The notes under the pieces: model-generated
What the model was told of the DNA's origin: nothing
The model's database searches: none
The model's input: only the letters and a program-made list of their open reading frames with translations
Shown: positions 1-64,000 of the stretch, in pieces
Numbering within the stretch: the first letter of the stretch is position 1
Layout of the letters: every line of letters starts with the position of its first letter
Source of the DNA: Siminovitchia terrae
GTDB taxonomy: Bacteria > Bacillota > Bacilli > Bacillales > Bacillaceae_C
Assembly: GCF_003605405.2 (NCBI RefSeq)
Contig: NZ_QYTW02000019.1
Coordinates: 11,593 to 75,592, forward strand
DNA: 64,000 nucleotides
Direction of reading: 5' to 3'
Program-made: the position numbers and the translations under genes

Positions 1-139
1 ATCTCCTCTGAAAATCTGTGGCATCCGCCAGAGGCTTTAACTTTATTCAGCCGGGGTTTGCCCCCCCACAGAATGGAATACCAATAGGCATTCATCTGAC
101 TACATACTGAAGTAGGAGATTTCTGCTGAATGAAGTTAA
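1..139. repeat. Dispersed repeat family A, copy 1 (cut by window edge)
   Basis: This stretch matches the last about 140 bp of the longer copies at 34614-34808 and 63578-63773, ending in the shared terminus GCTGAATGAAGTTAA. The element has internal inverted repeats (TTAACTTTATTCAGC against GCTGAATGAAGTTAA). It carries no gene that I can support. The left part of the copy lies outside the window. Confidence 0.8.
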
Positions 140-145
140 ATCTTT

Positions 146-185
146 ATTCGAACAAAATATTTCATCTAAATTTATACTTTCTTAC
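146..185. repeat. Dispersed repeat family B, copy 1
   Basis: A 40-bp stretch starting ATTCGAAC and ending TACTTTCTTAC is nearly identical to 63475-63514. Both copies lie beside a family A element and immediately before a terminator hairpin, but on opposite sides of A. Its function is unknown. Confidence 0.6.
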
Positions 186-240
186 GCATAGAAAAAAATA
201 CACCTACTGAACGAGTCAGCAGGTGTATTTTTTTCTATGC
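186..240 (-). terminator. Long bidirectional terminator hairpin after the glutaredoxin-like gene
   Basis: Two arms of about 25 nt pair around a 5-nt loop with one mismatch. The inner stem is ATACACCT/AGGTGTAT and the outer part is an A-tract pairing with a T-tract, so it can terminate in both directions. The stop codon of the gene at 216-476 lies inside the hairpin. Confidence 0.85.
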
Positions 241-476
241 ATATAATCTTTGAGCTTGTCCTCTAACGCCAGCAAATCGATGCGACCATACTGAATGATC
301 TCATCGCATACTTCCACAACTGGAATCATCAGCCCAAACTTTTCGGTCAGCTCGTCGCTGGCATCAATATCCTTCTCTATAATCTTAAAAGGATAATCTT
401 CTTGAAGTAGCTGTAAAAGAAGTTTGCCTTCTTTACAAAGCTCACATTTGTTTCTCGTATAATAAAGTACTTCCAT
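216..476 (-). CDS. Glutaredoxin-family (thioredoxin-fold) protein
   Basis: A small protein of about 86 residues that begins with the strand MEVLYYTRNKCELC, which carries a CxxC redox motif at the start of the first helix as in glutaredoxin-like proteins. Further in, a Pro in the context LMIPVVEV fits the cis-Pro loop of the thioredoxin fold. I chose the internal ATG at 476 because GGAG lies six bases before it; an ATG 12 bases upstream has a poorly placed ribosome site. The gene starts almost directly after rpoN ends and is likely cotranscribed with it. A gene of this type next to rpoN, before the glycolytic cggR operon, is common in Bacillus (from memory). The substrate is unknown. Confidence 0.8.
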   Translation of the reverse strand: MEVLYYTRNKCELCKEGKLLLQLLQEDYPFKIIEKDIDASDELTEKFGLMIPVVEVCDEIIQYGRIDLLALEDKLKDYMHRKKYTC

Positions 477-491
477 ATGCCGCTCCATTTC

Positions 492-1832
492 CTACTCGTA
501 CCGTTTACGTTTTGTTGATGACGGGATGCGCAACTGTTCCCGGTATTTGGCAACAGTCCTCCTCGACAAAGTAAGGCCTTTATCTTTCAGCATGTTTGCT
601 ATCGCCTGATCGGACAATGGCTTGCTCTTGTCCTCTTTATCGATAAGCCCCTTGATCAAGGTTTTCGCCTGCCCCGCTGATGCCTGTTCTCCATCGCTTG
701 CCGCATTTACCTGCAGCGCCTGGGAGAAGAATTTTTTAAGTTCATGCATGCCGCTTGGCGTTTGAATGTATTTTCCCCTGATAGCCCGGCTCACAGTCGA
801 TTCATGCACTTCTATTTTTTCAGCAACATCTTTCAATGTCAACGGCTTAAGATAACGGGGACCTTTTAGGAAAAAGTCCTGCTGTTCTTCAATAATCGCC
901 ATGCCGACTTTCATCAGCGTCTGCTTTCTCTGTTCGATGCTGCGCATGATCCAACGAAAATCCTGGCGCTTATCATTCAGGTATTGTTTCACTTTATCAT
1001 CTGCGATGCTGGCCATCTCGTTATAATAATCAGCTTGATAACGAATGGCCGGCAGATGTCTTTCAAACAATTGCAGCTCCAATTTCCCATCAATGATCTC
1101 CAAAATGAGATCCGGAATAACATATTGAGGCCTTTCATAATCAAAGTGAGTTCCTGGACGCGGATCAAGCGTCGTAATAAAATCAGCCGCCTGCTGAATT
1201 TCTTTCAGGCTAACATCTAGATTTTCAGATAAAACCTTCCACTTTTTCTCCGCAAACTCATTGAAATATTCAGTCAATAACTTGATTGCCAATTCGGGTG
1301 CATCACTTCTTCTTTCCACCTGTAATACAAGACATTCCTGCAACGACCTCGCTGCTACCCCAGCAGGCTCAAGACTTTGGACAAGCTGCAGAATTTCTTC
1401 TGCTTCTTCAATCGAAGTCCCGCATATAGCAGCAGCTTCTTCAATCGTTATCATCAAATATCCATTTGGATCTAAATTATATATAAATTGTTCCACCAGT
1501 TTTTCTTGAAAATCAGACAGCGCTTTCATCAACAGCTGAGAAAACAAATGATCAGCAAGCCCCTCAGTTGGCTCTGCTATTTGCTCAAGCCATTTTTTTT
1601 GATCATTTTCAGGATTCGTGACTTTTCTCTTCCTCACTTTGTCGTAACGGGGATCTATAGATCGAACGATCGGTGACTCAAGTTGGATAAGCGGATTATC
1701 CATTTCTTTCATTTCAAGAAAAGCTGTCAATTCATGGGCGGTGTACTGCAATATCGTAATCGCCTGTTGCAGCTCCTGCGTCATCGTCAGATTCAATGTT
1801 TGCTTTTGCAACAAAGCCGGTTCCAGTTTCAT
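492..1832 (-). CDS. rpoN: RNA polymerase sigma-54 factor (SigL)
   Basis: 446 residues, the usual length for the Gram-positive sigma-54. The glutamine-rich region I is visible at residues 8-50 (LQQAITILQYTAHELTAFLE...NPL). The central core-binding domain follows, then a helix-turn-helix around residues 345-375 (TLKDVAEKIEVHESTVSRAIRGKYI) and the diagnostic RpoN box SRRTVAKYREQL near residues 422-435. Sigma-54 directs RNA polymerase to -24/-12 promoters and needs an AAA+ activator to open them; in Bacillus it serves amino acid and sugar catabolism operons. ATG start with GGAGGGGGAGAG just upstream. A TGGTAATAT sequence at 1861-1871 (read on the minus strand) could be an extended -10 element. 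Confidence 0.96.
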   Translation of the reverse strand: MKLEPALLQKQTLNLTMTQELQQAITILQYTAHELTAFLEMKEMDNPLIQLESPIVRSIDPRYDKVRKRKVTNPENDQKKWLEQIAEPTEGLADHLFSQLLMKALSDFQEKLVEQFIYNLDPNGYLMITIEEAAAICGTSIEEAEEILQLVQSLEPAGVAARSLQECLVLQVERRSDAPELAIKLLTEYFNEFAEKKWKVLSENLDVSLKEIQQAADFITTLDPRPGTHFDYERPQYVIPDLILEIIDGKLELQLFERHLPAIRYQADYYNEMASIADDKVKQYLNDKRQDFRWIMRSIEQRKQTLMKVGMAIIEEQQDFFLKGPRYLKPLTLKDVAEKIEVHESTVSRAIRGKYIQTPSGMHELKKFFSQALQVNAASDGEQASAGQAKTLIKGLIDKEDKSKPLSDQAIANMLKDKGLTLSRRTVAKYREQLRIPSSTKRKRYE

Positions 1833-2054
1833 TGCTCTCTCCCCCTCCTGCTATTCTACTATATTACCATAAAACCGTACATATTTTTTAAGAATTTGTG
1901 ACAGATATCCCCCCTTAGGCATCCTTTTTCTTCTTTTACTGAGTAAAACACCCAAAAAAACAGTTTGTGAGGAATAATGAAGTGCCTATTTTGTCGCTTT
2001 CTAGGTAGTTGTCCATTCGCTGGACGGTTGTCCTACATACTATTTACTATATGA

Positions 2055-2275
2055 ACTTGAAAGCACAAGTGCCCATTTTAGCGAAGTACAAACTAAACAG
2101 AATAGCGGATGCAAAGGAATTCATGCCCTTTGCAACAAGCTGATGAAAATCTCTCGAATAAGCAATGGAGCAGGATTAGGATTTTCTTGACCTATCGGAG
2201 GACTTTAATCCGTTTCCCCTAAAAAGAGTATAAAGTTTACTAATCGCTGGGCGCTGAAGCTAGACACAGCATAAG
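2055..2275. repeat. Dispersed repeat family C, degenerate copy
   Basis: Fragments match the ends of the better copies near 61.6 and 63.1-63.5 kb: GCACAAGTGCCCATTTTAGC near 2063 and AGTTTACTAATCGCTGGGCGC near 2235-2255, followed by a GAAGCTAGACACAG-type end. The middle has diverged. Nothing else in 1870-2340 can be supported as a gene. Confidence 0.55.
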
Positions 2276-2341
2276 TTACTTCAAATATACATCCCTTAAA
2301 AACTGATATGATCTTGATTATTTAATAAGGAGGATTTTGTC

Positions 2342-2659
2342 ATGAGAAACTACAAACCTTGCGGATGCTACAAGAAATGCACATGTGGATATCCACAGGC
2401 GAAGCCTGCACAGCAATTACCCAACAAAACAATGCCTGCTCAGACCAGTCCTACAAAACAGCTAAACGAGTATGTGGGCCAGGATGTCTATATTCCAATG
2501 GTACACCCTTCTCATACAACACAGGTAAATCACACGACTTATAAATACATGCACTCCTACCCGCACACAAAATCAGTGGTCAACTCTGTTTCAGAGGAAC
2601 ACTATTGTGTATGCCCGCCTAAGCAGAAATACGGATGCAAACCGAAACATTACTGGTAA
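2342..2659 (+). CDS. CotD-family spore coat protein
   Basis: 105 residues, rich in Cys, His, Tyr, Lys and Pro, with no membrane segment. Cysteine clusters frame the protein: CGCYKKCTCG near the N-terminus and CVCPPKQKYGC near the C-terminus, with a His/Tyr-rich centre (VHPSHTTQVNHTTYKYMHSYPHTKSVV). This composition is that of CotD-type inner spore coat proteins, which are made in the mother cell late in sporulation and cross-linked into the coat. It is longer than the roughly 75-residue B. subtilis CotD as I recall it. AAGGAGG lies a few bases before the ATG. It stands alone and is followed by two hairpins. A mother-cell (sigma-E or sigma-K) promoter is expected, but I could not identify one with confidence. 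Confidence 0.8.
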   Translation: MRNYKPCGCYKKCTCGYPQAKPAQQLPNKTMPAQTSPTKQLNEYVGQDVYIPMVHPSHTTQVNHTTYKYMHSYPHTKSVVNSVSEEHYCVCPPKQKYGCKPKHYW

Positions 2660-2821
2660 ATTGGATGCGTAAGGGCAGGACCAGCTGCTTTTACGCTTAT
2701 TTACTTTTCATTTGAAATTCCAGAAAATGGACCTTAGGGCGCATTGTTTTTAACATTTTTTTGCATTAAAATGGAAATAAGGTCGATTATCGACCTTATA
2801 CCCCCTTTTATAATACAAGAG

Positions 2822-2845
2822 AAGCCCTTTCTAACGAAGGGTTTT
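2822..2845 (+). terminator. Terminator hairpin downstream of cotD-like gene
   Basis: AAGCCCTTTC pairs with GAAGGGTTTT across a short loop and is followed by a T-rich stretch. It lies about 160 bp after the stop codon. Confidence 0.55.
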
Positions 2846-2855
2846 CTTATTTTAT

Positions 2856-2879
2856 CCCGGGAGATACCGGGCTTTTTTT
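2856..2879 (+). terminator. Second rho-independent terminator
   Basis: CCCGG and CCGGG arms around a 6-nt loop are followed by a run of seven T. It is a classic intrinsic terminator, in tandem with the preceding hairpin. Confidence 0.75.
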
Positions 2880-3009
2880 GTCAAAATAAAAAACACCTCC
2901 ATCGAGATGTCCCCAATAACTCTTCATAATATATATAAATGCGTCATCAAAAGCAAAAAGATTATCCCGGATCGAAGGACCATATTTTCACCTTTCCCTC
3001 TGTTATGAT

Positions 3010-3156
3010 TTAATGCATATAATACATATATTCATAGTCAAACTCTTCTTCGGTTGATTCATAAAACTGATCCTCATCGAACTCGAAACATCCCTCGTAA
3101 AAGTCAGGATCGGACTTGAATTTTCCATTGAAAAAACCAAAGAGTTTTTTTAACAC
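3010..3156 (-). CDS. Small acidic protein of unknown function (48 aa)
   Basis: A GTG-initiated frame of 48 residues with GGGGGTGGAAAG directly upstream as ribosome binding site. It starts VLKKLFGFFNGKFK, a basic, amphipathic head, and continues into a tail dominated by Asp, Glu, Phe and Tyr (FEFDEDQFYESTEEEFDYEYMYYMH). I do not recognise it. The biased composition and good ribosome site argue for a real gene, possibly sporulation-linked like its neighbour, but there is no direct evidence for that. It has no signal peptide. Confidence 0.5.
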   Translation of the reverse strand: MLKKLFGFFNGKFKSDPDFYEGCFEFDEDQFYESTEEEFDYEYMYYMH

Positions 3157-3650
3157 CTTTCCACCCCCATTCACTTGTTACATATAACTTAGCATTCGCT
3201 TGTTAACAGTGTGTAAAGGCAGTGTAAAGTTTCTGTTTAATCTTGTACAAAACTAGAGACTATTCTGGAGTAAAAATTGGAATCTATGTGATTAAATTTA
3301 TTGAGATAGAGACATATAATAGAAGGAAGTGAAAAAGGCCTGGCTCAATTTGAGGGCTATTACTCTTTATATTCAACCTCTAAAAGAGGAAAATTAGATG
3401 CAGTGTAAATTTTTATCTCCTTATTAACTTACTTTATCGATGTTTTTCTGGGAGAGAAGGTAGAGCTAAGCTACCAAATGGGATTTAGAACTATCCAATA
3501 GTAACTTCGGGCTGCTTTTTTAAAGATTAACTCAATTGAACTAATACCCTATTGCATTTGTGTTCTATCTTTCCTTCGTAGCAGCGTTTTTTGACCGTCT
3601 AATTGAATGGAAATTTTTTAACTCTAACTAATGTGGTTATGTCTCAAGGA
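3157..3650. other. Intergenic region, no gene seen
   Basis: AT-rich sequence with stops in all frames. No RNA gene, strong hairpin or repeat could be supported. It leads into the IS110 remnant. Confidence 0.5.
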
Positions 3651-3654
3651 GGAT

Positions 3655-4165
3655 TAGATATCCAGAGCATGTTATTCAGAGCTGTTCATTTCTCCGATCG
3701 TTTAGATAAAGTTGTTGAAGATTCCATCTTCCATCACATTGATCCGCACATTCGAAAAGCAAAAAAGTGTTAAATCAATTACGCACATCATGAAAGACAT
3801 GCCACAGATACTTCAAACTGTACCTGGTATTGACCTGTGCTTACTGCTGGTATTATTGCTGAAATCGGCCAAATTTGAGCCTTTTGACGACAAAACAAAA
3901 ATTTCCAAGTATATAAGGTCTCTATTGGTTGACTCACAAATTTGGTCGCTATATGGCAGATGGTACATCTTTATCGCGTAATGGAAATCAGTATCTCCGT
4001 TCTTACTTAGTCGAAGCCACCAACTCAGTAAGATCTGAGATACCTGAATACAGTGATTACTAGGCGAAAAAGTATCAGGAAGTATCGAAACATCAATATA
4101 AAAGAGCCCTCGTTTCTTAACAACAAGAAATTTTGTGCGTTTGGTGGATACTCTACGACACAAAA
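3655..4165 (+). pseudogene. IS110-family transposase, decayed C-terminal half
   Basis: Reading across three frames recovers the C-terminal (transposase_20-type) half of an IS110 transposase. The pieces are LQTVPGID followed by AGIIAEIG, FDDKTKISKYI, then GRYMADGTSLSRNGNQYLRSYLVEATNS, ending KHQYKRALVL. At least two frameshifts and several stops break it, and the N-terminal catalytic DEDD half is missing. IS110 elements lack terminal inverted repeats, so the ends cannot be defined. It is a dead insertion sequence. Confidence 0.8.
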
Positions 4166-4311
4166 ACCTAATTTACACACTGAAAGGAGCGTAATAGATA
4201 AGCATGCCTAGCTTCTAAAACCCATTAATAACGATTGTAATTTTCCTGAAAAATCCAACTAGTTCTTCATTACCTTTTTTTAAAAGAAATTGAACCTTGA
4301 TAATCAAATAA

Positions 4312-4491
4312 TTAGTCCTCCTCCTCATGACATACCACCACAGGTCTAACTAACCTCTTTATCACTTTTTTCGATTTGGCAAATTTTTTCACCCAAAAGA
4401 TCAGCAACCTCACAGGAGTCTCAGCTAAGAACTTACCGCGGCCAACTTCTAGACAATAATAACAGTTTGTACTCTCATAACCCCAGCGCAT
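4312..4491 (-). CDS. Possible small protein divergent from phage repressor (59 aa)
   Basis: An open frame of 59 codons with a CxxC pair (ESTNCYYCLEVG) near the N-terminus, a basic centre (WVKKFAKSKKVIKRLVRP) and an acidic end (CHEEED). It is transcribed away from the XRE repressor, the place where a cro-like gene would sit, but it has no helix-turn-helix. Its ATG abuts the first operator (4493-4507), so repression would block it directly. I see no convincing Shine-Dalgarno sequence, so it may be a remnant. I do not recognise it. Confidence 0.35.
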   Translation of the reverse strand: MRWGYESTNCYYCLEVGRGKFLAETPVRLLIFWVKKFAKSKKVIKRLVRPVVVCHEEED

Positions 4492-4492
4492 T

Positions 4493-4619
4493 TTGCCATT
4501 TCGGTAACTATTGATTAGTATATTACATTACGCTTTTAGAAAAACGAACAATATAACAATATTATTACCTTTTTGGCAAAAATATTTCATTACCATTTTG
4601 GTAAATGTTAGAATGGTAA
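4493..4619. promoter_or_regulatory. Operator array of the first immunity repressor
   Basis: Four related sites lie in front of the repressor gene. They are TTGCCATTTCGGTAA (4493-4507), TTACCTTTTTGGCAA (4565-4579), the perfect palindrome TTACCATTTTGGTAA (4590-4604) and a half-site ATGGTAA (4613-4619). The consensus TTACC-N5-GGTAA is typical of operators for small XRE repressors. The last sites lie just before the repressor ribosome site, which suggests autoregulation. Confidence 0.75.
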
Positions 4620-4646
4620 CAAATACATAAAGGGGAAGAAAAAGAA

Positions 4647-5000
4647 TTGGGAAGATTGGGGAATAGGATTAAATTATTAAGAGAGAAAAATGATTACTCT
4701 CAAAAAATAGTAGCTGATGCTATTGCCATTTCGAATGTTCAACTTTCCCGTTACGAATCAGGTGATAGAAAACCTGATCCTGAAACCATTTCTTTATTAG
4801 CTGATTTTTTTAATGTAACTACAGACTATTTGTTGGGACGCTCTGGTAATCCCAACGATGACGATAGAAATGAAGAGGATTATCAAAAAATCATCATCGA
4901 TCCTGAATTAAAGCGTTGGCTTAGAGAATTACCTAAAACTCCTGAAAAAGATTTGAGGAAACTTCGTAAGTTGTGGGAGATTATGATGAATGATGAGTAA
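4647..5000 (+). CDS. XRE-family transcriptional repressor (phage/ICE immunity, first module)
   Basis: 117 residues, TTG start with AAAGGGGAAG about 10 bases before it. The helix-turn-helix fills residues 5-60 (RIKLLREKNDYSQKIVADAI...VQLSRYESGDRKPDPETISLLADFF), followed by NVTTDYLLGRSG, the usual end of a cI/ImmR-type DNA-binding domain. The C-terminal part (LKRWLRELPKTPEKDLRKLRKLWEIMM) is a short helical oligomerisation region, not a LexA-type peptidase, so inactivation would rely on an ImmA-type protease. A broken copy of such a protease lies at 5623. The operator array upstream is probably its own. It belongs to an element distinct from the larger prophage, whose repressor at 21994 has different operators. 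Confidence 0.9.
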   Translation: MGRLGNRIKLLREKNDYSQKIVADAIAISNVQLSRYESGDRKPDPETISLLADFFNVTTDYLLGRSGNPNDDDRNEEDYQKIIIDPELKRWLRELPKTPEKDLRKLRKLWEIMMNDE

Positions 5001-5047
5001 CACTTAGGTGTTAATCATAAATAATAATACATAAGGAGAGAAATATT

Positions 5048-5548
5048 TTGAAGAAATACTTATTTATTCTTTTGGCCATCGGCCTTGCGGTTGGACTAGC
5101 CGCTTGTGATGAAGGGGGAACTTCATCAAGCAGCAGTGGAAAAGAAAAAGAAAGCGCTGAGAAGAAGGAAAAGAAAGAAGATAAAAAGTATGGACTCGGT
5201 GAAACGGCTGAAGTTGGCGATGTAAAGGTGACGATAACTAAAGTTTCTTTGACTGACGAAAGAAATGAATTTGAAGAATCAGAACCTAATAAAGTAGTTA
5301 AAATTGAATACGAAATGGAAAATAACAGAGATGAAGAAATACCTGTAGGAGCTGATTTCCAAGTTTATGACAGCACAGGTAACCAAGTTGATTTATATGC
5401 GTTGGACAACACAATGGGGAGCCTGAAACCTGGAAAAAAACTTCAAGGTGTTGAGCATTACGGAATTGAAGACGGACCAATTGAAGTCTATTTTCAACCT
5501 ATGTTCTCTCTTGATAAAAATGCGATATTCGAACTAGATGTAGAATAA
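5048..5548 (+). CDS. DUF4352-like lipoprotein, candidate superinfection-exclusion protein
   Basis: 166 residues, TTG start with AAGGAGAG seven bases upstream. A lipoprotein signal peptide (KKYLFILLAIGLAVGLAAC) has its lipobox Cys at residue 20. A Ser-rich and then charged linker follows (residues 25-50), then an Ig-like beta domain: LGETAEVGDVKVTITKVSLTD near residues 54-75, and a conserved-looking VVKIEYEMENNRDEEIPVGA segment. These features fit DUF4352/DUF5067 lipoproteins. It lies between the repressor and the protease remnant, the place where temperate phages of Gram-positives can carry exclusion lipoproteins (for example Ltp of phage TP-J34). Unlike its downstream neighbours it is fully intact. 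The function is inferred from context only. Confidence 0.75.
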   Translation: MKKYLFILLAIGLAVGLAACDEGGTSSSSSGKEKESAEKKEKKEDKKYGLGETAEVGDVKVTITKVSLTDERNEFEESEPNKVVKIEYEMENNRDEEIPVGADFQVYDSTGNQVDLYALDNTMGSLKPGKKLQGVEHYGIEDGPIEVYFQPMFSLDKNAIFELDVE

Positions 5549-5549
5549 T

Positions 5550-5577
5550 AAGAGCCCTTTTTGGGCTCTTATTTTTA
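5550..5577 (+). terminator. Terminator after the lipoprotein gene
   Basis: AAGAGCCC and GGGCTCTT arms around TTTT(T), followed by ATTTTT. It starts one base after the stop codon. Confidence 0.85.
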
Positions 5578-5622
5578 AAAACCAGCAAAGAACATACGTT
5601 TGTAAAATGAAGAACAATAAAC

Positions 5623-6064
5623 ATGGTTTACAGTAATTTAGAAGACTTTGTGACTGAAATTCACCGTAAGATCGGGATATTAACGCCAAATGAAATTGAC
5701 ATGCAAATGATAGCAGATTCGTTGAATATCAAACCGCACTTTTGGGACGAATCAAGCCAAGCTACCGAAAGTGCTGGTGAACACTGGATATTTATCAACG
5801 AGATTCTAAGTCTTATGGAACAATGGCAAGATTTCGGTCATGAACTGTGTCATGTTTTGCAATACGCTGGAAATCAGCATAACTTGCCACTCAAATTTCG
5901 TCTCTATCAAGAGGTTTAGACTGAAAATTTCATGTATCATTTCTGCGTCCCACTTTTATATTGGAAGGTTACAAGATTGCTAACTATTACAACATCGAAG
6001 ATGGTGTGCCTATTATAGCACGAGATTTTAGCGTCACCGAAAAACATTTGCAAGGAAAAGAATA
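5623..6064 (+). pseudogene. ImmA/IrrE-type metallopeptidase, broken
   Basis: The first 98 codons read as an ImmA/IrrE protease: IADSLNI near residues 28-34 and the zinc motif HELCH (in FGHELCHVLQYAGN) near residues 68-72. A TAG at 5917-5919 ends the frame. The match continues as TENFMYHFCVP in the same frame and then, after a frameshift, as ILEGYKIANYYNIEDGVPIIARDFSVTEKHLQGKE. The gene therefore has at least one nonsense mutation and one frameshift. An intact version would cleave the repressor at 4647 to induce the element. Confidence 0.8.
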
Positions 6065-6715
6065 GTTCACCTCAGAAATAAGATTTTGCAGGCGGGAGTC
6101 GACGAGATGCACAAAAAATTTATGGAAAGGCTCTATCCAAAAGCCCCACCTTATAGCGATGAGACGAATAAGGTGTTAGACCAATAAAACGCCATAAAAA
6201 AAAGAAAGAGCAAAAGCATAATGCCGCAGCAAAGACTTTACTGTGATTTTTGGGATAACCAACTATCCCCTATTGGTACGCCCTAAAATTTGAATACAGC
6301 GAAATTGTTTGGGCCAAGCCTGAGCATGATTATGAAGCATACAAGCCGTTCGAATTTATAAAAAGGCATGAGTTTGATGATTCGATCATCACTACATCGA
6401 TCAGTTTGGCTGACTTTATGGCGTTAATCCGCGGGTTTTGAGAAAGGTGCTATTGCTTTCTCATGAGATTGGAGAGTTAGTTTCGATGCTCCCATCGGAA
6501 ATGCAAATGAGTTTAGCGTTATAAAATACATAGAAGAAGAATTAGATATAGCGACATTCCATAGACGAGAAAACAAATGGGAATACAGGATTTACTATAC
6601 ATGTAAAAAACAGGCGAGGTTCGGTGAGTGGCGTTCAGTCGAAAATAGAAGCTAAATTAGCTACAGAAGAAATGGAAAGAAGGATTAATTCTATCACTAT
6701 TTACTAGTGTTGTCC
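6065..6715 (+). pseudogene. Decayed coding remnants of unknown identity
   Basis: Protein-like pieces appear in shifting frames: AGVDEMHKKFMERLYPKAPPYSDETNKVLDQ near 6100-6185, VWAKPEHDYEAYKPFEFIKRHEFDDS near 6310-6390, and VIKYIEEELDIATFHRRENKWEYRIYYTCKKQ near 6520-6615. They probably come from one or two genes of the same element downstream of the protease. I do not recognise the family. Confidence 0.4.
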
Positions 6716-7170
6716 AAAAGTCGCCGCGTAGCGCACCCATGCATTGAAATAATTTTACATAATATGGAGGTAGTGTAAAAGAACTTGTCGAAATTTTTGT
6801 GACACCCCACAAAAGGGTCAAACCGTTGATAAATCAATATTTATAGAGGGAGGATAAGTTTGTAAAATTTATAGAAGAAACTATTTTGGGTCTCCGTTTC
6901 TTGGATGGTTATTTATATGATTTATGTGCATCAAGTTCAAGTGTTTTAGCTTTTGGCCTCTTCTAATTCATGGATTGTTATTTTAAATTTTAATTGTTAA
7001 CTTTTTTAAGAAAACGGTGAAGTGGATTGAAAAAGTCAAGTTACTGGGACAAAACCCTATAAAAATGAATAAACCGCATGAAATTATTTTTAAAAATCTT
7101 GATTTCACACAAGGATACAGGGCAATGGTTGCGTAGCTTGGGAACACAGCGTAATAATAAAGAAGGAGTA
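6716..7170. other. Intergenic region, no gene seen
   Basis: AT-rich, stop-filled sequence between two decayed blocks. No structured RNA or repeat could be supported. Confidence 0.45.
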
Positions 7171-7177
7171 TATTAAT

Positions 7178-7576
7178 GATATGCGGGTGTCGATGTGGCG
7201 AAGCATAAACATCAAGTAGCTATCATTGATGACAAAGGCGAAATTCACGAAGACAACTTGGTTGTAGTAAATAATAAGTCGGGATTCAAAAAGCTTTACG
7301 AGATACTCTGCCGGATATAGTCACAAACCGAATATATCGGTACAAATGGTAAAACGCGGTTCTCCTTACCTTCGGTGGGCGATGTATCATACATCAAGGT
7401 TAGTTGCGATTTACTCTCCAACATTTAAGGCATATTATGAAAAAAAGCTTTCGGAAGGCAAGCATTATAACGTAGTGCTTAGCCACATAGCAAAGAAGTT
7501 AATGAGAGTTATATTTTATATGAGGAAAACTGATGAAGCTTTAAAGAAGCTCAATGATCCAAATTTGAATTTTTGA
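7178..7576 (+). pseudogene. IS110-family transposase, internally deleted
   Basis: The beginning is an IS110 N-terminus with the first catalytic Asp (YAGVDVAKHKHQVAIIDDKGEI). After about 45 codons the match jumps to the C-terminal domain (VKRGSPYLRWAMYHTSRLVAI ... KHYNVVLSHIAKKLMRVIFYMRKTDEAL). The middle is missing and the frame is broken, so it is inactive. It differs in sequence from the remnant at 3655 and marks the left flank of the prophage. Confidence 0.8.
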
Positions 7577-7674
7577 ATCATCAAGCTTTTTTGTCATGCC
7601 TACTTTTCAACTGAGAAAAATGATGGAATTTACCAATAACAGTATTAACTTTATATAGTTAGCCTCTATCTTAT

Positions 7675-8640
7675 TTATCCTCTCAACTTTTTAAGCAACT
7701 GCGTATTTTGGCTTAACGTACCGGTATAATTTTGAATACCATGCTTTTCCGCAAGATTTTTTCGATTAGTGGGCGATGAGTCCTGTCCAATTGATTTGAG
7801 GTAATCGACGATTGATGTCGTCTTTTGATCACCCTTTTTAGCTGTGGGTTTTGCAGGCGTCATAGTACCAGTCCTCATTTTATTGAGCAATTCAAGATTT
7901 TGTTTCGCGGAGCCTTTGTACCCTTTAATCTCATACTGCGTGGCCAGGTTTGTCCGGTTTGAAAAGCTCGAGTCCACACCAATGCTCTTTAGGTAGTCAA
8001 CAATGGAATCACCTGTATAAGCGCTTGGTTTGGTTACTAGCTGACTTGGCTTGGGCACAGGCTTCGATGTAGAGGACTTGTCGACTGGCTTTGTTACCAC
8101 TGTTGCTGCCCCAATACCGTTTTCCACATCTTTTTTGAATTGCGCTACTGTAATCCCAAACTGTCTTAAATAACCAAATGGGTCCGTATGGGTAGTGCCG
8201 CCAAGGTTACGCCTAATCCAATCGTGAGACTTGATTCCCTTCGTTGTCGCTGTTCCCTCGTCCAGCTTTTTCGGGATACCAGCTTGATCAGCAAGATACC
8301 TCAGGAGCCAAATATAAGCTGCATAATCTTTTTTGAACGTTTCCGGATTCTTTGTGCGCGCTAGTTCAACATGGGCATAGCTGTATGGATTAGCCTTCGG
8401 ACCAGCGCCGTATTGGAGTTTACCAACGGGAGCCAGCTGCACAATTCGACCTCCACCACCTACCCAATGGGATGTGAAGGCTTTGCGAAAATTTCTTGTC
8501 ATAAAAGTGATTTCAGCGTCAAGCGAATGTGGTCCTGTATTTTTATCATTACCTGATTCATGAGCCACAACAAAACGGCTCACTGTCAATGGAATATTTG
8601 GTAAGCCTGGAATGATTATTTTTTCTATTTTATAAGTCAT
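7675..8640 (-). CDS. Phage N-acetylmuramoyl-L-alanine amidase (endolysin)
   Basis: 321 residues. The N-terminal domain (about residues 15-185) is an Amidase_2/PGRP fold with zinc-ligand candidates His28 (FVVAHESG) and the pairs HWVGGGGRIVQLAPVG, YSYAHVELAR and HTDPFGYLRQFG. Such enzymes cut the amide between muramic acid and the stem peptide. The C-terminal third holds two tandem copies of a repeat of about 46 residues (SIVDYLKSIG-DSS--NR--LA---I--Y-G---QN--LL-K-R), probably a wall-binding module. It follows the holin gene and would be released through it. The gene is intact, with GAGGATTACTA before the ATG. It is the last gene of the phage late block. Confidence 0.92.
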   Translation of the reverse strand: MTYKIEKIIIPGLPNIPLTVSRFVVAHESGNDKNTGPHSLDAEITFMTRNFRKAFTSHWVGGGGRIVQLAPVGKLQYGAGPKANPYSYAHVELARTKNPETFKKDYAAYIWLLRYLADQAGIPKKLDEGTATTKGIKSHDWIRRNLGGTTHTDPFGYLRQFGITVAQFKKDVENGIGAATVVTKPVDKSSTSKPVPKPSQLVTKPSAYTGDSIVDYLKSIGVDSSFSNRTNLATQYEIKGYKGSAKQNLELLNKMRTGTMTPAKPTAKKGDQKTTSIVDYLKSIGQDSSPTNRKNLAEKHGIQNYTGTLSQNTQLLKKLRG

Positions 8641-8677
8641 TAGTAATCCTCTACCTTTTCAAAATAAAGAGCAACAC

Positions 8678-9070
8678 TTATGCGTCTCCCTTATCACTTA
8701 ATTTTTCTACCGCTTTTTTTAACACTTCCGGTACTGGCAAATTTGTTTTGCTGACCGTCTCCAAAATACTCAACAATTCATTTGTTAAATAAAAAAAGAT
8801 GACCGCATCCCTGACGAATGTGCCATCTCCCATAATTGTATCAATTGAATAAGCCACAGCGACCAGCGACAGGATGATTACCTTTTTAGCAATTCCCTTG
8901 AATCCAAAAGAACTGTTTAATTCCCAAAGTGTTGCGGCGACCAAAAATCCCAATACATAATCCATGACGATAAAAATAACCAGCACCTGTAACAAAGGCG
9001 ACCATCCACCTAATAAAAATGTAATGATCGCCCCGATGACAGCGACAACTGATTTAAATATAGTTTCCAT
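8678..9070 (-). CDS. Phage holin (phage_holin_4_1/TIGR01593 type)
   Basis: 130 residues with about four hydrophobic segments: VVAVIGAIITFLLG, LLQVLVIFIVMDYVLGFLVAATL, VIILSLVAVAYSIDTI and AVIFFYLTNELLSILE. A short charged tail follows (EVLKKAVEKLSDKGDA). The IVMDYVLGFLVA motif and overall length fit the toxin-secretion/phage-lysis holin family that forms membrane lesions to let the endolysin reach the wall. An AGGAGGGAGGGC ribosome site precedes the ATG. It lies directly upstream of the amidase. The gene is intact. Confidence 0.9.
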   Translation of the reverse strand: METIFKSVVAVIGAIITFLLGGWSPLLQVLVIFIVMDYVLGFLVAATLWELNSSFGFKGIAKKVIILSLVAVAYSIDTIMGDGTFVRDAVIFFYLTNELLSILETVSKTNLPVPEVLKKAVEKLSDKGDA

Positions 9071-9103
9071 GCCCTCCCTCCTTTTCCTGCAAAATAAAAA
9101 GCC

Positions 9104-9322
9104 CTATTCGGCTTGCAGATCGTTGATGACGGTCTGTTTAATTAGTGACCTCAATTGATCGTTGTTGTTTGATGCTGCTTGATAGTCCGATTTGGATACC
9201 GTAACAGGTCCGCTTAAAGAATATTGCACCCCTACTGATATAAAGTTTAAATCCACACTCGTAAACTCCTGATCAAAACCATTCTCATAATTAAAATTGA
9301 TCCCCGTAATTGTTATTTTCAT
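9104..9322 (-). CDS. Small phage protein of unknown function (72 aa)
   Basis: A 72-residue protein (MKITITGINFNYENGFDQEF...NDQLRSLIKQTVINDLQAE) with an N-terminal beta-rich half and a C-terminal helix. Its ATG overlaps the stop codon of the upstream gene (TAATG), so it is translationally coupled. Its position between the fibre gene and the holin is that of small baseplate or chaperone proteins in Bacillus phages. The family is not recognised. Confidence 0.75.
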   Translation of the reverse strand: MKITITGINFNYENGFDQEFTSVDLNFISVGVQYSLSGPVTVSKSDYQAASNNNDQLRSLIKQTVINDLQAE

Positions 9323-9723
9323 TATGCTTCCTCCCCTTTTTTGTTATTAGTCTCTTCTCCCAAGCCAAATTCTTCATATAAACAGGCAACAGCATAAGCA
9401 TTATCCCCATTAAATTCATGCTCGCTGTCTTCTGCAGTGATTTCTTTAATAACGGACTTAACAGACTGCAACATAGTCTGAGAGTCACCACCGTCAATTA
9501 CTATTTTTTCTTTATAAAATTTCTCTAACCACTCCTTTTGCTTTTTGGGGCTTCCATTTGCTTCTTCAATTAATTGCTTTTCATTTTCTACGACAACCTT
9601 CAATTTTTCGCTAAGCTTCCGGCTAAAGTTAGTCCTATGGATACTGTTTAATCCTTTTAAAGATAATCCGTCCAAAAAGTTAATCACCTTTGCGATGTTG
9701 ATATTTTCGATTTCGATTTTCAT
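9322..9723 (-). CDS. DUF1617-like phage protein
   Basis: 133 residues starting MKIEIENINIAKVINFLDGLSLKGLNSIHRTNF and rich in Lys and Glu throughout. The N-terminal pattern (K-I-I-N-FL-LKG--S--R--F) resembles DUF1617 proteins found after tail fibre genes in Listeria and Bacillus siphophages; this is from memory. The function is unknown. The ATG overlaps the Tal stop codon (TAATG), which indicates translational coupling and a shared transcript. Confidence 0.7.
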   Translation of the reverse strand: MKIEIENINIAKVINFLDGLSLKGLNSIHRTNFSRKLSEKLKVVVENEKQLIEEANGSPKKQKEWLEKFYKEKIVIDGGDSQTMLQSVKSVIKEITAEDSEHEFNGDNAYAVACLYEEFGLGEETNNKKGEEA

Positions 9724-12700
9724 TATGCTACCTCCAATTTGTTTATCCTTTCTTCTAACTTGGCAATTTTGAGGATTAATTCCTCGTTTTCTTTTTCCAT
9801 TTGATCTATGCGGTTTGTCTGATACTTGAGTGATCCGGCAATGACACCAACCGTATTATCAAGGCTGATTTGATTTTTTTTCGTGTTTGTAATTAAGTCT
9901 GGGCTATCCTCTGCTATCCATCCAATGCTTAGTGTATCCCGCAGGCTGCCGTCCTCGTGTTTGTAATTAAACGTGACTAAGTCCATGTCATCAAAAGCGG
10001 ACTGCATTTGATTGATGTTCGCATCCTGGATATTAGCCTTGCTATCACGTGTGGACAGTTTGACCAAATCCACATAGTGTAGATAGTTGGTATAGATGCG
10101 CCACATTCGGTTCGCACTCCGGCCTATATATCCCCATCCTGACGTATCTGGATACAAACATGGATTATATTGACCTTCTGCTGATTGAAGACTGTTAAAG
10201 ATAAAGTACCTTTTACTATGTGGCCCTGAAGCTGCCCCTTCCTTGTTTACGATTCTTAACTCTTGCGAATACATAGTGGTCAAGCCACCTGAGTAAGTCT
10301 CCATATGCACGCTATTAGCTGTGCTGCCTATAACAAACGTATCATTAACATTCATTCCGATTCCGGCTGCAACAGCTCCGTTGCCGGAAAAGAACCTTAT
10401 AGTCGCTGGGTCTGACTGCCCTTTACCCGCTAGATTACGCAATCCAATGTGTATGCGGTCATGTCCACTGCTGTCGATTGATCGCAGGCCAGTATCGTCC
10501 AGCTTTAACTCCTGTTTGCCGTTTGTGACACGGACAGTGACGCTATTAGCATTAATAATGCCGCCAGTTATTTTGTCCGCAAGCAAACTAGCAATCTTAG
10601 CGTTTGTGACTGCAGCATTTGCTAATTTTGCGCTGTCTACGGCAAGGTTTCCGATCTTGGCATTAACAATTGAGCCGTCCTCAATCTGCGCCGTGCCTAC
10701 GACAGCCGTGCCGAGCTTTGCCCGTGTAATTGCGGCGTTGGCAATAGCCGCTGTGCCTACAGCAGCGCTGGCAATCTTTGCGCTGTTGATTGCGGCATCT
10801 GCGATCATAGCCGTTTTTATGACGGCATTGTCTATTTTGGTTTGACCCGATATGTGGATTTTTTGACCGGCTATCAATATGCCCTCGGTACTTATATTAA
10901 TCTGATTGATTACATCATTAGCTTTGATACGTAGATTGATAGCATCAGAGAGTTGGCTTATTTGAGATTGGGTTGCCATGTCTTCGGGGGCAGGAGACCA
11001 ATCAGTTGCCTTGTTGCCTTTTTCAAGTTTGGGCTTTCCGACCTTAGCTGTACCACCACATTGAACATATATGCCGATTGCGTTAATCTCGCTGACTTTC
11101 TTGGCTGGGGGTTTGTAGGTTATTACTATCCTCTTTTTGATTGTCTTAGGATTCGCATCAGTAAACCCGCTTTCCCAAGCTCCAAAATAACCCTTTGTCC
11201 CATCGCTGTATGTGACACTCATCTCCACCCCTATCCTGCCTCTTTGTCCGTATGTCCCATTTACCACATCAATATCCACTGAAAGAGAGAAAGAGGCTTC
11301 ATTGAGCATGTCTGGCGTGACTAGGTGACGGTTACTAAAAGAAAAATTTGTACTTGTTGATCTATCTGAATCTAGTAGTAGATTCCTTCCACCGATCTCG
11401 AGATTATCAAGATCATTCCGAATGGAAGTAACCGTACTTTGCAATCCCTGTGCCGTTTGAGTCAAACTTGATTGGGTAGCATATTTCTTATCGGCATCGA
11501 CAGTTGATATTTTGCTGGATAGACTCGTAGCCGTCTGCTGGACAAAGCTATCATAGACTGTCTTGTCTACTTTTTTAGTGACCTGTCCGCTGATACTGTC
11601 AACGGTCTGTTCTAGTTTGGAAAATTGGACAGTTGATACCTGATCTTCGGGCGCAGGGGTCCAATCGGTTGCTTTGTTGCCATTTTCAAGCTTAATCTTG
11701 TCTATTTCTGCGTAGTTTTCTACATCTATTACGAGATTTCTATTTCCAATACCCTCAATGTAAAATGTATACCAATTAAAATCTTCTGTAAGCTCTTGGG
11801 ATGTACCCTGTTTAGTTCCCCACCTTGCGTTTATCTTTCCTGTACCTTTCGCATACAGCTGTACAACGTATTTCCCGTCAACTACTTCGGGTCTACTAGA
11901 AAACGATTGACCCAAATAGCTCATTGACCCAGATGTTCTAACTTTTAAAATACCATTCTCTACTGTTACTAAATTGGACGGAGTGCTGTTAAAAAGAAGC
12001 CATCGAGTAAACCCGTCATTAAAATCACTATTTAATAATAAATTCCTTCCACCAATCTCCAAATTATCAAGATTATCCTGGACAGCCGAAATCTGACTCG
12101 TCAAGCTATCAGCTGTCTGCGTCAACTGTGACTGTGTGGCAAACTTGGCGTTAGCATCCGTTGTGCTGATTTTTGACTCTATCTCTTTGGCATTTTGAGT
12201 AATCCGTGATTCGTGAGATTCCACTTGCCCGGTCAACGTATTAACGCTTTGTTGGCTGGCCTTGGATTGTATTTCCTCAGCATTTTGCTGTATCAATGTG
12301 GAATGACTGTCGACTGTACCTTTGACCGTATCGACATAACTTTTATCAGCTTTTGACTTTATATCAATTTCCGTTTGCTGTATTTGCGTGCTGTGGTTGG
12401 TCACAGTCCCTTTAAGAGCATTAAACTCAGTTTGGCTTACTTTGTTGGATAGTTTTCCGTTGATATTTTCAAACTCAACGTCGATACTCGTCTGCAAGTC
12501 ACTAACACTTTTAATTGCAGATTGAGCGTTTTTCATTGACGTCTGTGCATCCGCAATTGCTGTGCCTGCTTGTTCTTGTGCTTCTCCTGCTAATCGTTTA
12601 GCAACATCACTTGCCTGTTTGGCGGCATCTGCAATATTATGGGCGTTGATAGCTTCGTCAAATGCACCCTGTGCTTGTTCAATAGCTTCATTGGCGTTAC

Positions 12701-14402
12701 TTGTGGCTAAGTCAGCCTTGGCTACAGCTTCGGCGGCTTTGTTTTTAGCCGTGTCAATTTCCAACGTAACGTCATCGCCAAGCTTGGTGTAGTCAATCGT
12801 TCCATCCGCTAGTAGCTCCGCCGTTTCGGATAACCCCCTTAACTCTTCGGCAATTTCAGGGCCGAAAAGTATGTCATCGGATATTACCCTACGTGTAGAT
12901 GCACTCGCTTGCTGGCTATAATCAGACGGTCTGCCATGCATGTTTACTGCCCGCACACGATAATACCAACGCTGATCTGTGCCTACTTCGTGAGTAAAGC
13001 CAGATACTCTGCCTCTCCATAACATATGCTGTGAGTCCGGCACAAAGTCTTTTACTGACGACCCGTATACCTCGTAATAGTTGATATAGACGTGCTCATC
13101 ATAGTCCCAATAGAGCTGGATGATTTCAATGCCACCTGTTGCCTCAAGGTTGACTGGCGTTTGAGGCTTAATGTCCGGAAATCGACTATTGTCGATTGGG
13201 CGGGACCCAGATTCCCATTTGCCGCGATTGTCTCGGATGGTTACTTTTAGATCGTCAAGCTCACGTCCTAGCTCGTTATCGTAGACAGATAAAAACTGGC
13301 CCATCTCAACAACGGCTGTTTCCTCAATATCCAGCAAGTCATATTCAGTGGCAATGATCCTCGTTTGGATTTCGATTGGCCGAGCAAATTGACGGTCGAT
13401 AGCGACAGCAGTGTCGCCCAAACTTACATCTTTATCAAGCAAATCTACAGACAATTTGTAATGTACTTCAGGTTTTTTAGCTTGTTTGAGAGCTTCCCAA
13501 GTTGCATGTAGTAGTTCGGCAGGGTCTTCATAGTCTTGGTTACTAAACTCGCCATATCGATGCAATAACTGGCTGTTATGCTTGCGGCCATATTTGAGCA
13601 ACGCATCCGGATCACCGACCCATTTTTGTCCTTTTGGCTTGTCCGTGGGATCGCCCTTTGCTTTTGACCAAACTACATCACCAAAATCGATATACCGAGT
13701 GTGTCCGTCTGTTTGATTTTCTTCACCATCTGTAACTTCGAGACTTGCACCCCAGCCGTACAAAGCAGTTTTTGGATAAGACAAGACAGTTCGCTGAATT
13801 TCTTCGATGTTATGATCGATTTCAAAACGAGCGCCTTTGTCTGCTCCTATACGTTGTTCAATGATAATTTTACGGACAGTTATGTTATTCCCAACAATTT
13901 TGATGGTGTCTCTAAACTCACCACCCCACACTTCAAGAATCTTCCATATACAATCAACGCTAGATAAGAGATTAAAGTTTGTAGATGCCAAACCCAAGCT
14001 TACTTTTACCTCTCCTTCATAGCGTGTTCCTTCTAATGCATCATCTAGAGCCAATTGTGCTTCTTTGTTTGTGTATTGCTTCTCTATGACAATGTTGTCG
14101 TTTAGTTCATCCAGCCATGCAGGAATACATGTTGCCGTGGTTTGCGGCCCGTTATCATTGTCGATGTCGTCAAGCTCTTTGATAACCATTTCACGGAAAT
14201 AGCCATCCTTGTCCTTGAAAACCAGACGATTTTCTTCTTTTACATGTTTGGCACTTTGAACATCAGCATCCACAGTAAATACAAAAGGCTCACTAGCAAC
14301 ACTGTTTATTTCATCCCGGAACAGCGCGCTAACTAGCCCTGTTGATTCAGTTAGTGTTGTAAGTAAAACACCATCCTGGCTGAATATATAAAGCTCTGAC
14401 AT
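9723..14402 (-). CDS. Phage tail-associated protein (Tal) fused to receptor-binding fibre with S74 chaperone domain
   Basis: 1559 residues, intact. Residues 1-385 match the phage minor structural protein N-terminal (Tal, baseplate hub) region. Residues 413-505 are a fibronectin type III domain. Residues 545-775 are a helical coiled-coil shaft rich in Ala, Gln and Ser. Two related carbohydrate-binding-like modules follow at about 782-918 and 1002-1140; both open with LEIGGRNLLL and close with NKATDW-PAPED. Residues 1185-1285 are an Ala/Ile repeat (A-I--A) typical of triple-helical fibres. The end (1449-1559) is a peptidase S74 intramolecular chaperone with the STRDSKANI motif and a terminal coiled coil, which trims itself after trimer folding. 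It should set target range. ATG start follows an AGGAGG site. Confidence 0.92.
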   Translation of the reverse strand: MSELYIFSQDGVLLTTLTESTGLVSALFRDEINSVASEPFVFTVDADVQSAKHVKEENRLVFKDKDGYFREMVIKELDDIDNDNGPQTTATCIPAWLDELNDNIVIEKQYTNKEAQLALDDALEGTRYEGEVKVSLGLASTNFNLLSSVDCIWKILEVWGGEFRDTIKIVGNNITVRKIIIEQRIGADKGARFEIDHNIEEIQRTVLSYPKTALYGWGASLEVTDGEENQTDGHTRYIDFGDVVWSKAKGDPTDKPKGQKWVGDPDALLKYGRKHNSQLLHRYGEFSNQDYEDPAELLHATWEALKQAKKPEVHYKLSVDLLDKDVSLGDTAVAIDRQFARPIEIQTRIIATEYDLLDIEETAVVEMGQFLSVYDNELGRELDDLKVTIRDNRGKWESGSRPIDNSRFPDIKPQTPVNLEATGGIEIIQLYWDYDEHVYINYYEVYGSSVKDFVPDSQHMLWRGRVSGFTHEVGTDQRWYYRVRAVNMHGRPSDYSQQASASTRRVISDDILFGPEIAEELRGLSETAELLADGTIDYTKLGDDVTLEIDTAKNKAAEAVAKADLATSNANEAIEQAQGAFDEAINAHNIADAAKQASDVAKRLAGEAQEQAGTAIADAQTSMKNAQSAIKSVSDLQTSIDVEFENINGKLSNKVSQTEFNALKGTVTNHSTQIQQTEIDIKSKADKSYVDTVKGTVDSHSTLIQQNAEEIQSKASQQSVNTLTGQVESHESRITQNAKEIESKISTTDANAKFATQSQLTQTADSLTSQISAVQDNLDNLEIGGRNLLLNSDFNDGFTRWLLFNSTPSNLVTVENGILKVRTSGSMSYLGQSFSSRPEVVDGKYVVQLYAKGTGKINARWGTKQGTSQELTEDFNWYTFYIEGIGNRNLVIDVENYAEIDKIKLENGNKATDWTPAPEDQVSTVQFSKLEQTVDSISGQVTKKVDKTVYDSFVQQTATSLSSKISTVDADKKYATQSSLTQTAQGLQSTVTSIRNDLDNLEIGGRNLLLDSDRSTSTNFSFSNRHLVTPDMLNEASFSLSVDIDVVNGTYGQRGRIGVEMSVTYSDGTKGYFGAWESGFTDANPKTIKKRIVITYKPPAKKVSEINAIGIYVQCGGTAKVGKPKLEKGNKATDWSPAPEDMATQSQISQLSDAINLRIKANDVINQINISTEGILIAGQKIHISGQTKIDNAVIKTAMIADAAINSAKIASAAVGTAAIANAAITRAKLGTAVVGTAQIEDGSIVNAKIGNLAVDSAKLANAAVTNAKIASLLADKITGGIINANSVTVRVTNGKQELKLDDTGLRSIDSSGHDRIHIGLRNLAGKGQSDPATIRFFSGNGAVAAGIGMNVNDTFVIGSTANSVHMETYSGGLTTMYSQELRIVNKEGAASGPHSKRYFIFNSLQSAEGQYNPCLYPDTSGWGYIGRSANRMWRIYTNYLHYVDLVKLSTRDSKANIQDANINQMQSAFDDMDLVTFNYKHEDGSLRDTLSIGWIAEDSPDLITNTKKNQISLDNTVGVIAGSLKYQTNRIDQMEKENEELILKIAKLEERINKLEVA

Positions 14403-14702
14403 GATATCCTCCTTTCATGCAGGTTAAATGTCCCGCTTATCGAATGCTAACTATGGGTAGAGGGAGCAGTGAGTAACCATGTAAGATCAAAATAATTGTT
14501 ACAGCCTCAATGAATAGGCTCAAGCATTGTTCTTCCTTAAGTCGATTCTTTTTTAAATTCGTTTCGACTCATGAATGAAGTCTTGCTAAAAAAGTGGACA
14601 GGCTCTATTCATAAGAGCCTGTCCAACTTCTTTCCAATACTCTTTCAGTCATCCCTAACCTTACAAATTCATAAAACTCACTTTCTCTTCCCCACTACCG
14701 CC
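14403..14702. other. Spacer between dit and tal genes
   Basis: A gap of 300 bp inside an otherwise tightly packed tail operon. I see no coding frame in it; it contains the terminator hairpin at 14596-14624 and a smaller AGCCT/AGGCT hairpin near 14516. Tail operons usually have Tal directly after Dit, so this may be the scar of a deleted gene or a regulatory insertion. Confidence 0.5.
14596..14624 (-). terminator. Perfect terminator-like hairpin inside the tail operon
   Basis: Perfect 11-bp arms GGACAGGCTCT and AGAGCCTGTCC around a 7-nt loop. Read in the direction of the operon it is followed by ACTTTTTTAG. This is a strong intrinsic terminator placed after dit and before tal. Confidence 0.8.
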
Positions 14703-15488
14703 TTAATAAAATCTTTCTGCATAATTCAATGCGGTCTCGTGACTCGCTCTCAAACTCACTAATCCTGGATTCAATTCAAACCACTCAGTCTCAAGTGCAA
14801 TGGATACGGCTAAATCCTTACCGTTTAGAAAAATGTTACGCGTTTCATAATAGATTTCCAAAACATCGCCATCTGTAAAATCATAATACAGGATAACCTT
14901 GCCACCTTTATTGGTCTCCAAGCTAAATGACGATTGTGGAGCGGTAAATCGGGTCCTGCTAGTCCAAGGAGCGGGTTCGAGGCCACCAATTGTAAATACT
15001 TGTGTGGTGGTCGTGATATTCAAGGTTTTTTCGTTCCTATTCTTAGCTGGATCAGTACAAATAAAAACTAGCGTTCCAACAATGTCATTAGAATCCTCTT
15101 CTGGCGTGTCTCCGCTTTGCAATGTTGCTAAAAAGTACGCTTCCTCATCAGTAAATTCCAATCTTTTCTTGCTCCCAATCAGCAAGCCGTTTAACCGATT
15201 GAAACGCTCCCGGAAGCCTTCATTGCTACGATCAGTTAGTTTATACTTAACAGTAATCTCTCTGACGTCATATGTGTATCTTTTTTCTCTGGCCCCGTGA
15301 CTCCCCGACATTTCGGTCATATGAATATTTCTGGGTAAGATTCCCCTGCCACTAACCGCTAGTGTTGTAAAGCTGCCATTATTATCTGTTAAGGCCTCAT
15401 CAAGATTCACGCTATTAAACACAGTATTCAACGGCAGGTAAGGTGTTGATGATCCACTTCCTGCCACTGTATCAGCAAACTTATACAT
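14703..15488 (-). CDS. Phage distal tail protein (Dit)
   Basis: 261 residues, which fits the Sipho_tail (Dit) family. The N-terminal half (LNEALTDNNGSFTTLAVSGRGILP...ITVKYKLTDRSNEGFRERFNRLNGLLIGSKKRLEFTDEEAYFLATL) is the characteristic beta domain that hexamerises between tail tube and baseplate hub. The C-terminal part (FTAPQSSFSLETNKGGKVILYYDFTDGDVLEIYYETRNIFLNGKDLAVSIALETEWFELNPG) is the galectin-like domain. AGGAGGGGGC lies before the ATG. It follows the tape measure gene by 10 bp. Intact. Confidence 0.93.
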   Translation of the reverse strand: MYKFADTVAGSGSSTPYLPLNTVFNSVNLDEALTDNNGSFTTLAVSGRGILPRNIHMTEMSGSHGAREKRYTYDVREITVKYKLTDRSNEGFRERFNRLNGLLIGSKKRLEFTDEEAYFLATLQSGDTPEEDSNDIVGTLVFICTDPAKNRNEKTLNITTTTQVFTIGGLEPAPWTSRTRFTAPQSSFSLETNKGGKVILYYDFTDGDVLEIYYETRNIFLNGKDLAVSIALETEWFELNPGLVSLRASHETALNYAERFY

Positions 15489-15498
15489 AAGCCCCCTC

Positions 15499-17352
15499 CT
15501 ATCTTGGTGAACGTTTTAATCTAGCTAATTTGCGGTTTTGTGAATTGGAAATGTCGTCAACAAATGTGTTAAAGTCTGAGTTACCAATCCGTACATGGAT
15601 ATAGGCGGGTTCTTTGCCAATGTTCCATTCACCGGTCATCGTACTATGCATCTGTGCGCTCGCCATCTTGTTTATGCTTGCCATCTGTCCCCCAATACCA
15701 ACAGGCTCAATATCCGGTATTGCGACAAGGCTGTTCATTTGCCTTTGTACAATTGGAACAGCTCTTTTGATACTTTGCGCTATTGTGCCTCCAAAGTTTA
15801 GTCTATGAATATCACGCAGCGGCCCTTCTTTTGCTGGTGAAAACGGTAAGAAATCACGCACTTTTGATGCGACATTACCAATTGCATCAGTGACTTTACC
15901 AACTGCTGATTTGATTCCATCTGCTATGGAAGTGACGATATTTCTTCCAGCATTAAAAAATTTACTGACCAAGTTGGTAACAACGGTTAATGCGCCTGTA
16001 ATGCCAGTTGATATAGCTGATTTTACATTTGACATTGCACCTTGTACGATGCCACCTAAAGCATTGAACACACTGGATATAACACTTTTAATTGTGTTTA
16101 CAACAGTTGATATCACGGAGCTTATACTATTCCAAACACCTGAAATAACAGTTATAACAGTGGCCATTATGTTGGAAATAATAGAGGATATAAAATTAAA
16201 TCCTGTACTGACTACGTTTCTTACTAAATTTACCCCGGCTTGAAAAATGCCTTTGATAAAATTCCACATGATTTGAAGAATGTTTTTCAAACCTTGAGCA
16301 AAAAACGAGCCAATTTTTAGGATTTTTCCGATAAAATAGAGGTTTATTAATCCCCAAACCAACTGTAATGCACCGCTAAATATCTGTTTAATAGCTTCCC
16401 ACATAGCTGACCAATTGCCAGTAAATAACGCACTGAAAAACTGGATAATACCTAAAATCACATCAATAGCACCCTGTATGACCCCTTTTATTGCCTCCCA
16501 AGTAGATACAATCAACACTTGGATGACCGGCCATAATGCTTGCATAATAGTCCAAATCACGTTCATTACTGTTCCTATAACAGTACTTATAACATTCCAC
16601 ACATTCTGTGCAGCTTGTAATATCATTTGGTTATTTTGCTGCCACCACTCGACCAATTGTCCCCATATGTTCATAATAAATGCATATACAGTTGTTATAA
16701 CCGTTTGAATGATTTCGGATATAAAAGCCCATGCTGTTTGTATTGCTGCTCTTACCGTCTCATTCGTATTGTACAGATAAATTAATACTCCCACTAGCGC
16801 TCCAATGGCAAGCACTATTAAAGTTATAGGTGATGCCATAAATGCTCCAATAGCTTGAAAAGCTGCCATTGCATTAGTCAGTATGTTTGTTGATATAAAT
16901 GCACTTATAGCCGCTGCATTATATGCAATAATTGCTGCCGTTAGTGTAGCCAGGGCAACACCTACCAGAATGATAGTAGTTTGATTTTCTTTCGAAAGTG
17001 TATCGAAATTTTGCAATGCTCCAGCAGCATCATTGATTAAACCAGTTACAGAATTTAGTGTATCCATTAACGGATCAAGAACTGGCGCCATAATCGTTTG
17101 AGCAAAATTAAAAAAAGCTTCTTCAGCATCGCCTAATGCAGTTTGAAATAACTCGCTTTCTATTATTGCAGAGGTGGCAAATCCTGCTATTCCTTTTGGA
17201 ATTTTCGCCATTACTCTTTTAAAGCCATCCGTAAATTCTTTTGATGTTTTTCCTAATTGACCTATACTGCCGGTTTCTTTTTCTAATGCTGATGAAAAAG
17301 CACCAGCACCACTGGCTTTTAGATATGCTTCAATAGAATAACTTTCAGCCAT
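15499..17352 (-). CDS. Phage tail tape measure protein
   Basis: About 617 residues; I start at the ATG (17352) behind AAGGGGGATTGCTG. The N-terminal part is helical and Ala-rich. Hydrophobic stretches (VGVALATLTAAIIAYNAAAISAF, ITLIVLAIGALVGVLIYLY) and repeated Trp/Ile-rich amphipathic helices (NVWNVISTVIGTVMNVIWTIM, VISGVWNSISSVISTVVNTI) fill the middle. DFLPFSPAKEGPLRDIHRLNFGGTI near residue 515 is the conserved motif found near the end of many Gram-positive tape measures. At roughly 0.15 nm per residue it would specify a tail of about 90 nm. It overlaps the end of the T chaperone frame by a few bases. Confidence 0.92.
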   Translation of the reverse strand: MAESYSIEAYLKASGAGAFSSALEKETGSIGQLGKTSKEFTDGFKRVMAKIPKGIAGFATSAIIESELFQTALGDAEEAFFNFAQTIMAPVLDPLMDTLNSVTGLINDAAGALQNFDTLSKENQTTIILVGVALATLTAAIIAYNAAAISAFISTNILTNAMAAFQAIGAFMASPITLIVLAIGALVGVLIYLYNTNETVRAAIQTAWAFISEIIQTVITTVYAFIMNIWGQLVEWWQQNNQMILQAAQNVWNVISTVIGTVMNVIWTIMQALWPVIQVLIVSTWEAIKGVIQGAIDVILGIIQFFSALFTGNWSAMWEAIKQIFSGALQLVWGLINLYFIGKILKIGSFFAQGLKNILQIMWNFIKGIFQAGVNLVRNVVSTGFNFISSIISNIMATVITVISGVWNSISSVISTVVNTIKSVISSVFNALGGIVQGAMSNVKSAISTGITGALTVVTNLVSKFFNAGRNIVTSIADGIKSAVGKVTDAIGNVASKVRDFLPFSPAKEGPLRDIHRLNFGGTIAQSIKRAVPIVQRQMNSLVAIPDIEPVGIGGQMASINKMASAQMHSTMTGEWNIGKEPAYIHVRIGNSDFNTFVDDISNSQNRKLARLKRSPR

Positions 17353-17632
17353 CAGCAATCCCCCTTCCTAAGTTTATTTTTGCAGCCAAAGAAGCCATCC
17401 GCTGCAATTTAGGGGATAGCTTACTTCTTTCGGGTCTTTCTACTTTTTTAAGCTCTTCTTCATAGTTGTAGAAGTCCTCAAACCTTTTAAATACAGGAAC
17501 TTGTTTCTTTCCTTGTTCTTTCGTTGAACCCGCAATGTGATTTAACCATGCTTGGATATGCATTTCATGTTGTTTATCTATTCTTTTTAATTGATAAGCT
17601 CTCATTCTATATAGATACTCTTTTAACGACAT
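17345..17632 (-). CDS. Tail assembly chaperone T domain, probably made only as G-T frameshift fusion
   Basis: The frame from ATG 17632 gives 95 residues (MSLKEYLYRMRAYQLKRIDKQHEMHIQAWLNHIAG...SPKLQRMASLAAKIN), the usual second chaperone just before the tape measure. Importantly, the same frame stays open upstream to 17728, with 32 further codons, and meets the G gene at an AAAAG slip site. A -1 shift there gives one protein of about 245 residues. The ATG at 17632 has no good ribosome site, which favours expression by frameshift. Confidence 0.8.
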   Translation of the reverse strand: MSLKEYLYRMRAYQLKRIDKQHEMHIQAWLNHIAGSTKEQGKKQVPVFKRFEDFYNYEEELKKVERPERSKLSPKLQRMASLAAKINLGRGIADG

Positions 17633-17718
17633 CGTATTTATTTCGTACAGGTTCTTGCATTCGAGAAATCTAAGACAATTGATTACGATCGCATCATAAG
17701 TTTCTTGCGATGTTTTTA

Positions 17719-18081
17719 TTATTGTACTTTTGCTTTCTCCTCGAAATCCTCGATCTTCTGCTTCAAAAAAACTGATTCCCTCATTTCGTCCTCTAGTGTT
17801 TCAAATAATCCGTTTAATTGGCCGTCGGAAGCGATTTTTTCTAATTCGTCTTCGATGTCATTATTAGAAGGCTTAGAATTAAGGTGATCCGTTGCAGCTT
17901 TAATGACATTGAAAAGTACGGTTGGATTTTTGGTTTTAAAATAAAACATGGATTGTTCAATACCCATACCGAATTCTACTCCATTCATACTGGCAGGATA
18001 AATTTGGTCCAATTTTTTAATAAAACCAATCCCAAACTTCATTTCATATTCTTTACCGTTAATCATTAATTTCATATTCAT
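17719..18081 (-). CDS. Phage tail assembly chaperone (G)
   Basis: 120 residues (MKLMINGKEYEMKFGIGFIKKLDQIYPASMNGVEFGMGIE...AATDHLNSKPSNNDIEDELEKI), matching the tail assembly chaperone family (Phage_TAC type) of TP901-1/SPP1-like siphophages. It lies between the major tail protein and tape measure genes. These chaperones coat the tape measure before tube assembly. The end (EEKAKVQ) overlaps the -1 frameshift site that leads into the T domain. An internal start two codons downstream is possible. Confidence 0.88.
   Translation of the reverse strand: MNMKLMINGKEYEMKFGIGFIKKLDQIYPASMNGVEFGMGIEQSMFYFKTKNPTVLFNVIKAATDHLNSKPSNNDIEDELEKIASDGQLNGLFETLEDEMRESVFLKQKIEDFEEKAKVQ
17727..17733 (-). other. 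Probable programmed -1 frameshift site in the tail chaperone gene
   Basis: On the coding strand the site reads GCAAAAG, with frame-0 codons GCA AAA GTA. The Lys tRNA on AAA can slip back one base onto another AAA, and translation then continues AGT ACA ATA ATA into the open T frame. The frame-0 stop TAA comes only two codons later. This arrangement is the conserved way siphophages make the G-T chaperone. Confidence 0.7.
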
Positions 18082-18105
18082 TATCCCCGCTTTCCTTTTC
18101 GTTAT

Positions 18106-18134
18106 GTAGAAGGGGAGTAAGCTCCCCCTTCTAC
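18106..18134 (-). promoter_or_regulatory. Hairpin between major tail protein and chaperone genes
   Basis: GTAGAAGGGG pairs with CCCCTTCTAC around a short loop, without a T-run after it. It starts 4 bp after the stop codon of the abundant tail tube gene. Such stem-loops commonly protect the upstream mRNA or let only part of the transcripts continue, which lowers chaperone and tape measure output. Confidence 0.6.
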
Positions 18135-18137
18135 AAT

Positions 18138-18653
18138 CTATTCTGAATCAGTTACCGTTGTTGTATCTTTAAATGCATACTGTACAGCTTGTTCTTGTTC
18201 AGCTGTTAAAGTTGCTCGTCCGAATTGAGGCTCCAATTCCACTGTAAATGTGCTTGAAATCGTTACATTTTCTTCTGCGTTTGCTGGATCTTCCCATTCA
18301 GATAGATACCCCTGTGCATACACAGCAGGATACTTACCTTCTGAATCTTTTAGATCCTCGTCTACTGTCACTTCCCATAATTCTAGTTTCTCGCCTTTTA
18401 TGACAGCTTCTTGCAACATTTTTCCAAGCGGATCATCTTTAGCTTGAATAGCATTGACCTCCACTTCTGCTTCAAGCCCGCCAACTTGGATGACTCTCCC
18501 ATCTTTTGTGACGAGTGCTTCTAGTTCTCGGGAATAAGTAAATGTGTGCTCCGTTTGGAAGGCTAGTTTTGCAGCTTCCTTATTTTGATCCTCTAACTTT
18601 CTAAATAACAAAATCTTATTTTTACCATGTTGCATCTGTTTTTCTTCTGACAT
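18138..18653 (-). CDS. Phage major tail (tube) protein, TP901-1 type
   Basis: 171 residues, acidic. The sequence HGKNKILLFRKLEDQNKEAAKLAFQTEHTFTYSRELEALVTKDGRVIQVGGLEAEVEVNAI...GEKLELWEVTVDEDLKDSEGKYPAVYAQGYLSEWEDPANAEENVTISSTFTVELEPQFG fits the TP901-1 family major tail protein (tail tube). It ends with TLTAEQEQAVQYAFKDTTTVTDSE, a flexible tail. AGGAGGGATTTAC precedes the ATG. It is the first gene of the surviving structural block; upstream, where connectors and head genes would be, there are none. Confidence 0.93.
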   Translation of the reverse strand: MSEEKQMQHGKNKILLFRKLEDQNKEAAKLAFQTEHTFTYSRELEALVTKDGRVIQVGGLEAEVEVNAIQAKDDPLGKMLQEAVIKGEKLELWEVTVDEDLKDSEGKYPAVYAQGYLSEWEDPANAEENVTISSTFTVELEPQFGRATLTAEQEQAVQYAFKDTTTVTDSE

Positions 18654-19148
18654 GTAAATCCCTCCTATTGGAATTGAAATTCTACTATTATGATGCCATT
18701 CATTTCTCCCGAGACGTTTTATAAGCCTTTTTCATCTTTTTATTGGACTCGGTTTTTTTAAGTTTCTTCAAAGAAATGTATGTTTCTTTTTAAAAGCCAT
18801 CATCTTTTCCCCCTCTCCATCAGACGCTTCCTTTCAACTAATAGAGAACTAGTAAAGAAGAATTTTATAAAGGTCTTTTGATGTTCTTTACACATATCTC
18901 GTTGATTGTTTTGAAGCCTCTGAACAATTGACATAATAAATAAGCCTTTTAATGACTTGCTTAGGTCAATCCTTATCAAGAAGGGCAGAGTAAGTTTTTT
19001 TCTTGCTCTCAATCATGTGGATTGCTTCCATACTACAATGATATCCATCTTTTTACATTGTCTGTCCCTAACCTTTTTACCAGTCAAAGGATTTTTTATT
19101 AAGAAAAAGTCCCTTCACTAATAGAGACTTTATACGTCAAACCGTACG
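18654..19148. other. Gap where head, packaging and connector genes would be expected
   Basis: About 495 bp between the Xpf-like gene and the tail tube gene. It holds only short frames: a 70-codon one at 18800-19012 (containing MSIVQRLQNNQRDMCKEH) and short Lys-rich pieces near 18700-18790. None is recognised. The 11-mer ACTAATAGAGA occurs at 18837-18847 and again at 19117-19127. The promoter for the tail operon must lie here. Confidence 0.6.
19104..19132 (-). terminator. Possible terminator after the Xpf-like gene
   Basis: On the minus strand AAAGTC pairs with GACTTT across 14 bases and is followed by TTTTC. The stem is short, so this is a modest call. Confidence 0.4.
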
Positions 19149-19637
19149 TCATGAAACTATTTGTTCAACTTTTACTCTTGCCCGTTCAATATACTGCTGG
19201 ACTGTTCTTTTTTGAATACTAAGCATTTCTGCTATTTGAGACATGCTCATTCCTTGAGCAACATGCAAAATATAGCATTGCCTTTCTCTAAAAGAAAAAG
19301 AAGAAAATATGTCCAGCAAAATTCTCTTTTCTTCTTCGTTTAAACTTAATGGTTTATCATTTGTCTCCAGCTGCTCTGTTATATCCGGGATAAATTCCAT
19401 GCTTTCTAACGATCGTTTTTGATATACATGTTTGACATCAATTCCGCGCATTACGCCTGGTTGGCGCCCAGTTTCAAGCCACTCGATCACAAAATCCATA
19501 TCCCCAATCATGCTGTTAATGGTTTTTCTATCTGCTTGATGTAAAGGATCCGTTTCATCAAAACTTTCACGTAATTTATGAAGCTGTCTTTTTCCTTCTG
19601 AGTACTCTTCAATTAATCTATCTACCCAACTTTCCAT
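19149..19637 (-). CDS. Xpf-like phage positive control factor (sigma-70 region 4 type)
   Basis: 162 residues. The C-terminal 60 residues form a sigma region 4 helix-turn-helix: FSSFSFRERQCYILHVAQGMSMSQIAEMLSIQKRTVQQYIERARVKVEQIV. The N-terminal 100 residues (WVDRLIEEYSEGKRQLHKLRE...NSMIGDMDFVIEWLETGRQPG) are helical and match the architecture of Xpf of the B. subtilis PBSX element, which switches on the late operon there. Gene order (Xre, XkdA-like, XkdB-like, XkdC-like, Xpf) is also as in PBSX. It should activate the tail and lysis block downstream. AGGAGGA ribosome site upstream. Intact. Confidence 0.82.
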   Translation of the reverse strand: MESWVDRLIEEYSEGKRQLHKLRESFDETDPLHQADRKTINSMIGDMDFVIEWLETGRQPGVMRGIDVKHVYQKRSLESMEFIPDITEQLETNDKPLSLNEEEKRILLDIFSSFSFRERQCYILHVAQGMSMSQIAEMLSIQKRTVQQYIERARVKVEQIVS

Positions 19638-19865
19638 AAAAAATCCTCCTTATCTCTGTCTAAATGGACTACTGTATCTACTGTTCAAGTTTTATTTCAA
19701 TTCTTTGTTGTGGTTTTTATAACTGCTTATTTTTCACCCATCCTCCTATTCTTTCGGAAGATCACACATACTGTTTTCTCGTCCAATACAGCCCTTTTGG
19801 TTCTTTTAATCGTTACTACTTGCATTTGAGTCTTTCGCACATATTGATCATCATCTAGTCATTCA

Positions 19866-20705
19866 TTAGAAAGGGATATTCTCCATCCGTTTATCCTTGG
19901 TTTCCTTGAATACAACAAACTTAGGATTTCTAAAAAGCCGTGATACCAGTTTTTTATCGTACATCCGAAGCAATGTTTCACTGGAGAGATTTGTGGTAAT
20001 AAAAGTGGATTTATCCTGCCTGGTGGTTGTAATAGCATATAAAACCCTTTGCACGAAATCTGTGGCAATTTTGTCTGTACCTATTGCCCCTGTTTCTGCC
20101 CCAATATCATCCAGTGCTAGATAATCAACTTCTGACATCAGTTCAACAAAATAACTTTCAGTATATTCACTCTCTTTATCACCAAATGAATCTCTAATCA
20201 GCCGCATCATGCTTTCCACATTTACGAATAAACATGATATATCTAATCCACTTTCATTTAATTCACGTAAAGCAGCATAAGCTAAGTGACTTTTTCCTGC
20301 ACCTTGATTACCTTGAAGGATTAAATTAAACACTTGACCATCTTTAAACCTGGCTAATGATTCTAGGACTGTTTGTTTATTCTCCCTTTCTTCCTGGTGT
20401 TCGACTTGATAGTTCTCTAATTTGGCTGCCAAGATAGTGTTGTCAGACAAGATACTCCAATTGTAAAAGGTATTGTATTTTTTTCGTTTAAATAATTCAT
20501 CATATTCCCTTTGTATTGCCTCCTGTAATTCGAGATCTTTTTTCTCTAATTCACAGCGGGGACAAATCAATTCACCATCTATCATCATTTTTTGAATCGG
20601 CTTAACAATCTCTAAGCCATTTTTAACAAAGATGTGACGTTCACAGTTCTCAGAATGGTATGTTATATTCTTTGGCAATTTTTCTGGAATCGTTATCTTT
20701 TTCAC
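19866..20705 (-). CDS. DnaC-like AAA+ replication helicase loader (XkdC/YqaM type)
   Basis: 279 residues, GTG start behind GGCGGTG, overlapping the upstream gene by about 55 bp. The N-terminus has Cys/His pairs (CERH at 20-23, CPRC near 48-51) that could bind zinc. The ATPase domain carries Walker A GNQGAGKS near residue 132 and Walker B YLALDDIGAE near residue 197, plus sensor 1 STFITTNLS. Such proteins load the replicative helicase on phage origins. Its retention beside a tail-only block is unexpected if the locus is only a bacteriocin. Intact. Confidence 0.88.
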   Translation of the reverse strand: MKKITIPEKLPKNITYHSENCERHIFVKNGLEIVKPIQKMMIDGELICPRCELEKKDLELQEAIQREYDELFKRKKYNTFYNWSILSDNTILAAKLENYQVEHQEERENKQTVLESLARFKDGQVFNLILQGNQGAGKSHLAYAALRELNESGLDISCLFVNVESMMRLIRDSFGDKESEYTESYFVELMSEVDYLALDDIGAETGAIGTDKIATDFVQRVLYAITTTRQDKSTFITTNLSSETLLRMYDKKLVSRLFRNPKFVVFKETKDKRMENIPF

Positions 20706-21426
20706 TTATTGCACCGCCTTTTTGATTAAGATAGGATTCAAATTTTGTTCCGAACAATGTTTCAGGCCGAAGGAACTTATTCATATTTTCATTAAAAAGC
20801 CATTCTTTACATTTGATATTTATGACAGTTTTAAAATCCTCCAGCCTAAAGCCTTCATTCCAACGCGCTTTTATGAATTCCTTGGTTTTCTTGGTCGTAT
20901 GTCGGTAATTTGTATTAACAGCATTATTGAGGTAAGTGACTATCTCGACATAAGGTATATTATCTATATCTTTATCTATATCTGCATCATCACGTGACGT
21001 CACGCTAACATCATCATTTTTATCCTCCCTTAATGTTGCTTGTTTTTTTCGTTCTCTATACCTTTTATTTCTTTCCGCATTTAGTTTTCGAACGCGTTCC
21101 ATCCCCTCAATGTTTTGATGTTTTTCCCAATTAGTAATAATGATCAAATGCTCATTTGAAATACCAATCATCCCAAACTCCTGTAATATTTTAAGAGCCA
21201 TTCTTACAACATTAAGCGGCCTATTGAAAATAGTTGCCAACATCTCGTCCGTGTATGGAATATTTTCACTCAAGTAGATATACCCACTCGCATTTGTCTT
21301 TCCAGCTTGTGCCAAAAGCTTGACCCAAATGATTAAAATGGTGTCAGCTTCCGGCATACTTTCAATAAGGCGGATCTTCTCATCTTCAAACATTTGTGTG
21401 CTCAATTTGATCCACTTTACACTCAT
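20650..21426 (-). CDS. DnaD-like phage replisome organiser (XkdB type)
   Basis: 258 residues from the ATG at 21426, which has AGGAAGTG six bases upstream; a longer frame to 21474 lacks a ribosome site. The N-terminal winged-helix domain (VKWIKLSTQMFEDEKIRLIESMPEADTILIIWVKLLAQAGKTNASGYIYLSENIPYTDEMLATIFNRPLNVVRMALKILQEFGMI) is the phage replisome organiser family. The C-terminal domain (YLNNAVNTNYRHTTKKTKEFIKARWNEGFRLEDFKTVINIKCKEWLF...LRPETLFG-KFESYL) is the conserved phage C-terminal domain (Phg_2220_C). It would recognise the origin and recruit the DnaC-like partner encoded next. Intact. Confidence 0.9.
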   Translation of the reverse strand: MSVKWIKLSTQMFEDEKIRLIESMPEADTILIIWVKLLAQAGKTNASGYIYLSENIPYTDEMLATIFNRPLNVVRMALKILQEFGMIGISNEHLIIITNWEKHQNIEGMERVRKLNAERNKRYRERKKQATLREDKNDDVSVTSRDDADIDKDIDNIPYVEIVTYLNNAVNTNYRHTTKKTKEFIKARWNEGFRLEDFKTVINIKCKEWLFNENMNKFLRPETLFGTKFESYLNQKGGAISEKDNDSRKIAKEYNIPF

Positions 21427-21867
21427 ACATTTCACTTCCTGTTTAAAATTGATTAGGATCGTGATATACATCAATACTGTCTACTAAAAGAAATCACTGC
21501 TACTGTTTTTCAGACCGTGTACTGACGATTCTGGAACTATTAGAAGTACTTCTTTTTGGTTAATGATAATCTTCACGATCATTTAACCCAGGTGTAGCAA
21601 TATGCTCTTGCATCTTCTCCATCAAACCATTCCTGTTCCTTAACAGGAACAACAAAACCAAAAAAAATTGCTATTAGAATAAACTTTTTCTGAATATTAA
21701 TCTAATTGAAATCACCGAAACAAATTAATTTTTGTCGATGTGCTTATCTTTATTCGATCACCTCATCTCCATCTCAATTTATTTTTTAAAAATACTGTGA
21801 GTTTATAATAAACTTGTCTTTGCTTAATCAAATATTATTTTTGCTGTTCCTTTTATGGAACAACATT

Positions 21868-21896
21868 ACTATAAAACACATATTGACCACTGTCAA
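21868..21896 (-). promoter_or_regulatory. Leftward lytic promoter
   Basis: On the minus strand: -35 TTGACA (21896-21891), a 17-bp spacer and -10 TATAGT (21873-21868). This is a near-consensus sigma-A promoter pointing at the DnaD-DnaC-Xpf genes. The operator at 21846-21861 covers its start site, so Xre binding would shut it. Confidence 0.82.
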
Positions 21897-21935
21897 TTAA
21901 TAACGTTCCTCAAAAGGAAATAAAATAAAGAAATG

Positions 21936-21964
21936 TTGCATTTAAGGAATCTATATTATACTAT
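21936..21964 (+). promoter_or_regulatory. Rightward promoter for the repressor gene
   Basis: -35 TTGCAT (21936-21941), a 17-bp spacer and -10 TACTAT (21959-21964), about 30 bp before the xre start. The operator at 21965-21981 lies directly after it, consistent with autorepression. Confidence 0.65.
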
Positions 21965-21993
21965 ATTCCTAAATCAGGAATGCCAAAGGGAGA

Positions 21994-22359
21994 TTGAAAA
22001 TGAGTGTATTTGGTAGACGGATAAAAGAACTAAGAGGCAACCGAAGTATTGAAGAGTTGGCGAAAAAATTAAATGAAAAATATGCTACCACGATAAGCAA
22101 AAGTATGATATCACGCTACGAAAACGGACAATCTGATCCAAAAATGGAAATTGTTAGGATATTCGCTGATCATTTTCAGGTATCCGCTGATTATTTAGCT
22201 GGATTAAGCGAAGATGCTAGACCACGCGGCACTGCTAAAGGAGGATTATATACGATTGCTGCCCATCATGAAGGAGAAAATTGGACAGAAGACGAATTAG
22301 AAGAAATTGAAAAATTTATGGAATTCGTAAAATCAAAAAGAAAACAAAAGGGAGAATAA
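21994..22359 (+). CDS. Xre-like phage repressor (second immunity module)
   Basis: 121 residues; the likely start is the ATG at 22000, a codon pair after the first possible one, since AAAGGGAG lies before it. The helix-turn-helix covers residues 5-62 (RRIKELRGNRSIEELAKKLNEKYATTISKSMISRYENGQSDPKMEIVRIFADHF), followed by QVSADYLAGLSED. The C-terminal helix (WTEDELEEIEKFMEFVKSKRKQKGE) is typical of PBSX Xre-class repressors without a peptidase domain. It lies divergent from the replication genes, flanked by its operators, and in one operon with the ImmA/XkdA-like protein. Intact. Confidence 0.9.
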   Translation: MKMSVFGRRIKELRGNRSIEELAKKLNEKYATTISKSMISRYENGQSDPKMEIVRIFADHFQVSADYLAGLSEDARPRGTAKGGLYTIAAHHEGENWTEDELEEIEKFMEFVKSKRKQKGE

Positions 22360-22360
22360 A

Positions 22361-22819
22361 ATGTATGAAAGACTTCTGAGAGAGGCTTCTGATCAGGGAG
22401 TTGACATCTATGAAAAGCCTATGAAACCAACCATTAAAGGATTATATTGCGATAACAATATTTGGATTAACAAGCACATTTCGACTACATCTGAAAAAGC
22501 TTGCATCTTAGCGGAAGAATTAGGTCATTACCATACATCTGCAGGAAACATCCTAGATCAATCAAAAATTGAGAATCGAAAACAAGAATTAAAAGCCCGC
22601 TCATGGGCCTATGAAAAACTGTTTCCTCTCCAAAAAATTGTAAAAGCACATCAATCAAGAGTAAGAAACCGTTATGAGTTGGCTGAGTATCTTGGAGTAT
22701 CAGAAGAGTTTTTAAAGGATGCTATTGAGCGCTACCGGGAAAAATACGGCCCTTTCACCACGATTGACAATTATACTATTTGTTTTGATCCTTTGGGAGT
22801 CCTAGAGCTGTTTGATTAA
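22361..22819 (+). CDS. ImmA/IrrE-family metallopeptidase (XkdA-like)
   Basis: 152 residues, one base after the stop of the repressor gene, with AAAGGGAG upstream. The zinc motif is HxxxH in variant form: ILAEELGHYHTSAG near residues 49-62, with E and H's in the expected helix and a later acidic residue. The sequence IKGLYCDNNIWINKHISTTSEKACILAEELGHYHTSAGNI is typical of the ImmA/IrrE family; in PBSX the equivalent gene xkdA also follows xre. It probably cleaves the repressor after DNA damage and so induces the locus. Intact, unlike the homologue at 5623. Confidence 0.85.
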   Translation: MYERLLREASDQGVDIYEKPMKPTIKGLYCDNNIWINKHISTTSEKACILAEELGHYHTSAGNILDQSKIENRKQELKARSWAYEKLFPLQKIVKAHQSRVRNRYELAEYLGVSEEFLKDAIERYREKYGPFTTIDNYTICFDPLGVLELFD

Positions 22820-23051
22820 CTAAAAGCTTATAGTAGGAGATTTATAGAAATAGTCAGCATCCTAAAACAAATAAAAATTACTTCTCCAAGAAATTGAACA
22901 AGAAGTCTTGGAGAATCCGTATCTGAAAGAGGAAGCATCCTACTCCCAAGTTTGTAAATAATATAGAGAAACAACAATGCAGAAATAAAAATGCGAGCTC
23001 TTCTATCAAGGGAAATATTATTACGAGTATGTGAAGTTCATACTCTCTTAT

Positions 23052-23208
23052 TATCAAATTCGCCTTGGCGTATTTGCGCCCAGATTTTATCGAGCTCCTC
23101 TCGATAAATTTCCGTTCAGCTGGAGTTTGAACCCCCACTGAATGGAATACCAATATGCATTCATCTCACCCCTTACAGAAGTCGGAGAATTCTGCTGAAT
23201 GAAGTTAA
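23052..23208. repeat. Dispersed repeat family A, copy 2 (internally deleted)
   Basis: It starts TATCAAATTCGCCTTGGCG and ends GCTGAATGAAGTTAA like the full copies. It lacks about 40 bp of the middle (the CTGAAAATCTGTGGCATCCGC segment and the first inverted-repeat arm). It sits between the ImmA-like gene and the integrase remnant, so it entered after the prophage or its ancestor. Confidence 0.85.
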
Positions 23209-23229
23209 AACAAACGCTTGAAAGATATT

Positions 23230-23963
23230 ACCACCTTTAGCGAGGATCGGCCGAAACCCAAAAAATTATTTATCCGATCTCAATGAAAATATCTGCTACC
23301 AGATTAGCTAAGAGAAATGAACTAAAACTTGTCATAGATCCCCTTAAGAGGCAAAGGAAAAATAAAATGTAAAAGAGCTTACTAAGGAAAGGCACCCTCA
23401 GTATTCATATATCACCTATGTTGTTGGCAGGAACAGGCTCCAAAATAGGCGAAATTTGCGATCTGCAGCTTTCTAACTTCAATGAAGACATTAATGTACC
23501 ATTAACTTAGATAAAACGCTTGTAAGGGAATATAGAAAGTAGCACAACAAAGACAGGTGAATCAGGGAAAAGAATTATTGGATTAGATGATTTTACAGTT
23601 GAAAAATTGAAGGAATGGCTTCATATTAGAAATACATGGATTGTAGGTATCAAAGAAAGACCAGATTTCCTGTTTATCAATCCAATTGGAGAATTTATTA
23701 AGATGCCGAACTATGCAGGGGCATTGAAAACGTTGTGCAACAGGAACAAGATCACTCACACTACCTCTCACATGTTCAGGCACACCCATGAGACCATTAT
23801 GTGGGAAGCTGGTATTTCGGATTTGAATTACATTGGTGGAAGATTAGGTGACGTAGATAAAACCATTTTGTTAGAAACATATGGACATATGTCTAACCGA
23901 TCGGCTCAATTAAATAATAATAAAATAAACGAATTTATGAAAAAATGGTTTCAAACAAATTAG
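23230..23963 (+). pseudogene. Tyrosine-family phage integrase, degraded
   Basis: The catalytic half of a phage integrase can be read with frameshifts and stops before 23600 (LLAGTGSKIGEICDLQLSNFNEDIN, then TKTGESGKRIIGLDDFTVEKL). After that there is an open frame to the end (LFINPIGEFIK...HTTSHMFRHTHETIMWEAGISDLNYIGGRLGDVDKTILLETYGHMSNRS). The HxxRH box and the Tyr (TYGHM) remain. The first catalytic Arg (normally GxRIGE) is Lys, and the box II His/Trp (normally RLGH) is Asp. The N-terminal domain is missing. It cannot be functional, so the element cannot excise by itself. It lies right beside tRNA-Arg, the expected attachment site. Confidence 0.88.
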
Positions 23964-24009
23964 AGGGAATAAATTAGTCAGTCGGACAAAACTAGGTCAA
24001 AACAAAAAT

Positions 24010-24035
24010 GAAGCACCAACAAATGTTGATGCTTC
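24010..24035 (-). terminator. Terminator of the tRNA-Arg transcript
   Basis: GAAGCA-CAAC pairs with GTTG-TGCTTC with one mismatch. On the minus strand it is followed by ATTTTTGTTTT, just after the 3' end of the tRNA. Confidence 0.8.
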
Positions 24036-24045
24036 AAGGTTTTAG

Positions 24046-24117
24046 CGCCCTCGACAGGAATCGAACCCATATTTCAAGAACCGGAATCTTGCGTGTTATC
24101 CGTTACACTACGAGGGC
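24046..24117 (-). tRNA. tRNA-Arg (CCG)
   Basis: On the minus strand the 72-nt cloverleaf begins GCCCTCG and closes with CGAGGGC plus discriminator G. The anticodon arm CAAGA-TTCCGGT-TCTTG gives anticodon CCG. The T-arm contains GGTTCGATTCC. CCA is not encoded. Its 3' end faces the integrase remnant, as in prophages that use a tRNA 3' end as attB. I found no second copy of the 3' end at the left side, so attL is not identified. Confidence 0.93.
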
Positions 24118-24248
24118 AAATTTTTACCGTACGATATATGATTATAATCGATAAATATGGAGCTTGCAACCCTTAATATAGTTTAAAATATGTCTAGTTG
24201 GTTAATATGGTTGTAGGACATTCTCTTTTGTCAGGAAAAAGCGAATCG

Positions 24249-24278
24249 TTTGACCTTTCTTGACCATCAATGTATGAT
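24249..24278 (+). promoter_or_regulatory. clpP promoter with CtsR operator
   Basis: -35 TTGACC (24250-24255), a 17-bp spacer and -10 TATGAT (24273-24278) form a sigma-A promoter. TTTGACCTTTCTTGACC (24249-24265) is the CtsR heptad repeat (GGTCAA-N4-GGTCAAA on the other strand) and overlaps the -35 element, so the heat-shock repressor CtsR should block it. Confidence 0.88.
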
Positions 24279-24347
24279 AACATTACACATGAAGTTACTA
24301 CAATGAAACTGACCGATTGATTAGCCAGTTTAAAGAGGAGGAGAAAG

Positions 24348-24950
24348 ATGAATTTAATTCCAACAGTTATTGAACAGACAAACCGTGGGGAAAGAGCATA
24401 CGACATTTATTCAAGGTTACTTAAGGACCGGATCATCATGCTTGGCAGCGGGATAGACGATAATGTCGCGAACTCAATTGTCGCGCAGCTTTTATTCCTT
24501 GAAGCGGAAAACCCTGAAAAAGATATATCCATTTACATTAACAGCCCAGGCGGCAGCATCACTGCCGGCATGGCAATCTACGATACAATGCAGTTTATCA
24601 AACCGAATGTTCAGACCATTTGTATTGGTATGGCAGCTTCTATGGGTGCTTTCCTACTTGCAGCCGGAACAAAAGGCAAACGCTACGCATTGCCAAACAG
24701 TGAAGTGATGATTCACCAACCGCTTGGAGGCGCTCAAGGACAGGCAACTGAAATTGAGATCGCAGCAAGACGTATTTTGTTCATGCGCGAAAAACTCAAC
24801 AAAATCTTAGCTGAACGTACAGGCCAGCCGCTTGAAGTGATTGAGCGAGACACTGACCGCGATAACTTCATGACTGCGGAAAAAGCGAAAGAATATGGTT
24901 TGATCGATCACATCATCGACCGAAATGAAGGTCTCACTAAAGATAAATAA
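24348..24950 (+). CDS. clpP: ATP-dependent Clp protease proteolytic subunit
   Basis: 200 residues, the usual length. The catalytic triad is visible: Ser in [16 protein letters not shown] (residue 98), His in [11 protein letters not shown] (residue 123) and Asp in [15 protein letters not shown] (residue 172). The N-terminus [36 protein letters not shown] is the typical axial-loop region. ClpP forms a 14-mer barrel that degrades proteins unfolded by ClpC, ClpX or ClpE in the cytoplasm. It is a single-gene unit with a CtsR-controlled promoter and an AGGAGGAG ribosome site, and it ends in a terminator shared with crh. Confidence 0.98.
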
Positions 24951-24960
24951 AATGGCCGCC

Positions 24961-25010
24961 AAAAGGGCTATCCTGAAAGTCTGGCAAAAGACTCAAAGGA
25001 TAGCCCTTTT
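24961..25010. terminator. Bidirectional terminator between clpP and crh
   Basis: AAAAGGGCTATCCT and AGGATAGCCCTTTT form a 14-bp stem with an inner hairpin. The A-tract and T-tract at the ends make it work for both convergent genes. Confidence 0.92.
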
Positions 25011-25019
25011 GTTATTTCA

Positions 25020-25277
25020 TCAGCGGTCATTTTCAACGAAATCCGCCAGTGTATTAATCGCCTCTTCTTCGTCCGGTCCTTCAGCAATCAATTTGATGGA
25101 TGCTCCAGTTCCGGCTGCAAGGCTCATCAATCCCATAATGCTTTTTGCATTAACCTTTTTACCGTCTTTTTCAATGAAAACATCTGATGAAAAACGGTTA
25201 GCCTCCTGAACAAATTGCGCTGCTGGTCTAGCTTGCAATCCTGATTTCAACCCTACTGTCACTTCTTTTTCTGCCAA
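25020..25277 (-). CDS. crh: Catabolite repression HPr-like protein Crh
   Basis: 85 residues, an HPr fold. Position 15, the PEP-phosphorylated His of HPr, is Gln (LKSGLQARPAAQF), which is diagnostic for Crh. The regulatory Ser46 (KSIMGLMSL) is kept. Crh phosphorylated on Ser46 by HprK (encoded at 34806) is a corepressor of CcpA. It also helps control methylglyoxal synthase. It is the last gene of the rapZ-yvcK-whiA-crh operon, as in B. subtilis. AAGGAGGAAGC lies before the ATG. Confidence 0.97.
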   Translation of the reverse strand: MAEKEVTVGLKSGLQARPAAQFVQEANRFSSDVFIEKDGKKVNAKSIMGLMSLAAGTGASIKLIAEGPDEEEAINTLADFVENDR

Positions 25278-25305
25278 TTTGCTTCCTCCTTCATTTTTCT
25301 CAAAC

Positions 25306-26265
25306 TTATTTTTTATTAATCAAAAGAGATGGATCGCCTGAGCGAAGCTTATCTGCTATTTCATCAATTTTTCGCAGGCGATGATTGATGCCCGATTTGC
25401 TGATTTGTCCACTTGACACCATTTCACCCAACTCCTTGAGAGTAACATCTTGATGGGTCATCCTGAGCTCTGCGATTTCTCGGAGTCTCTCCGGCAAATA
25501 CTCAAGCCCGACAGTCTCCTGGATGTAACGGATATTTTCAACCTGTCTCAAAGCCGCGCCGATTGTCTTATTCAAGTTGGCAGTTTCACAGTTGACCAGC
25601 CTGTTGACTGAATTACGCATGTCCCGGACAATCCGAACATCCTCAAAGCGGAGCAGTGCATTGTGAGCTCCGATAATATTCAAGAACTCGGTTATCTTCT
25701 CAGCCTCTTTCAAATAGGTGATATAACCGTTTTTCCTTTCAAGTGTCTTGCTGTTCAACCCATACTCGTTCATGAGTTCACATAATGATTCGTTATGCTC
25801 TTTATACAGTGAAAAAATCTCAAGATGATAGGATGATCTCTCTGGATTATTTACCGACCCTCCCGCGAGGAAAGCTCCTCGCATGTAGGACCTTTTGCAG
25901 CACTTCTTATTGATCAATGCGGAAGAAATTTCACGGATGGACATGAAATTGTCGCCGAGAATCATCAAATCTTTCAATATGGCTTCAGCATTCTCTTTTA
26001 AACGGACAATATATACATTATTTTTCTTTAAACGCATTTTCTTCCGCACAAGCAATTCAACTGCCACATCATAATTCTTTTTTATTAATACATAAATCCT
26101 CCTGGCAATTGCTGCATTTTCAGTTTGAACATTCACAACCAATTCCCGGTTGGAAAAAGATAATGAACCATTCATCCTAATCAGCGCAGAAAGCTCCGCC
26201 TTTAAGCAGCAATCCTTTAAAGGAATATTTGTAATTTCCTTTTTCGTTTCCGAGGCAAAAGACAT
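25306..26265 (-). CDS. whiA: WhiA, LAGLIDADG-like DNA-binding protein
   Basis: About 319 residues. I place the start at ATG 26265 behind AAAGGAGGAAGCGACA; the frame opens a few codons earlier without support. The N-terminal domain begins [36 protein letters not shown]; the middle ([28 protein letters not shown]) is the degenerate LAGLIDADG homing-endonuclease fold. The C-terminal helix-turn-helix reads [40 protein letters not shown]. In Bacillus WhiA influences cell division and chromosome segregation. It sits between yvcK and crh in a conserved operon. Confidence 0.97.
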
Positions 26266-26289
26266 TGTCGCTTCCTCCTTTACCAACGT

Positions 26290-27273
26290 CTAAGTGCTGG
26301 CAATCCGGCTCATATCCCTGCCCAATAATGAGTAAAGTATGTTTGCCACCGCTTCTGTATCATGGCGGATAAAACCCTTTTCGATGGTGGCTATTTCTCC
26401 CTGGACAACCTCCATCCCGAGGGAAATTAGCCGATCGACATCGAAATAAACGGGAATAGCCATTTCTTTCTCATAACGATGCTGAAGATCAGGAGGAATC
26501 TCTTTATTATTCACAAGAATAGTATCGATAAAAGAGCAGTCCATATGATCATACAGAGCATTCACATGCCTGCTTGCCGTAAAACCTGTTGTTTCACCCG
26601 GCTGGGTCATCAGGTTGCAAATATAAACCTTGCACGCTTTTGCATTGCATACTGCTTCTCCCAGACCTGGAACAAGAAGATTCGGAAGGATGCTCGTATA
26701 TAAACTTCCCGGTCCGATCACGATCAAATCCGCTTCATAGATCGACTGAATCGTCTCCGGAAGAGGCTTAATCACTTCAGGAGTCAAAAACACCTTCTTG
26801 ATTTCTTTTCCCACAGCCGGAATTTTTGATTCTCCCGAAACGAAAGAACCATCCACCATTTCCGCATGAAGCACTACGCTCTGATTGGCGGCGGGAAGGA
26901 CTTTCCCATGAACATTCAGTACTCGGCTCATTTCCCTCACGGCCTGAACAAAGTCACCGGTAACGGATGTCAGAGCGGCTATTATCAGATTTCCCAACGA
27001 ATGGCCAGAAAGCTCATTTGATGTATTGAAGCGGTGCTGAAACATATCAATGATAAGCGGCTCAGCATCGGATAATGCGGCAATAACGTTTCGGATGTCT
27101 CCGGGCGGCGGAATTTCAAGCTCTGTTCTTAATCTTCCGGAACTACCTCCATCATCAGCGACAGTCACAATGGCCGTGATATCAACAGGGTGCTTTTTCA
27201 ACCCCCTCAATAATACAGGAAGGCCAGTACCTCCGCCAATGACAACAATTTTAGGTTTCGACAGTGCCGTCAT
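26290..27273 (-). CDS. yvcK: YvcK (gluconeogenesis factor/MgfK), UDP-sugar-binding protein
   Basis: 327 residues of the CofD/UPF0052 family. The N-terminal glycine-rich loop [20 protein letters not shown] and the [16 protein letters not shown] motif bind the nucleotide-sugar. [12 protein letters not shown] and [15 protein letters not shown] follow, as in CofD proteins. YvcK is needed for growth and normal shape on gluconeogenic carbon sources, acts on peptidoglycan precursor supply and is phosphorylated by PrkC in B. subtilis. Its ATG overlaps the stop codon of rapZ (ATGA), showing translational coupling. Confidence 0.96.
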
Positions 27274-28148
27274 GTGGCTATTTCCTTTCTCTTTTTGATA
27301 TCACGGTGTGTGATTCGGATATGATAGTCATCTTCAAAAAAGTGCCCTATATATTCCGTCAATGCAACCGATCGATGCTGCCCGCCTGTACAGCCGATAG
27401 CAATCACGAGTTGGCTTTTGCCTTCCCGTTTGTAATGCGGGAGCATGAATGCAAGCAAGTCAGTTACTTTTGCAAGAAATTTTTGTGTATCACTCCACTT
27501 GAGAACATAACTTGCCACCTCATTCTCTAGTCCTGTTTTCGGCCTCATATGGTCAATGTAGTGGGGGTTAGGCAAAAACCTCACATCAAAGACAAGATCC
27601 GCATCGATAGGAATCCCATGCTTAAATCCGAATGACATGACATTCACAATAAAGGTTGCTTGTTTATTTGCGGAAAACTCGGTAAGGATTTTTTCCCGCA
27701 ATTCTTTTGGCTTCATCTGGGATGTATTATAAATATGCTGCGCCCGGCCTTTCAACTCCTCCAACAAGTCCCGTTCCTGCTTGATACCCTCCAGAGGAAG
27801 GCCAAGGGGAGCAAGCGGATGGGAGCGGCGCGTCTCCTTATATCTGCGGACAAGCGCTGCATCATCTGCATCAAGGAACAAAATTTGCGGTGTCACCCAA
27901 TTGGAATTGGACAATTCATCAATGACTCTAAGCAGAGTATCAAAGAACTCCCGGCCCCTTAAATCCATCACAAGCGCAACCTTGTTCATTTTATTTCCTG
28001 ATTCCTTCATCAATTCCAGAAACTTTGGCATCAATGCGGGAGGTAAATTGTCTACACAGAAGAAACCTAAATCTTCAAAGCTGTGGATGGCTACCGTTTT
28101 CCCTGCGCCTGACATGCCTGTAATGATAACTAACTGAATATCCTCCAT
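27270..28148 (-). CDS. rapZ: RapZ/YvcJ nucleotide-binding protein
   Basis: 292 residues from the ATG. Walker A GMSGAGKT near residue 11, the conserved [12 protein letters not shown] and the C-terminal domain ([19 protein letters not shown]) identify RapZ/YvcJ, a GTP/ATP-hydrolysing protein linked to competence in B. subtilis and to small RNA adaptor function in E. coli. The ATG has no ribosome site within 20 bases, but GAGGGTG lies seven bases before an in-frame ATT at 28163-28161. Starting there gives the same N-terminal length as B. subtilis YvcJ as I recall it, so the true start may be AUU. First gene of the operon. Confidence 0.95.
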
Positions 28149-28484
28149 GGACCCGTTATTAATGGAAATTCACCCTCTCTAATCTGAAACCAGGGATTTT
28201 ACATATGTATATGTAAAAGCAGCTTGTACGCTCCTCGTTATTATGCGTAGTTTTAAAATATACTTGTAAAAAAAGATGATGTTTTACACATTATACTATT
28301 TTCCTTTGAAGAAGGACAGCGCCATGGCAAAGTTTCCATGGCTAAAATAACACAAAAATATAGTCATAGTCATCCAATAAGAAAAGCTTCAAGCCAGTAG
28401 CCTTAGAAGAAAAACACAAAGCGAAGTAAGTGAAGGCAATTCCTCAACCATCACCGCAATTTGCCCAGACCCTTTCGTTGATGA

Positions 28485-28640
28485 CGTACGGCCGCCTCTG
28501 TGGCGTCGGCTGGTTCAGAGCATGACACCCTGTCGCTTCGCTTGCCCAAGTACTTCCTCTACAGCTACAGCATCAATACTCGGCACCCTGTCCATTTCAA
28601 TTATACTAGTATTTCCTGTACGCCGACGGACTGGAACACC
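28485..28640. repeat. Dispersed repeat family C, diverged copy
   Basis: The core matches the other copies: CACCCTGTCGCTTCGCTTGC then AGTACTTCCTCTACAGC, against GTCCTGTCGCTTCGCTTGC and AGTACTTCCTGTACGTC elsewhere. A second diverged piece of the core (TTTCCTGTACGCCG) lies about 60 bp further on. The rest of the 28164-28698 gap has no gene that I can support. Confidence 0.65.
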
Positions 28641-28698
28641 CAATCCATAGAAGTTGAATATTACAAAAGTTATCAATATTTTTTAGTAAGCTCAACAT

Positions 28699-28725
28699 AA
28701 AAAAAGCACAGGAATCATCCTGTGC
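28699..28725 (-). terminator. Terminator after trxB
   Basis: GCACAGGA and TCCTGTGC arms with a 4-nt loop, followed on the minus strand by seven T. Confidence 0.92.
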
Positions 28726-28835
28726 ATCAAAAAGGGATATTGTATAAAAAGGGGGTCAATATCTCATAAATAAATATACACAAATTTCATTGCAACACTG
28801 TTACAAACAGATTAAATGGTGATTACGCTTCTCAA

Positions 28836-29801
<966 letters not shown>

Positions 29802-29936
29802 TCAGATATTTAAGAGTATTTGTCCGTATCGAAACAAATTCCGACAATAGAACAATTTTAATTTTATAATGTTTTTAATTAGCCCTTCCTTTATATCGTA
29901 TTAAAGTATTTGCTGTACGTCCAAACATATGCTCAA

Positions 29937-31448
29937 TTAAAGATAAAGTTCTATTTTTGTAATATATTTTCGGAGTGTAGCAGGAGAAACTCCGTATTTT
30001 TTTGCCATTTCGCGTTGTGTTTTCGTATCGTTTTTTTGCATGCTCCAAACATATTCCGCAGCAGCGGCATAAGCCGAAGGATTTGCAAATTTTCCGTCGT
30101 CCTCTATGACCTTTTGAAAGATTTCAAACCAAATTTTGAGCAACTCAAAAACATCAGCTGGACGATCCTTATGCTTTTCATATAATTCAAAAGCCGTTTC
30201 ATGCCCCTTATCGATTCTCATTCCAGTACCAAGTTTTTGCTTTTTTTCCACTTGAAGAACCGTTGCTAAATATAGCTTCTCCGGGTAGCTAAATTCATCA
30301 ATCGATTTGAAAGAGGGATGGGTCAGCAGCGCCGGCTGTCTGTCAGAAATCGCAATAAAGAAAATCGCGCACAGCCGTTCCGGGATATTGTCGCTTCTGA
30401 GCAAGCTTAATAATGCTCGGTCTCCTTTGCTTCTTTTATCAGCCTCTTCAAGAGATTCGTCCCACGGCTCAGAACCCGCCTTTTCAGGTTCAAGCAAAAC
30501 GAGATGATCCCAGGCAGCCTTTGCCGCTTTCTCATTTCCGGTAAAATAAGCCGCCTTCGCCAGCCAGTAATAAAAACCGGCATTCCCCTGGTAACCTGAC
30601 TTTTGGAGATGGCGAAGCCAAAAATAAGCTAAGTCATATTGTTTGACCAGTGCAAACGTTGCTCCCAATTTATAACGGTGTTCCGGAATCATCGGTTTGA
30701 TTTTTTCTAATGCTTTCAACAAACGATCCAGATCATCTGTTTGATCTTCATAAAAATAAAATACAGCCAGGTTGCACAACGCATGCAGATTGCCTGGATT
30801 ATGAGCGATTACTTTTTCCGTCATTGAAAAAGCTTTGCTCGTCTCACCTTCATAGAAATAAGCCAACGCCAAATTGTTATAGGCAGGCCAGAAATCAGGG
30901 TATGCTTTTACAATTTCCTCGAGCAATCGTACAGCCTCAGCATACTTTCCATCTTCCAGCAGAGATTTTGACTCTTCCTGCATTTGAAGAAGGTCCTCCT
31001 GCTCTTTCATCAATGAAATATTATCCTCATCGCTAAACCCTATCCAATCGAGCAGCTCTTCTGCTTCGTCTGTAAATTCTCCTACCTCATCTTTTTCCAA
31101 ATAAAGCTTTGCATAACGGTAGGCCTCCGTTAGCAGGCCCATATGAGCATAGTTATTTGCCAAAAAATAGTAGCACTCTGTCATCCGCTCATCCAGTTCA
31201 TTTAAAGTCATAAGCAGGAGCTGATTGGATTTTTCATAATCCCCTGTCTCGGTATGGACAAGAGCGAGCTGGCAAGCAATCATCGGTTCCAACGGTTCCA
31301 GCTCCAAAGCTCTCTGCAAGTACTTTTTGGCATTAGTAAAATCAAAGCGATCGTATGACTGGAGCCCTCTATGAAAATAGTAATCTCCTGTCGGCAAAAA
31401 AGTATAGATTTTCGCCCGATTTCGTCTCTTTTTCGAGTATCTGGACAT
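29937..31448 (-). CDS. yvcD: TPR-repeat protein YvcD-like
   Basis: About 503 residues from the ATG at 31448 (AACGGAGGAAACACG upstream). The open frame runs a further 63 codons upstream without a ribosome site, and those should not be included. It begins MSRYSKKRRNRAKIYTFLPTGDYYFHRGLQSYDRFDFTNAKKYLQRALELEP. Tetratricopeptide repeats continue through about residue 330 (for example AVRLLEEIVKAYPDFWPAYNNLALAYFYEGETSKAFSMTEK). The end (TQREMAKKYGVSPATLRKYITKI) looks like a helix-turn-helix. TPR arrays bind proteins; the partner is unknown. It lies between trxB and yvoF. Confidence 0.88.
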   Translation of the reverse strand: MSRYSKKRRNRAKIYTFLPTGDYYFHRGLQSYDRFDFTNAKKYLQRALELEPLEPMIACQLALVHTETGDYEKSNQLLLMTLNELDERMTECYYFLANNYAHMGLLTEAYRYAKLYLEKDEVGEFTDEAEELLDWIGFSDEDNISLMKEQEDLLQMQEESKSLLEDGKYAEAVRLLEEIVKAYPDFWPAYNNLALAYFYEGETSKAFSMTEKVIAHNPGNLHALCNLAVFYFYEDQTDDLDRLLKALEKIKPMIPEHRYKLGATFALVKQYDLAYFWLRHLQKSGYQGNAGFYYWLAKAAYFTGNEKAAKAAWDHLVLLEPEKAGSEPWDESLEEADKRSKGDRALLSLLRSDNIPERLCAIFFIAISDRQPALLTHPSFKSIDEFSYPEKLYLATVLQVEKKQKLGTGMRIDKGHETAFELYEKHKDRPADVFELLKIWFEIFQKVIEDDGKFANPSAYAAAAEYVWSMQKNDTKTQREMAKKYGVSPATLRKYITKIELYL

Positions 31449-31610
31449 CGTGTTTCCTCCGTTGCTATCGTCCTTTGTCGCTTTTTGTAGTATACCATAC
31501 AAGTTTGTCTGTTTAAATCGCCAAAAAGGGAAACGTTCAAATTCATATGCCAAATGCAGACCTAATAGAACGTACAAATAGTCATTTAACTGTAAAATCG
31601 GTTTTTCAAT

Positions 31611-31637
31611 CAAAAAATGACCCTTAAAAAGGGTCAT
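31611..31637 (-). terminator. Terminator overlapping the yvoF stop codon
   Basis: ATGACCC and GGGTCAT arms around TTAAAAA, followed by TTTTTG on the minus strand. It would end the hprK-lgt-yvoD-ppaX-yvoF transcript. Confidence 0.85.
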
Positions 31638-32164
31638 TCACTCGTATAGAAAGAATCGGCATTACGCCGTTCATCCATTTCCTCTTTTGTATAGATGATT
31701 TTCATTGGATTTCCACCGACAAATGCCCCTGCCGGAACATCTTTATGTACGAGGGTGCCAGCGGAAACCACCGCCTCATCACCAATCTCAACCCCTGGGA
31801 GAATCGTCGTATTCGCACCGATCAGAACGTTATCCCCTATAACGACAGGTCCCAGTCTGTATTCCTTGATCAAGTATTCATGCGCAAGGATAGTCGTATT
31901 ATAGCCAATGATCGTATTAGCTCCGACAGAGATTTTTTCTGGAAACATAATATCTGGCATAACCATCAGTGCAAAGGAGGTTTTCTCCCCAACTGACATG
32001 TTCAGGAATACACGATACATCCAATTTTTCACAGTTAAAAAAGGGGTGTACCTTGCTGCCTGGATGATGATGAAATTCCGCATTACCTTCCAGAAAGGGA
32101 CAGTTTTGTATATATGCCATAAAGAATTGGCTCCCTCAACTGGAAACCGTTCCGTCCTTCTCAT
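31634..32164 (-). CDS. yvoF: Hexapeptide-repeat acyltransferase YvoF
   Basis: 176 residues. After an N-terminal helical part (WHIYKTVPFWKVMRNFIIIQAARYTPFLTVKNWMYR) the protein is a left-handed beta helix of hexapeptide repeats: ISVGANTIIGYNTTILAHEYLIKE, VVIGDNVLIGANTTILPGVEIGDEAVVSAGTLVHKDVPAGAFVGGNPMKII. This is the fold of CoA-dependent O-acetyltransferases. The substrate is unknown. Its ATG overlaps the ppaX stop codon (TAATG), and it is the last gene of the hprK operon, as in B. subtilis. Confidence 0.92.
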   Translation of the reverse strand: MRRTERFPVEGANSLWHIYKTVPFWKVMRNFIIIQAARYTPFLTVKNWMYRVFLNMSVGEKTSFALMVMPDIMFPEKISVGANTIIGYNTTILAHEYLIKEYRLGPVVIGDNVLIGANTTILPGVEIGDEAVVSAGTLVHKDVPAGAFVGGNPMKIIYTKEEMDERRNADSFYTSE

Positions 32165-32814
32165 TAGATGCCCACTCCGACAATATCGAGAAGATCGGAC
32201 ATCTTCTTAAGCATATAATCCGGGTTGTACTCCTTTAAAAAGTCCTCCCCTTTCACAGACCAGGCCACTCCACATGTATAAGTGCCAGCATTTTTTCCGC
32301 CTAAAATATCATGATAATTGTCACCGATCATCATTGTTTCTCCAGGCTTCGATCCAAGTGCGGCAAGCGCTTTTTCAAGCGGCTCCGGATCCGGCTTCGC
32401 TTTTTCTACCTCATCAAGTGTAACGATGACATCAAAAAACTCATCCAAATTCGTAAGTGCAAGCCCCTTTAAAACAGTTTTTCTAATCTTCGTCGATACG
32501 ATCGCCATTTTAAAATCATTTTCATGCAGCGTCCGTATCGTCTCATAGACGCCTTCAAACTCATGTACAAGCATGTCATGCTTTTCCATATTAAACTTCC
32601 GATAAATGTCAACCATTTCATCCGCCTTTTCAGGATCCACACTTGCAAAAGCATCCATCAGCGGAGGCCCCAGAAACGGTAGAACATCCTCCCGAGTAAA
32701 CCTTCCGGGATAAAATTGCTCAAAAACATGCAAGTAGGAGGTAATGATCAATTCGTTCGTATCAAGAAGAGTTCCATCCAGATCAAATAACAATGTGTTG
32801 ATTTTATCAGTCAT
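32164..32814 (-). CDS. ppaX: Pyrophosphatase PpaX (HAD family)
   Basis: 216 residues. HAD motif I LLFDLDGTLLDT near residues 8-19, motif II AIVSTK, the conserved Lys in VEKAKPDPEP and motif IV MMIGDNYHDILGGKNAG are visible, with a C1 helical cap. PpaX hydrolyses the pyrophosphate made when HprK dephosphorylates Ser-P-HPr by phosphorolysis, so it belongs with hprK in the operon. The start codon overlaps the stop of the preceding gene. Confidence 0.96.
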   Translation of the reverse strand: MTDKINTLLFDLDGTLLDTNELIITSYLHVFEQFYPGRFTREDVLPFLGPPLMDAFASVDPEKADEMVDIYRKFNMEKHDMLVHEFEGVYETIRTLHENDFKMAIVSTKIRKTVLKGLALTNLDEFFDVIVTLDEVEKAKPDPEPLEKALAALGSKPGETMMIGDNYHDILGGKNAGTYTCGVAWSVKGEDFLKEYNPDYMLKKMSDLLDIVGVGI

Positions 32815-33752
32815 TATGCAACTTTCCCTTCTCTTGCAGTATCATCCTGTCTCCACGCAGATGCCACGAACCATGTCAAGATAATGGCTGTCAAAAGCCT
32901 GATGATTAGCAGCGGCCACACCGAAATTCCAAGCGGAACAAAGATCAATGTATCCTCAACAACTGCATGACAGGCGACAAGAAAAATAAACGCAAGTGTC
33001 ACATCTCTTTTGCTTACACCGTCTTCTTTGACCGCTTGGATCATAACCCCTGCTCCATAAGCAAGTCCGAAAACGAGCCCTGAAGCCATCGTTGTCGATG
33101 TATTCTCTTTCATCCCTAGCATCCGGGTGAATGGAGCGACCCAGCGTGAAAAGACATCCAACCATTTATAATCTTTTAAAAGCTGAATTCCAACCATAAG
33201 AGGCATGACGATGACAGTCAGTTGTAAGACACCGAGAAATGCCTTTTTCAAAGCAAGCGTGATGACAGAGACAACCCCTGTCACCTGTTCTTCCTGCACA
33301 GAAATCATACCGTATTGCGCCATTTCCTGACCGCCGTTCCACAATAGATTAATGGTTATAGCCGAAATGACTGCTAACCCGATTCTCACCGTCAGAATTA
33401 GCCAAAACGGCACTCCGACCTTCATGGCAACCGATGATTCAATGAACAGATTATGAGAAAAGGACATCATGACAGCAATGATGAAAACCTCTTTGACTGT
33501 CAAGTCCAGCGACATGATCCCCGCAATCCCTGCATATAAATTCAGGAAATTTCCGAGCACAAGTGGGATTGCTGCATCTCCCGATAATCCAAAAATCCCC
33601 ATGATGGGCTCTATCAGCCGGATCACCCATGGCAGTATGGGAGTATGCTGCAGCACGACAACAAACAAGGTTACCGGAAAAATGACCTTTCCCAATGTCC
33701 AGATTGTTTTGACTCCATTAATAGCCCCTTGCTTCACTGACGTTTTATACAA
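32814..33752 (-). CDS. yvoD: Nucleoside-recognition (Gate) domain membrane protein YvoD
   Basis: 312 residues with about eight transmembrane segments and two nucleoside-recognition/Gate motifs: the first near residues 20-130 (TIWTLGKVIFPVTLFVVVLQHTPILPW...GNFLNLYAGIAG), the second near residues 165-290 (KAFLGVLQLTVIVMPLMVGIQLLKDYKWLD...GLVFGLAYGAGVMIQ). The family is related to spore maturation proteins SpmA/B and nucleoside transporters, but the substrate of YvoD is not known. It lies between lgt and ppaX. Confidence 0.92.
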   Translation of the reverse strand: MYKTSVKQGAINGVKTIWTLGKVIFPVTLFVVVLQHTPILPWVIRLIEPIMGIFGLSGDAAIPLVLGNFLNLYAGIAGIMSLDLTVKEVFIIAVMMSFSHNLFIESSVAMKVGVPFWLILTVRIGLAVISAITINLLWNGGQEMAQYGMISVQEEQVTGVVSVITLALKKAFLGVLQLTVIVMPLMVGIQLLKDYKWLDVFSRWVAPFTRMLGMKENTSTTMASGLVFGLAYGAGVMIQAVKEDGVSKRDVTLAFIFLVACHAVVEDTLIFVPLGISVWPLLIIRLLTAIILTWFVASAWRQDDTAREGKVA

Positions 33753-33781
33753 TCATCATTCTCTCCCATTAAGCAATATCT

Positions 33782-34591
33782 TCATTCATCATAACGAGCT
33801 TTTGCCAAACCTGCTTTTCTCCGGTATACCCAAAGAATCACCGCGCCGACTATCAATACAAGAGAAATGACCTGTGCCATTTTTAAGCCGCTCGTCAGCA
33901 TCAGGCTATCCATCCTCATTCCTTCAACAAAGAAGCGGCCGATTGAATAGAAAATCACATAAGATAGAAAGAGCTCGCCACGGTGCAAATTCACTTTTCT
34001 CAATAAAATCAGCAGGACAAATCCGATGATATTCCAAATGGATTCATAGAGGAACGTCGGATGGTAATAGGCGCCTTGTATGTACATCTGATTGATAATA
34101 AATTCGGGAAGGTGCATATTTTCGAGGAAGGCGCGGCTTACTTCTCCACCATATGCCTCCTGATTCATAAAATTTCCCCAGCGTCCGATCGCCTGTCCAA
34201 GGATGATACTTGGGGCTGCAATGTCCGCAATCTTCCAGAACGAAATCCCTTTGAATTTGGAAAAGACGATAGCTGTGGCAACCGCTCCTATGAGAGCGCC
34301 ATGAATGGCAATGCCGCCTTCCCAAACTTTTATAATATGCCCAGGGTTTTGAGAATAATAATCCCACTGGAAAATCACGTAATATATGCGGGCGCAAATG
34401 ATTGAAATTGGAATCGCCCATATGAGCAGATCAGGGAAAGTCTCTTTATCAAGGCGATGCTTGTTTCCCTCACGCATCGCAATATATAATGCCAATGCAA
34501 TGCCCAGGCCGATGATAATTCCGTACCAATGGACAGCAAACGGACCAATTTCTATAGCAATTGGGTTCAGCGGTTGAATATCCTGCTCCAT
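33782..34591 (-). CDS. lgt: Prolipoprotein diacylglyceryl transferase
   Basis: About 269 residues from the ATG at 34591 ([24 protein letters not shown]), aligning with B. subtilis Lgt; GGAG lies nine bases before it. The frame extends upstream into repeat A and codes there for repeat-derived residues that should be ignored. The Lgt signature [18 protein letters not shown] is near residues 137-154, with HxGLIGA-like [15 protein letters not shown] and seven membrane segments. It attaches diacylglycerol to the lipobox Cys of prolipoproteins such as those at 5048 and 53836. It is part of the hprK operon, with repeat A inserted in between. Confidence 0.97.
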
Positions 34592-34613
34592 AAATTTCAA
34601 CTCCATGAATAAA

Positions 34614-34808
34614 TTTATCAAATTCGCCTTGGCGTATTTGCGCCCAGATTTTATCAAGCTCCACTCGATACATTCCTCTGAAAATCTGTGGCATCCGCCG
34701 GAGGCTTTAACTTTATTCAGCCGGGGTTTGAAACCCTACTAAACGGAATACCAATATGCTTTCATCTCACCACTTATAGAAGTGGGAGGCTTCTGCTGAA
34801 TGAAGTTA
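34614..34808. repeat. Dispersed repeat family A, copy 3 (full length)
   Basis: Full copy from TATCAAATTCGCCTTGGCG to GCTGAATGAAGTTAA, about 195 bp. Inverted repeats include TTAACTTTATTCAGC/GCTGAATGAAGTTAA, CAGATTTTAT against AAAATCTG, and GGCGTATTTGCGCC. It sits between hprK and lgt inside one operon. Its end forms the TAA stop codon of hprK. Confidence 0.9.
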
Positions 34809-35741
34809 ATCAAACTGGCTTTCTTCTTCCGTAATCACGTCGGAAAGTCTGTCAGCAAACTGCTCAGCCGCATTCATTCCCATTCTTTTCAAACGGAAAT
34901 TCATCGCTGCCACTTCGATAATGACCGCGAGATTCCGCCCTGGCCTTACAGGTATTGTTAATTTTGTAATTTCCGTATCAAAGATTTTGATTGTTTCTTC
35001 ATCGAGTCCGAGCCTGTCATACTGCTTTTCACCATCCCAGAATTCTAGATGAATCGTCAGCGTAATTCTTTTATACGGTCGGACAGCACCCGCTCCGAAC
35101 AACGTCATCACATTGATGATACCCAACCCGCGAATCTCCAGTAGATGCTCAAGCAATTCCGGTGAAGTTCCTACCAGCCTGTCCATATCGACTTGGCGGA
35201 TTTCAACGCAGTCATCCGCAACAAGCCTGTGACCCCTTTCAATAAGCGCAAGCGCTGTTTCACTTTTTCCCACGCCACTCTGTCCAGTGATCAGAACCCC
35301 AACTCCATATATCTCGACAAGCACTCCGTGAACAGCCGTTGTGGGGGCCAGCTTATTTTCTAGGTAATAAGTAAGCCGACTTAAAAAACCGGTTGTCTTC
35401 ATCTCTGTCCTCAAAACCGGAACCGAATGCCGTTCAGATACTTCAATCAATTCTTCGGGTATGTCCATTCCACCCGTTATAATAATGCACGGAGTAGAAT
35501 CAGTGCAAAGCTGCTCCATGCGATATCTTCTTTCGCCTGTCATGAGCATTTCCGTGAATTTCACTTCCGTACGCCCCAAAAGCTGAACACGCTCGGCCGG
35601 ATAGTAATGAAAAAAACCAGCAATCTCCAACCCGGGCCGGGAAATATCACTAGTCGTTATCGGTCTGTGAACCCCTTCCTCGCCACTGACCAGCTCCAGA
35701 TCGAATTCTTTGATGATATCTTCCGTACGAACTTTCGCCAT
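34806..35741 (-). CDS. hprK: HPr kinase/phosphorylase
   Basis: 311 residues. Walker [10 protein letters not shown] near residues 153-161, the HprK signature [22 protein letters not shown] near residues 200-221 and the C-terminal [26 protein letters not shown] are present. It phosphorylates HPr and Crh on Ser46 and reverses this by phosphorolysis, and so sets carbon catabolite repression. AAGGAGGGATTCC precedes the ATG. The last codons (EEESQFD) run into repeat A, which supplies the stop, so the native C-terminus may have been altered by a few residues. Confidence 0.97.
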
Positions 35742-35905
35742 CGGAATCCCTCCTTATCCAAACCTCTTGCTGTGAAATTTGGATTCTACACAAAAAACTT
35801 TACCTTGTCTATTTTAGCATTTTCTACTCAATAAACTCCACTTTTCAAGAAATTTTGTGTTTGGAGGAGCAGGGAGAGAGAGGTTATTACGGGATTGGTG
35901 GTGGT

Positions 35906-35958
35906 TTATAAGAGAGTGGCACCGGTTATAAGAGAGTGGCTGCCGTTATAAGTGATGC
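35906..35958. repeat. Short tandem repeat, about 2.6 units of 20 bp
   Basis: TTATAAGAGAGTGGC recurs at 35906 and 35926, with a diverged third unit (TTATAAGTGATGC) at 35946, a period of exactly 20 bp. It lies between hprK and yvlD, next to a terminator. Confidence 0.85.
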
Positions 35959-35997
35959 AAATAACCCGGTCCAGCCAAGGCTGTCCGGGTTATTTAT
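35958..35997 (-). terminator. Terminator after yvlD
   Basis: AATAACCCGG and CCGGGTTATT arms with an inner AGCC/GGCT pair. It overlaps the yvlD stop codon. Confidence 0.75.
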
Positions 35998-36346
35998 TAC
36001 GATCAGGATTTAGTATTGTTTTTTGAATGATTAAATTGATCAATACCATGATCACCGCGATCAGGAAGGTAAGTCCAAATCCGTCAATTTCAAATTTGCT
36101 GCCCATGATGGCATCAGTCATTGATAATGTGACGGCGTTGATCACTAATAAGAAGAATCCAAGCGTCAGCAAGGTGATGGGCAAGGTCAAAAGGATGAGG
36201 AGCGGCCTCACCAAGACGTTCAATATTGACAGTACAAGGCTTGCCGCGACAGCCGCTCCAAAGCTTGAGACATGGAATCCTTCAAAGTAACCGGCAAAAG
36301 CGATGAAAAGAACTGCGTTGATGAGAATTCCAATTAACCATCTCAT
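35990..36346 (-). CDS. yvlD: YvlD family membrane protein (phage_holin_4_2 superfamily)
   Basis: 118 residues with four hydrophobic segments (LIGILINAVLFIAFAGYF, SFGAAVAASLVLSILNVLV, LLILLTLPITLLTLGFFLLVINAVTLSMTDAI, FGLTFLIAVIMVLINLII). This matches the YvlD/holin_4_2 family, which in Bacillus is tied to the envelope-stress protein YvlB and the sigma-W regulon. AAAGGTG is placed before the ATG. It lies 4 bp after yvlB and is coupled to it. Confidence 0.9.
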   Translation of the reverse strand: MRWLIGILINAVLFIAFAGYFEGFHVSSFGAAVAASLVLSILNVLVRPLLILLTLPITLLTLGFFLLVINAVTLSMTDAIMGSKFEIDGFGLTFLIAVIMVLINLIIQKTILNPDRNK

Positions 36347-36349
36347 GCT

Positions 36350-37534
36350 TTATACACCTTTTGGGTTCGCTTTTCGAATGAAGACGGAGCCGGTTTTTGT
36401 ATCTGCTTCAAGATATAGTGTTTTGTCATCCGAGCCACTGCGTTTGAACTTCATTTGCTTTTGGATAACTTCCTTCTTTTCATGAAGAACGTTAATACCT
36501 TCCAAATCCAGCTTATAGCTTCCGAGATTGGACCGAACTTCTCCGTCAATCGTTGCAGTATCTGGAACATTTACATAAATATTTCCTGTCACTGCTTTAG
36601 CTTCTATCACTTCGGCTCCGGAATGCTCCAATGTGCAATGAATATTCCCATTAAAAGATTTCAACTCAACCTTTTTACAGAACCCTGACAGGTCAATCGC
36701 CCCGTTGACAGTTTCAGCCTCAACCCGGTCTGCATTTAAATCAATCACTTTTATTTGACCGTTTACTGTATCCACATCAAGCTTCTTCCCGGAAATGCCA
36801 GTCAAGTCGACTTTTCCGTTCGTTGTTTTTACAATCAGATGCTCAGTTTCCAGCAGTTCACCTGTCATTTCACCAGTAAACACACGAACTGCTATCTTTT
36901 TATAGATTTTCTTTGGAATATACACTGTTGTCTCCACGCGCATCCATTTGGATTTCGTAGCAAAACATAGCATTCCATTATCCTGGGAGAAAACCGTATT
37001 ATCAAGGAAGTAGCTTCGCCCCTCATCCCGATCTTCCACACGATATACCTTCGCCTGACATTCCACACGGACTTCCTGCTGTTCCCATGCAATGATACGA
37101 ACTGGACCATTGGCAATATCAATATCGATTCGCTCAATTTGCTCATCCGCCTGCTGGAAAACATGAGGCACTTCCACCGATTGAGTAATCTGCCAATCTA
37201 TATCCTTGATTTTCCGAAGAGCCGTATTGACGAAATCGAAAATTCGCTCGCCAGCCTGCTCAATTTGCGAATAGAAAGTGTCATCGCCAGAACCGGATTC
37301 CTTCGATTTACTCTGTTCATTTTGTGTTGAGCCACGAGTTGATCCTGAATTGGATTCCGCTTTCGACTCAGCCGTTGAAGGTGCTTCCGTCCATTGCTCT
37401 TCGAGGCTTGAAGGCTCCTCCTTTGTGCCTTCAGCATCCCCACCTTCTAATGCATCGAGCAGAACGATAGCTTCCTGGGCCGACAGCTTTCCTTCTTGTA
37501 CCATTTCAAGTATTCGTTTTCGATCCTGGTTCAT
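36350..37534 (-). CDS. yvlB: YvlB-like DUF4097 protein
   Basis: About 394 residues from the ATG at 37534, which has AGGAGG seven bases upstream. The N-terminal helix-loop-helix (KRILEMVQEGKLSAQEAIVLLDALEGG, residues 6-32) is a SHOCT-like/YvlB_N module. A Ser/Glu-rich linker covers residues 35-85. From about 130 onward DUF4097 beta-helix repeats appear (LDVDTVNGQIKVIDLNADRVEAETVNGAIDLSGFCKKVELKSFNGNI). No signal peptide is present, so it is probably cytoplasmic, acting with the membrane protein YvlD in cell-envelope stress. The exact role is unknown. Confidence 0.88.
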   Translation of the reverse strand: MNQDRKRILEMVQEGKLSAQEAIVLLDALEGGDAEGTKEEPSSLEEQWTEAPSTAESKAESNSGSTRGSTQNEQSKSKESGSGDDTFYSQIEQAGERIFDFVNTALRKIKDIDWQITQSVEVPHVFQQADEQIERIDIDIANGPVRIIAWEQQEVRVECQAKVYRVEDRDEGRSYFLDNTVFSQDNGMLCFATKSKWMRVETTVYIPKKIYKKIAVRVFTGEMTGELLETEHLIVKTTNGKVDLTGISGKKLDVDTVNGQIKVIDLNADRVEAETVNGAIDLSGFCKKVELKSFNGNIHCTLEHSGAEVIEAKAVTGNIYVNVPDTATIDGEVRSNLGSYKLDLEGINVLHEKKEVIQKQMKFKRSGSDDKTLYLEADTKTGSVFIRKANPKGV

Positions 37535-37607
37535 GGTCAATCCTCCTATTTTTTCATCTTTAATTTAATACGAGATGAACGGGAAAATGTTTCACTTTCA
37601 GCAAAAA

Positions 37608-40493
37608 TTACTTGGCAATGGCTTTTTCTTTCATTTCTTGCGAGGCGATCAGCCGTTTCATACGGGCCTTATCCCTTTCTAAAATCGGCTGCAAATATTG
37701 GCCTGTGTGGGACTTAGGGCAACTTGCAATTTTTTCAGGCGTCCCTGTAGCAACAATCGTTCCGCCCTTATCGCCGCCCTCTGGTCCGAGATCAATGATA
37801 TAATCCGTTGTCTTGATTACATCCAGATTATGTTCAATGACGAGTACCGTGTTTCCATTATCGACAAGCCGCTGCAAAACGTTTAATAGCCGTGCTATAT
37901 CATCAGCGTGAAGTCCAGTTGTCGGTTCATCCAAAATATAAATGGAGCGGCCGTTTGAACGCCTGTGAAGCTCGGATGCCAGCTTTACTCTCTGTGCTTC
38001 TCCACCGGAAAGTGTCGTTGCCGGCTGCCCCAGCTTCATGTAGCCCAGCCCTACATCGGCAATCGTCTGCAGTTTCCGTTTGATTTTCGGAATGTTTTCG
38101 AAAAACTCCAATCCGTTCTCAATAGTCATATCTAGAACATCTGCAATATTTTTACCCTTATATTTTACTTCCAGTGTTTCCCGATTATACCTTTTACCAT
38201 GGCAAACTTCGCATGGGACATACACATCAGGCAAAAAGTGCATCTCGATCTTGATGATCCCGTCCCCACGACATGCCTCGCATCTTCCGCCCTTGACGTT
38301 AAAGCTGAAGCGGCCTTTTTTATAGCCCCGTACTTTTGCCTCATTGGTAGAAGCGAACACATCGCGGACATCGTCAAACACGCCAGTATACGTAGCCGGG
38401 TTAGAACGCGGCGTACGGCCTATCGGTGACTGGTCAATATCAATCACTTTTTCCAAATGATCCAGTCCCTTAATTTCCTTATGGGCTCCGGGTTTAGCTT
38501 TGGCTTTATGGAGCTTCATCGCAAGGGACTTGTGTAATATCTCATTGATCAACGTACTTTTCCCGGAACCAGAAACACCCGTAACAGCAACGAATACACC
38601 GAGTGGAATCTTCACATTCACATTTTTTAAATTGTTTTCCTTCGCACCTTTTATTTCAATGAATCGGCCATCAGAAGTACGGCGCTCAAGCGGAAGCGAA
38701 ATGAATTTTTCCCCAGATAAGTATTGCCCTGTCAATGAGTCTGGCTGTTTCATCACTTCTTTCGGCGTACCGCAGGCCACCACTTCCCCGCCATGAACAC
38801 CTGCCCCAGGGCCGATGTCGATCAAATAGTCTGCAGCCAGTATCGTATCCTCATCATGTTCCACAACAATCAACGTATTACCGATATCGCGCATATTTTT
38901 CAGCGTATCAATCAAGCGGTCATTATCTCGCTGGTGAAGCCCGATAGAGGGCTCATCGAGTACATACAATACGCCGGTTAGACGGGAACCGATCTGCGTG
39001 GCCAGCCTGATCCGTTGTGCTTCCCCTCCGGAAAGCGTACCTGCGGCCCTGCTCAATGTTAGATAATCAAGGCCAACATTAACTAGAAAGCTCAACCGCT
39101 CGTCGATCTCTTTTAAAATCATATGCGCAATCTGCATCTCTTTTTCGGATAAATGAATGGTCTGGAAAAATTCCGAGGCATCCTGAATAGAGAGCTCTGT
39201 CACCTGTCCGATATGCTTGTCTTCTATTTTGACTGCGAGACTTTCTTCTTTCAGCCTGTAGCCCTTACAGCGTGGACAAGACTGATCCGTCATATATTTT
39301 TCCATCTGTTCCCTTATATAGTCGGAGCTTGTTTCATGATAACGGCGCTCCACATTCTTGAATACACCTTCAAATCTAATGTTGCTTTCCCGCACCTGGC
39401 CAAAATCATTTTTATAGCGAAAGCGGATCAAATCAGCTCCAGAACCATATAAAATTTTATCCAGCTGCTCCTTCGGCAGATCCTTCACGGGGACATTCAT
39501 GTTGATTCTATAATGCTTGCACACTGTTTTTAAAAGCTGTGGATAATACTGCGAGCTGACAGGAATCCAGGGAGCAATCGCCCCTTCGTTCAATGTCAAA
39601 GAATCATCGGGAATGAGAAGCTCCTTATCGACTTCAAGCTTCGATCCGAGACCATCACATTCCGGGCAGGCACCAAATGGACTGTTGAATGAAAACATTC
39701 TCGGTTCCAATTTATCAATGGAAAAGCCGCATTCCGGACATGCGTGGTGTTCACTGAACAGTAGTTCCTCTTCTCCGATCACATCAATCATGACTTTTCC
39801 GTCGCCAAGACCGAGCGCGGTTTCAAGAGAATCAGCCAAACGTGTTTCTATATCTTCTTTGATTACAATCCGGTCAACGACAACCTCGATCGAATGCTTC
39901 TTATTTTTTTCAAGCTGGATGTCTTCAGTAAGATCCAGAATTTCACCGTCTACTCGTACACGAACGAAGCCTTGCTTTTTTATGTCCTCCATTACCTTGA
40001 CGTGGGCGCCTTTTCTTCCAGAGATAATAGGAGCAAGCACCTGAATTCTTGTCTTTTCCGGATAGTCCATAATCCGGTCAACCATTTGCTCAATTGTCTG
40101 GGATGTAATTTCAATTCCGTGGACAGGACAAATTGGCCGGCCCACCCGGGCAAACAGCAAGCGAAGATAGTCATAGATTTCCGTAACTGTTCCGACAGTT
40201 GAACGAGGATTCCTGCTTGTTGTTTTTTGGTCGATTGAAATAGCCGGAGATAGCCCTTCAATGGCATCAACATCCGGTTTGTCCATCTGTCCCAAGAACT
40301 GTCTGGCATAGGCGGACAACGACTCAACATAGCGCCGCTGTCCTTCCGCATAAATGGTGTCAAACGCCAACGAGGATTTTCCGGAACCAGAAAGCCCCGT
40401 GACCACGACGAGCTGGTCCCTTGGAATCGTGACATCGATATCTTTTAAGTTATGGGCACGTGCACCTTTAACAATAATTTTTTCTAGTGCCAT
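37608..40493 (-). CDS. uvrA: UvrABC excinuclease subunit A
   Basis: 961 residues, the usual length. Two ABC ATPase modules: Walker [15 protein letters not shown] near residue 31 and [15 protein letters not shown] near residue 640, with signature motifs [12 protein letters not shown] and [12 protein letters not shown]. Zinc-binding pairs are CPECGF...CPEC near residues 254-281 and CEAC...CEVCHGKRY near residues 738-764. UvrA finds bulky DNA lesions and loads UvrB. It starts 7 bp after uvrB ends, with AAGGATG as ribosome site, so both share the SOS-controlled transcript. Confidence 0.98.
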
Positions 40494-40500
40494 CGCTGTT

Positions 40501-42477
40501 TCATCCTTCCGCTTTCAACTCCAAAATGGCATCGCGAAGCTGGGCCGCTCGTTCAAAATCAAGCGATTTTGCCGCTTCTCTCATTTCTTTCTCCATTGAA
40601 GTAATTAGCTTGTCTTTTTCCTTTTTGGTTAATTTCTTTGTATTTTCATAAGTGTATTCTTCTGTCTCTTCCGCAGCGGTTGTTGCTCGAATAACATCGC
40701 GGACATCTTTTTGGATCGTAGTCGGTGTAATGCCATGCTTCCGGTTATATTCTTCCTGTATAGCGCGTCTCCGCTTCGTTTCTTTAATCGCTTGATCCAT
40801 GGAATCAGTGATTTTATCTGCGTACATAATTACATGCCCGTTTGCGTTTCGTGCTGCCCGGCCAATTGTCTGGATGAGCGAACGCTCGGAACGAAGGAAA
40901 CCTTCTTTATCCGCATCAAGAATGGCCACTAGAGATACTTCCGGTATATCCAGCCCTTCACGCAGAAGGTTAATTCCTATCAGAACATCATATTTTCCGA
41001 GTCTTAAATCACGGATAATTTCTATCCTTTCCAAAGTCTTGACTTCAGAGTGCAGATACTGAACTTTCACCCCAACGTCCTTTAAATAGTCCGTTAAATC
41101 CTCCGACATTTTTTTCGTAAGTGTCGTCACCAGGACACGTTCGTTTCTTTCAACCCGTTCATTAATTTCCCCAAGCAGGTCGTCGATTTGCCCCTCGATA
41201 GGACGGATATCGATTGTCGGATCGAGCAGCCCCGTCGGGCGGATTATCTGCTCAACCATTTCTGGCGTTTTTTCCAATTCATATGGTCCGGGTGTCGCAG
41301 ATACAAAGACGATCTGGTTAATGTGCTTCTCAAATTCTTCAAACATGAGGGGCCGGTTATCAAGTGCAGACGGCAGACGGAAGCCATGATCGACTAGTAC
41401 CTGCTTCCGTGCTTGGTCGCCATTGTACATTCCACGGATTTGTGGAAGCGTGACGTGTGACTCATCGACAACAATTTGGAAATCGTCGGGAAAATAGTCT
41501 AGCAGCGTGAAAGGAGTGGCTCCCGCTGGCCTTAAAGTCAAATGACGGGAATAGTTCTCAATCCCTGAACAAAATCCCATTTCCCTCATCATTTCCAAGT
41601 CGTATCTTGTCCGCTGTTCGAGTCGCTGGGCTTCAAGTAATTTTTCCTCTGCCCGAAGTTGAGCTAGCCGTTCTTCCAGTTCAAGCTCAATATTCTTAAT
41701 GGCAACTCTTAGCTTTTCCTCACCAGTTACATAGTGGGAAGCAGGGAAAATGGCTGCGTGATCCCGGTCGCCAACAATTTCTCCGGTCAAAGCATCCACT
41801 ACACGGATTCGCTCAATTTCATCGCCGAAAAATTCAACTCGGATGCACTGTTCCTCACGAGCAATGGGGAAAATTTCAACGACATCCCCGCGTACACGGA
41901 ACGTTCCGTTCGTAAATTCGATGTCATTTCGAGCATATTGAAGATCGACGAGCCTGCGTAAAAGCTGGTTCCTCTCTATCTCCATCCCTGTTCGAAGTGA
42001 CAGGACGTGATCCCGATATTCTTCCGGGGAACCGAGGCCATAAATACAGGATACACTGGCAATGATAATGACATCATTCCGTTCAAACAAAGCGGAAGTT
42101 GCCGAGTGCCTAAGCCGGTTAATTTCATCGTTTACGCTGGAATCTTTTTCAATGAACGTATCTGTCTGTGGAACATATGCTTCAGGTTGATAGTAATCAT
42201 AGAAACTGACAAAGTACTCAACTGCATTGTTCGGAAAAAACTCCTTGAATTCGCTGTACAATTGCCCTGCTAGCGTTTTGTTATGGGCAATAACAAGCGT
42301 CGGCTTGTTCACTTCCTTGATCATGTTTGAGACAGTGAACGTCTTTCCTGTACCCGTCGCCCCCAAAAGCGTCTGATATTTTTTTCTTGTATGGAATCCT
42401 TCGACCAGACGTTCAATCGCCTTTGGCTGGTCACCAGCAGGCTTATATTTCGATACTACTTCAAACTGATTTTTCAC
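40501..42477 (-). CDS. uvrB: UvrABC excinuclease subunit B
   Basis: 658 residues, GTG start behind GGGAGGGTGCCGGC. Walker [13 protein letters not shown] near residues 38-49, the beta-hairpin region ([33 protein letters not shown]) near residues 93-125, DESHVTLPQ (Walker B) near residue 338, helicase motif [11 protein letters not shown] near residues 541-549, and the C-terminal UVR domain ([21 protein letters not shown]) that contacts UvrC. UvrB verifies damage and recruits UvrC. A LexA-like box lies 112 bp upstream. Confidence 0.98.
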
Positions 42478-42588
42478 GCCGGCACCCTCCCGTTTTTCTT
42501 TCTATATCTATAAACTCTGCAGCATTTTCACTTAAAATAATCATACAGTCATTTTACCACAAACGGCCCTTTCATAACCAGAAATATG

Positions 42589-42602
42589 CGAACGTACTTT
42601 CG
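42589..42602 (-). promoter_or_regulatory. LexA (DinR) SOS box upstream of uvrB
   Basis: CGAAAGTACGTTCG on the minus strand differs in one position from the Bacillus LexA consensus CGAAC-N4-GTTCG. A TAAAAT -10-like element lies downstream toward uvrB. The remaining 42603-42836 interval holds no gene that I can support. Confidence 0.8.
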
Positions 42603-42836
42603 ACAACGTGTAAAATCATGGAGTTGCTCAACTGTATTTTTTATCAAAAAACACTCTATGGATGGTGAGCATGATTTAATGCTATTTCGTCAAGTAGTGA
42701 TTGTAGCAAGAATACAAAATGGGGTATGTTCAAATACGCCTTCTTTCCATTCAACCCCTGACTAATAGAAAATATGCGGTAATTCCAATTTACCCCAAAT
42801 ATTGATCATGAGTGTAAAAAAGATAAAAATGAAATA

Positions 42837-42864
42837 GACCGGTTGGACTTTAATCCAGCCGGTC
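42837..42864 (-). terminator. Terminator after the amino acid permease gene
   Basis: GACCGG-TTGGA and TCCA-GCCGGTC arms around a 6-nt loop. On the minus strand a T-rich but interrupted stretch follows. Confidence 0.7.
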
Positions 42865-42991
42865 GACTTGTAGAAAAAGTAGTTATATATATTATCTGAT
42901 GTCCTCGCAGACTTCTGCACATGCACTTTGGCCAATAACAGAATCTACAAAACTAGGTTCGCTTCACTTTCTTTTTTATTGCCTTTTTCCG

Positions 42992-44356
42992 TCACACCTG
43001 TTCCGCACCCTTTATTCTCATAACCCGGATTTTATTTATGACGAACAAAAGAATAAACCAAACTGGGGTTACAAACAGGGCAATTCGGGTGTCTTCTCCA
43101 AGTGCAAGCACTACCAAAATAAATCCGAAGAAAGCAAGGATTAAGTAATTGGCAAATGGGAACAGTGGCATTTTAAACTTACTTGTTTTGGCTAAATCAG
43201 GCCTTGTTTTGCGATATTTTAAGTGAGCAAGGACGGTAATTCCCCAAATAAAGATAAAACAAAAAGTGGAAACGCTCGTGATAAGCGTAAATACTCCTTC
43301 CGGCATGACATAGTTCAAAGCGACAACTACCAGTACAGCACCAGTTGAAAAGAACAATGCATTAGAAGGCACTTTATGAGTTGTCAGTTTTATAAATTTT
43401 TTGGGAGCCTGTTGGTTTTTTGCCAGTGAATAGACCATCCGGCTTGTACTAAAAATGGCACTGTTGCAAGCCGATGCAGCTGATGTCAGAACAACAAAAT
43501 TGACAATGCCTGCAGCCGCTACAATACCAACCGCTGCGAATACTTGGACAAATGGACTTTCAGTCGGTTTAACGGCTGTCCACGGATATATGCTCATAAT
43601 CACCAGCAATGCACCGATGTAGAAAATGATGATCCGTATAGGAATATTATTGATCGCTCTCGGGATAACCTTTTCTGGGTCTTCTGTTTCACCAGCAGTG
43701 AGTCCTACAAGTTCAATACCTGCAAACGCAAACATAACCATTTGGAATGAAAGAAAAAAACCGGTCATGCCATTCGGAAACATGCCGCCATGACTCCATA
43801 GATTGGTGAAACTTGATGGACCTGCGTCTGTGGAAAAGCCCTTCAAAATCATAAAAATACCAACAACGATTAATAATAAAATGGCAATGACTTTAATTAA
43901 TGCAAACCAAAATTCCAATTCCCCAAAAAGTTTTACAGTGGCTAAATTCATCAATAACAACAAAACCAATGCTATGAGACCCGGGATCCACTGGGGCACA
44001 CTCGGAAACCAATATTGTATATAAATCCCAACCGCTGTCAAATCAGCCATTGCAATAGTAACCCAGCTGAACCAGTATGTCCATCCAGTGATAAAGGCTG
44101 CCGTATCACCAAAATAGTCTTGAACGAAGTCAACAAAAGAATGATAGTTTAAATTGCTTAAAAGAATCTCTCCAAGTGAACGCATAATTAAAAAGCAAAT
44201 AGTGCCTGTAATTAGATAAGCAAATAAAATAGACGGCCCTGCCAGATGAATCGATTTCCCCGCTCCAAGAAACAAACCCGTTCCAATTGCCCCGCCTATG
44301 GCAATTAATTGTACGTGCCTGTTCTTTAAACCTCTTGATAGATTTTCTTGCTGCAT
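42992..44356 (-). CDS. Amino acid permease (APC superfamily, AAT family; possibly D-Ala/D-Ser/Gly type)
   Basis: 454 residues with 12 predicted membrane segments. The AAT-family signature is at the start (GLKNRHVQLIAIGGAIGTGLFLGAGKSIHLAGPSILFAYLITG), and the conserved FAFAGIELVGLTAGETEDPEKVIPRAINNIPIRIIIFY lies near residues 213-250. Members import amino acids by proton symport. The overall pattern is closest, as far as I can judge, to D-serine/D-alanine/glycine or GABA-type permeases; the substrate cannot be fixed from sequence. It stands alone, with a palindrome and a cre-like site in its promoter region. Confidence 0.9.
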   Translation of the reverse strand: MQQENLSRGLKNRHVQLIAIGGAIGTGLFLGAGKSIHLAGPSILFAYLITGTICFLIMRSLGEILLSNLNYHSFVDFVQDYFGDTAAFITGWTYWFSWVTIAMADLTAVGIYIQYWFPSVPQWIPGLIALVLLLLMNLATVKLFGELEFWFALIKVIAILLLIVVGIFMILKGFSTDAGPSSFTNLWSHGGMFPNGMTGFFLSFQMVMFAFAGIELVGLTAGETEDPEKVIPRAINNIPIRIIIFYIGALLVIMSIYPWTAVKPTESPFVQVFAAVGIVAAAGIVNFVVLTSAASACNSAIFSTSRMVYSLAKNQQAPKKFIKLTTHKVPSNALFFSTGAVLVVVALNYVMPEGVFTLITSVSTFCFIFIWGITVLAHLKYRKTRPDLAKTSKFKMPLFPFANYLILAFFGFILVVLALGEDTRIALFVTPVWFILLFVINKIRVMRIKGAEQV

Positions 44357-44386
44357 GTAAATGACCTCTCTAACTATTTAGGATTT

Positions 44387-44454
44387 GTGAAATTGTTTCA
44401 CCTAAAAATAACCATTTCATACTACCCCTCTTTTTAGGAAGCGATTACATTATA
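44387..44454 (-). promoter_or_regulatory. Promoter region of the permease with palindromic operator and cre-like site
   Basis: TATAAT (minus strand, 44454-44449) is a clear -10 element, though the -35 is weak. AGGAAGCGATTACA (44436-44449) resembles a CcpA cre site with two mismatches and directly follows the -10. The perfect palindrome GTGAAATTGTTTCAC (44387-44401) lies 30 bp before the ATG and may bind a dedicated regulator. Confidence 0.5.
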
Positions 44455-44706
44455 TCAACAAAATTTTCATTCATTTTTCTTCCTTTAATCAAACCTAAAA
44501 AAACCTTTAAATTTTACTTTTGTCCTTAACCTCCCTTTTTGTTACTTTACCATAAAAACAGCGAAAGTAGGGGTAAAGTGCAATTTCACTTCAAGATTTT
44601 TCTTTTCATTTAGTCAATTTTCTGCTGCTTTTTATTTCCGATTGGTATTTACTGGTACTATATTACTATAAAATATAAAGACTGTCGAGGATTCCTCGTC
44701 AAAAGA

Positions 44707-44753
44707 GGGGTCAGACCCCCAGCGCGTTAACGCGCTAAAGGGGGTCTGACCCC
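44707..44753. repeat. REP-like extended palindrome
   Basis: GGGGTCAGACCCCC pairs with GGGGGTCTGACCCC, and the centre AGCGCGTTAACGCGCT is itself a perfect 16-bp palindrome. It starts a few bases after the stop codon at 44759 on the minus strand, so it can terminate or stabilise that transcript. GGGGTCAGACCCC hairpins recur in many bacterial genomes as REP-type elements. Confidence 0.75.
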
Positions 44754-44758
44754 TTAAC

Positions 44759-45637
44759 TCAATCATAGCTTTTTGCCTGCACCCAAAATTCAATGAATAA
44801 CTGCAATGCAATCGTAACTAAAAATACAACAATGGCATAGATGATCCCAAGTTTAAATCCTGCAAGGATGACCATGGCAATGGCAAGAATCCATAAAGCT
44901 CCCGATAACAGTCCACCTTGAGCCACTCGCTTGGGATCCTTCTTAATATAGCGCTCCATCCAAATTTTTTGCTCTTCAATGACCCATGGCTTGTGGCGGC
45001 TCTTTTCAGTCAGCAGTAAGAAAGCCAATATCCCAACTCCTGGAATGACAAATGGAAGCAATGTTCCGAGCACAGCATGAAGGCCCATATTGTCCATAAA
45101 ATACAAAGATGCCGCGGTTATCAAACCGAAAAGGATTCCGCCTACAGCAACGGCATAAATGAGGGCGCGGATCCAAGACATCGGATAGTCACTGGCCGTC
45201 TCTTGTGTTAAACCGAGAAAAACAAAAGCGGCTCCAGAAATCACAATAAATGGAAGCGAGGAAGAAATGCCCTGCGAGATTACATCCGTTGAAAAATATG
45301 AGATGAATCCGACTGTCAGCCCAAACAAAAATAAAATTCCCGCGATGACGTACCCGATAGCATGTTTTAAACCCACCTCTACTTTATGCTGAAAATACAT
45401 CTGTCCGATTACTTCATTCCTTTTTTGGCGGCTGATATCATCCGCCACCGCAGTAATATCGCCCAGCTCACCAATGGCCTTGGTAAACGCTGCTTCTTCA
45501 TCCATTCCTTCACTTTCCAGTCCTTTGATCCGTTCAATCAAATTAGAAACAATCTCTTCTTTGAAATCCTCCAATGCAGGTGTATCCACGTACCCCTTGA
45601 ATAAATCGTCCACATATCTCTTCACCTGTTTACTCAT
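44759..45637 (-). CDS. Membrane protein with DUF1700/permease-prefix domain, partner of PadR regulator
   Basis: About 292 residues from the ATG at 45637, behind GAGGAGGGATAAA. The N-terminal 80 residues (VKRYVDDLFKGYVDTPALEDFKEEIVSNLIERIKGLESEGMDEEAAFTKAIGELGD) form the helical permease-prefix/DUF1700 module. Six or so transmembrane segments follow (YVIAGILFLFGLTVGFISYF through IIYAIVVFLVTIALQLFIEF). It starts 1 bp after the PadR gene and is coupled to it; such pairs are common in Firmicutes. The role is unknown, possibly sensing or counteracting membrane stress. Confidence 0.8.
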   Translation of the reverse strand: MSKQVKRYVDDLFKGYVDTPALEDFKEEIVSNLIERIKGLESEGMDEEAAFTKAIGELGDITAVADDISRQKRNEVIGQMYFQHKVEVGLKHAIGYVIAGILFLFGLTVGFISYFSTDVISQGISSSLPFIVISGAAFVFLGLTQETASDYPMSWIRALIYAVAVGGILFGLITAASLYFMDNMGLHAVLGTLLPFVIPGVGILAFLLLTEKSRHKPWVIEEQKIWMERYIKKDPKRVAQGGLLSGALWILAIAMVILAGFKLGIIYAIVVFLVTIALQLFIEFWVQAKSYD

Positions 45638-45638
45638 T

Positions 45639-45974
45639 TTATCCCTCCTCAAGCAATCTATTTAATATTTGCTGGGTAAACTCCCAATCCAGTTTGTTTT
45701 GATAATATTGCGTTTTTCCCTTATCCGTAATTCGATAATACTTGCGTCTTCCTCCTTGTGTCTCATCACCCCAATAAGCAACGATCAGCCCTTCCTTTTC
45801 CAATCTTCGATAACTGGAATAAAGCGTGGCTTCCTTCAGTTCATATTGGTCATCTGTCTTTTCCAAAATCGTTTTATATATTTCATAACCGTAACTGTCG
45901 CCTTTTTGTAAAATACTCAACACAATCGTATCCGTATGCCCCCGCAACAAATCAGACGATAATTTCCCTTTCAC
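45639..45974 (-). CDS. PadR-family transcriptional regulator
   Basis: About 111 residues from the GTG at 45974, which has GAGGTGGTGAG upstream; a longer frame to 46061 codes for residues unlike the family. The winged helix reads HTDTIVLSILQKGDSYGYEIYKTILEKTDDQYELKEATLYSSYRRLEKEGLIVAYWGDETQGGRRKYYRITDKGKTQYYQN, with the PadR hallmarks SYGYEIYK and GRRKYYRIT. It probably represses its own operon and the coupled membrane protein. Confidence 0.9.
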   Translation of the reverse strand: MKGKLSSDLLRGHTDTIVLSILQKGDSYGYEIYKTILEKTDDQYELKEATLYSSYRRLEKEGLIVAYWGDETQGGRRKYYRITDKGKTQYYQNKLDWEFTQQILNRLLEEG

Positions 45975-46093
45975 CTGCTCACCACCTCTTAGAACCATAA
46001 CAGCCCAAAGTATTATATTCATAATATTACTTTGTCTGTCATAATAATATGCCAAAAACAATAAATTGTAAACACCTTTTTCAAAAAATAAAA

Positions 46094-46130
46094 CCTGTTG
46101 TATTCATTTCATTCAAATGAATACAACAGG
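46094..46130 (-). terminator. Terminator after the DUF2164 gene
   Basis: CCTGTTGTATTCATTT and AAATGAATACAACAGG form a perfect 16-bp stem with a 5-nt loop. On the minus strand it is followed by TTTTATTTTTTG. Confidence 0.92.
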
Positions 46131-46133
46131 TCT

Positions 46134-46382
46134 TTAGTCAACAAGTCTCTTTTCCAACGCATATAGATCTTCTTCCAGCATTTGCATCCTTTGTTCCGCC
46201 ACTTCTCTGGCGTCACGGATGCCTTCATTGTAAAAAATGGGGCCAAGCCTTTCTTTAATAAATTCAAAACAGATTTCCGCAGCAAATTCACCAATTTCCT
46301 CGCCGCGTTCTTTCAGAAAAAATTCTTGGATCTCCTGGATCATTTGTCTTTTCTTCTCTAAAGAAAGCTTGGGCATTAGCAT
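46134..46382 (-). CDS. DUF2164 family protein
   Basis: 82 residues (KLSLEKKRQMIQEIQEFFLKERGEEIGEFAAEICFEFIKERLGPIFYNEGIRDAREVAEQRMQMLEEDLYALEK), matching DUF2164 by its E-IGE--AE---F---RLGP--YN-GI-DA pattern. It is a small, all-helical cytoplasmic protein of unknown function. AAAGGAG is placed seven bases before the ATG. It is the last gene of a small operon headed by a sigma factor gene. Confidence 0.82.
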   Translation of the reverse strand: MLMPKLSLEKKRQMIQEIQEFFLKERGEEIGEFAAEICFEFIKERLGPIFYNEGIRDAREVAEQRMQMLEEDLYALEKRLVD

Positions 46383-46394
46383 ATTTTGACTCCT

Positions 46395-46619
46395 TTACAA
46401 AAATATGAGCGGAATAGCGGAGATGGTGGAAATGAGCACAGGCAAAAATAACGCAAGAACCATTCCTCTTTCAGTGAATTCGAATTCCGGGAGACGAGTT
46501 GAATCAAAGAGCCAGTCTCCCGCTTTTTCAATCCTTGATTTTCGCATGGGAAAATCAGGCACTTCCACATTAAATTCATCCAGCTTTTGAAACAGTTTTT
46601 CATCGCTTTTATTTTTCAT
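46395..46619 (-). CDS. Small single-pass membrane protein downstream of sigma factor, possible anti-sigma factor
   Basis: About 74 residues from the ATG at 46619, which overlaps the end of the sigma gene and uses the GGAGGTGG inside it. The N-terminal 50 residues are charged and cytoplasmic-looking (KNKSDEKLFQKLDEFNVEVPDFPMRKSRIEKAGDWLFDSTRLPEFEF). The C-terminus is one membrane segment (GMVLALFLPVLISTISAIPLIFL). Its position and topology suggest a minimal membrane anchor or anti-sigma factor, but it has no recognisable zinc-binding anti-sigma domain. Confidence 0.6.
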   Translation of the reverse strand: MKNKSDEKLFQKLDEFNVEVPDFPMRKSRIEKAGDWLFDSTRLPEFEFTERGMVLALFLPVLISTISAIPLIFL

Positions 46620-47127
46620 CTCCATCCACCTCCAAATCTTCCTTCAATTTTTTCATCGCATGATGCAGCCTTGATTTAACCGTCCCGACCGGGATCCCCA
46701 AAATTTCTGCCGCTTCTTTTTGTGTTAGGTCATGATAGTAAGTCAGCAATACGACCGCCCTTTGAAGTTCAGGCAGTTGTTGCACTGCTTTCTGGACAGA
46801 CAGCCTTTCTTCCATTGAAATTGCCGAGGTATTATCTGCTGCCACAAATGGCAGCAATGACCAAAATTTTTTCCTTCTCTTCAATCTTGTAGCCATGGTG
46901 TTGTACGCAATTTGAAAAAGGTATGTTTTGAACTTTCCTTTTTCAGGCGAATATTGATGACCTTTAAGTAACTTTTCAAACGTATCCTGTACGACATCAA
47001 TACTCAGCTGTTGATCTCCTGTATATCTGAAAACGAATGTATAGAGCGGTTTCCTATACATCTCATACAGCGTTTCAATCGTTTCTGAGCATCCGTTTTC
47101 CAAACGGATTTCCCTACTTAAACTCAT
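46609..47127 (-). CDS. Sigma-70 family (ECF-type) RNA polymerase sigma factor
   Basis: About 172 residues from the ATG at 47127. Region 2 is visible near residues 20-85 (ETLYEMYRKPLYTFVFRYTGDQQLSIDVVQDTFEKLLKGHQYSPEKGKFKTYLFQIAYNTMATRLKRRKKFW). Region 4 is near residues 110-165 (AVQQLPELQRAVVLLTYYHDLTQKEAAEILGIPVGTVKSRLHHAMKKLKEDL). It overlaps the upstream gene's end by 14 bp. Which group of ECF factors it belongs to and its regulon are unknown. Confidence 0.92.
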   Translation of the reverse strand: MSLSREIRLENGCSETIETLYEMYRKPLYTFVFRYTGDQQLSIDVVQDTFEKLLKGHQYSPEKGKFKTYLFQIAYNTMATRLKRRKKFWSLLPFVAADNTSAISMEERLSVQKAVQQLPELQRAVVLLTYYHDLTQKEAAEILGIPVGTVKSRLHHAMKKLKEDLEVDGDEK

Positions 47128-47488
47128 TTGGCCACCGCTCTTTGATGCCTTTAAACACATAAACCAACTTCGTGATCATCCAAAGAAACGTCACTAAACT
47201 GAACACCACTGTCTGATGAATAAAATATTGGATGACCGGACTGTTGATATTATCCCCTCTTAAAAGGAAAATGAGCAGACCGATTATATTTAAAAATGTA
47301 TAGATAGCAGCAATCAACACAATTGAATCCCAGCGGGTCCAGTAAAAATAAAAATCCGTTTTCGTAAAATCAATTTTTCCCCATTTGTCTCGAACAACCT
47401 TCTTTTCCATTGAAGCAATGACCCCTGCAAAAACTGAGCCAAGCACCGCTACCACAATACTGCTGATCACCCAGCCTGTCACTGGCAT
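47114..47488 (-). CDS. Membrane protein of unknown function
   Basis: About 124 residues from the ATG at 47488 with AAGGGAAGTG upstream; the frame is open further. Three hydrophobic segments (VTGWVISSIVVAVLGSVFAGVIAS, SIVLIAAIYTFLNIIGLLIFLL, TVVFSLVTFLWMITKLVYVF) and a charged loop (MEKKVVRDKWGKIDFTKTDFYFYW). It overlaps the sigma gene and is probably cotranscribed with it. The family is not recognised. Confidence 0.65.
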   Translation of the reverse strand: MPVTGWVISSIVVAVLGSVFAGVIASMEKKVVRDKWGKIDFTKTDFYFYWTRWDSIVLIAAIYTFLNIIGLLIFLLRGDNINSPVIQYFIHQTVVFSLVTFLWMITKLVYVFKGIKERWPNEFK

Positions 47489-47556
47489 ACAGAACACTTC
47501 CCTTCTTGTCTCTTGTAAACTATTACTAATAGCGAGGCAAAAAGGTTCATTTTCAA

Positions 47557-48219
47557 TCAAATAATTTTTTGTCGGGAGGCAGAAATGATCTGAATTAATT
47601 CCTCCAGCGCCATATCTGACATTGAATTCAAACGCAATCGATGTCCCTCAAATGCCAAGTGACTTGTCACTCGATTCGAGACAACGACAACATTTAGGCC
47701 CGCAGCCAGAGCTGCTGTTAGACCATTTTTCGAATCTTCGAAGGCTATGGTCCTCTCAGGATCAGCCTCCAAATCTTTGATGGCCGCTTCATATAACTCC
47801 GGATCAGGCTTGATATTGACCACATCGTCCGCTGTTTTGACGACATCAAAATAGTCCTTTATTTCAAATCGTTTCAAAAAACCCCCGACCCAACTCCTGT
47901 TGGAACTTGAAGCCAGACCGATTTTCAGGCCAAGCTTTTTTGCAGAGCTAAGATAGTCCAAAACTCCATCCCTCAGCTCTAAATTTTGTAATTGGTTCGT
48001 ATATATTGCCTCGGCTTCTTTTATGATCACTTCTTTTGTAAAAGAAACCTTCTTTTTCAAGCGCTCAAATAACACATCATCTGACGTACCGATACAAAGA
48101 GCAAATTCATCTATTGTCAAATCATAATTCAAACGACGGAAAACCTGGCGAAACGCCTCATACCAGACAGACTCGGTATCTACGATTAAACCATCAAAAT
48201 CGAAAACGACTGCTTCCAT
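47557..48219 (-). CDS. HAD-superfamily phosphatase (beta-phosphoglucomutase/YhcW-like)
   Basis: 220 residues. HAD motif I VVFDFDGLIVDTE near residues 4-16, motif II GLASSSNRSW, Lys in KPDPELYEAA and motif IV IAFEDSKNGLTAALAAGL are all present, with a helical cap between residues 18 and 85. Such enzymes act on small phosphorylated metabolites. The VDTESVWYEAF segment resembles YhcW or beta-phosphoglucomutase-like proteins; the substrate is not predictable. Confidence 0.88.
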   Translation of the reverse strand: MEAVVFDFDGLIVDTESVWYEAFRQVFRRLNYDLTIDEFALCIGTSDDVLFERLKKKVSFTKEVIIKEAEAIYTNQLQNLELRDGVLDYLSSAKKLGLKIGLASSSNRSWVGGFLKRFEIKDYFDVVKTADDVVNIKPDPELYEAAIKDLEADPERTIAFEDSKNGLTAALAAGLNVVVVSNRVTSHLAFEGHRLRLNSMSDMALEELIQIISASRQKII

Positions 48220-48246
48220 CTCTTAATCTCCTCATTTTTCATCACT

Positions 48247-49206
48247 TTACTGAGTGACGCTTTTCACTTCTTTTGCACGAGAAACATAACTGTGCAGTAC
48301 CATTCCTGCTACAACAAGTAGCATACCAATCAAGGAAGCAGGAGCCGGCATAGGTGCACTCAACACAACAATTTCTCCCAGCAAAGCGTAAGGGACTTCC
48401 AACGATTGTGTAGCTTCTACTGCAGCAAGTTTGCCCATGTTATCTTTAACAGAATCTGTCGCTTTGAAAAATAAAACAGTAGCTATTACCCCGGAAGAAA
48501 TGGCGACAAGAAAAGACTGAAACGTCTGCTCTTGTGAAGGAAAGGAACCTGTTGCAAGTTCCCAACCGGCAAGGACCAGCCAAAATGGCATACTTCCAAG
48601 GGTCATGCCCAAAACCCTTTGATATGTATCCAGGCGACCACCGCAAACCCCCATCATCTTTCTGTTTCCAAGCGGGTATGCAAAGGAAGCCACTACAATT
48701 GGAATGACGCAGAATAATACATTTTGCAGGGAAAGCCCGTTCATATGCTCTAATTGCATCATAGCAATCCCGGCTAAAATGATCAACGACATGCTCAGTC
48801 CTCTATAGGGGATTTTTCCTCTTACAGAAATATAGCCAGAAGAAGTCAGAATGGTTTCGTAAAAAAGCGGTGCCAAAAGAGAGCCGGAAATAATCGTTAT
48901 CTGAAACGTACTAGCGATTAACCAACCTGGCCCATATCCTGCGGCAAATGTAAGCGGAGCATAAAACAAGCCGAATCCCACAGTACTCCACAGGAGCCAT
49001 TCCCCTGGGTTCGCTTTCATCTCATGGATTAGCTTTCGAAAATTCCCCCTGACCACTACAATTAACAATAAAAAAGGCACCATGAACATATAACGAAGCG
49101 AGGCACTCCAAATCCAACTCCCGCCTGACAAATCCATTGCGCGGTTAAAAATAAATGTGAAGGCAAAAAAGAATGCAGCCACCACACCTAACAATATTGG
49201 CTTCAC
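48247..49206 (-). CDS. EamA/EmrE-type multidrug or metabolite efflux transporter
   Basis: About 319 residues from a GTG at 49206 that has AGGGGGGAG just before it. Ten hydrophobic segments in two halves, as in the multidrug resistance efflux transporter family (PF13536-like) within the DMT superfamily: VKPILLGVVAAFFFAFTFIFNRAMDLSGGSWIWSASLRYMFMVPFLLLIV and the second half near AVEATQSLEVPYALLGEIVVLSAPMPAPASLIGMLLVVAGMVLHSYV. The substrate is unknown. Confidence 0.85.
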   Translation of the reverse strand: MKPILLGVVAAFFFAFTFIFNRAMDLSGGSWIWSASLRYMFMVPFLLLIVVVRGNFRKLIHEMKANPGEWLLWSTVGFGLFYAPLTFAAGYGPGWLIASTFQITIISGSLLAPLFYETILTSSGYISVRGKIPYRGLSMSLIILAGIAMMQLEHMNGLSLQNVLFCVIPIVVASFAYPLGNRKMMGVCGGRLDTYQRVLGMTLGSMPFWLVLAGWELATGSFPSQEQTFQSFLVAISSGVIATVLFFKATDSVKDNMGKLAAVEATQSLEVPYALLGEIVVLSAPMPAPASLIGMLLVVAGMVLHSYVSRAKEVKSVTQ

Positions 49207-49343
49207 GAGGCTCCCCCCTGTCACTTACTTCGAAAATCGAAATATCAAAACATTTACATTATACTACGGAATGCTTGACATTAATATAGATGAAAATAAT
49301 TTTATGAGAGGATGGGCATGTAATTCCTTCTGAATCCGGTATA

Positions 49344-49384
49344 AAAAAACACTCCTTGTCCCGGCTGCAAACCAGGTCATGAAG
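49344..49384 (-). terminator. Terminator after csbA
   Basis: On the minus strand AGACACTTCATGACCTGG pairs imperfectly with CCGGGACAAGGAGTGT, followed by TTTTTTTAT. Confidence 0.75.
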
Positions 49385-49616
49385 TGTCTTTCTTTCTCCT
49401 TTTATTTTTCATTTGGTTGACGATAAATAGTCCTAATGTAAGAGACGCCGCCTCAATAATAATCAGCCACCATTTATGCAAATATCCGTTGTATGCCGAA
49501 ACAATAATCAGGGCAACAACCAAAAGAAAAGAAACAAAGCGATTGTACGTTATCCGTACGAAAAAAATCATCATTAAAGCCGGTAAAAATATAGCGGATA
49601 AGATTTTATCTATCAT
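49377..49616 (-). CDS. csbA: CsbA family membrane protein
   Basis: 79 residues with three hydrophobic segments (ILSAIFLPALMMIFFVRITYNRFVSFLLVVALIIVSAYNGYLHKWWLIIIEAASLTLGLFIV) and a basic C-terminal tail (NKRRKKDTS). This matches B. subtilis CsbA, a small sigma-B-controlled membrane protein. In B. subtilis it is directly upstream of uvrB; here about 7 kb of other genes intervene. I did not see a clear sigma-B promoter. Confidence 0.82.
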   Translation of the reverse strand: MIDKILSAIFLPALMMIFFVRITYNRFVSFLLVVALIIVSAYNGYLHKWWLIIIEAASLTLGLFIVNQMKNKRRKKDTS

Positions 49617-49692
49617 GGCGATCCCCCATGTACATATTGCAAGCCTTATCTATAAGTTTTTCCGAAAATGCGAAAAAGTGCAAGTCTCTTTT

Positions 49693-50337
49693 TCAACGGC
49701 TTCTGCTTTCTTCAATCATTCTCTCAGTGATAGCTGTCAATTCACTTTGTTCAATAAAACGTTCACGGAGCATTTCCGGCAAGATTTGATCAAGAAAGTA
49801 TTGGACACACGTCATATCTTTGAACAAAAGGATTGTGCTTAACGCTTCTTCATATATTTCCATAAACAATGTCTCTGGATTTTCCTTCTGGATCTCACCG
49901 AAAGATTCATACAATAGATCGATTTTATCAGCCACCGATAGAATCCGTCCTTCTAACGTATCGTCCTTCCCTTCTTTGAAGCGCCCCAAATAAACATTCT
50001 GGAATTCCGGCGGAAATTCCTTTTCCACGAATTTCCTTGTCATCTCTTCCTCCACTTCATTGAAAAGACGCTTTAATTCTTTAGAAGCATATTTAACTGG
50101 TGTTTTGATGTCTCCGGTAAAAAGTTCTGCATAGTCATGGTTCAATGCTTTTTCATACAGCAGCCGCCAATCGACTTTCTGCCCTTCCATTTCTTCGACA
50201 GTTCCCAGAAACTGCGCGATTTTCGTTACTTTGAACGAATGGCTGGCCACAGAATGTTCTTGAAATTTGAATTTTCCCGGGCAGCGGTATATTTTCTCTA
50301 AATCAGACAAACTTTTAAAATAATGATGGATCCCCAC
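49693..50337 (-). CDS. YfbR-like HD-domain phosphohydrolase (5'-nucleotidase type)
   Basis: About 214 residues from the GTG at 50337 (MGIHHYFKSLSDLEKIYRCPGKFKFQEHSVASHSFKV), behind AGGTGATTCA. HD motif residues are present: His in SVASHSF, HD in ALNHDYAELFTGDIKTPVKY, and Asp in LSVADKIDLLYE. The family removes phosphate from 5'-deoxynucleotides. A strong hairpin (50402-50430) lies just upstream, marking the end of the pst-phoU operon. Confidence 0.88.
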   Translation of the reverse strand: MGIHHYFKSLSDLEKIYRCPGKFKFQEHSVASHSFKVTKIAQFLGTVEEMEGQKVDWRLLYEKALNHDYAELFTGDIKTPVKYASKELKRLFNEVEEEMTRKFVEKEFPPEFQNVYLGRFKEGKDDTLEGRILSVADKIDLLYESFGEIQKENPETLFMEIYEEALSTILLFKDMTCVQYFLDQILPEMLRERFIEQSELTAITERMIEESRSR

Positions 50338-50401
50338 TTGAATCACCTGCTGCTTTCTTATTTCGAAAAATTGTAACACGAAGCCTTCCCATTTAAAATC
50401 A

Positions 50402-50430
50402 AAAGGACTTTTCCATCGGAAAAAGTCCTT
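50402..50430 (-). terminator. Terminator after phoU
   Basis: AAGGACTTTTTCC and GGAAAAGTCCTT arms around a 3-4 nt loop, followed by TTGATTTT on the minus strand. Confidence 0.85.
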
Positions 50431-50436
50431 GACTCC

Positions 50437-51096
50437 TTATTGATTCAACTCCACTTTCTTCCCCGAGTCCATGTACACAATCCACTCACAAATATTGGTG
50501 ACATAGTCGCCAATTCGTTCCAAATATTGCGCAGTGAGCAGAAGGTGTGTCGCCTGATTGATCAATGACTGATCCTGCGTCATCAGACCTATCAGGTCTG
50601 TAAAAATTTCTTTATAAAAAGCATCCACCTCATCATCGCGGTTCGCTATAGCCTTCGCTTTATCCTTATCCATATGAATGTATGCGTCCAATGCGTCACG
50701 AACCATATCCTGAACTAGTTTACCCATTTTAGGAATATCGATGAGCGGTTTTGCATAAACCTCGCCCTGCAGCCTCACGGTAGTTTTGGCGATGCTCACT
50801 GCATGATCTGCTATTCGTTCAAGGTCTGTCGAAACCTTGAGTGTAGTTGCAATTCTTCGAAGGTCGCTTCCCACCGGCTGCTGCAAGGCAATCAATGTGA
50901 AGCATTTTTTTTCGATTTCCATTTCCGCATCATTGATTTCCCTGTCGCCGTCGATTACCTCTTGAGCGAGCTTTACATTTTTATCAACCAATGCCTGCAC
51001 TGCCTGATGAAGCGCTTCTTCCACCAGCATCCCCATTGTGAGCAGCTGATGGTGCAAGTTTTGCAATTGCTCATCAAATTGATTTCTGACTGCCAT
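50437..51096 (-). CDS. phoU: Phosphate transport regulator PhoU
   Basis: 219 residues, two repeats of a three-helix bundle. The PhoU metal-binding motifs are visible (E-x3-DxxD-like: VIDGDREINDAEMEIEKKCFTLIALQQPVGSDLRRIATTLKVSTDLERIADHAVSIAK near residues 43-100 and ANRDDEVDAFYKEIFTDL with AQYLERIGDYVTNI in the second half). PhoU links Pst activity to PhoR signalling. It is the last gene of the pst operon, with AAGGAGGCTGGC upstream. Confidence 0.96.
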   Translation of the reverse strand: MAVRNQFDEQLQNLHHQLLTMGMLVEEALHQAVQALVDKNVKLAQEVIDGDREINDAEMEIEKKCFTLIALQQPVGSDLRRIATTLKVSTDLERIADHAVSIAKTTVRLQGEVYAKPLIDIPKMGKLVQDMVRDALDAYIHMDKDKAKAIANRDDEVDAFYKEIFTDLIGLMTQDQSLINQATHLLLTAQYLERIGDYVTNICEWIVYMDSGKKVELNQ

Positions 51097-51118
51097 CTGC
51101 CAGCCTCCTTTTTATGAT

Positions 51119-51931
51119 TTATCCAAATCGTCCCGTTATATAGTCCTCTGTCCTCTTGTCATCCGGATTGGAGAACATGGCCGACGTCTTGCTAAACTCA
51201 ATCAATTCCCCATTTAAGAAAAAGGCTGTCTTATCTGATATGCGAGCCGCTTGCTGCATATTGTGCGTCACAATGATGATGCTGAAGTTTTCCTTCAACT
51301 CCTGGACCAGCTCTTCCACTTTTAAAGTAGAGATAGGATCAAGTGCAGAGGTCGGTTCATCCATCAAAATGACATCAGGTTCAATCGCAAGGCATCTAGC
51401 GATACAAAGACGTTGCTGCTGGCCGCCTGAAAGTCCGAAGGCATTTTCACTCAGCCTGTCTTTCACTTCATCCCAAAGCGCAGCCCCCTGCAAGCTTCTT
51501 TCCACAATCTCATTCAATATTTTTTTGTCCCTAATACCATGAATCCGCGGGCCATAAACGACGTTTTCATAGATTGATTTTGGAAACGGATTGGGTTTTT
51601 GAAAGACCATTCCCACTTTGGTCCTTAATTCTTCAACGCCAAATTTGTGATCCAAGATATTCTTTCCTCTATACAGCAATTCGCCGGTCATTTTCACTGA
51701 AGGAACAAGCTCTACCATCCGATTCAGAGACTTGATGAATGTCGATTTTCCACATCCAGATGGTCCGATAATCGCTGTGACCTCATTCTCCGCTATTTTA
51801 AAATCAATCTCTTTCAGAGCATGCTTTTCCCCGTACCATAGATTAAAATTTTTCGCTTGAAAAACTTCATTCTTCTGTACCTGGATATCCGGTTTGGCTG
51901 TTTGTTCCTCCCTGACCAATGTTGTAATCAA
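51119..51931 (-). CDS. pstB: Phosphate ABC transporter ATP-binding protein PstB
   Basis: 270 residues. Walker [11 protein letters not shown] near residues 57-66, PstB-specific [25 protein letters not shown], signature [33 protein letters not shown] near residues 168-199, and the switch His in [21 protein letters not shown]. It drives phosphate import with PstA and PstC. AGGGATAGA lies before the ATG, and it is 14 bp after pstA. Confidence 0.97.
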
Positions 51932-51945
51932 ATCTATCCCTCCAA

Positions 51946-52824
51946 TTAATAGCGCTTGGAAAATTTATTTCTAATGATAATGGCAATGGAATTCATCAAA
52001 AGCAGCATAAGAAGCAGAACAATAATTCCAGCTGCTGCTACATCATGGAATGCAACCTGCGGTCTGCTGGTCCAGTTGAAAATTTGAATAGGCATGACGG
52101 TGAACCCTGACCAAATACTTTCTGGTACAAAGGCAACAAACGTCAATGCTCCAATCATAATGAGCGGAGCTGTCTCCCCGACTGCACGTGATAATGCCAG
52201 TATTCCACCTGTTAAGATACCTGGAATCGCCGCTGGCAAAATAACACGGCGGATGGTTTGCCACTTTGTGGCTCCCATTCCGTATGATGCTTCCTGCAGT
52301 TCTTTCGGAACAGCGCGAATGGCTTCCTGCGAAGCTACAACAATAATAGGGAGAATCAAAAGGCTCATAGTCAATCCTCCGGCAAGCACACTCCTCCCCA
52401 TTTCCATCATCCGTACAAATACAGTCAATCCCAATAACCCGAAAACAATAGACGGAACGCCTGCCAAATTAGAAATATTCATTTGAATAAAGCGGGTAAA
52501 CCTGCTTTTCTTTGCATACAACTCAAGATAGATGGCACAGCCAACGCCTAATACAATGGATACAGGACCTGTAATGGCCACCAGCCAAATCGTCCCGAAT
52601 ATGGCGGCTTTGATGCCTGCATCTTCAGGCCTTCGTGAAGCGAAGCTTGTAAAAAAATCAAGATCCAAATAGCTGTACCCTTGGGATAATATCCGGTAAA
52701 CCAAAATCCCTAATACTAGCAATCCAACCGATGTGGCAAGCATAAACAGCCACTTCGACAATCTGTTTTTTAAAAGACGGGAACCAGTTCTTTTCACTAT
52801 CTTTTCATCATTTATCAATTCCAT
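51946..52824 (-). CDS. pstA: Phosphate ABC transporter permease PstA
   Basis: 292 residues with six membrane segments and the binding-protein-dependent permease signature [49 protein letters not shown] near residues 178-226. It forms the channel with PstC. Its start overlaps the pstC stop codon (TAATG), giving tight coupling. Confidence 0.96.
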
Positions 52825-53771
52825 TAATACTCCTCCCTAAAGCGCTTAGAGATCCATTGGGCAATGATGTTCATGAAGAGTGTAAAAATGAACAGCGCCA
52901 TTCCAACCGCATAAATGCTGTAGTAAATGGTGGAGCCATATGAAGCATCTCCAAGGCTCACCTGCACAATATAAGCGGTCATCGTCTGAATGGTCTCCGT
53001 CGGATCAAAGGTTAGATTCGGTTTTGAACCGCCTGCAATTGTGACGATCATCGTTTCACCAATCGCACGGGAGATCCCTAGAACACATGAAGCGACAATT
53101 CCGGATAACGCAGCAGGCAAGACTACTTTTAAGGACACTTCCAATTTGGTTGACCCCAGTGCCAATGCCCCTTCCCTCATGGATCGAGGAACTGAGCTCA
53201 TCGCATCTTCAGAAAGGGATGCAATCATCGGAATGATCATGATCCCAATAACAATTCCTGGACTTAATGCATTAAAAAACTGCAAGTTCGGTACAATTTT
53301 TTGCAAAAGAGGTGTTACAAAAGTTAAGGCAAAAAAACCGTAAACAATAGTCGGAATCCCGGCAAGGACTTCTAAAATGGGTTTCACAACTTTCCTGACC
53401 CGATCACTGGCATATTCACTTAAATAAATGGCTGTCGCAAGACCAATCGGAATCGCGACAATCATGGCAATCACAGCTACCAGCAATGTCCCCGAAACCA
53501 AAGGAGCTATACCATATTGAGGATCGGCTTCGAAAAACGGGAACCACTCTTTGCTTGTGATAAATTCTATTATGTTAACACGTTCAAAAAACGTAATTGT
53601 TTCCACTAGTAATGTAATGACGATCCCAATCGTCGTTAAAATAGAAATAACTGCCATTGTAAAAAGAAAAATGGGGACACATCTTTCAATCATCCCCTGC
53701 TTAAACTTAGACTTTCTTTTATTTTCTTCAATGAGTGCGGCAACTGATTTTCTTTCCGCTTTTAACTCCAT
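52824..53771 (-). CDS. pstC: Phosphate ABC transporter permease PstC
   Basis: 315 residues with six membrane segments. The EAA loop EGALALGSTKLEVSLKVVLPAALSGIVASCVLGISRAIGETMIVTIAGG near residues 198-246 marks the family. The N-terminus has a basic cytoplasmic head (RKSVAALIEENKRKSKFKQG). It is separated from pstS by a 64-bp gap with a strong hairpin. Confidence 0.96.
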   Translation of the reverse strand: MELKAERKSVAALIEENKRKSKFKQGMIERCVPIFLFTMAVISILTTIGIVITLLVETITFFERVNIIEFITSKEWFPFFEADPQYGIAPLVSGTLLVAVIAMIVAIPIGLATAIYLSEYASDRVRKVVKPILEVLAGIPTIVYGFFALTFVTPLLQKIVPNLQFFNALSPGIVIGIMIIPMIASLSEDAMSSVPRSMREGALALGSTKLEVSLKVVLPAALSGIVASCVLGISRAIGETMIVTIAGGSKPNLTFDPTETIQTMTAYIVQVSLGDASYGSTIYYSIYAVGMALFIFTLFMNIIAQWISKRFREEY

Positions 53772-53804
53772 AAGGAAAACTCCTCACTATTTTCATAGTA
53801 AAGG

Positions 53805-53824
53805 GAGAGGGGGGTCCCCCTCTC
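53805..53824 (-). promoter_or_regulatory. Hairpin in the pstS-pstC gap
   Basis: GAGAGGGGG and CCCCCTCTC-type arms fold almost without loop, 12 bp after pstS. There is no clean T-run. It probably stabilises the pstS transcript or attenuates read-through, so that the binding protein is made in excess over the permeases. Confidence 0.7.
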
Positions 53825-53835
53825 ACCTGATCATA

Positions 53836-54828
53836 TTACTTTGAAGCTTCTTCCAGTTTTTCAAGCGCTGCTTTATATTCATCGTCTTTAAGGCTGATAT
53901 AACCAACTTCTTCAGCTAGAGTACCGGCATTTTCAAGAGCAAACTTAGCATACTCGTAAACTTGAGGTTTCTCTTTCAATGCTTTATTACTAGCATAGAA
54001 GTACAATGGACGGGAAAGCGGCTCATATACACCGTTCATGATCGTGTCATGGTCTGGAGTGACTGCCTCACCTTTACTATTAACGATCGGTACAACCTTT
54101 AGATTGTCCTTATTTTCAGCGTAGTATGAGAATCCGAAAAAGCCGATTCCGCCTTTGTCTCCCATTACACCTTGCACAAGTACATTATCATCCTCAGATA
54201 ATGTAGCGTCTTTTCTCATTTGTTCTTCTTCAAGAATTACTTCATTCCAGTAGTCATAAGTACCGGAGTCTGTACCTGGGCTGAAGAATGTAATCGGCTC
54301 TTTTGGCCAGCCATCACGGACATCCGCCCATGTTTTCACATTCCCATCTTCCAGCCACATTTTTTTCAATTCATCAATAGTCAACTGATCGACAAAGTCG
54401 TTATCTTTATTTACTACGACAGATATACCGTCATAAGCGATTTCGAATTCTGTATAATCAATGCCTGCTTCTTCCAACAGCTTCGCCTCTTCATCCTTTA
54501 TAGGGCGTGAAGCATTGCTGATGTCCGTTTCCCCTGCGATAAATTTTTTAAATCCGCCCCCGGTTCCAGAAACACCCACCGGCGCCTTGACATCCGGCTG
54601 ATCCGCAGCAAATTCCTCGGATACTGCTTCCATAATCGGGAAAACAGTTGAAGATCCATCAATGCCGACGGAACCCGTCAACTTGTCATTGGATGTTTCT
54701 TCTACCTTCGAAGTATTATTTTCATTTCCCTCTGCATTGCTGCTTGTACTGCCATCACCATTTCCACACCCTGCAAATAAGAGAGCTGAAGATAAGGTGA
54801 CTGTCGCAAACGCGGCTTTCAATTTCAT
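53836..54828 (-). CDS. pstS: Phosphate-binding lipoprotein PstS
   Basis: 330 residues with a lipoprotein signal peptide ([20 protein letters not shown], lipobox Cys at residue 20) and an Asn/Glu/Ser-rich linker to residue 48. Phosphate-binding motifs follow: [22 protein letters not shown] near residues 52-73, [29 protein letters not shown] near residues 83-111, and [14 protein letters not shown] near residues 183-196. It captures phosphate outside the membrane for PstCA-B. It heads the operon behind PhoP boxes; GGGGGAAAATGACGA precedes the ATG. Confidence 0.97.
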
Positions 54829-54897
54829 TCGTCATTTTCCCCCTAATATTCTTTGTTCGACTTCAATGAACATATTACTCTCCCTATATCAATTTTC

Positions 54898-54937
54898 GAT
54901 GAACGCAATGTAAAGATTATGTAAAGGTGACGTTGAA
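54898..54937 (-). promoter_or_regulatory. PhoP boxes upstream of pstS
   Basis: On the minus strand TTTACA, TTTACA and TTCATC occur at exact 11-bp spacing, with a further TTCAAC one step upstream. This is the direct-repeat pattern bound by phosphorylated PhoP in Bacillus (TT-ACA every 11 bp). The rest of the 54829-55169 gap holds no gene. Confidence 0.85.
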
Positions 54938-55169
54938 CCTATTCAACAGAGGGTTTTAGAGCATTTTCACATGCAATTTGAAGCATACCTGTCAAACCCG
55001 TGCAGGTCTGTAGCATTTCCTTTCAAACTGGGGGCGGATCCAATGCTCAGAGCATTTCCAATCACCTTCGATCAATTCCTCTTAATCTTGGATCATAACT
55101 AGTCATGCCTAACTATTCCATCGTAAGTCTAGGGCATATCCAGTATTTTTCGCAGCATTTCTCCAACAT

Positions 55170-55203
55170 AAAAAATCCTCACTCCCTTTTCGGGTGCGAG
55201 GAT
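55170..55203 (-). terminator. Terminator after phoR
   Basis: ATCCTCGCACCC and GGGAGTGAGGAT arms (one mismatch) around GAAAA, followed by TTTTTTATG on the minus strand. It starts at the stop codon. Confidence 0.9.
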
Positions 55204-56966
55204 CATTGCTGCTTCGGCAGTGTCACTATAAATTCTGTCCCCCTGCCTTCTTCACTTTTGACTTCAATTTTTCCTTGGTGTGATTCCACCAAATGTTTCA
55301 CAATCGCAAGGCCAAGGCCAGTACCGCCCGAATTCCGGGCTCTCCCCTTGTCCACTCTGTAAAAACGCTCAAACAACCGCGGCAAATCTTTTTTTGCGAT
55401 GCCGATTCCTGTATCTTTGACGCTGATTGCAACCTCATCTTCTATGTCCGCAAGCGACACCGTAATCCTTCCACCTGCTGGAGTATAAGAGACTGCATTA
55501 GAGACAAGGTTCAGAATGATTTGCTGAATCCGATCCTTTTCCCCCTTAACCCAGCACTCCCTTTCCACCGGCAAGTGAAGTTCCAATCCTTTTTTCTCAA
55601 CATCTTTCCTGACTGTATCAGCGACTCGATCCACAACCTCCGCCACATTAACATTTTCCACCTCAAGCGGAATCATATGCTGTTCGATTTTTGACAGATG
55701 AAGAATATCATTGATCATCCGATGAAGTCGCTCACTTTCTTTATGAATGATGCCAAGGAAATGGTGGAGGGCTTCTTTATCTTCCATTGCGCCGTCAAGT
55801 AAGGTTTCCGTAAAACCTTTGACTGAAGTGATCGGCGTTTTTAATTCATGGGAAACATTCGCAATGAATTCGCTTCTCATTTTTTCAAGCCGGCGAATGT
55901 CGGTTATGTCATGAAGTACCGCCACAATTCCCTTTAACTCGCCATTTTCTCCGACATATGGCGCAAGGTGCGCATCCAGTATCCGCTCGTTCGGATAATA
56001 AAATTGGATCTCATCCCTGATTTCCGTTTGTTCATTTAGGCACCGGGCGATCAGTCGGCTCAAGCCTGCATTTTTGACGATTTCCACATGCTGTTTTCCA
56101 GTAAAAGCTTCAGGATCCGCATCTAGCATACAGCCAATCGCACGATTGGCAAGTAAAATTTTTCCGTTCTTGTCCACAAAAAGTACGCCGCTCATCATAT
56201 TTCGTAGAACTCCTGAAAGCCGCTGCTCATTTTCCTGGATTGTTTCCATCTGACTTTTCAAGCTGGCAGCAAGAACATTGATGGCATTAGCAAGCTGGCC
56301 CAACTCTCCTTTGGGTCTCATGCTTACTCTCGCGGTGTAGTCCTTATCTTTCAATTTCTGAGATACAAACATCATTTCTTCAACTGGCTTGGCAATGCCT
56401 TTGGCGATTCTGATTCCAATCAGTGCAGTCAGCAAAAGGGCGGCAAAAAGGACGATTGTTAAAGTATTCCTTAGATGCCTAATTGCTTTCTCAATGTTTT
56501 CGAGAGAAAGGGCCACCCTAACAACGCCTTTGACCTCTCCATCAATTTTCACAGGAATGGCCGTATACATCATACTGTAACCCAGGGTGTGGCTGTATCT
56601 CGTCGATATACCAGATTCCTTCCCTTCCTTAATGACCTGGCTAACTTCCGGGCGACTCGCATGGCTTTCCATACTAGAGGGATTGTCTTCTGAATCTGCC
56701 AATACTTTTCCATTGCGGTCGATAACTGTCACTCGCGATGTCACTGGGGCGGCTAGTTCCTTTACTTTAGACTGCAAATCTTGCTGCTCAATCCCATTTA
56801 GCTCTAATGCTCGCAAAACGAGATGAGCTGTTTGCTTAAGCTGGCTTTCTTTAAAATCCATATATGTATTTTTCATTGTGTTGGCCAAAAAGAGGCCGGA
56901 CCCCAGAAGGGCAAAAAACATTAAAAGAAAAAAAGAAAACGTAATACGCACCCATAGCTTATGCAT
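55203..56966 (-). CDS. phoR: Phosphate sensor histidine kinase PhoR (PnpS)
   Basis: 587 residues. Two membrane segments (VRITFSFFLLMFFALLGSGLFLA near residues 5-27 and TLTIVLFAALLLTALIGIRIA near residues 168-188) frame an extracytoplasmic PAS-like domain. Then come HAMP (RIAKGIAKPVEEMMFVSQKLKDKDYTARV), a PAS domain (NEQRLSGVLRNMMSGVLFVDKNG), the phospho-acceptor SHELKTPITSVKGFTETLLDGA (His near 372) and the HATPase with N box NLVSNAVSYTP, GVKDTGIGI-type DTGIGIAKKDLPRLFERFYR and GGTGLGLAIVKHLV. Reports phosphate limitation to PhoP. It starts 2 bp after phoP. Confidence 0.96.
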   Translation of the reverse strand: MHKLWVRITFSFFLLMFFALLGSGLFLANTMKNTYMDFKESQLKQTAHLVLRALELNGIEQQDLQSKVKELAAPVTSRVTVIDRNGKVLADSEDNPSSMESHASRPEVSQVIKEGKESGISTRYSHTLGYSMMYTAIPVKIDGEVKGVVRVALSLENIEKAIRHLRNTLTIVLFAALLLTALIGIRIAKGIAKPVEEMMFVSQKLKDKDYTARVSMRPKGELGQLANAINVLAASLKSQMETIQENEQRLSGVLRNMMSGVLFVDKNGKILLANRAIGCMLDADPEAFTGKQHVEIVKNAGLSRLIARCLNEQTEIRDEIQFYYPNERILDAHLAPYVGENGELKGIVAVLHDITDIRRLEKMRSEFIANVSHELKTPITSVKGFTETLLDGAMEDKEALHHFLGIIHKESERLHRMINDILHLSKIEQHMIPLEVENVNVAEVVDRVADTVRKDVEKKGLELHLPVERECWVKGEKDRIQQIILNLVSNAVSYTPAGGRITVSLADIEDEVAISVKDTGIGIAKKDLPRLFERFYRVDKGRARNSGGTGLGLAIVKHLVESHQGKIEVKSEEGRGTEFIVTLPKQQ

Positions 56967-56968
56967 CC

Positions 56969-57676
56969 TTAAGGCCTCTCCATTTTATAGCCGAATCCAC
57001 GGATTGTTTTAATATATCGAGGATGCCGTGTATCTTCTTCAATTTTTTCTCGCAAATTGCTGATATGAACATCAACAATCCGAGAATCTCCAATAAAGTC
57101 GTAATTCCAGATGGCGTCCAAAAGCTGCGTTCTGCTCAAAACTTTCCCTTCATTTGAAGCAAGATACAATAGAAGCTCAAACTCCTTTGGGGTCAGTTCA
57201 AGTTTATCTCCATCCAGCAATGCTTCGTACCTTTCAGGATAGATCGTAACCTGCCCTAATTCCACGACAGGTTCGGGAGCTTTGTCCATAACAGCGCTGC
57301 TTTCTTCAAAGGTTTTGGTCCTTCGTAAAATAGCTTTCACCCGCGCAACGACTTCACGCGGACTGAAGGGCTTTGTCAAATAATCATCTGCACCGAGCTC
57401 CAGCCCGAGCACTTTATCAAATTCATCGCCACGGGCTGTAAGCATTAAAATAGGAGTATTCACTTTTTCCTGGCGAAGGGTCTTACATATATCCATTCCG
57501 TCCATTCCAGGAAGCATCAAATCCAAAATCATCAGGTCCGGCCGCTCTTCCATGGCCTTTTTCAGGCCCTCAGTGCCGTCCGAAGCTGTCAACACTGAGA
57601 AGCCTGCCTTTTCAAGATTATATTGAAGTAATGTCGCAATTGATGGCTCATCTTCTACAACTAAAATTCGTTCCAT
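56969..57676 (-). CDS. phoP: Phosphate response regulator PhoP (PnpR)
   Basis: About 235 residues from the ATG at 57676, behind AGGAGG with a 9-base spacer; an earlier in-frame ATG lacks a ribosome site. The receiver domain has VVEDEPS (acidic pocket), the phospho-acceptor in DLMILDLMLPGMDG (Asp near 52), and Thr/Lys in ILMLTARGDE and DDYLTKPFSPREVVARVKA. The OmpR-type winged helix is LTPKEFELLLYLASNEGKVLSRTQLLDAIWNYDFIGDSRIVDVHISNLREKI. Controls the Pho regulon, including pstS. The stop codon of the metal ATPase lies only 14 bp upstream. Confidence 0.97.
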   Translation of the reverse strand: MERILVVEDEPSIATLLQYNLEKAGFSVLTASDGTEGLKKAMEERPDLMILDLMLPGMDGMDICKTLRQEKVNTPILMLTARGDEFDKVLGLELGADDYLTKPFSPREVVARVKAILRRTKTFEESSAVMDKAPEPVVELGQVTIYPERYEALLDGDKLELTPKEFELLLYLASNEGKVLSRTQLLDAIWNYDFIGDSRIVDVHISNLREKIEEDTRHPRYIKTIRGFGYKMERP

Positions 57677-57690
57677 TTTTCTCAGCCTCC

Positions 57691-59784
57691 TCATTTAGAG
57701 TGCACGCTGCCGCCTGACTTGTCAATCAAAATCGTCAGACTGATCAGCGTAACAAGGATCGTGGCACCCATATCCGAAAGGATGGCGATCCACAATGTAA
57801 GGAGACCTGGAATGGTCAGCAATAAGGCAATGAGCTTTAAACCAAGGGCAAGAGATATATTCAACTTGATAACAGAATTCACCCGTTTGGCAATTTTAAT
57901 GGCGCTCGGCAATTTGCCAAGATGGTCCTGCATTAACACAATGTCAGCTGTTTCAATGGCGCTGTCAGTTCCTTTTCCCATTGCAATCCCAAGATCGGCA
58001 ACGGCCAAAGCAGGAGCGTCGTTAATACCATCCCCAACCATCGCTGTTTTCCTTTCCCGAATCAGATCATTGATTTTTTCCACTTTCTGATCCGGTAGCA
58101 AATTGGCGTAAAAATCAGTCAACCCAATAGCATCTGCCACTTTTTTTGCCGTTTTTTCATGGTCTCCTGTCAGCATGATTGCCCTCTTGATGCCAGATTT
58201 ATACAATTGCTGGATTACGTCTTTGCTCTCCGGACGTATTTCGTCCGCGATCCCAAACAATCCGAGAACACGTGAATCATCTGAAACGGACACAAGCGTA
58301 TATCCTGCATTTTTCAGTTGGTCAATATCCGCTCTGATCTTCTCATCAACAGCACCAGAAGGAATGCTCGCTTCATTGCCCAGCCGATACAGTTTACCTG
58401 ATACGAAGGCTTCCACTCCCTGTCCGGCAATCGTCGTGATATCAGCCGGTTCTTCCAAGAAAAGATCATGTTTTTCCACTTCCTTCATGACTGCTTTAGC
58501 CAAAGGATGGGAAGAAGATCTCTCAATGGATCCAGCCACTTTAAAAAATTCTTCTTCGTGATAAACAACCACTTTTTCCACATGAGGCTCGCCTTTAGTC
58601 AAAGTTCCTGTCTTATCGAAAGCGACAGTTTCAATGTGACCAAGCTGCTCTAAAAAGACTCCGCCCTTTACTAAAATCCCGTTGCGGGCATTTCGCGTAA
58701 TCCCCGAGATGATCGCAACCGGAGAAGATATGATCAAGGCACATGGACATCCGACGATCAATACAGCAAGCCCTTGGTAAAACCAGCTTCCCCAATCACC
58801 TCCAAAAAGCGGGGGAATCACCATGACAACAGCCGCGATCACCATAATCAAAGGAGTATAGTATTTAGCGAACTTATTAATGAACTGCTCTGTCGGCGTT
58901 TTCGTTTCCTGCGCTTCTTCCACGAGATGCAGAATCTTTGCAAGTGAAGAATCGTCATAAGACTTGGTAATTCTGACCTTCAGAACACCCTCGTTGTTAA
59001 TACTGCCGCCAAAAACAGTCTCCCCTTCCTCTTTGTCAACTGGCATGGACTCCCCTGTTATGGCAGCTTCATTGACTGAGCTTCTGCCATCAATGACAAC
59101 TCCGTCCGATGGAATTTTTTGGCCTGATTTTACAAGAACAATATCATCTGTTTTCAATTCTGCTACAGGAAGTACTTTTTCCTGTCCACCGCTAAGAACA
59201 ATTGCTTCCTTTGGCGCCGCATCTAGAAGCGTTTCCATTGACTTACGGGCCTTCTCCATTCCAAGCCCTTCCAAGAATTCATTAATTCCGAACAGAATCG
59301 CAACAAGAGTACCTTCTTTCCACTCACCAATTCCAAATGCTCCAATTAATGCGATCGTCATAAGTGTATCGATATTGAATTTGAACTTAAAAAGATTTCT
59401 CAATCCTTTTAGAAACGTCGAATACCCGCTCAATGCCGCCGCGACAACATAAAGAGCCACAGACGACCACCCAGGCAGTGATTTTTCCGAAATTATAGCT
59501 ACAACATACAAAATCACCGAAGCCCCTATCAAAAAGAGAAGCTTGCGCCCGCTTCCATGAGCATGGCTGTGATCATGGTCATGCTCATCTTCTTTTACTA
59601 TTGAGGCACCGTCGCTTGCCAAGATTTTTTCTACTTTATTTAATTCAATCTCATCTGACACAACCAATTTGCTAGAATTGAACAGGATTTTTGCATCTTC
59701 ACCATAATCCAATTTCTGTATTTCCTCTTCAATCTCCCTTGCGCAGTTCGCGCATGAAAGCCCCTGTAGCCGATATTCAGTCAT
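57691..59784 (-). CDS. cadA: Zinc/cadmium-translocating P1B-type ATPase
   Basis: 697 residues. The N-terminal heavy-metal domain has LSCANCAREIEEEIQ (CxxC at residues 10-13), followed by a His-rich stretch DEHDHDHSHAHGSG near residues 67-80. The transmembrane CPC motif (VGCPCALIISSPVA) marks the Zn/Cd/Pb class; the phosphorylation site is AFDKTGTLTKGEPH, and the hinge is AMVGDGINDAPALAVADLGIAMG. It exports divalent metal at the membrane. AGATGGAGGTTTAGAAA precedes the ATG; the sensor gene ends 24 bp upstream. Confidence 0.95.
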   Translation of the reverse strand: MTEYRLQGLSCANCAREIEEEIQKLDYGEDAKILFNSSKLVVSDEIELNKVEKILASDGASIVKEDEHDHDHSHAHGSGRKLLFLIGASVILYVVAIISEKSLPGWSSVALYVVAAALSGYSTFLKGLRNLFKFKFNIDTLMTIALIGAFGIGEWKEGTLVAILFGINEFLEGLGMEKARKSMETLLDAAPKEAIVLSGGQEKVLPVAELKTDDIVLVKSGQKIPSDGVVIDGRSSVNEAAITGESMPVDKEEGETVFGGSINNEGVLKVRITKSYDDSSLAKILHLVEEAQETKTPTEQFINKFAKYYTPLIMVIAAVVMVIPPLFGGDWGSWFYQGLAVLIVGCPCALIISSPVAIISGITRNARNGILVKGGVFLEQLGHIETVAFDKTGTLTKGEPHVEKVVVYHEEEFFKVAGSIERSSSHPLAKAVMKEVEKHDLFLEEPADITTIAGQGVEAFVSGKLYRLGNEASIPSGAVDEKIRADIDQLKNAGYTLVSVSDDSRVLGLFGIADEIRPESKDVIQQLYKSGIKRAIMLTGDHEKTAKKVADAIGLTDFYANLLPDQKVEKINDLIRERKTAMVGDGINDAPALAVADLGIAMGKGTDSAIETADIVLMQDHLGKLPSAIKIAKRVNSVIKLNISLALGLKLIALLLTIPGLLTLWIAILSDMGATILVTLISLTILIDKSGGSVHSK

Positions 59785-59808
59785 TTTCTAAACCTCCATC
59801 TGAGATGT

Positions 59809-60126
59809 TCAATGCCTTGCATGATCGATTGTCTGCTCCAGTATGTTCATGACATGTTCATCATCATGGGAATAGTAAAGGCTCGTACCTTCCCTTCTAT
59901 ATTTCACAAGCCGTAAATTTTTTAAAGTGCGAAGCTGATGTGAAACTGTAGACTGTTGCAAATTAAGACTCTCTGCAATTTCATTCACCGAAAATTCCCT
60001 CTCGGACAGAAGATGCAAGATCCGTATCCTTGTCGGATCCCCCAGCGCTTTGAAAATTTGCGAAACAGTTAGTAACGTGTCCTCATCTAGTTCATCAGGA
60101 TAATCGTTCTGCCTATTGTCATTCAT
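59809..60126 (-). CDS. czrA: CzrA-type ArsR/SmtB metal-sensing repressor
   Basis: 105 residues. Winged helix [82 protein letters not shown]. The C-terminal helix carries D-x-H-x10-H-x2-H (the alpha-5 site of CzrA), which binds Zn or Co; there is no Cys site of the CadC type (ELCVCD) at the N-terminus. It should release the operator when zinc is in excess and so derepress itself and the ATPase. Confidence 0.92.
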
Positions 60127-60151
60127 ACGATTTTACACTTCCGTTCTCTTT

Positions 60152-60209
60152 ATATGATCATATGTTCATGTATTAATTTAAATGTATTAAATAAAGCTTT
60201 ATTTGTCAA
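60152..60209 (-). promoter_or_regulatory. czrA promoter and operator
   Basis: -35 TTGACA (60209-60204), a 17-bp spacer and -10 TACATT (60186-60181) on the minus strand. The inverted repeat ATATGATCATAT (60152-60163), within TGAACATATGATCATATA, covers the start region as expected for an ArsR-family operator. Confidence 0.78.
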
Positions 60210-60239
60210 GTAAAACCGCTAAAAATCTCTTCTTTTATA

Positions 60240-60566
60240 TAGCAGCCACCAAAATGTGCTATTGCAGGCAACGCGACAGGATATGCCGTTTTGAAATAGC
60301 TTAAGTTCATCTTTCAATAACCTGTAAAAGGAACCCCACCTTCTTCGACACTCATCTAGCTTTCCGAACTCTCGCATTTCCTTGAGCGCCCTCTACTCGG
60401 GTACTTCCGCTTTTCTATCCAATCGAATACTTGAGGGTAATTAGTTCCCATACATTGAAAGTGATGCCCAGTTTTGCTATATTATCATTAGTTTGTTTTA
60501 TTCAACTGAAGTCTTTGACGCACAAGCCTATATTTTTTTCATATATTAGTAAAGGGTGGTTATTGA
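60240..60566. other. Intergenic region between czrA and ferredoxin gene
   Basis: About 330 bp with no coding frame supported. A TTTGACG at 60507-60513 may be part of the ferredoxin promoter. A short piece near 60367-60393 resembles part of repeat C in reverse. AAGGGTGG before 60567 is the ferredoxin ribosome site. Confidence 0.45.
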
Positions 60567-60806
60567 ATGGCTTACGTAATTACATCTCCTTGTATCAGCG
60601 AAAAATTCGGTGAATGTGTCGATGTATGTCCTGTCGATTGTATTGAAGAAGGAGAAGAAATGTTCTTCATCGATCCAGACATTTGCATTGACTGTGGCGC
60701 ATGCCAAGCCGTTTGCCCGGTAGAAGCAATCTACCATGAAGAGGAGTTGCTCCCAGAGGATAATATATATTTAGAAAAAGCTAAAGAATTTTACGCTTCA
60801 AGATAA
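60567..60806 (+). CDS. Seven-iron-type ferredoxin (3Fe-4S/4Fe-4S)
   Basis: 79 residues. The Cys pattern [18 protein letters not shown] then [22 protein letters not shown] is that of the Fdx 7Fe ferredoxins, and the N-terminus AYVITSPC resembles the ferredoxin of Bacillus schlegelii as I recall it. It carries electrons at low potential in the cytoplasm; partner enzymes are unknown. It is a single gene, with AAAGGGTGG upstream of the ATG and a terminator downstream. Confidence 0.92.
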
Positions 60807-60823
60807 TTTTCCAATAAAAAACA

Positions 60824-60858
60824 AGGGCCAAAGTGCAGGACACTTTTCGGCCTTTTTT
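60824..60858 (+). terminator. Terminator after ferredoxin gene
   Basis: AAGGGCC-AAAGTG and CACTTTTCGGCCTT arms around a 5-nt loop, followed by T8. Confidence 0.88.
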
Positions 60859-61111
60859 TTGCTTCAAAAACCCAACTTTCCCCTCTATTTGCTTTAAATA
60901 GCTTCTCGCCTGTGAAGGTGATATGACTTTTCTGCCAAACATCACTGGATGTTCACAGCTTACTGATTGAAGGATTTCCGCAACTCTTGAAGCGAGTAAT
61001 TCCATTGTTGAGCAGTTTCTCTGAAATAATTTTTTCCGTCCGCCTATACACAAAAAACCCGACTGAATAGAATAAAAAAGAACCCCCCAGCTGGCAGAGA
61101 GGAGGATAGCG

Positions 61112-61318
61112 ATGTCTAAAGAGAAGAAGGAAAAGGTCATTAAGGTTGAGAACTTGGTCATCCATGCGCAAAATGTTGATTTCATTCGGGATCGCCACAG
61201 AGAAAGAGAGGACAGAGAAAGAGAGATGCAGGCAAGGGATCCATGGGAATTCTTTTTGGGGAGACCCCGCCCCCCACACACAGTAGATGAAGAGGAAAGC
61301 ACTGGCAGACCTGAGTAG
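61112..61318 (+). CDS. Small highly charged protein of unknown function (68 aa)
   Basis: 68 residues with an excellent ribosome site (GAGAGGAGGATAGCG). It starts MSKEKKEKVIKVENLVIHAQNV, continues with an Arg/Glu repeat (RDRHREREDREREMQARDPWEFFLGRPRPP) and ends acidic. It has no membrane segment. The location just before a YjcZ-like spore-type gene hints at sporulation, but there is no direct evidence. The family is not recognised. Confidence 0.7.
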   Translation: MSKEKKEKVIKVENLVIHAQNVDFIRDRHREREDREREMQARDPWEFFLGRPRPPHTVDEEESTGRPE

Positions 61319-61373
61319 TCCGCCGGTTTTGGTTTAAAATATTTGCAGTAAAAAAATGGGTAAATACCCTTCC

Positions 61374-61398
61374 ACAAGTGGAAAAAATGCATATTCTA
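61374..61398 (+). promoter_or_regulatory. Possible sigma-K promoter upstream of YjcZ-like gene
   Basis: CATATTCTA (61390-61398) fits the sigma-K -10 consensus CATA-N3-TA exactly; an AC at 61374 is a possible -35, although the spacer is shorter than usual. It lies about 60 bp before the start codon. Confidence 0.35.
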
Positions 61399-61456
61399 TG
61401 GTAAGGCCCAATCAGGGGGTCTTAATGCCTTTCTGACGAGACTTTGCGGGAAAGAG

Positions 61457-61606
61457 GTGAGTCATTTGTTTGGATATGGCGGCTTTGGCGGCTGTGGATT
61501 TGGTGGATATGGCGGCGGCTGCGGATTTGGATTCGGCGGCGGTTTTGCACTCATCGTCGTGCTGTTTATTCTGCTGATCATTATCGGAGCAGTATGCTTT
61601 TACTAA
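61457..61606 (+). CDS. YjcZ-family tiny glycine-rich membrane protein (49 aa)
   Basis: 49 codons with a GTG start (GGGAAAGAG just before it). The N-terminal half is Gly/Phe/Tyr/Cys-rich ([28 protein letters not shown]) and the C-terminal half is one membrane segment ([18 protein letters not shown]). This is the pattern of YjcZ/tiny-TM Bacillus proteins, many of which are made during sporulation. It is followed by repeat C. Confidence 0.88.
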
Positions 61607-61611
61607 TATAA

Positions 61612-61790
61612 GAAAAGCGCAAGCGCCTTGTTTAGCCCCGACAAGCACAAGACGATTCCCGAGGAGGCAGCTCTTCAGTCACCACAGGGACGGCTTGATC
61701 CTTGCGGGGCTAGGTGCTGGCAGGCTCAGAACGCGACGTCCTGTCGCTTCGCTAGCACTAGTACTTCCTGTACGTCGTAGCTAGACAATG
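61612..61790. repeat. Dispersed repeat family C, copy
   Basis: It begins AAAAGCGCAAGCGCCTTG, contains CCCGACAAGCACAAGACGA, carries the core GCGACGTCCTGTCGCTTCGC...AGTACTTCCTGTACGTCG and ends with TAGCTAGACAA. It matches 63068-63463 in core and order. Confidence 0.85.
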
Positions 61791-61847
61791 ATAAAGCTAC
61801 CTTTGAATAACAATTTCCATATCAAGTTCTACTTTCTTTACTCATAA

Positions 61848-61891
61848 AAAAAGGATCATCCCGGTCAATTCATTAGATTGACTGGGATGAT
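61848..61891 (-). terminator. Terminator after the membrane protein gene at 61987
   Basis: ATCATCCCGGTCAAT and ATTGACTGGGATGAT arms (one mismatch) with a 7-nt loop. On the minus strand CCTTTTTTTATG follows. Confidence 0.85.
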
Positions 61892-61986
61892 TATTTTCTA
61901 AGAAAAGGATGCCCAATGGCAACGATCGCTTGTTCATGATTATTCAAAATTCACACGCACAACACTCATTCAGAAGGTAAGCTGTT

Positions 61987-63042
61987 CTAAATTTTTTTCT
62001 GATCTTCAATCAACGCACGGAATCGGTCCGGTTCATCCAGACGGATCGCCGTTTTCGTATAATTTTTCTTTAAGCCCATAAATAGATTTGCGGCAAGAGG
62101 GCGTTTGAATTCGATGATACAATGCGGCGGTAGTGTTTCAAAGTCCTTTGCTATAAAATCAATCGTCTCTTTGGGATTAATTTTCTCTTCCTCCGCTTCC
62201 CTCTCCCACTTAATCTCTTTGATTTCTTCCATTGGAATGACGATGCGCTTCCCAAGCCCAAGTGAAACGAAAATCTTTCTATCCTGGACATACAGCGGAT
62301 TTAATCTTATTGCCTGAATATCCCCGATGAAAAATATGACGGTGTAGACATTTAGTAGAAGCATTATGATCGAAAGGATAACCGACTTTTCATGAATAAG
62401 CCAATGGATGGCCGCCGTTTCTATGATGATGCCATGGATCAGCATGATATAAAATGCGATGAGGCTTGACTTTTTATGCAACGAAAAATAGGCTTCTCCA
62501 GCTGAAGGTTTCTTTTTCCATGAAGCGAATGCGTAATAGAACATGAGAAATTCCGATGCAATAACTCTCAGCAGAATGTGATTCCCCACCCGCTTCTCTA
62601 CAGCAGACGGAAGTGAAAACAATAAGCTTTCGTTATGTGATTTGATCCAGCGAATGATGCCAGGCAAACGCCAAATGAGTAATGCGACCAAGCCCAGCTC
62701 AGCCAAAACAATGAGGGCTTCAATACCGATAGCTGCAAGCGGGACGTAAGTAAACGGTTCGAAATAAGCACTTGGGATGAGGAATCGAGCAAATACCAGC
62801 CCGGAAACCATCCAAGCAATAAATGCTTTTACCGTAATCCTTTCCTTGCGTTTCAAAAACAAAATCAGGAGCGGTGCCACAACCGCCAAATCAATCAATG
62901 AGCCGATGACAACCCAATTTGCATCAGCTGGAAGAACCTGGGAAGTTAGTGGAGAGCGATACAATAAAGCATTGGAGCCAAGAACGAGAACAAGTAAAAA
63001 CAGTAAAATATAAAACCGGCGGTCTCTCTGAATAGCAGTCAT
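61987..63042 (-). CDS. Multi-pass membrane protein of unknown function
   Basis: About 351 residues from the ATG at 63042, with AAAGG ten bases upstream. Six or seven hydrophobic segments fill residues 10-240 (for example FYILLFLLVLVLGSNALLY, VVIGSLIDLAVVAPLLILFL, SIIMLLLNVYTVIFFIGDIQAI). The C-terminal 110 residues are cytoplasmic and PH-like (NPLYVQDRKIFVSLGLGKRIVIPMEEIKEIKWEREAEEEKI...PHCIIEFKRPLAANLFMGLKKNYTKTAIRLDEPDRFRALI). I recognise the architecture from Bacillus hypothetical proteins but not the function. Confidence 0.78.
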   Translation of the reverse strand: MTAIQRDRRFYILLFLLVLVLGSNALLYRSPLTSQVLPADANWVVIGSLIDLAVVAPLLILFLKRKERITVKAFIAWMVSGLVFARFLIPSAYFEPFTYVPLAAIGIEALIVLAELGLVALLIWRLPGIIRWIKSHNESLLFSLPSAVEKRVGNHILLRVIASEFLMFYYAFASWKKKPSAGEAYFSLHKKSSLIAFYIMLIHGIIIETAAIHWLIHEKSVILSIIMLLLNVYTVIFFIGDIQAIRLNPLYVQDRKIFVSLGLGKRIVIPMEEIKEIKWEREAEEEKINPKETIDFIAKDFETLPPHCIIEFKRPLAANLFMGLKKNYTKTAIRLDEPDRFRALIEDQKKI

Positions 63043-63067
63043 CAAAAACACACCTTTTTTCTTTTAT

Positions 63068-63463
63068 CTTACCATAAGAAAAGCTCAAGGCGCCCGTTTA
63101 GCGACGTACAAACTGGAGCGATTCTGACGAGATAAAGGAAAACGAAGTGCGAGAGTGCCTGCTTATCGGCGACCAAGCATAAGACGAGCGCTGAAGAAGG
63201 CGTAGTTTGCCTTCAGCAGCGAATGGCTTATGACCTCGAGCCGATGGCACTCACAGCCAGACAACACGGCAAAGAATGCAGGCTCAAATCGCGACGTCCT
63301 GTCGCTTCGCTTGCATTAGTACTTCCTGTACGTCAGCAGGCTCAAACCGCGACGTCCTGTCGCTTCGCTTGCATTAGTACTTCCTGTACGTCAGAGCCGA
63401 TGTTGACTTATCGTAGGAAGAAGAGTGAAGTTTGCTAGTCGCTGGGCGCCTGGAGCCAGACAT
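63068..63463. repeat. Dispersed repeat family C, long copy with 58-bp tandem duplication
   Basis: It runs from AAGAAAAGCTCAAGGCGCC to GTCGCTGGGCGCCTGGAGCC. Inside it, GCAGGCTCAAA-CGCGACG through CCTGTACGTCA is present twice in tandem (63278-63335 and 63336-63393), identical apart from one base. The 71-codon frame across it is a product of the repeat, not a gene. Confidence 0.88.
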
Positions 63464-63474
63464 AGAAAAACTTA

Positions 63475-63514
63475 ATTCGAACTAAATATTTCATCTGATT
63501 TTATACTTTCTTAC
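63475..63514. repeat. Dispersed repeat family B, copy 2
   Basis: ATTCGAACTAAATATTTCATC to TACTTTCTTAC, nearly identical to 146-185. It sits between repeat C and a terminator hairpin. Confidence 0.6.
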
Positions 63515-63520
63515 TCTGTT

Positions 63521-63546
63521 AAAAAAGCCCCGCCATCATGCGGGAC
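63521..63546 (-). terminator. Terminator after the ccdA-like gene
   Basis: GTCCCGC and GCGGGGC arms around ATGATG, followed by TTTTTT on the minus strand. It is separated from its gene by the inserted repeat A copy. Confidence 0.8.
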
Positions 63547-63577
63547 TTGCCTTCAAAATTGAAAAATAGTTGACTTA

Positions 63578-63773
63578 TATCAAATGCACCTTGGCGTATT
63601 TGCGCCCAGATTTTATCGAGCTCCGCTCGATAATTTTCCTCTGAAAATCTGTGGCATCCGCCGGAGGCTTTAACTTTATTCAGCCGGGGTTTGAACCCCC
63701 ACTGAACGGAAACACCAATATGCATTCATCTCACCACTTATAGAAGTGAGAGATTTCTGCTGAATGAAGTTAA
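63578..63773. repeat. Dispersed repeat family A, copy 4 (full length)
   Basis: Full copy from TATCAAATGCACCTTGGCG to GCTGAATGAAGTTAA, in the same orientation as the other three. Its end supplies the stop codon of the ccdA-like gene. Confidence 0.9.
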
Positions 63774-64000
63774 AACCCTTTAAAATCACCGAATAAAGGT
63801 TGCAAAATCGAGATAATGAGCTGCATCCAATCAAAAAACAATAAAATTCCGATGATAATCATCAAGTAACCGCCAATTTTCATAAAGCGCTGCCCGTTTT
63901 TCTTCAGGAACGTCATTTTGTCCAAGAATAAGGACATCAGGAGAAATGGAACGGAAAAACCAAGCACATAGGCTCCCATATAAAGAAGTCCCTTTCCAGG
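63770..64000 (-). CDS. Cytochrome c biogenesis protein CcdA-like, C-terminal part
   Basis: The last 76 codons of a gene that continues beyond the window (frame open to 64000). GKGLLYMGAYVLGFSVPFLLMSLFLDKMTFLKKNGQRFMKIGGYLMIIIGILLFFDWMQLIISIL has the membrane segments and the G-Y-GF--PFL motif of CcdA, which passes reducing power across the membrane for cytochrome c maturation and spore development. The TAA stop is part of repeat A, so the native last residues may be changed (ending FGDFKGF). Confidence 0.8.
   Translation of the reverse strand, partial: PGKGLLYMGAYVLGFSVPFLLMSLFLDKMTFLKKNGQRFMKIGGYLMIIIGILLFFDWMQLIISILQPLFGDFKGF

Follow-up and report, generated by a model that had tools for sequence, protein, structure and literature searches.

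The repeat of about 190 bp that separates hprK from lgt in Siminovitchia terrae is probably a non-autonomous, PATE-like mobile element that works in the manner of IS200/IS605 and is moved in trans by single-strand transposition. It occurs in high copy number with sharp ends, a fixed left target, no target duplication and empty sites in related genomes; its orientation follows the replication fork independently of gene direction, its left end is IS605-like and its structure covaries. We infer a Y1 enzyme, its supply in trans and a single-strand intermediate. In this model a Y1 (HUH) transposase is provided in trans and would act on single-stranded DNA by recognising the folded ends of the element; the top strand would be excised as a single strand and inserted on the 3' side of TTTAA where the fork exposes the lagging-strand template.

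The repeat unit and its copies

The unit consists of TTAA followed by about 190 bp with no gene inside and has the ends CTTCATTCAGC...CGCATTTGAT. Four copies are present in the window, that is, the whole stretch of 64,000 nucleotides that was analysed (Table 1). All four are real, as the preliminary description had claimed, and lie on the minus strand; the boundaries it gave for the hprK-lgt copy (34614-34808) were a few bases off and were moved to 34617-34809.

Table 1. Features of the repeat and its neighbours in the window
Feature	Position	Strand	Basis and remarks
Copy 1	2..139	-	Cut by window start; TTTAA at left end; profile match and flank
Copy 2	23053..23208	-	156 bp, internal deletion; profile match
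Copy 3 (hprK-lgt copy), body CTTCATTC...GAATTTGAT	34617..34805	-	Profile match; left boundary from S. fortis and S. fordii sites
Copy 3, target TTAA left of element body	34806..34809	-	TAA is the hprK stop; S. fordii and S. fortis sites
Copy 4	63579..63773	-	Directly 3' of the stop of the gene named ccdA in the preliminary description (TTTTAA)
Left-end hairpin with bulged T, CCTCCCACTTCTATAAGTGGTGAGA, IS605-like	34765..34789	-	Helix 2; resembles IS605-type left ends
Stem P1 arm GCTGAATAAAGTTAA	34707..34721	-	Pairs with TTAACTTCATTCAGC at 34795-34809; helix 1
Right-end folded domain GCCTCCGGCGGATG...CGCCAAGGCGAATTTGAT	34617..34705	-	Helices 4-6; conserved in other-family copies
Right-terminal hairpin CAAATACGCCAAGGCGAATTTG	34619..34640	-	Alternative pairing to part of helix 4
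hprK, upstream neighbour of copy 3	34806..35741	-	ORF and relatives; name from preliminary description
lgt, downstream neighbour of copy 3	33782..34591	-	ORF; probable ATG start by comparison; name from preliminary description

A genome-wide search for copies and their flanks, as had been proposed in the preliminary description, was performed with the left-end 19-mer at up to 2 mismatches. This resulted in 551 occurrences (307 forward, 244 reverse) in the 5.30-Mb genome, while a reversed-pattern control gave 0 occurrences. The count is one of left ends, truncated copies included, and at 190 bp each these would bring the share of the element to perhaps as much as about 2 percent of the genome. 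Profile matches numbered 81 in an 864-kb sample (400 kb of contig C1, 400 kb of contig C12 and the window, on contig C11), of which 65 were full length, so that both ends are sharp in most copies. A further 80 were found in 20 stretches on 20 other contigs (399 kb), so that the combined sample of 1.26 Mb holds 161 profile matches, among which any split copy may count as two.

The modal length including TTAA was 194, found in 59 of the 133 full copies for which both 20-base flanks were available. Mean pairwise identity within this set was 0.904, and identity to the nearest neighbour had a median of 0.954 and a maximum of 0.985. With no pair above 98.5 percent identity, the copies give no indication that a burst took place very recently. 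Copies with internal deletions but with both tips retained were observed at C12:386237 (L167), C12:247911 (L160), C12:84482 (L152) and C1:145193 (L135), and one of these four consists of the left-end part and the terminal hairpin. A second, AT-rich repeat (...TATACTTTCTTA...) was observed at window positions 138-197, 61793-61852 and 63467-63526, in two of the three cases near element copies; counted over both strands, GAAAGTATA occurs 40 times in 1.26 Mb.

Relatives of the element were found by DNA search in 14 of 60 genomes (S. terrae included) and with a covariance model in 16 of the 60 at E up to 0.001. An order-wide scan with the covariance model gave matches in 18 of 299 genomes at E up to 1e-6, belonging to 9 of 117 genera and to six families, under stricter filters by which weak copies may be missed. 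This patchy spread suggests horizontal transfer of the element family. A plasmid collection contained one partial match and a phage collection no match to the element; among viral contigs the right-end pattern was present in 3 and the core pattern in 0. Three viral contigs hold copies, and two of them (L382 and L384) share surrounding ORFs. The latter two are phage-like, with an apparent integrase and an apparent repressor among their shared ORFs, and may represent a route by which the element spreads.

Target site, empty sites and orientation

The 133 full copies are preceded by TTTAA in 114 cases, by ATTAA, GTTAA or CTTAA in 11 and by otherwise deviating sequence in 8, and every base of the right end TTTGAT is conserved in 98-100 percent of them. 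Sites lacking the insertion were sought by joining the two flanks of a copy and searching the result in syntenic contigs of five genomes (G001-G005) and in named hprK loci. Interpretable empty sites were obtained at 7 loci, namely hprK and positions 53400, 55048, 56396, 59420, 78194 and 82654 of C12. In 6 of the 7 a TTAA-type tetranucleotide abuts the right flank in at least one congener, with no target duplication; none of the rows for C12:55048 was clean, and the junction is altered by changes or small indels in several further rows as well. C1_262601, C12_61837, C12_260077, the S. thermophila hprK row and the G004 row of C12_53400 were left out of the set as unreliable. The empty sites read (slash, junction) ...GTTTAA/ACGGGGGC for C12:82654 in G002, ...CTTTAA/GACACAATG for C12:59420 in G001 and ...ATTAA/AAATTTTATTC for hprK in S. 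fordii, and S. fortis has CTAA at hprK. Since the copy at C12:53400 and its empty site in G003 both have GTAA, the tetranucleotide belongs to the target. The congeners lacking an insertion, a comparison that had been proposed at the outset, place insertion 3' of the target without duplication, and together with the left flanks they bear out the earlier claim of a mobile element with a TTAA-type target. The claim of a MITE fails in the strict sense, as the element has neither terminal inverted repeats nor a target duplication.

Insertion precisely at stop codons, as had been described for the window, was found to be a modest excess and not a rule. The hprK gene ends in ...TTTGAT-TAA and the gene called ccdA in ...GGG-TTT-TAA, both with the TAA inside the left TTAA of the element, and these stops are the TAA of the target because TTTAA contains TAA. 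A hairpin and T-run follow 3' of the copy after the ccdA-named gene (read by eye from the sequence). Among the 123 full copies with two neighbour genes, 14 lie exactly 3' of a predicted stop. In the 864-kb set 10 of 65 copies did so versus 23 of 541 non-coding TTTAA sites on the same strand (odds ratio 4.1, p = 0.0013), the gene caller being a crude one that uses codon usage and has no start model. Tolerance, and not only preference, may underlie this excess. One of the 133 full copies lies inside a predicted ORF, a count that an interrupted gene would escape by appearing as two ORFs. The HprK protein shares 99 percent identity with its counterparts in 'Bacillus norwichensis' and Bacillus sp. 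HF117, and 96 percent with those in Siminovitchia fortis and S. fordii.

The orientation of the copies was compared to GC skew across the 1.26 Mb, and 154 of the 161 profile matches point along the replication fork, leaving 7 against it. The top strand of the element lies on the G-rich strand in 78 of the 81 matches in 864 kb and in 76 of the 80 on the 20 further contig stretches. On C1, where skew is negative, 36 of 37 matches are on the minus strand; on C12, where it is positive, 38 of 40 are on the plus strand; and in the window, again with negative skew, all 4 are on the minus strand. The same was seen in another genome (G032, main contig 5.49 Mb), in which 16 of 19 core matches agree with the skew and flip with it, 3 being against the fork; in 20 samples of that contig the skew was negative between 0.84 and 3.10 Mb and positive on either side, at 0-0.58 and 3.36-5.34 Mb. 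The fork direction is followed by 118 of the 123 full copies that have two neighbours, whereas predicted genes number 745 with and 191 against it. All 10 full copies whose neighbour genes are both oriented against the fork are themselves oriented with it (10 of 10), and in the 65-copy set, for which a gene caller was trained separately, 6 of the 8 copies with both neighbours antisense to the copy agree with the skew. Non-coding TTTAA sites are nearly equal on the two strands (541 and 576).

As the strand that reads TTTAA-element 5' to 3' is the G-rich, gene-rich strand, insertion is into the lagging-strand template. The shared orientation of the window copies is a replication effect: the earlier observation that all copies point the same way holds in the window and gives way genome-wide to both orientations, split by replichore. 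Orientation is set by replication and not by transcription, even between genes running against the fork, and hundreds of insertions that record the direction of the fork amount to an experiment on single-strand transposition carried out by nature. The orientation of IS200/IS605 members is stated in a review to recapitulate the direction of replication because the lagging-strand template is their target (PMC5371812).

Folded structure, ends and candidate enzymes

A hand-typed consensus of the element folds far better than its shuffles (z -6.3 as RNA and -7.7 as DNA; 0 of 200 as good). Covariation was counted on 18 divergent copies without long inserts, in which the six helices, 52 pairs in all, are paired in 86.8 percent of cells. 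Changes on both sides occur in 13 of the 52 pairs, a number reached by 8 of 500 shuffles. The covariation score was 0.166 versus 0.128 in shuffles (0 of 500 reach it) and 0.055-0.073 with slid partners, the latter control somewhat favouring the structure as this was drawn from one copy. Helix 1 (P1) is paired in 88.2 percent of cells with changes on both sides in 4 of 15 pairs, and conservation extends to the right-terminal hairpin (87.9 percent), an alternative to part of helix 4. RNAalifold retained 8 pairs on 22 aligned copies, 4 of them with long inserts. In some other-family copies the stem CAGATTTTT/AAAAATCTG becomes CGATTTTT/AAAAATCG, shorter on both sides (read by eye). The covarying stems that the preliminary description had suggested looking for are present, and the fold and covariation tests fit RNA or single-stranded DNA alike. 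At 1959-2063 of locus L372 (genome G254) a deleted element was observed whose left stem, TTAATTTTATTCAGC / GCTGAATAAAATTAA, is changed on both sides relative to the consensus; a damaged Y1 gene is next to it, on the opposite strand and not overlapping it.

The left end matches a Clostridiaceae plasmid stretch at 91 percent over 43 nt, and that stretch then runs into a putative tnpB tail (read by eye, unannotated there). Reading by eye also placed the AGAAGTC-hairpin-GATGAAT layout at the left ends of tnpB elements in the S. terrae genome; tnpB elements L258, L262, L265 and L267 have the same left layout after TTTAAC or ATTAAC, with approximate boundaries. The suggested link to IS200/IS605 ends is thereby supported by left-end similarity to IS605-type elements at the level of sequence. 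The right end has no IS605-type right-end hairpin and carries a hairpin of other sequence.

The matching transposase that the preliminary description hoped to find did not emerge. No Y1 gene was found between element-type ends, and the profile gave only separate copies or fragments near tnpA and tnpB loci. The four PF01797 matches in the S. terrae genome correspond to one intact IS200 tnpA gene, two damaged or partial ones and one RAYT. The intact IS200-type tnpA at C12:346820 was considered as carrier and rejected, its ends differing from those of the element (read by eye). Within the genus the 4 of 6 genomes with copies are the same 4 that have PF01797 matches, and G002 and G004 have neither element copies nor a Y1 match; copy-bearing G030, G156, G276 and G023 gave no match to PF01797 (Y1). 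An internal GTTAA was also rejected as targeting guide, since 23 of the 26 copies with GTCAA in its place are likewise at TTTAA. Which protein moves the element is an answerable question raised by these data.

One answer, unlikely yet better placed than the other alternatives, is that the RAYT of the S. terrae genome mobilises the element, which would then be an unusually long REP-type element. This RAYT (TnpA-REP-like) is a single 189-aa open frame at C13:34510-35064 (L168, L124), and three genomes of the genus have it among the same neighbouring genes. At an identity of 71 percent or more, RAYTs occur in 5 of 60 genomes, S. terrae included, all 5 of which carry full-length copies, and a RAYT is present in the three genomes with the most first-look element candidates (603, 338 and 130). 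However, no RAYT match was obtained at E up to 1e-10 in copy-bearing G005 (16 matches), G030 (32) and G040 (8), and the RAYT itself scores 70.9 bits, below the curated cut-off of 80 for REP-associated transposases. It is directly flanked by GGGGGTCAGACCCCC-type palindromes, read by eye as likely its own REPs, while element copies are 0.8-0.9 kb off in G001 and G003, and the element ends are unlike REPs with a GT[AG]G foot.

The element was also considered as a source of RNA or peptide. A known ncRNA family matching the element, a possibility raised in the preliminary description, did not materialise: no Rfam family matched the window copies above gathering score, and three chance-level matches were obtained at E up to 10. 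A tRNA origin of the GGGGGTTCAAACCCC arm was rejected as ARAGORN finds none. The short peptide that had been reported is without sign of coding, although two window copies read it unaltered and another does so apart from a single change. When 114 ungapped copies from the S. terrae genome were compared, 1710 sites per codon position showed 74, 44 and 30 differences at positions 1, 2 and 3, the reverse of a coding pattern, and 9 of the 114 have a stop inside the 15 codons. Among 35 rows of divergent copies the phase differs in 7 of the 26 that could be placed, and 18 of 29 rows pass a loose peptide-motif test (2 had no recognisable end and 4 were set aside for length). On these codon-position differences and phase shifts the peptide was rejected as coding.

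A complete Bacillaceae-1 RNA (RF01690), a separate Rfam family, was found inside four copies, of which G026 and G040, genomes of different families, have two apiece. All four matches share one internal position, run in the direction of the element and score 76.5-83 bits (gathering 35), and three matches in re-fetched loci had the same scores. The RNA replaces one arm of an internal hairpin (L047 and L056 in G040, L039 and L052 in G026). No RF01690 match at gathering score was obtained in two longer G130 copies and L331, nor was there any match in the short form of the element in S. terrae. RF01690 is described as a family of unknown function whose discoverers were not confident of its strand (PMC4333381) and is also entered in a table of PMC2864571; this orphan RNA family is hereby linked to a mobile element. 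An RF01690 match was observed at window positions 63267-63332 (+), on the opposite strand to the element copies, and similar 58-nt repeats near 28509, 61720 and 63336 fall below the Rfam listing threshold.

There is a slim chance, below that of the RAYT, that the element is a mobile structured-RNA gene: single-strand transposition would spread a conserved right-end RNA domain, with Bacillaceae-1 as optional module, that acts beyond transposition, for instance as a scaffold offering its 3' flank as guide to a TnpB-like nuclease that has TTTAA as motif. Very little weight is given to a reading in which the right-end domain is an omega RNA scaffold that makes use of a TnpB in trans, so that every copy would direct cutting at its own empty site beside TTTAA. 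A TnpB-adjacent motif TTTAA has been described (PMC11224200), the right-end domain is conserved between families and the genome has 12 PF07282 matches, but in the surroundings of 30 tnpB loci the profile picked up, at E below 0.01, no right ends apart from those of element copies or pieces of them, and the tnpB right ends, read by eye, finish in GGTTCA or TAGTTCAA-type sequence. Element copies or parts were observed close to tnpB genes of the S. terrae genome at L245, L251, L265 and L267.

Spread via an RNA intermediate, by means of a reverse transcriptase of group II intron type or another kind, with the orientation arising from priming coupled to the fork, appears equally improbable. A bias towards one replication strand can also occur in group II introns that retrotranspose, and the fold is stable and covarying, but the Rfam search gave no group II intron match and only the three chance-level matches, the ends are sharp in most copies (65 of 81 matches full length) and the left end is like that of a DNA transposon. 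No more credible is a selected chromosomal signal or a 3' UTR regulatory RNA with an orientation of importance for the host, which would fit the strong fork orientation, the conserved structure and the near absence of copies from predicted ORFs (a gene broken by insertion escaping that count), but not the empty orthologous sites in congeners, the lack of a match in G002 and G004, the precise insertion after TTTAA or an orientation that follows the fork and not the neighbouring genes.

Comparison with known systems

Four sequence words of the element had no relevant occurrence in the literature searched, one match being unrelated, and searches by topic gave nothing fitting among the matches listed (20 of 1,891, none of them containing Siminovitchia, and 12 of 295). 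The bcr1 and other Bacillus cereus repeats are likewise short mobile repeats of Bacilli, with up to 130 copies of bcr1, but are described as having TTTAT repetitions and belonging to the B. cereus group (PMC6542083); they are set apart here by description and not by sequence. ERIC-like high-copy MITEs also reach hundreds of copies and differ in being inverted-repeat elements, with no fork orientation mentioned in the passages of PMC10969869 used here. With 711 copies given for Photorhabdus in the same source, 551 copies are not in themselves unprecedented.

REPIN/RAYT systems are, as the element is, high-copy, palindromic and non-autonomous, and about 600 copies of REPIN-related structures are reported for Solibacter (PMC6006769). 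The element differs in its 190 bp as against the 20-40 bp given for REPs (PMC3733652), in its fixed 5' target and in not lying directly around the RAYT; copies neither flank a cognate RAYT directly nor occur consistently with one. The free-standing IS605 stem-loops described at lipoprotein gene 3' ends in Borrelia also have no transposase gene, are found in part at gene ends and are kept as RNA-type structures (PMC2775950), but are single stem-loops and not a two-ended unit of 190 bp, the likeness being one of description and not of sequence.

With IS200/IS605 the element shares insertion 3' of a fixed short target that abuts the left end (TTTAA in 114 of 133), the absence of target-site duplication (7 empty-site loci, 6 of them clean), the hairpin layout of the left end and the orientation into the lagging-strand template that the review describes (PMC5371812), as seen in 154 of 161 matches and 118 of 123 full copies. 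A hairpin is present at the right end too, of a sequence other than the IS605-like one on the left. TTTAA is also the sequence reported to be recognised by TnpB of ISAam1, a member of the IS605 group (PMC11224200). The difference is that the element, 190 bp with no gene, has neither tnpA nor tnpB, hence no Y1 transposase of its own, and has another right end.

The PATEs of Haloquadratum are described as IS605-related elements that lack terminal inverted repeats and target duplications, have palindromes close to their termini and are of insufficient length to hold a transposase gene (PMC3119063), and the element, non-coding as well, agrees with them in these respects. It differs in being bacterial and fork-oriented, in a right palindrome unlike the left one and unlike IS605, where PATE palindromes are alike at the two ends and to IS605, and in its conserved right domain of 90 nt. 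The same source gives 177 and 194 copies of 6 families in two Haloquadratum strains, as against about 551 of one type here. Filed in neither group because of its deviating right-end palindrome and the outcome of the transposase search, the element works like an IS200/IS605 element moved in trans and is closest to the PATEs.
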